18,405 nt of DNA from NCBI GenBank assembly GCA_944363755.1, contig CALVVC010000008.1, positions 1-18,405 of the forward strand. The letters run 5' to 3'. The stretch is from an uncultured Bacilli bacterium. Lineage in GTDB: Bacteria > Bacillota_I > Bacilli_A > RF39 > UBA660. Positions 1 through 18,405 of the stretch are shown in pieces; the stretch's first letter is position 1; each line of letters opens with the position of its first letter. The translations under genes were made by a program, and so were the position numbers. The notes beneath the pieces were generated by a model that was not told the origin of the DNA, did not search any database, and saw only the letters and a list, made by a program, of their open reading frames with translations.

Positions 1-49
1 CTATCATATATATTTTACTAAAACTTGTTTCTAATAATAACTTCTTCAT
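1..49 (-). CDS. Partial CDS, N-terminus of a membrane-anchored surface protein (paralogue of the gene at 6867-8696)
   Basis: Only the first 16 codons lie in the window; the gene runs off the left edge. The peptide reads MKKLLLETSFSKIYMI. It aligns without gaps to the start of the 609-residue protein at 6867-8696 (MKKLFLEVSFTKMYII), so this is very probably a second member of the same N-terminally anchored family. The start ATG at 47-49 is preceded by a strong ribosome binding site, AGAAAGGAGA, about five bases upstream. A terminator sits just upstream at 71-103, so the gene either has a promoter in the short gap or depends on read-through. Function is unknown, and nothing of the extracellular part is visible. 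Confidence 0.7.
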   Translation of the reverse strand, partial: MKKLLLETSFSKIYMI

Positions 50-70
50 AAACTTCTCCTTTCTAAAACA

Positions 71-103
71 CAAAAAAGAATAGAATAATCCTATTCTATT
101 CTT
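71..103 (-). terminator. Rho-independent terminator after the small ORF
   Basis: On the minus strand, AAGAATAGAAT and ATTCTATTCTT form a perfect 11-bp stem around a six-base loop, followed by TTTTTT (72-77). The upstream arm covers the last codons and TAG stop of the small ORF at 91-186. It separates that ORF from the surface-protein gene entering at the left edge. Confidence 0.85.
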
Positions 104-186
104 ACATAACAAAAGAAAGTAATATTATTACTTAAATATTTATAAAGCTGCCCCCCCCATGTAGCATTTATGATATATTTATCCAT
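91..186 (-). CDS. Small ORF (31 residues) containing a G8 homopolymer, function unknown
   Basis: ATG at 184-186 is preceded by AGAAGG about eight bases upstream, and the frame stays open for 31 codons to a TAG at 91-93 inside a terminator stem. The peptide is MDKYIINATWGGQLYKYLSN followed by NITFFCYVRIE, and it resembles nothing I recognise. The ORF lies between the terminator of the upstream hydrolase gene (232-262) and its own terminator (71-103), so it looks like a free-standing mini-transcription unit. The Trp-Gly-Gly stretch is written by an eight-G run, striking in such AT-rich DNA; a gain or loss of one G would change the downstream frame. No convincing promoter was found. It could be a small peptide gene, a remnant, or the non-coding body of a small RNA. 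Confidence 0.4.
   Translation of the reverse strand: MDKYIINATWGGQLYKYLSNNITFFCYVRIE
151..158. repeat. Homopolymer C8/G8 tract
   Basis: Eight consecutive C on the plus strand (G on the coding strand) lie inside the small ORF at 91-186. It is the longest G/C homopolymer I noticed in this AT-rich window and the kind of tract prone to slipped-strand length change. Confidence 0.9.
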
Positions 187-231
187 AAAATTTACCTTCT
201 TTCTTACTATTTTTATTAACTTAATAATATC

Positions 232-262
232 AAAAAAATAGAACTTAAACAAGTCCTATTTT
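232..262 (-). terminator. Rho-independent terminator of the glucosaminidase-like gene
   Basis: Minus strand: AAAATAGGACTT, loop GTTT, AAGTTCTATTTT, then a T run (232-238). The 12-bp stem has one G-T wobble. The first arm overlaps the TAA stop codon (261-263) of the hydrolase gene. Confidence 0.85.
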
Positions 263-995
263 ATCTACTTTTAATTAAAGCTATATAATTGTTAACCTTA
301 CTAGCCCAAGTAGGACTAGCAGCATATTTTGGACCAATAGATTCTGGTGTAGTTAAACCATAAGCATAATAATTACGATATAAGTTATCTAAATAACCCA
401 TAATTCCTTCATCTAGTGTAGCATATGCTTTATAACTTCCTCCACCACAACTAGGTCCACCTTTTTGACCACCTACATTATTACATTCACGAACTAAACT
501 ACTACAAGTACCATTACATCCAGTCTCATGAAGAATAATAGCAGTTGCCATATAAGGATCAATTCCTAACTGTAAAGAATAACTTGCAATTAAGTATCCT
601 TTACCAGAAATAGTAGACTTTAGTGAACGATTAAGCTTATCAGCTAACTCTCCCATAGTTAATCCATCATAAACAATAGGGTCAACTGGAACAGTATTAA
701 CTTCATCATAAGTCTTAACATCTTCTAACTCTTCTTCAATAACTACTTCTTCAACCTTTTCAATATCAGTAGTAGTTACATCTTCTACTTTATTATTAGA
801 TTCTTCTTTAGTAATATTTTTATTCTTATTATTATCTTCTTTATTACCAGCATAAGAATCATTCATTGTCACAGTTTCATAAGCTACAGTATTCTCTTCT
901 ATTTGAAAAGCTTTATACTGTAATACTCCAGCCAAGCCTATCATAAAAACACCAATAGATGCCAACGTAAGACTCAGCTTACTAACTTTTTTCAT
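261..995 (-). CDS. Membrane-anchored or secreted glucosaminidase-like cell wall hydrolase
   Basis: The 244-residue protein has a basic start and a hydrophobic segment at about residues 9-26 (signal or anchor), an acidic and Asn/Lys-rich linker at about 40-105, and a C-terminal lysozyme-fold domain at about 110-244. That domain resembles bacterial N-acetylglucosaminidases (GH73-like): ILHETG, with Glu157 as probable catalytic acid, then CNNVGG and a Gly-rich stretch. It probably cleaves peptidoglycan glycan strands outside the membrane. Four Cys (160, 164, 171, 183) cluster in the catalytic domain and could form disulfides. An in-frame ATG at 1019 was rejected: the strong site GAAGGAGG lies four bases before the ATG at 993-995, and the predicted transcription start falls downstream of 1019. 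The gene has its own consensus promoter and its own terminator. Family assignment is by motif; exact bond specificity is not certain. Confidence 0.82.
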   Translation of the reverse strand: MKKVSKLSLTLASIGVFMIGLAGVLQYKAFQIEENTVAYETVTMNDSYAGNKEDNNKNKNITKEESNNKVEDVTTTDIEKVEEVVIEEELEDVKTYDEVNTVPVDPIVYDGLTMGELADKLNRSLKSTISGKGYLIASYSLQLGIDPYMATAIILHETGCNGTCSSLVRECNNVGGQKGGPSCGGGSYKAYATLDEGIMGYLDNLYRNYYAYGLTTPESIGPKYAASPTWASKVNNYIALIKSR

Positions 996-1023
996 AGTTC
1001 CTCCTTCAAATAAGAACAATAAA

Positions 1024-1052
1024 ATTATATCAAAAAATCATTTTTCTGTCAA
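1024..1052 (-). promoter_or_regulatory. Perfect consensus sigma-A promoter of the hydrolase gene
   Basis: Minus strand: TTGACA (1047-1052), exactly 17 bases, then TATAAT (1024-1029) preceded by TGA, an extended -10. The expected transcription start is near 1017, giving a leader of about 20 bases that contains AAGGAGG before the ATG at 995. Confidence 0.85.
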
Positions 1053-1060
1053 ATTTGACA
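1047..1060. promoter_or_regulatory. 14-bp perfect palindrome overlapping the -35 box (candidate operator)
   Basis: TGTCAAATTTGACA is identical on both strands and has no loop, so it suits a dimeric DNA-binding protein better than a terminator stem. Its 3' half is the -35 hexamer of the hydrolase promoter, so binding there would probably block transcription. The regulator is unknown. Confidence 0.55.
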
Positions 1061-1084
1061 CCCGAACCTATTATATTATATGTT

Positions 1085-4000
1085 TTATCTTGACAAGTTC
1101 TTAGTCTTATTTCTATAAGAAATATATATTATAGAAGCACCTATTATTATTAATATTCCCCCAATTAAATAAATGTATGTAGCATTACTTCCTGTATTTG
1201 GTACTTCTACTGGTTTTGAATTAAACATTACTTCACTTTGAATATCTCCTGTCTCTAAAACATTAAATTCAACTACTGATGTATTTAAGATATATCCATC
1301 TGGTGCTATTGTTTCAGTAAGAGTATATTTACCAACTGGAAGCTTTTCTATATAATGTGGAGTATTACTTGATATCCACTCTTCTACAACACTACCATTA
1401 CTATCTTTTATTACTAAGTGTGCTCCTTCTACTTCTTCACTTCCTACCATATCTTTTTTACTTATACTTACTTTAGTAAAATCATTTACAAAGTTAACTA
1501 CATTTACTTCATTAATATCACTTACACTAAAGTATATAGGACTCTCATTTACTATTACTCCCTCTGGAGCATCTATTTGTTTTAAGGTATATTCTCCTAT
1601 TTCTAAACTATCACTTATATAAGCATCTTTAGTAGTAGTAAATTCATCTATTACCTTACCATCTCTTGTTTCTAATCTATACTTATATCCTTCTATACCA
1701 TTAGTATCTACTGTAAGTATTTTATTATTAACACTTATTGTTGTTATATCATTGCTTATATTAACTGTTTGTACCTTTCCTGTCTCTAACACCCTAAATG
1801 TTACTTTAGAGCCGGTAAAAACATAACCACTAGGTGCTTCTAGTTCTTCAAGACTATATAATCCAGGTACTAAATTTCTAACTTGATATGGACTATTACC
1901 ACTTACAAAAGTAATTGGCTCCATCACTCCATCTAATCTTTCTAGTTTCATTGTTGCACCTGCTATATATTCTTTAGTACTTGCATCTATTTTTCCTAAG
2001 TTAACTATTATAGGTTTATTTTCTATTGTAACAGTAGCATTAGGAGTTTTAGAATCTATTGTTACAACATATTCTTTATCACTTTTTATATAACCTAAAG
2101 GAGTATTTACTTCCACTATTTTATATGTACCTTCTCCTAAATCAGATATAAGAATTGGCTCATTCGTTGTAGTAATAGTTTTAACTACTTTATCTTCTTT
2201 TCTTATCTCTAAAGTTACTCCACTAATAACGTCCTTCGTTTCACTATCTATTTTTTCTATTGTTAAATTTCCTTTACTATTAGATATCATATAAACAAAA
2301 TTATTATCACTATTAGTATTATAATCTATATCTATTTCCTCATTTGTTTTAATATAACCATCTGGTGCTTTTAACTCTTTTAAAGTATATTTACCATATG
2401 GGACTTCCACCTTAAGTGGCTCATTACTACTAGTAAATGTCTTATTATAGTCTCCATCTTTACTAGTTAAATTTAACTCTGCACCTGCCACATATTCTTT
2501 AGTTTCACTATCAATCTTACCTATATAAATATATGACTTAACATTTTTCACAGTTACTTGGACACTAGTAGTATTTTCATCTATTATAAAACTCTCTTTT
2601 TCTTTATTTAATTGATAACCACTAGGAGCTTCTATTTCTTCTACATAATAAGTACCAGGACTTAACTTATCAATAGTATAAGCTTCTTTAGTTGTAGTAA
2701 ATGTTTTTATCTCATCACCATTACTATTAGTAATTTTAAGTTTCGCTCCACTTAAAGGATTACCATTCTCATCTACTTTATTAATAACTACTTGATTTTT
2801 AGAATTATAAAATGTAACTCTCTTAGTTTCCTTTTCTTCCCCTGTAATTGTAAGAGATACTTCACTATTACTAAGAGTATACCCATTTGGAGCTTCTACT
2901 TCTATTACTTTATATTCTCCTTTAACAAGCCCTTTTATACTATGTGCACTATCATCACTAGTCCACTCATCAATAATTTGATTATCACTTACTCTTACAA
3001 GTCTTAATCTTGCCCCACTAACAAACTTATTATCTAAATCTTTTTTCTCTATCAAAACTTCATTTTTTTCGTCTTTAAAATCAACAGTAACACTAGTATT
3101 ATTTTTATCAATAGTAAATTCTTTTTCTTTACTATTTATAAAATAACCATCAGGTGCACTTACTTCTACTACTTTATAAGTACCTTCTTGCATTTTAGAA
3201 GTATCAACTTCTACATAATCATTAGTTGTTGCTATAGTATCAATTACTTCATTATTACTATTAACTATATTTAATACTGCTCCACTAACTACTTCACCTG
3301 TATCACTATCTACTTTTCTAATTTTAACATTATATTTAGAATTAGTTATTGTCTTACTTACATTTAAATTATTATCAGTAATAACAACAACACTACTTTC
3401 TTCATCTATATAATAACCATTAGGTGCTGATAATTCTTTTATTTCATATTCACCAGGTAATAAATTATTTATTACATAATCACTAGTTGTACTCTCAAAA
3501 CTTGCTACTGTTTTATTAGTTATCTTTCTAACAACTTCAAAATTAGCTCCATCAAGTGGATTATTCGCACTATCTATTTTTTTAATCGTTAGACTACCTG
3601 TAGGCATAGAAACACTACTAGAAACAGTCTTTTGTTTAGTAACTGGAAATAAAGCCGCTACAAAAGATTGTTGCATAGTGTCACTCATATTACTAGGTGG
3701 AGAATAACTATAAGCTTCATATTCAGAATAATTAACAACAACGCTAACATTAACATTTATAGGATTATCTATATTAGATAGATTAACTCTTAATTTAAAT
3801 CCTTTACTACTATTAATATCTCCTATTATAGGACTATTATTTTCATCAAGAATTTGAACAGAACTATTATCAACAGATACTCTATAACTATCAAAAGAAA
3901 CATTAGAATTTACTTTAATTAAATCAGTAATTAAATATGTATAATCGCTACTTAGTTTAAAACTACTACTATTTAAACTAAAACTTGGATTAATTACAGT

Positions 4001-4573
4001 AGGATTATTTTTAGCATTAACAGCACCGCTTACTAAAGGTTCAATATATTGATAATATGAACTGGCTTTAATAACACTTTTTTGATTAGCAGTTAAAACA
4101 CCACTAGATGTATCACTAACACCTGCACTTCTATCCTGATACCACCATACTGCAATTCTTGTTAAATATTCATCATTTTCATCATTACCAGTTAAACTTT
4201 TAGCAGGATAACCATTTTGAACAATATAAGCATATCCAGAATCTAATGGTGTACTATTTTTAGTAAGTATCTGATTAGGAGACCACAATTTCTCTTTTTC
4301 AAGACAATAAACAATATATTTTTCGCCACTACTATCTGTAGCATAAAATGAATTAAGAGCGATTATTTCATCTCCATCTAAAGAAGGAAACAAATTAACC
4401 CTATCAGCAATAGGATCATTTTGTCCTGATGTAAGTGTATTAGGAGCTGTATTAGGAAGAGCATATGATATTAATATAGCTCTAGAACAAAGCATTACCA
4501 TAATTGCTGAAAATAAAATTGATATAGTTATCTTAATAAAGTCATACTTATCTTTTTTAAAAAACTTTAACAT
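1085..4573 (-). CDS. Sortase-anchored adhesin-like protein: thioester-type head plus nine SpaA/Cna-B-type repeats
   Basis: The 1162-residue protein has a signal peptide with hydrophobic core at about residues 12-36 and likely cleavage after SYA. A thioester-domain-like head follows (about 55-180; YCLE with Cys90, GYAYIVQNGYP, TRIAVWW), then a beta-rich linker region (about 195-320). Nine repeats of about 88 residues span 327-1119. The end is a sorting signal VPNTG (1124-1128), a hydrophobic helix and a basic tail. Sortase would link it to the cell wall. Most repeats keep the intramolecular isopeptide triad of the family: Lys in I-x-K-x-D, Glu before APxGY, and a terminal Asn. The canonical thioester Gln (TQxAxW) is Arg139, so the head may not form the thioester. 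Repeat 8 lacks both Lys and Glu. The start ATG has AGGTG about seven bases upstream. The gene sits between tex and the hydrolase, with no terminator before the hydrolase promoter. Ligand unknown; the domain calls are firm. Confidence 0.9.
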   Translation of the reverse strand: MLKFFKKDKYDFIKITISILFSAIMVMLCSRAILISYALPNTAPNTLTSGQNDPIADRVNLFPSLDGDEIIALNSFYATDSSGEKYIVYCLEKEKLWSPNQILTKNSTPLDSGYAYIVQNGYPAKSLTGNDENDEYLTRIAVWWYQDRSAGVSDTSSGVLTANQKSVIKASSYYQYIEPLVSGAVNAKNNPTVINPSFSLNSSSFKLSSDYTYLITDLIKVNSNVSFDSYRVSVDNSSVQILDENNSPIIGDINSSKGFKLRVNLSNIDNPINVNVSVVVNYSEYEAYSYSPPSNMSDTMQQSFVAALFPVTKQKTVSSSVSMPTGSLTIKKIDSANNPLDGANFEVVRKITNKTVASFESTTSDYVINNLLPGEYEIKELSAPNGYYIDEESSVVVITDNNLNVSKTITNSKYNVKIRKVDSDTGEVVSGAVLNIVNSNNEVIDTIATTNDYVEVDTSKMQEGTYKVVEVSAPDGYFINSKEKEFTIDKNNTSVTVDFKDEKNEVLIEKKDLDNKFVSGARLRLVRVSDNQIIDEWTSDDSAHSIKGLVKGEYKVIEVEAPNGYTLSNSEVSLTITGEEKETKRVTFYNSKNQVVINKVDENGNPLSGAKLKITNSNGDEIKTFTTTKEAYTIDKLSPGTYYVEEIEAPSGYQLNKEKESFIIDENTTSVQVTVKNVKSYIYIGKIDSETKEYVAGAELNLTSKDGDYNKTFTSSNEPLKVEVPYGKYTLKELKAPDGYIKTNEEIDIDYNTNSDNNFVYMISNSKGNLTIEKIDSETKDVISGVTLEIRKEDKVVKTITTTNEPILISDLGEGTYKIVEVNTPLGYIKSDKEYVVTIDSKTPNATVTIENKPIIVNLGKIDASTKEYIAGATMKLERLDGVMEPITFVSGNSPYQVRNLVPGLYSLEELEAPSGYVFTGSKVTFRVLETGKVQTVNISNDITTISVNNKILTVDTNGIEGYKYRLETRDGKVIDEFTTTKDAYISDSLEIGEYTLKQIDAPEGVIVNESPIYFSVSDINEVNVVNFVNDFTKVSISKKDMVGSEEVEGAHLVIKDSNGSVVEEWISSNTPHYIEKLPVGKYTLTETIAPDGYILNTSVVEFNVLETGDIQSEVMFNSKPVEVPNTGSNATYIYLIGGILIIIGASIIYISYRNKTKNLSR
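1217..3595 (-). repeat. Nine tandem SpaA/Cna-B-type domain repeats
   Basis: Approximate residue ranges are 327-411, 414-502, 504-591, 593-678, 680-766, 768-853, 855-942, 944-1031 and 1033-1119. Each begins with a strand like I-x-K-x-D, contains (S/A)GA, then E-x-x-AP-x-GY, and ends at Asn (Asp501 in repeat 2, which could support a Lys-Asp bond as known in some Cna-B domains). The DNA copies have diverged, so this is old protein-level repetition rather than a recent DNA repeat. Confidence 0.85.
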
Positions 4574-4595
4574 ATTATCACCTATCTTAATTAAA

Positions 4596-4601
4596 AGTAT
4601 A
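4596..4601 (-). promoter_or_regulatory. Candidate extended -10 promoter of the adhesin gene
   Basis: TGATATACT on the minus strand gives TG-A-TATACT, five of six matches to TATAAT, about 22 bases before the start ATG. No good -35 is visible 17 bases upstream. It lies directly after the tex terminator, which fits an independent transcription start. Confidence 0.5.
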
Positions 4602-4604
4602 TCA

Positions 4605-4631
4605 CAAAAAAAATAGTAATTAAATACTATT
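4605..4631 (-). terminator. Rho-independent terminator of tex
   Basis: Minus strand: AATAGTA, loop TTTAAT, TACTATT, then a T run (4606-4613). The first arm contains the tex stop codon TAG (4627-4629). Confidence 0.85.
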
Positions 4632-6774
4632 CTTCTATTAAGCTAAGTCCTACTTTTTTATGTTCTAAATCAATTGAATCTACATAACAATCAACTATAT
4701 CTCCAACACTAAATAAATCACTAGGATTTTTAATATATTCATGAGTTAATCTTGAAATATGAGCAAGTCCATCATTTTTTAAACCTATATCAATAAATAG
4801 ACCAAAATCGACTACATTACGTACTGTTCCCTGTAGTTTATCCCCTATTTTTAAATCTTCTAAATGTAGGATATCACTTCTTAAAATTGGTTGTGGATAA
4901 TTATCACGTAAATCCCTCATAGGTTTTTCTAAAGACTCTATAATATCAGTCAAAGTATATTTATCAATATCAATTTCTTTACTAAGACTCTCTATATCTA
5001 AACTATTAAGTTTATCACCAAGTTCCCTACTACCTAAATCTTTTTCACTAAATCCTAAATAATCTAAAAGTTCTCGAGTTTTATCATAACTCTCAGGATG
5101 AATAGAAGTTTTATCTAAAGGATTATCTCCATCAAGTATTCTAAGGAAACCAACTGACTGTTCATAAACCTTATCAGTAACTCCTTTAATACTATGAAGC
5201 TCATCTCTATTTTTAAATTTACCATATTTATCTCTAAAAGAAATAATATTATCTATTACTTTTTTATTAAGACCAGAAATATATTTTAATAGTGAAGGAC
5301 TAGCAGTATTGATATTAACTCCAACACCATTAACTGCTTTACTAACAACAAAGTTTAAAGATTCATCTAACTTCTTAACCGGTACATCATGTTGATAAAG
5401 ACCAACACCAATACTTTTAGGATCTATTTTAACAAGTTCAGATAAAGCATCTTGTACTCTTCTTCCAATACTAACAGCACTTCTTTTCTCAACAGTTAGT
5501 TGTGGAAACTCTTCTATTGCAAGCTTACTAGCAGAATATACTGATGCCCCTGCTTCACTTACTATTATATAAGAAACTTCTCTTTTACTAGATTTAATAG
5601 TCTCTGCTACAAAAGCTTCACTTTCTCTTGAAGCTGTACCATTTCCTATGGCAATTACATCAATATTATATTTATCAATTAATTCAAGTATTTTTTTCTT
5701 TGATCCCTCTATATCATTATGAGGTTCTGTTGGATAAATTACATCTATATCTAAGACTTTACCAGTCTTATCAAGTACTGCAAGTTTACAACCTGTTCTA
5801 AAAGCAGGGTCATATCCTAAAACAGTTTTATCTTTTAAAGGAGGTGTTAAAAGAAGCTTTTCTACATTAACAGAAAAATTATCTATCGCTCTTTCTTCCC
5901 CTTTTTCTTTTAACTCACTTCTAATCTCTCTATCTACACTAGGAAGAATCAAACGTTTAAGACTATCATTAATAGCATCCATAATAATAGGATAACAAAA
6001 GCTTTCTTTATTTTTTATTACTTTAGTCTCTAAGTACTTAACTATTTTCTCTACATCATAATCTAATTTAACGGACAAAACTCCTTCTTTTTCCCCTCTA
6101 TTAATCGCTAATATTCGATGTGGTTTAATATATTTTATTGTTTCCGTAAAATTATAATAATTACTATAAGTATTATTTTCATCAACAACATTTTTCTTTA
6201 ATTTACTAACAATAACTCCTTCTTTAAAGATATAACTTCTAATCCATTTACGATAATATGCATTATCACTAATCCATTCAGCGATTATATACTTTGCCCC
6301 AGTAATAGCATCATCAACACTCTTAACTTTATCAGAAATGTATTTAGAAGCAATTAGATTAATATCTCCTTTAGTAGGACATGACATAATAATTTTAGCA
6401 AGAGGTTCTAATCCATTATTAATAGCATCAGTCGCTTTAGTCTTTTTCTTCTCTTTATAAGGGCGATACAAATCATCTACTTCAACAAGTTTAATACATT
6501 TCATAATAGAAGATTTTAACTCTTCTGTAAGTAGTCCTTTCTCATCAATTAATCTAATAACATCTTCTTTTCTTTTCATTAAATTAACTTGATACTCGTA
6601 AACATCATTAATAGATTTAATAACTTCTTCATTTAAAGCACCTGTCGCTTCTTTACGGTATCTTGCAATAAAAGGAATAGTATTACCTTCCTCTAATAAT
6701 TTTAAAACAGTCATAACTTGTTTTTTACTAATATTTAAATCTTTACTAATCCCATCAATAATTACTTCATTCAT
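4627..6774 (-). CDS. tex: Tex-family transcription accessory protein, S1 RNA-binding
   Basis: At 715 residues this is a full-length Tex (YhgF) protein. An N-terminal helical region (about 1-190) carries the family hallmark IPFIARYRKEATG (33-45) and LYRPYKEKKKTKA (102-114). A YqgF/RNase H-like domain (about 317-440) contains LGYDPAFRTGCKLAV and GNGTASRESEAF. Helix-hairpin-helix segments (about 485-545) include NINTASPSLL and YGKFKNRDEL. An S1 domain (about 643-712) contains GTVRNVVDFGLFIDIG. Family members bind RNA or DNA and affect transcription and ribosome-associated processes in the cytoplasm; the precise role here is inferred. The ribosome binding site is weak (AGAAAGAGTG). The gene lies between two terminators, so it is probably monocistronic, but I see no clear promoter in the 92-base upstream gap. 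Confidence 0.95.
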   Translation of the reverse strand: MNEVIIDGISKDLNISKKQVMTVLKLLEEGNTIPFIARYRKEATGALNEEVIKSINDVYEYQVNLMKRKEDVIRLIDEKGLLTEELKSSIMKCIKLVEVDDLYRPYKEKKKTKATDAINNGLEPLAKIIMSCPTKGDINLIASKYISDKVKSVDDAITGAKYIIAEWISDNAYYRKWIRSYIFKEGVIVSKLKKNVVDENNTYSNYYNFTETIKYIKPHRILAINRGEKEGVLSVKLDYDVEKIVKYLETKVIKNKESFCYPIIMDAINDSLKRLILPSVDREIRSELKEKGEERAIDNFSVNVEKLLLTPPLKDKTVLGYDPAFRTGCKLAVLDKTGKVLDIDVIYPTEPHNDIEGSKKKILELIDKYNIDVIAIGNGTASRESEAFVAETIKSSKREVSYIIVSEAGASVYSASKLAIEEFPQLTVEKRSAVSIGRRVQDALSELVKIDPKSIGVGLYQHDVPVKKLDESLNFVVSKAVNGVGVNINTASPSLLKYISGLNKKVIDNIISFRDKYGKFKNRDELHSIKGVTDKVYEQSVGFLRILDGDNPLDKTSIHPESYDKTRELLDYLGFSEKDLGSRELGDKLNSLDIESLSKEIDIDKYTLTDIIESLEKPMRDLRDNYPQPILRSDILHLEDLKIGDKLQGTVRNVVDFGLFIDIGLKNDGLAHISRLTHEYIKNPSDLFSVGDIVDCYVDSIDLEHKKVGLSLIEE

Positions 6775-6849
6775 ATAATCACTCTTTCTAACAATATTAT
6801 TTTAATATAAATAACAAAATGATTAAAGAAAAAGAGAATAATTTGACGT

Positions 6850-6878
6850 AAAAAGAACTAAGATATTTATCCTAGTTC
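6850..6878 (-). terminator. Rho-independent terminator of the tandem-module surface protein gene
   Basis: Minus strand: GAACTAGGATA pairs with TATCTTAGTTC (one G-T wobble, very tight loop), followed by TTTTT. The stop codon TAA (6867-6869) lies in the loop and stem. Confidence 0.82.
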
Positions 6879-8696
6879 AATCGTAAACGGATCTAATTTA
6901 GTACCTGTACCTCCAGTAATTATAACATTTTCTTTAAGATTTAAAACAGGACTAATAGCATTGGTTGTTGTTGGAGCGACACTAAAACTACTACCATATT
7001 GACCAATACGGCGTATTGCACTCGTTGAAATTGGAGTTAGTGTCCAATATGACGTGTTATTTACATCTATATCAAACTGTCCTGACATTAATTCCCCTAA
7101 TCTTAATAACCCTACTTTAGCATTAGTAGTTGATGGAGTTGTACTACTCATATTAGTATCTGTATATTTGGCTAATTTGTATGATGCACCACTTCCTACA
7201 GTTCCAAGATACCAAGTACTATTTTCTTCTATCATATCAGTATATGAACTTCCAACATAATTCGTTAAATAATCTCCATTAAGAAAACTTCCTATTGTGT
7301 TTGTCCTTGAAAAAGTTATATTATTTCCGAAGACACTTACTTTAAATGTATTAGAATCTTTAAGAGGAATAGCACTTACTATTTTTGTTAAATTCTTAGT
7401 CTCATGACTTACTATTCTATATAAGTTATTCCCATCCACACCAAATCTTATGTATTCTCCACTATAACGGGTATTAAGTTTCACAGTATTTAAATCTTTA
7501 TCATTATCTTCTTCCACTCTATAAGGATTATCTACAGTTCCATTTCCATCTATCACTTTAATATTAGATTTTAAATTTATAGAAGGTCGTACTCCTAAAG
7601 TTTGTAATTTATCAAAAGAATTACTATTTCCTAAATTATCTATTTCGTTTATATTTGTATTATCATAAGGAGTCAAAATCCACCAATGAAGACAATTATT
7701 TAAATAACCATTACTATAGGTTGTTCCCTTAAAACTTTCTTGATATTCATATAAATTAAGCAATCCCACTGTAGCAGTTACAACAGTACCACTATCACTT
7801 GGCCTTTTTACATTTCCTAAACTAGAAGAATCCGTTGTAGCATTCCACTTAGAATCTGTTACCAAAAAACTTTCGTAATCTCTTAAATTATATAAAAAAC
7901 CATCTACACTTGTATCATTTAACCAATCTTTAATATAACTCTCTTCAAAATCTGTACTACCACTAGCATAAGGAATCATACTTATATTCCACTGAGTTAC
8001 TAATTTAACTGTTTTTACTTCGTTATTAACACTAACTATACGCCATAGTTTTCCACTATACCAAAGATAATTATTAGGAAACTCTCCAGTTATAAATGTA
8101 TCTACTTCATCATTATACATATTATCTTTACTTATATTACTTAACGTAACTGTTCCTATTTCTCCTTCATGGGTTATTTCTTCTAATATGTGACCATTAC
8201 TTGGTAAAGATAAATCATTATAATCTAACCCTACCTCTACACCTAAATTAATCGTTACACTACTTCCTGAATTATTTATTACTCTTATTACATAAGTATT
8301 ACTTGAACCTGATGTTCCTGTTTTTTCTAAATTTATTCCTTTCTCGCTTGGTAAAGTATTTGTTTTTTCTTCTTTTATATATCCTATTTTAGTACTAGCT
8401 GGTAAATCATCTAAATAATAAAAATTAAATCTTGCTATTCTATTATTAGGATTACTCAACTCAACTTTAAAATCTTTTACTGTATTAGAAGGAACTGTTA
8501 ATGTATTACTTTCTACATCATCAACAGTAAGGGTATAAATTAAATTTCCCGTTATTATACTAATAGCATTATTCTTTTCTTTTGTTACTGTAAACATAGC
8601 ATAAGAGAAATATCCTCCTAATACTAATAAAATTACTATAATCATTACTATTATATACATTTTAGTAAAACTTACCTCTAAGAATAATTTTTTCAT
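6867..8696 (-). CDS. Membrane-anchored surface protein with two tandem DUF6273-like modules
   Basis: The 609-residue protein has one hydrophobic helix near the N-terminus (about 13-34), then FSYAMFTVTKEKNNAISI and TGNL, reminiscent of TasA/camelysin-type secreted proteins. A beta-rich region (about 50-165) is followed by two related modules (about 200-392 and 408-606). Module 1 has NYLWYSGKLWRIVSV, SYIKDWLN, GLLNLYEY, WWILTP, and VRPSINLK before GNGTVDNPY. Module 2 has LYRIVS, GLLRLGEL, YWTLTP, and SPVLNLK before GTGTKLDPF. The shared order points to an internal duplication. The resemblance to DUF6273 is from memory. There is no sorting signal, so it probably stays anchored by the N-terminal helix with the bulk outside. 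The start ATG follows AAGGAGGGG. It lies 51 bases after the 3D-domain gene, with a long palindrome between, and ends at its own terminator. Function unknown; the gene at the left edge begins with the same residues. Confidence 0.8.
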   Translation of the reverse strand: MKKLFLEVSFTKMYIIVMIIVILLVLGGYFSYAMFTVTKEKNNAISIITGNLIYTLTVDDVESNTLTVPSNTVKDFKVELSNPNNRIARFNFYYLDDLPASTKIGYIKEEKTNTLPSEKGINLEKTGTSGSSNTYVIRVINNSGSSVTINLGVEVGLDYNDLSLPSNGHILEEITHEGEIGTVTLSNISKDNMYNDEVDTFITGEFPNNYLWYSGKLWRIVSVNNEVKTVKLVTQWNISMIPYASGSTDFEESYIKDWLNDTSVDGFLYNLRDYESFLVTDSKWNATTDSSSLGNVKRPSDSGTVVTATVGLLNLYEYQESFKGTTYSNGYLNNCLHWWILTPYDNTNINEIDNLGNSNSFDKLQTLGVRPSINLKSNIKVIDGNGTVDNPYRVEEDNDKDLNTVKLNTRYSGEYIRFGVDGNNLYRIVSHETKNLTKIVSAIPLKDSNTFKVSVFGNNITFSRTNTIGSFLNGDYLTNYVGSSYTDMIEENSTWYLGTVGSGASYKLAKYTDTNMSSTTPSTTNAKVGLLRLGELMSGQFDIDVNNTSYWTLTPISTSAIRRIGQYGSSFSVAPTTTNAISPVLNLKENVIITGGTGTKLDPFTIELG

Positions 8697-8719
8697 AACA
8701 CCCCTCCTTCATACAGTAT

Positions 8720-8751
8720 TTAAGATATAATTGTTCACAATTATATCTTAA
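8720..8751. repeat. 15-bp perfect inverted repeat between two envelope genes, no U tract
   Basis: Arms TTAAGATATAATTGT (8720-8734) and ACAATTATATCTTAA (8737-8751) are separated by two bases. One arm contains the stop codon of the 3D-domain gene. Neither side is followed by a T run, so it is not a standard terminator. It could be an RNA processing or stability hairpin, a translational control element near the downstream ribosome binding site, or a protein-binding operator. Confidence 0.8.
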
Positions 8752-9419
8752 TAACCAACTCTTAATATCTTAAAAGTGGCATTCAAACTACTACCATAAT
8801 TTATCGCTTCCCTACTTGTTTCAAACAATAAATCAAAATCATATAATCTATCAAAACCTATATTTCCACCTCTATCTAACACTATCGCTTTAAAACTACC
8901 TATCTTACTATTACTTACTTCTATAACTGTACCAAAAGGAATACATTTATCACTAGCAAGTATTCTTAAAGAACCATAAGTAGAATCTTCATAATAAATA
9001 GTTTCACTTATATTATACTCTGATGCAGTTAAATCACCTATATCAGAGCCATAACCACTCATAGTACCAGTAAAAGTAGAGCCTACTGTAATAGATGGAA
9101 TATATACTTCCTCTTTAGGAGTTTCATATTCTATTTTCTCATCTTTACCTATAACTTCATCTTCTTTAGGTCCCTCTACTACTTTTGGTACTTCCTCTAC
9201 TACAGATTTCTCTTCTTCTTTAACTTCATTTTTTTCTTCTAAAGAAACATCTTCAAGAGGTACAACTTCTATAACTTCTTCTTTTACAATAGCATCACTA
9301 TTTACATAAGTAATCTTATTATTTACATCTATATTTTTTACATCAGGTTTAGTGGTACTAACAAGTAAACAACACCCCATAAATATAATAGCATTAATAA
9401 TATAAATAGTTTTTCTCAT
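8748..9419 (-). CDS. Membrane-anchored 3D-domain (double-psi beta-barrel) cell wall protein
   Basis: The 223-residue protein has an N-terminal hydrophobic segment (about 4-20), a long acidic, Val/Glu/Pro-rich linker (about 45-105) and a C-terminal 3D domain (about 115-223). The three Asp that name the family match Asp157 in ASDKCIPFGT, Asp182 in LDRGGNIGF, and Asp196 in DLLFETSREAINYG. Family members such as YocH-type proteins and MltA relatives act on peptidoglycan, so a muralytic or wall-remodelling role outside the membrane is likely but inferred. A GTG start three codons earlier (9428) is possible; I prefer the ATG at 9417-9419 because the nearest purine-rich site (AGAAAG) is too close to the GTG. 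It follows murE by 82 bases and has its own candidate promoter with spaced direct repeats. It is probably cotranscribed with the downstream surface protein gene. Confidence 0.82.
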   Translation of the reverse strand: MRKTIYIINAIIFMGCCLLVSTTKPDVKNIDVNNKITYVNSDAIVKEEVIEVVPLEDVSLEEKNEVKEEEKSVVEEVPKVVEGPKEDEVIGKDEKIEYETPKEEVYIPSITVGSTFTGTMSGYGSDIGDLTASEYNISETIYYEDSTYGSLRILASDKCIPFGTVIEVSNSKIGSFKAIVLDRGGNIGFDRLYDFDLLFETSREAINYGSSLNATFKILRVGY

Positions 9420-9447
9420 AAATATCACTACTTTCTATAGTAATATT

Positions 9448-9476
9448 ATCTTATCATATTGACACTTCTTATACAA
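9448..9476 (-). promoter_or_regulatory. Candidate promoter of the 3D-domain gene
   Basis: Minus strand: TTGTAT (9471-9476), 17 bases, then TAAGAT (9448-9453), preceded by TGA to give an extended -10. The start codon lies about 29 bases downstream of the -10. Confidence 0.5.
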
Positions 9477-9486
9477 TAAATTGACA
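9459..9486 (-). promoter_or_regulatory. Three TGTxxA half-sites at 11-bp spacing (WalR-box-like)
   Basis: Minus strand: TGTCAA, five bases, TGTATA, five bases, TGTCAA. The layout follows the known WalR box (TGTWAH, five bases, TGTWAH) but each half-site has one mismatch. The middle copy overlaps the candidate -35. WalR controls wall hydrolase genes in Bacillota, so the setting fits; identity of the regulator is inference. Confidence 0.4.
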
Positions 9487-9501
9487 AAACAAAAGTGTAA
9501 A

Positions 9502-10914
9502 CTACTGTTCATAATAACTCTTAATAACATCATAATCACAGTATGGCAGATACTTATCATCAATAGCCATATAATCATCTCTACCCTTACCTGCAATTAA
9601 TACTATATCTTTATCCTCTGCCATATCTAAAGCTTTATATATCGCTTTCTTTCTATCGATAATCCTCTCATAATTAGTTTTATCTGAACCACTAACTAAA
9701 TCATCTATAATTTGATTAGGATCTTCAAATCTTGGATCATCCATGGTAAATATAACATAATCAGACTTTTCCAAAACAACTTTACCCATAAAAGGTCTTT
9801 TACTAGTTTCTCTTCCACCTGCACTACCTGTAACAGTAATTATTCTAGACTCTTTTACTTCATTTAAAAATGTTAATATATTAAGAAGTGCATCAGTAGT
9901 ATGAGCATAATCAAGTATTACAGTATATTTAGAGACAAAAGGCATTATCTCCATTCTTCCCTCTATTTGTTTAATCTTACTAACCCTTTTAATTATCTCA
10001 TCAAAACTAAATCCTTTACATAAAAGGCAAAGAATAGCAGCAGCTAAATTCTCTACATTAAATCTACCAAGCAATAAAGATATAACATCATAAGTTTTAT
10101 TATTATATTTAAAAGTTATAATAGTCTTATCCCTTTTTAAAGTATAATCAACTATTTTTAAAGTATCACTATCTTTATAACCATAACTAAGAACATTCCC
10201 CTTCGCTTCTTTTTTAAACTTATCAAAGTATTTATCACTACTATTTAATATAGAGTATCCTTCATCTTTAACTTGTCTAACCAACTGACATTTAGAATCT
10301 ACATAATTTTCAATTGTCTTATGAACATTCAAATGATCTTCCGAAATACTAGTAACTATTCCTATATCATACTTTATATCATCGAGTCTATGTCTAAAAA
10401 ACGCTTCACTACTCGCCTCCATACAAACAGTATCACAACCATTATCAATAAACTCTTTAAAATATTTATATAATCTATCTACATCAGGGCAAGTATTTTT
10501 AATACTAACTTTCTCATTTTTATATTTTTTACCATTAGTACCTATATAAGCACAACTTTCTCCTAAAAGCCCATAAATAATCTCTGCTACGGTAGTCTTT
10601 CCATTAGTACCAGTAACACCTATTATATAAAGATTATCACACGGATAATCATAGAATTTAGCACAAATTTTTCTAAGCTCTAAATTAGTATCTTTAACTT
10701 TTATAACAGGAACAGTTTTTTTTGACACATCACGGCTAACTACAACAGCACTAGCACCATTTTTAATCGCTTCATCTATAAAATCATGCCTATCAGCAGT
10801 AACACCCATTGTACACACAAATAAATCCATAGGCTCCACTTCTTTTGAATTTATTTTAATATCTTTAATTAATCTATCATCATTAATATCATATAATTCA
10901 CTTAACTTTTTCAT
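9502..10914 (-). CDS. murE: UDP-N-acetylmuramoyl-tripeptide synthetase (Mur ligase)
   Basis: The 470-residue cytoplasmic ligase adds the third, diamino amino acid to UDP-MurNAc-L-Ala-D-Glu using ATP. Visible domains: N-terminal UDP-MurNAc-binding part with INSKEV (21-26); central ATPase with the P-loop GVTGTNGKTT (99-108), MEASSEA, SEDHLNVHKT, and Lys208 in the position of the carbamylated lysine; C-terminal domain with DYAHTTDAL (335-343), GSAGGRETSKRP (363-374), DDPR (392-395) and GKGRDDY (442-448). DDPR is close to the DNPR motif of meso-diaminopimelate enzymes, but the Asn-to-Asp change and GKGRD leave the substrate (Lys or diaminopimelate) open. The ATG follows AGAAGGTG. It has its own candidate promoter and no clear terminator before the 3D-domain gene, so some read-through into that wall gene is likely. 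Confidence 0.93.
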   Translation of the reverse strand: MKKLSELYDINDDRLIKDIKINSKEVEPMDLFVCTMGVTADRHDFIDEAIKNGASAVVVSRDVSKKTVPVIKVKDTNLELRKICAKFYDYPCDNLYIIGVTGTNGKTTVAEIIYGLLGESCAYIGTNGKKYKNEKVSIKNTCPDVDRLYKYFKEFIDNGCDTVCMEASSEAFFRHRLDDIKYDIGIVTSISEDHLNVHKTIENYVDSKCQLVRQVKDEGYSILNSSDKYFDKFKKEAKGNVLSYGYKDSDTLKIVDYTLKRDKTIITFKYNNKTYDVISLLLGRFNVENLAAAILCLLCKGFSFDEIIKRVSKIKQIEGRMEIMPFVSKYTVILDYAHTTDALLNILTFLNEVKESRIITVTGSAGGRETSKRPFMGKVVLEKSDYVIFTMDDPRFEDPNQIIDDLVSGSDKTNYERIIDRKKAIYKALDMAEDKDIVLIAGKGRDDYMAIDDKYLPYCDYDVIKSYYEQ

Positions 10915-10969
10915 AACATCAACACCTTCTAATATAAAATATAAAAGATATATTAATCTTGTTACTTAT

Positions 10970-10975
10970 ATTATA
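10970..10975 (-). promoter_or_regulatory. Candidate -10 of the murE promoter
   Basis: TATAAT on the minus strand, 55 bases upstream of the murE ATG, lies just downstream of the terminator at 10994-11027. No strong -35 hexamer is visible at 16-18 bases upstream. Confidence 0.45.
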
Positions 10976-10993
10976 TACCATCACAAAAATAAT

Positions 10994-11027
10994 TAAAAGA
11001 AAAAGACTTCACGCCCAAGAAATCTTT
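10994..11027 (-). terminator. Rho-independent terminator upstream of murE
   Basis: Minus strand: AAAGATTTC, loop TTGGGCGT, GAAGTCTTT (nine pairs, one wobble), then TTCTTTT. It follows no intact gene, which suggests a small RNA or a decayed gene between it and the ileS terminator. Confidence 0.7.
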
Positions 11028-11118
11028 AACTTATAATAAATATAAACTCTAACTCTCTTTACATCTATTTGTTAACTATATATTAACATATTTCATATAC
11101 TATTATCAACTACTTATT

Positions 11119-11184
11119 TTAAACTTCTACATTCTCTTTAGATAACCAAGTAATATTCATAACTTCATCAATAGAAAAAGTTTT
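11119..11184 (-). pseudogene. Possible 3' remnant of a decayed gene (helix-turn-helix-like)
   Basis: Just after an in-frame TAA, 21 codons are open to a TAA at 11119-11121: KTFSIDEVMNITWLSKENVE followed by V. The residues look protein-like and the spacing E-V-x-x-I-x-x-L-S-x-x-x-V resembles the helix-turn-helix of excisionase/MerR-type proteins. No start codon sits at a suitable distance from the AGGGAGG at 11205-11211, and a stop interrupts the frame. A terminator still follows at 10994-11027. It may be a frame-broken gene, or coincidence. Confidence 0.25.
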
Positions 11185-11231
11185 TTAGCAATTAGTAAAG
11201 TATACCTCCCTCTTAATTAAATACTTTCAAG

Positions 11232-11277
11232 AAAAAAAGAGTGAAAATTAGTAAAAATAGCCCCTAAAATTCACTCC
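11232..11277 (-). terminator. Rho-independent terminator of ileS
   Basis: Minus strand: GAGTGAA (11270-11276) pairs with TTCACTC (11239-11245), with an inner TTAG/CTAA pairing, followed by a seven-T run (11232-11238). It lies 17 bases after the ileS stop. Confidence 0.8.
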
Positions 11278-11293
11278 AAAAATCATATAAATT

Positions 11294-14200
11294 TTATTTT
11301 TTTCTAACGTCTACTTTTAATCCCATCATTAAATCATTAACAGGAATACTCTTCTCTAATTTTTCATCTTTAATGACATCAATAGATAAAGTTTCTTCTT
11401 TAACATAATTCATATATTTATCAAGCATCCTATCAACAATTTCTTCTCCATTATAGTAAAGATTAATTCTATCAGTAATAACAAAATCAGCTTCTTTTCT
11501 AAGACTTTGGACTTTTCTAACCACTTCACGAGCAAGTCCTTCAAGAATTAAATCATCATTTAATGTAGTATCAAGTACAACGCTTATATTTCCATTACTA
11601 GAAGCACAATATCCTTCCTTATTTTTAAGAGTTGTTATAATCATATCTTCTGTAATCTTTAACTCTTTACCTAAGAATTCTGTTGTATAGTAACCTGATT
11701 TAATTCTATTAACATCATTAATATTAAACTTACTAACTAATTCTCCAAAAGCTTTAATATCACTACCAAACATCTTACCAACAACTCTAAAGTTAGGCTT
11801 AACAATATAATCCATATAAAGACTCATATCATCTTCATAAACTACTTCTTTAACATTTAATTCTTCTAAAATAATAGATTCTAACTCTCCTACAACACTT
11901 TGAAATACTTTAGGAACTAAAATGAAATGAAGTGGTTGTCTAACTTTAATAGATACATCTTCTCTAGCATTACGGCCTAAACTACAAATATCTCGAACAA
12001 CATTCATTCTATTTTCTAATTCATTTGATATTAATGATGTATCTACTTTAGGGAAATCTCTCAAATGTACGCTTTCTCCATCAGTCAAATTACGATAAAT
12101 TTCTTCTGTAACAAATGGTGTAATAGGTGCAGCCATAAGACAAAGTGTAAGTAAAACTTCATAAGTAGTTTGATATACTGCTTTTTTACTTTCTGTAAGT
12201 TCACTATCCCAAAATCTTTTTCTATTACTTCTAATATACCAGTTAGAAAAATCATCATTCAAAAAATCTACTATATAATGAACTACTTTATTCAAGTCAT
12301 AATCTTCATATGCTTTAGTTACTAAATCTAAAGTATTATTTAAACGAGATAATAACCATTTATCAACTAGTTCTCTATCTTTAACAGGAACATTATAATC
12401 TCTTGGATCAATTTTATCAGCATTAGCATACATCTCAAAGAATGAATATGCATTTTTTAAAGTTGATAAGTATTTAGAATTAACTTCTTTTAAGCCATCA
12501 TTATCAAACTTAATAGGAGTCCATACAGGAGATACATAAGGTAAATAGAATCTAATAACATCACTTCCAAACTCATTCATTAAATCAACTGGTTTAACTA
12601 TATTACCTTTACTTTTACTCATCTTCTTACCGTATTTATCAAGTAATAAGTCATTAACTAAGACATTTTTATAAGGACTCTTACCAGTAACAAAAGTAGA
12701 AATTAGCATAAGAGTATAAAACCATCCCCTAGTCTGATCAATTCCTTCACTAATAAAATCAGCTGGAAATTGTTCTTCAAATAACTCTTTATTTTCAAAT
12801 GGATAATGATACTGAGCAAAAGGCATTGAACCAGAATCAAACCAACAATCAATTACTTCACTAACACGGCTCATCTCTTTACCACAGTTTTTACATTTAA
12901 TATGAATATCATCAACATATGGTCTATGTAATTCTATACTCTCATCTATATCTTCAATCGCTTTCTCAATAAGTTCAGCCCGTGAACCTATCATCTCTTG
13001 ATGTCCACAACTACATTTCCATAAAGGAAGAGGTGTCCCCCAATATCTATTTCTTGATATAGCCCAATCATTCATATTTAATAACCAGTTACCAAATCTT
13101 TTTTCACCAACAAAAGATGGATACCAATTAACTTCATTATTATTTTTAACAACAGCATCTTTTATTTTAGTAACTTCTAAGTAATATGATGGTTTAGCAT
13201 AATATAAAAGTGGTGTATCACATCTCCAACAATGTGGATAATTATGAGTCATCTTAATTTTCTTAAATAGTTTACCATTTTCTTTTAAGTATTTAATAAC
13301 TTCTATATCAGCATCAAATACCCTCATACCTTTCCATAAACCTTCAGTATATTTACCATCTTCTCCTACAGGGTTTAAAACAGGTAAATTATATTTCTTA
13401 CCAACATTATAATCATCTTGTCCAAAAGCAGGTGCAATATGAACAATACCAGTACCATCTTCCATAGTTACATAATCATCTACTGTTACAAAGAAAGCTT
13501 TCTTATCTACTTTTAAACTAGGTATTAACTGTTCATATTCCATATATTCTAAGTTCTTACCACTATATTCTTCTAAGACTTTATAGTCATCTCCTAATAC
13601 TTTAGAAGCTAACTTTTTACCAACAATAAACTTATTACCTTGACTTTCAACAAGAACATATTCTTCTCTTGGATTAACACAAAGTGCTACATTACTAATT
13701 AAAGTCCAAGGAGTAGTAGTCCAAACAAGGAAGTATACATCTTCTCCCTTTTTCTTCATAGGAACTATAACTGTATTAGCAGTTACTTCTTTATAACCTT
13801 GAGCTACTTCATGAGAAGCAAGACCTGTACCACATCTAGTACAATATGGAAGAATCTTATGTCCTTCATAAAATAATCCTTCATCAAAGAATTTCTTTAA
13901 AATCCACCATTCTGTTTCTATATAGTTATTATCATAAGTAACATAAGGATGCTCTAAATCAATAAACTGTCCCATTTCTTTAGTCAAATCAGAAAAAGCC
14001 TTCTCATTTTCCCAAACACTCTCACGACACTTCTGATTAAATTCTTTTATACCAAACTCTTCGATATCTTTTTTATTACTAAAGCCTAGTTCTTTTTCTA
14101 CTTGTAACTCTACAGGAAGTCCATGAGTATCCCAACCTACTTTACGAAGTACTCTATATCCCCTCATAGTTTTATATTTACAAAAAGTATCTTTTAAAAA

Positions 14201-14386
14201 CTTAGCCATCATATGATGAAGTCCTGGTTTACCATTAGCAGTAGCAGGTCCATCATAAAAAACAAAGTTTTCACAATCTTTTCTATTATCAATACACTCC
14301 TTTAATATATCCATCTTCTCCCATGACTTTAAAATATCCATCTCAACCTCATGAGTCTTACCTTTTTTTAATTCTTTAAATGCCAT
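11294..14386 (-). CDS. ileS: Isoleucyl-tRNA synthetase, type 2 (eukaryote-like), with GLHH active-site signature
   Basis: The 1030-residue class I synthetase charges tRNA-Ile. The N-terminal Rossmann half has FYDGPATANGKP followed by GLHH (55-58) at the HIGH position, then GWDTHGLPVE (84-93). The CP1 editing domain (about 200-410) has WTTTPWTL and GTGIVHIAPAFGQDD. Cys458, Cys460, Cys498 and Cys501 form a likely zinc knuckle, and the second active-site loop is KMSKS (588-592). An anticodon-binding domain and a long C-terminal region follow. Overall sequence fits the IleRS2 class rather than the common bacterial IleRS1. HxGH swapped to GxHH has been described in a subset of IleRS2 with extreme mupirocin resistance. 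The ATG follows AGGAGGAG. Expression is controlled by the T-box at 14406-14632, and the gene has its own promoter and terminator. Length is typical, with no sign of damage. Confidence 0.96.
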   Translation of the reverse strand: MAFKELKKGKTHEVEMDILKSWEKMDILKECIDNRKDCENFVFYDGPATANGKPGLHHMMAKFLKDTFCKYKTMRGYRVLRKVGWDTHGLPVELQVEKELGFSNKKDIEEFGIKEFNQKCRESVWENEKAFSDLTKEMGQFIDLEHPYVTYDNNYIETEWWILKKFFDEGLFYEGHKILPYCTRCGTGLASHEVAQGYKEVTANTVIVPMKKKGEDVYFLVWTTTPWTLISNVALCVNPREEYVLVESQGNKFIVGKKLASKVLGDDYKVLEEYSGKNLEYMEYEQLIPSLKVDKKAFFVTVDDYVTMEDGTGIVHIAPAFGQDDYNVGKKYNLPVLNPVGEDGKYTEGLWKGMRVFDADIEVIKYLKENGKLFKKIKMTHNYPHCWRCDTPLLYYAKPSYYLEVTKIKDAVVKNNNEVNWYPSFVGEKRFGNWLLNMNDWAISRNRYWGTPLPLWKCSCGHQEMIGSRAELIEKAIEDIDESIELHRPYVDDIHIKCKNCGKEMSRVSEVIDCWFDSGSMPFAQYHYPFENKELFEEQFPADFISEGIDQTRGWFYTLMLISTFVTGKSPYKNVLVNDLLLDKYGKKMSKSKGNIVKPVDLMNEFGSDVIRFYLPYVSPVWTPIKFDNDGLKEVNSKYLSTLKNAYSFFEMYANADKIDPRDYNVPVKDRELVDKWLLSRLNNTLDLVTKAYEDYDLNKVVHYIVDFLNDDFSNWYIRSNRKRFWDSELTESKKAVYQTTYEVLLTLCLMAAPITPFVTEEIYRNLTDGESVHLRDFPKVDTSLISNELENRMNVVRDICSLGRNAREDVSIKVRQPLHFILVPKVFQSVVGELESIILEELNVKEVVYEDDMSLYMDYIVKPNFRVVGKMFGSDIKAFGELVSKFNINDVNRIKSGYYTTEFLGKELKITEDMIITTLKNKEGYCASSNGNISVVLDTTLNDDLILEGLAREVVRKVQSLRKEADFVITDRINLYYNGEEIVDRMLDKYMNYVKEETLSIDVIKDEKLEKSIPVNDLMMGLKVDVRKK

Positions 14387-14405
14387 AAACTATCTCCTCC
14401 TAAAC

Positions 14406-14473
14406 AAAAAATCTATGAATCATAAGGGAGTATAAAAGGAGTATACTCGGTACCACCTTAGTTCATAGATTTT
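14406..14473 (-). terminator. T-box regulated terminator
   Basis: Minus strand: AAATCTATGAACTAAGG pairs with CCTTATGATTCATAGATTT (small bulge), with an inner GAGTATA/TATACTC helix, ending in TTTTTT. The first arm includes part of the T-box, so this hairpin and the antiterminator exclude each other. Confidence 0.88.
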
Positions 14474-14632
14474 ATCTATCTTATATTTATAACGGTATTA
14501 CCCGGCTTTAACTTATCCTTAAAGCACATATGAAAGTGATTCGAAATAAGTTCCTTTATTAGTTTCCACCATCCACTAACTCTCTTAAAAATTTCCTTAT
14601 TTCCGTCTTTCTCATTTGTTTTAAATAAAACT
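14406..14632 (-). promoter_or_regulatory. Ile-specific T-box riboswitch leader of ileS
   Basis: Stem I runs about 14615-14530, closed by ATGAGAAAG and CTTTCAT, and includes AGAGAG and GGTGGAAAC. The probable specifier triplet is ATC (14538-14540) within CGAATCAC, an Ile codon. Downstream are a perfect stem GCTTTAA/TTAAAGC, then CGGGTAATACCG, then the T-box sequence TAAGGTGGTACCGAG (about 14446-14460), which binds the tRNA acceptor end. Uncharged tRNA-Ile would stabilise the antiterminator and let transcription enter ileS; charged tRNA leaves the terminator at 14406-14473. Confidence 0.92.
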
Positions 14633-14638
14633 AAACAA

Positions 14639-14668
14639 AATATATCACAAACAAAGGTTATTATGCAA
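14639..14668 (-). promoter_or_regulatory. Candidate promoter of the T-box/ileS transcript
   Basis: Minus strand: TTGCAT (14663-14668), 18 bases, TATATT (14639-14644). A start near 14632 would place stem I a few bases downstream, giving a leader of about 245 bases. Confidence 0.5.
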
Positions 14669-14685
14669 CTGTTTTTTTAATTATT

Positions 14686-15843
14686 TTACCTTATAACTCT
14701 ACTAGTATCTAAACTAGGAGGTTTTGAAAAAGCATTCTCAGTACTATTAATTGATTCTAAAGCCTCTCTCATACTATCTAATTGCGCTCTTTTAATAGCA
14801 ATATCTTGTTCTTTCTCTTTTCTTTTTTCTAGAGTTTTATCTTTATATTCTTGATGAGCATAAGAAAGACTATCTATATTATTTTTAATATCACTTTTAA
14901 TAGAATTATATCTATCTACTCCAATATCTTTAATCTCTTTTAATTCTGTATTAAACTTAGTAACTATTCTACTCTTAGTACTTGATACTTTACCTATAAC
15001 TTCATAAGTATTTAAAGCTACATTAAATTTAAATGTATTAACTTTATCATTAAAGTTATCTGTTAAATTATCTTTCTTACTCTTAAAATATTTAACAACT
15101 CTATTAGTAGCTTTACCAAGATAACAAGATTGCCTCTTTGCTTTTTGCATTTTCTCATTTATATTAGAAAAAGGAATATCTCGATTCTTAAGTTCTATTT
15201 TAACACCTTCATCAAAATTAATAGCATTATTTAACTCTTGTTCTTTCGCTTTTTCTTCTTCTTTTTTATCCATCTCTACTATTTTATTATATTTATTAGT
15301 CTCATATTTTAGTTTAACACTTTCTATAGCATTCTTAATCGTTAAATCAATTGTAGTATTTTCTCTAACTTTTTTAATAGCAGAGTTTTTAACATTAATA
15401 GCAAAAGATGAAGCACGACTAACTTTACTAACACCCATTTCTTTTATATGTGAAAAAGTATTACTAACTTCACTTCCTAAATTAATAACATCATCTTTTT
15501 TATCATTAACAAAATTAATAATATCTTCTTTTCTTTTATCTCTTATAGCAGCCTTAAAATCTTCTTTCGCTTGTTTTCTTTCTAATTTTTGTTCCTTTTC
15601 CTGCAACTTTTCTGCTTTTCTAATTTCTTTTTCCCGTTTCTTTTCAATTTTCTCCATCATTGCATCATATTTAGCGATAGCTTTCTCTATTTTAAAGCGT
15701 CTATATGGTGCAAGTAATTTATTAGAAATAGAAGTAATTCTTGCTTTTCTAAGTTCTGCTTTAGCCTTCTTATACTCATCTAAACTAGAAACTAATCTCT
15801 CTTCATTAGATTTAAGCTCTCTTTCTAATTCTTCTAAAGTCAT
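14686..15843 (-). CDS. Highly charged, helical coiled-coil protein of unknown function
   Basis: The 385-residue protein is rich in Lys and Glu, with no signal peptide, transmembrane helix or recognised catalytic motif. The first 110 residues are strongly coiled-coil-like (many KxxE repeats). The middle and C-terminal parts contain long amphipathic helices with a recurring pattern such as NDKKDDVINLGSEV and SKKDNLTDNF. This layout could suit a scaffold, a membrane-surface helix bundle or an adaptor; that is inference. I chose the ATG at 15841-15843 over the in-frame GTG at 15852 because TAAGGTG, which overlaps the stop of the upstream DUF1292 gene, is about ten bases from the ATG and only three from the GTG. 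It is the last gene of the ClpX-like/DUF1292 unit. I see no terminator after it, so transcripts could run into the T-box leader. Confidence 0.7.
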   Translation of the reverse strand: MTLEELERELKSNEERLVSSLDEYKKAKAELRKARITSISNKLLAPYRRFKIEKAIAKYDAMMEKIEKKREKEIRKAEKLQEKEQKLERKQAKEDFKAAIRDKRKEDIINFVNDKKDDVINLGSEVSNTFSHIKEMGVSKVSRASSFAINVKNSAIKKVRENTTIDLTIKNAIESVKLKYETNKYNKIVEMDKKEEEKAKEQELNNAINFDEGVKIELKNRDIPFSNINEKMQKAKRQSCYLGKATNRVVKYFKSKKDNLTDNFNDKVNTFKFNVALNTYEVIGKVSSTKSRIVTKFNTELKEIKDIGVDRYNSIKSDIKNNIDSLSYAHQEYKDKTLEKRKEKEQDIAIKRAQLDSMREALESINSTENAFSKPPSLDTSRVIR

Positions 15844-15857
15844 TTTTATCACACACC

Positions 15858-16100
15858 TTATGAAAACATTGCATTTACTATATCTTTTATCTTAGCTTTC
15901 TCTAAATCAGTCTCTAAATCAACTAATATATCTTTACCATCACTATCTTTAACTATACGAGAAGCTAGAATATCACTAGTCTCATCCCCTTTATCAATAG
16001 CATAAATAGCATAATCATTACCATCAAGACTAATAGTCTTTAACATTTCTGCTTCCTTAACCTCACCATCTACTTCAATTTTAAATTTAACATCATCCAT
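15858..16100 (-). CDS. DUF1292-like small acidic protein
   Basis: The 80-residue acidic protein resembles DUF1292 (YrzB-type): a beta-rich start (KFKIEVDGEVKEAEMLKTI), DGNDYAIYAID, a middle IVKDSDGKDILVDLETD, and a short C-terminal helix. The family's biochemical role is not known to me. An in-frame ATG 13 codons upstream (16139) was rejected because AAAGGAGTTG lies at a suitable distance from the ATG at 16098-16100. The gene starts 60 bases after the ClpX-like gene and its stop is 14 bases before the coiled-coil gene's ATG, so the three are probably one operon. Confidence 0.72.
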   Translation of the reverse strand: MDDVKFKIEVDGEVKEAEMLKTISLDGNDYAIYAIDKGDETSDILASRIVKDSDGKDILVDLETDLEKAKIKDIVNAMFS

Positions 16101-16160
16101 AGTTTCAACTCCTTTTATCTTATATAAATATATTAACATAAAGATAGAAAAAAAGAAATA

Positions 16161-17720
16161 TTATCTTTTCTTTAAAGTATAAACTTTATTATTAGATAAT
16201 ATTTCTTTATCAACTATAACTTCACTATATTTACCTCTATTACTTTTAGATTGCAAAGCATGACTAACATCAAGTAATGATGTATAAACTAATTGTTTTA
16301 ACTCTCTAGCACCTGTATCATTTGAAGTAGCAATTTCTAAGATGCCATCAATATAATCATCTGTACACTTTAAATCAATATTATAAACATCTTTATAAAA
16401 CTGTTGTTTTAAAAGTATTGGACTTAACTTACCTTTTTTCAAAATATTTTTTAAGTCTTCTTTAGTAAGATTATTATACATAATCTTAGGACTAATTCTT
16501 CCCACAATCTCTGGAATAAATCCAAAGTCTATTATATCTTTATCAGTAACAGTTAAATCTTCTTCACTACTATTATTGAAACCTAATTTTTTATTTTTAT
16601 CTTTTAATATATCAACAAAGGCCCCACCTAAAACTATATTCATAAATGTTGTATCTATTTTAATTTTATCATAACTAGTTAAACTAACATCATAAACTGT
16701 TCCATCAAGGAAATTAAGTAATAAATTTTGAACTGCTACATCAGAAACTTCTAAACCTCGATTAGCAATCTTATCAAACTCATCTAAAAATATTAAAGAC
16801 TCTTCACATTTTTTAATATTTCTACTAGCATTTTGATAAGCCATTTTTAAAATATCATCTATATCTTTACCAACATAACCAGAACCTGACAAAGTTGGCG
16901 TAGAATATTTTGTGAATGGTATTTCCAAATATTCTGCTAAAAGCTTTAATGTTTCTGTTTTTCCAACCCCACTAGGTCCCATAATTAAAGGTCTCACAAT
17001 CAAATGTGGATCATTAGTCTTATAATTATCACTAATAACAGTAACAAGGCTTTCTATCGCTTCATCTTGACCAATAATTCTATCTTTCAAATAAGCCTCT
17101 AACTCATCTGTATCTATATCTCTTCTAATATTTTTATTTTTTATGTTACTACCATCTTTAGATTTCATCGCTAAAGAAACTTTTTTAATTTCTTCTTTCG
17201 CTTTTTGTTCTGCTTCAAGTTTTTCTATTTCTTTCATATCTTTTATAGTTTGATCTATAAAATCCCTTAATTTTTTCTCGTCTTTAAGTTGTGTTAACAT
17301 ATATAATCTTCTCTTAGGAATACTAATACTACCATTATAATAACTAGAAGATAAAGTAATATTACTAACTAATTCTTTTAAATCAGTTAAAGATAGTTGA
17401 TAAACATCCATTTTTACTTTACCAGTATTAACTGCAAAAGTAAAACTAGAAAACATATCATCTTGATAAAAATTTAAAGCTTCTCCTAAATCATTAGTAC
17501 CATATTTATAAAGTAATTCTTTATCCGTAATAGTAAAATAAACACCTTCAGTCAACTCACTAATAGCAAAATCAAGATCATCAACACTACAAAACTCATT
17601 ATTAAATTTATCCATAAAATAACCATTTTTTTCATCAAAACTGCCTTCTATAACTGTTACAGGATTAAATAAAAATACTTCATTAGATAATACTTCTTTT
17701 TTCATTAACATTGCATACAT
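16161..17720 (-). CDS. ClpX-like AAA+ ATPase with a non-ClpX N-terminal domain
   Basis: The 519-residue protein has an unrecognised N-terminal domain (about 1-150), a charged helix (about 155-185) and a ClpX-type AAA+ module (about 205-519). Motifs: IIGQDEAIE (215-223), Walker A GPSGVGKT (248-255), pore loop GYVG (281-284), Walker B LIFLDEFDK (309-317), GGAF (365-368), LGF (379-381) at the place of the ClpP-docking IGF loop, FGFIPEIVGR with Arg408 as probable arginine finger, and sensor 2 GARELKQ (470-476). The Cys-rich zinc-binding N-domain of true ClpX is absent. It probably unfolds specific substrates, possibly for ClpP; the LGF loop supports this, but no ClpP gene is in the window. The ATG follows AGGGGGAG. 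It heads a three-gene unit with its own promoter. Confidence 0.85.
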   Translation of the reverse strand: MYAMLMKKEVLSNEVFLFNPVTVIEGSFDEKNGYFMDKFNNEFCSVDDLDFAISELTEGVYFTITDKELLYKYGTNDLGEALNFYQDDMFSSFTFAVNTGKVKMDVYQLSLTDLKELVSNITLSSSYYNGSISIPKRRLYMLTQLKDEKKLRDFIDQTIKDMKEIEKLEAEQKAKEEIKKVSLAMKSKDGSNIKNKNIRRDIDTDELEAYLKDRIIGQDEAIESLVTVISDNYKTNDPHLIVRPLIMGPSGVGKTETLKLLAEYLEIPFTKYSTPTLSGSGYVGKDIDDILKMAYQNASRNIKKCEESLIFLDEFDKIANRGLEVSDVAVQNLLLNFLDGTVYDVSLTSYDKIKIDTTFMNIVLGGAFVDILKDKNKKLGFNNSSEEDLTVTDKDIIDFGFIPEIVGRISPKIMYNNLTKEDLKNILKKGKLSPILLKQQFYKDVYNIDLKCTDDYIDGILEIATSNDTGARELKQLVYTSLLDVSHALQSKSNRGKYSEVIVDKEILSNNKVYTLKKR

Positions 17721-17739
17721 AATAACTCCCCCTAATACT

Positions 17740-17767
17740 AGTATAGAAGAAAATTAAAAATATGCAA
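17740..17767 (-). promoter_or_regulatory. Candidate promoter of the ClpX-like operon
   Basis: Minus strand: TTGCAT (17762-17767), 16 bases, TATACT (17740-17745). It lies immediately after the nrdG terminator and leaves a leader of about 13 bases containing GGGGGAG. Confidence 0.5.
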
Positions 17768-17768
17768 G

Positions 17769-17807
17769 AAAAAAGCTAGATTATATAAATAAATAATCTG
17801 GCTTTTT
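17769..17807 (-). terminator. Rho-independent terminator of nrdG, inside its coding end
   Basis: Minus strand: AAAAAGCCAGATTAT pairs with ATAATCTAGCTTTTT around a short AT loop, ending in six T (17769-17774). The first arm encodes the last nrdG residues and the loop region includes the TAA stop (17781-17783). Confidence 0.88.
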
Positions 17808-18332
17808 ATAAGGCTCATCATAACTTTTATCTTTCATATATTTATCTATTAATACTATCTCATCTTGTTCTAAACTCTTAGGAACATCTATAACTCTTTG
17901 ATTTCTAGAACCTCTATAATAAATATTTAAACTTTTCTCTTCTAAGATAAATTTACCATCTACTAAGACATCTACTTCACTAAGTAATTTCTTCATCTTA
18001 GGATTTTTAAGCATCACTTCATAAGTATACCCTGTATAACACCAAACATTAAGTCCCATAGAATGAGCTGCTTTACTAATAAGATAACAAGCTTCCGCCT
18101 GACAAAGAGGATCTCCCCCAGATAAAGTAATACCATCTTGATTTTTAATAGTTTTTAACTCATCAATTACTTCATCAACATCAACTAATACACCACCATT
18201 AAAATCATGAGTTCCGGGATTTTGGCAACCAGGACAAGCATGAGGACACCCTTGTGTCCAAATAACAGTTCTTACTCCTTCTCCATCTACAATAGAATCA
18301 GGTTGTAGTGATGCTGCTAATCTTATTTTCAT
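17781..18332 (-). CDS. nrdG: Anaerobic ribonucleotide reductase activating protein (radical SAM)
   Basis: The 183-residue radical SAM enzyme installs the glycyl radical on NrdD, enabling deoxynucleotide synthesis without oxygen. The iron-sulfur motif is CPHACPGC (Cys29, Cys33, Cys36), followed by the SAM-binding LSGGDPL (70-76) and the WCYTGY segment. Length is typical. The ATG is one base after the nrdD stop, with AGAAGG upstream inside the end of nrdD, so translation is probably coupled to nrdD. The gene ends in an embedded terminator, so the nrdD-nrdG unit stops here. Confidence 0.95.
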   Translation of the reverse strand: MKIRLAASLQPDSIVDGEGVRTVIWTQGCPHACPGCQNPGTHDFNGGVLVDVDEVIDELKTIKNQDGITLSGGDPLCQAEACYLISKAAHSMGLNVWCYTGYTYEVMLKNPKMKKLLSEVDVLVDGKFILEEKSLNIYYRGSRNQRVIDVPKSLEQDEIVLIDKYMKDKSYDEPYKKPDYLFI

Positions 18333-18333
18333 C

Positions 18334-18405
18334 CTACTTACCTTCTTTTTTATTCATAACATCTTTTAATCCAGTATGTTTAACACGATCTTTCTCTTCT
18401 GCTCT
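18334..18405 (-). CDS. nrdD: Partial CDS, C-terminus of anaerobic ribonucleoside-triphosphate reductase
   Basis: The last 23 codons and a TAG stop are present, reading RAEEKDRVKHTGLKDVMNKK then EGK. A RVKH-containing tail after the glycyl-radical site is common in NrdD proteins, and the next gene is nrdG, its usual partner. The catalytic and glycyl-radical regions lie beyond the right edge, so the call rests mainly on context. Confidence 0.78.
   Translation of the reverse strand, partial: RAEEKDRVKHTGLKDVMNKKEGK

Follow-up and report, generated by a model that had tools for sequence, protein, structure and literature searches.

The window, by which we mean the whole stretch of 18,405 nucleotides analysed, carries on its minus strand a complete ileS gene (11294..14386) coding for a 1030-residue isoleucyl-tRNA synthetase of type 2 (IleRS2), in which the first class I signature motif, HxGH, is replaced by GLHH. 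We consider it very probable that this gene provides the sole, housekeeping and T-box-led GxHH IleRS2 of a gut-type Bacilli, predicted to be hyper-resistant to mupirocin. The host is an uncultured gut-type species of Bacilli, and its nearest named relatives are Candidatus Onthousia. The gene was delimited from its open reading frame, from matches to TIGR00392, PF00133, PF08264 and PF19302 and from matches to solved structures. Class I synthetases are defined by two motifs, HIGH and KMSKS. In the window protein, Gly55-Leu56-His57-His58 follow YDGPATANGKP and are encoded by GGA CTT CAT CAT (14213..14224, read from 14224 to 14213 on the minus strand), so that the reading and the position given in the first-pass annotation are exact. 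The second motif was found intact in the alignment, as also stated there, with a canonical KMSKS at residues 588-592 (12611..12625, minus strand). A GGAGGAG ribosome-binding site, recognized by eye, lies 7 nt upstream of the ATG (14394..14400, minus strand).

The class of the enzyme was deduced from structure-sequence scores, domain content and phylogeny. Among the best 60 of 67 distinct matching sequences of solved structures, the highest-scoring were 8c8w, 8c8u, 8c8v and 8c9d, which we take, from the aligned motifs and the paper, to be PmIleRS2, as we take two further matches to be PmIleRS1 and SaIleRS1. The PmIleRS2 chains scored 973-982 bits over residues 10-1002, with the GVHH chain (8c8w) on top at 982 bits compared to 973-975 bits for the three HVGH chains; the T. 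thermophilus IleRS reached 820 bits and the IleRS1 of P. megaterium and S. aureus 384-399 bits. The C-terminus consists of the IleRS2-type DUF5915 domain (PF19302, residues 837-1026; 11309..11878, minus strand), and PF06827, the zf-FPG_IleRS zinc finger of IleRS1, is absent. The reverse was seen in the one family IleRS1 scanned (L117), with zf-FPG_IleRS present and DUF5915 absent, and DUF5915 was present in all five other IleRS2 scanned, namely a canonical one (L151), two divergent ones (L163 and L144), one from Clostridia (L204) and a HIGH revertant (L067). When IleRS1 and IleRS2 sequences were aligned and placed in a FastTree phylogeny of 78 rows, a branch with support 100 separated the eight IleRS1 rows from the others, among them the window protein, the program warning that long branches meet at this split. 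The motif columns were removed from this tree as from the divergent-clade, revertant and 127-row trees described below. Together with a score of 949.7 bits against the NCBIfam ileS model TIGR00392 (curated cut-off 621.4), these data uphold the assignment to IleRS2. The MupA model NF000257 gave 921.1 bits, below its curated cut-off of 1900.

The window gene is thus a known enzyme variant, since the exchange of the first and third places and its link with mupirocin hyper-resistance, both mentioned in the first-pass annotation, are published for other IleRS2 (Brkic et al. 2023, PMC10485003). In that study, G/AXHH is found in 86 of the 163 IleRS2 of the tree, hence is not rare. Exchanging HXGH and G/AXHH in three IleRS2 enzymes shifted their Ki for mupirocin by a factor of about 175 to 820, the wild-type DrIleRS2 (ALHH) having a Ki of 6.6 mM (PMC10485003). 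In the same study, the third-place His can replace the first His in IleRS2, the motif swap is not tolerated by IleRS1, and the motif is directly linked to inhibitor binding, antibiotic selection being proposed (PMC10485003). The window GLHH has the sequence features of this group, with Gly in the first place and His in the third and fourth. By analogy, His57 would act on the transition state in place of the first His, which is missing here, a takeover made possible by the shifted position of the motif helix in IleRS2 (PMC10485003), and the bulky third His would clash with mupirocin, raising the Ki about 10^2- to 10^3-fold over that of HxGH IleRS2. Because the window enzyme has the published sequence features, we infer for it a high-micromolar to millimolar mupirocin Ki together with normal catalysis. 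The organism would then be resistant without any acquired gene, assuming that no ileS has been missed. The literature searched yielded no biochemical or drug-susceptibility data for this enzyme or organism, and no assay of any enzyme from its lineage.

We then considered the distribution of the motif in a sample of 288 genomes of the order, all belonging to the family of the window (f1). By score, 245 genomes have a window-type IleRS2 (some as fragments), 27 an IleRS1 and 6 a divergent IleRS2, and none was detected in 10. The last groups were defined by searching the 47 genomes with a weak or no match again with TIGR00392: 33 were over the cut-off, and 10, all draft genomes, had no match above 271 bits. 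GxHH was found in all 72 window-type genomes in which the motif was read (the window's own and 71 others, out of the 245), and in a set of 80 loci, which may overlap these genomes, 79 read GxHH and the remaining one (L067) HIGH. The best 120 protein matches, close relatives, comprised 118 GxHH, one GLHN and one without residues at this position. The family IleRS1 scored 960-1010 bits in frames of 901-941 residues, with HxGH in all 27 loci (L117-L143); the divergent IleRS2 scored 645-746 bits (G017, G033, G161, G183, G198 and G227), and their motif was read in all except G227. Loci entered the 194-row alignment if their longest matching frame had at least 850 aa and their hit passed E 1e-60; the IleRS1 loci L133 and L143 were among those left out. 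The GxHH state is not special to this organism, being usual in its family. Four genera (g6, g14, g32 and g73) hold both species with IleRS1 and species with the window-type IleRS2, and such a mix within one genus suggests a recent replacement. The class sample comprised 247 genomes, of which 31 were from f1. Outside f1, full-length IleRS2 were listed in 11 genomes (families f8, f16 and f20); ten were of the broader type of the window and read HIGH or HVGH, and one (G443) was divergent with GMHH. Since the broader-type enzymes outside f1 read HIGH or HVGH, the GxHH enzyme of the family is unusual within its class.

Three relatives, L067, P0121 and P0122, read HIGH inside a GLHH/KMHKS clade that also contains P0123 (GLHH), which is 83% identical to L067. 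In a tree built without residues 50-66, this nesting has support values of 100/98 and 100/99. The reversion corresponds to a compact block of seven residues, GLHHMVA to HIGHLFG, between unchanged flanks, and this compactness suggests one multi-base or conversion event. A reversion is also reported in Deinococcus-Thermus (Brkic et al. 2023, PMC10485003). The family revertants and their 83%-identical GLHH relative are natural orthologues with which one can test what the exchange costs, by which path it proceeds and what purpose it serves. The first place is variable in another clade, that of the divergent IleRS2, where the motif stands in the context DGPITANN. Among 120 divergent-clade matches, 21 have Lys in the first place (KIHH 12, KLHH 5, KVHH 4), 89 have Gly, one has Ala and nine read HVGH; the KxHH carriers are the loci L146, L163 and L164 and 21 proteins among P0241-P0269. 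In a tree of this clade reduced from 56 to 49 rows by removal of those over 90% identical, at least six changes of the first place between K, G, A and H were counted regardless of direction, the tree being midpoint-rooted and without outgroup, and HVGH rows adjoin GIHH rows within a mostly KxHH set (SH-aLRT 98-99). A tree that included a distant outgroup had little resolution and was set aside. The published study names only Gly, rarely Ala, in the first place (PMC10485003). By title, no synthetase paper was found for KXHH in our literature search, and for GXHH only that of Brkic et al. concerns a synthetase.

Two views can be held of why the family carries the swapped motif. GxHH may be a working form of IleRS2 that became fixed through drift or under selection by something else than mupirocin (a different IleRS inhibitor, kinetics), resistance being a by-product, and we give this a serious chance, a little short of even; it contests the selective story and not the predicted biochemistry. 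The invariance of GxHH among the 72 genomes read points in this direction, the family being gut-type and exposure to mupirocin not obvious there, as do the reversion in one subclade, the variable first place in the divergent clade and the reported lack of a catalytic trade-off in the natural ALHH DrIleRS2 (PMC10485003). The existence of three HIGH relatives likewise implies that hyper-resistance may not maintain the motif. Against it stands the direct link to inhibitor binding, with the antibiotic selection proposed by Brkic et al. (PMC10485003). Under either history, intrinsic mupirocin hyper-resistance is predicted for the family.

The second motif also varies among the relatives. The 151 window-type family rows have KMSKS in 96 cases and KMHKS in 55 (for example L020, L026, L094 and L103). 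KMHKS was found in none of the 27 IleRS1, 10 canonical and 6 divergent rows, nor among the 120 close relatives mentioned above or the 120 divergent-IleRS2 matches; it was present in 120 of 120 matches of the protein search that also gave P0123. In a FastTree of 127 rows, obtained from the 151 by removing rows more than 90% identical with the same motifs, at least ten switches between KMSKS and KMHKS were counted, and seven independent pairs differ in this motif on well-supported branches. We know of no characterised class I synthetase with KMHKS, and no related description was found in a literature search outside which most subscription journals lie. A second position, Asn578-Asp579 in the window protein (12650..12655, minus strand; aligned to PmIleRS2), lies just ahead of the place of F586 of PmIleRS1 and H582 of PmIleRS2; the corresponding residues are xG in the rows of IleRS1 and of canonical IleRS2. 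At residue 579 these rows thus have Gly, in contrast to the Asp or Glu of the 151 family rows and of Acetoanaerobium noterae; the 151 rows were chosen by this residue itself, and in a separate alignment no window-type family row was without it. An association of KMHKS with Glu579 appeared in the thinned set (22 of 23 Glu579 rows have KMHKS compared to 30 of 104 Asp579 rows), but it did not reach significance when tested on independent pairs (median p 0.5 and 0.25) and is therefore not claimed. Nor does GxHH appear to require Asp or Glu579: the HIGH revertants keep Glu579, and Gly is found there in the GIHH enzyme of B. finegoldii and in many GxHH enzymes of the divergent clade. Rather tentatively, and as a less probable idea, the swap may have loosened the whole class I active site, which would bring together the KMSKS/KMHKS toggling, the acidic residue before the adenine-stacking site, the HIGH reversion and the KxHH motifs of the divergent clade; KMHKS might then adjust the function of the site a second time, either in its contact with phosphate or by excluding an inhibitor. 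We found no description in print of KMHKS, KxHH or HIGH inside a GLHH clade as seen in these relatives, and the passages at hand of the published study do not mention KxHH, KMHKS or the HIGH revertants of the family. With these variants, one can test directly how much change the catalytic motifs of class I enzymes tolerate.

Copy number was examined in the window's own genome, in its genus and in the family. In the own genome (146 contigs, 84.7% complete), neither a second ileS nor an IleRS1 was found among matches to E = 10, the other matches, on contigs C49 and C1, being ValRS (1100 bits against 704) and LeuRS (942 against 548). Of eight other genomes of the genus, seven have one match and one has none (E <= 1e-60). 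The family search, in which two candidates were scored per genome, gave matches at E <= 1e-60 in 278 of 288 genomes, one in 273 and two in five (G180, G209, G248, G271 and G275), where the genes are split over contigs or broken and are not second copies. The split-gene check covered 80 of the 82 genomes for which coordinates were still lacking, with up to 10 candidates scored in each. Two full-length IleRS were found in no family genome searched. The window ileS is therefore, as far as can be seen in a genome 84.7% complete, the only and hence the housekeeping copy, in agreement with the view that it is not an acquired extra. It is very unlikely that it is an acquired, resistance-only IleRS2 accompanied by a housekeeping IleRS1 that the assembly lacks. 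The incompleteness of the genome would allow this, and in another family of the class (f8) G336 and G352 have an IleRS1-type match in addition to IleRS2, both types having been read for G336; against it stand the counts above for the own genome, the genus and the family, and T-box control, which suits a main copy.

That control, also proposed in the first-pass annotation, is supported by a putative leader immediately upstream of ileS. At the gathering threshold of Rfam, no T-box was detected in the whole window; a permissive search of the leader gave a match to RF00230 (14421..14624, minus strand, model positions 1-219) directly upstream of the gene, with 90.0 bits (gathering 93) and E 1.5e-20. 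By eye, from the RF00230 alignment, the specifier loop contains AUC, an apparent Ile specifier, with an A after it. A hairpin resembling a terminator, AUCUAUGAAC ... UUCAUAGAU with a run of U behind it, was recognized by eye at the 3' end of the leader (14406..14470, minus strand); both arms lie in a long stem of the predicted fold, the z-score of the whole leader being only -1.6. Among 14 other family IleRS2 loci, a T-box directly precedes ileS at the gathering threshold in two (L016 and L026), and in L009 and L012 one was found at 74.8 and 87.6 bits, so the threshold hides such leaders. T-boxes of L018, L021 and L035 were not retained as ileS leaders, lying 0.36-1.0 kb upstream with a frame of 106-320 aa between, nor was a further T-box elsewhere in L016 counted. 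A T-box also stands immediately before the IleRS1 gene of L117, the one family IleRS1 locus scanned. As in T-box leaders generally, uncharged tRNA-Ile would pair with both the specifier AUC and the antiterminator, and falling tRNA-Ile charging would lead to readthrough into ileS. Upstream of the leader, the minus strand of the window codes for a lysine-rich protein of 388 aa without Pfam match (14686-15852) and, near it, a 519-aa AAA+ ATPase (16161-17720; AAA_2, ClpB_D2-small). Elsewhere on this strand are a surface protein of 1162 aa (1085-4573), in which nine SpaA prealbumin-like stretches are combined with a thioester domain and an LPXTG-type anchor, and two proteins of 609 and 226 aa (6867-8696 and 8748-9428), both with an N-terminal hydrophobic segment seen by eye and no Pfam match.

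That the motif arose from a sequencing error, or that the gene is a pseudogene or a non-IleRS paralogue, can be dismissed almost entirely, because GxHH recurs in all 72 window-type family genomes read and the frame is full-length and well over the equivalog cut-off of TIGR00392.

With the G/AXHH IleRS2 described by Brkic et al. (2023, PMC10485003) in Streptomyces griseus and Deinococcus radiodurans, and widespread in bacteria, the window enzyme shares the swap of the first and third places; it differs in coming from gut-type Bacilli, where its relatives add KMHKS, and in having Asp, not Gly, one residue before the place of H582 of PmIleRS2, and it represents an apparently sole-copy, T-box-led GxHH case in a large family. 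The ileS of A. noterae (Clostridia, L204), the nearest named outgroup found and the one Clostridia sequence compared, resembles it by GIHH, NDL, KMSKS, DUF5915 and 56% identity; in the 78-row tree it branches off immediately outside the family, and it belongs to a different class, beyond the family sampled. The IleRS2 of Priestia megaterium (8c8u and others) is of the same type as the window enzyme but differs by HVGH and LGH in its native form; this organism has an IleRS1 besides its IleRS2 (Brkic et al., PMC10485003). Among plasmid records, B. finegoldii has GIHH with NGL and Tsukamurella HYGH. MupA, the staphylococcal plasmid IleRS2, is a relative with about 43% identity; in contrast to it, the window gene scores below the MupA cut-off, is preceded by a putative T-box leader and has no second IleRS found beside it.
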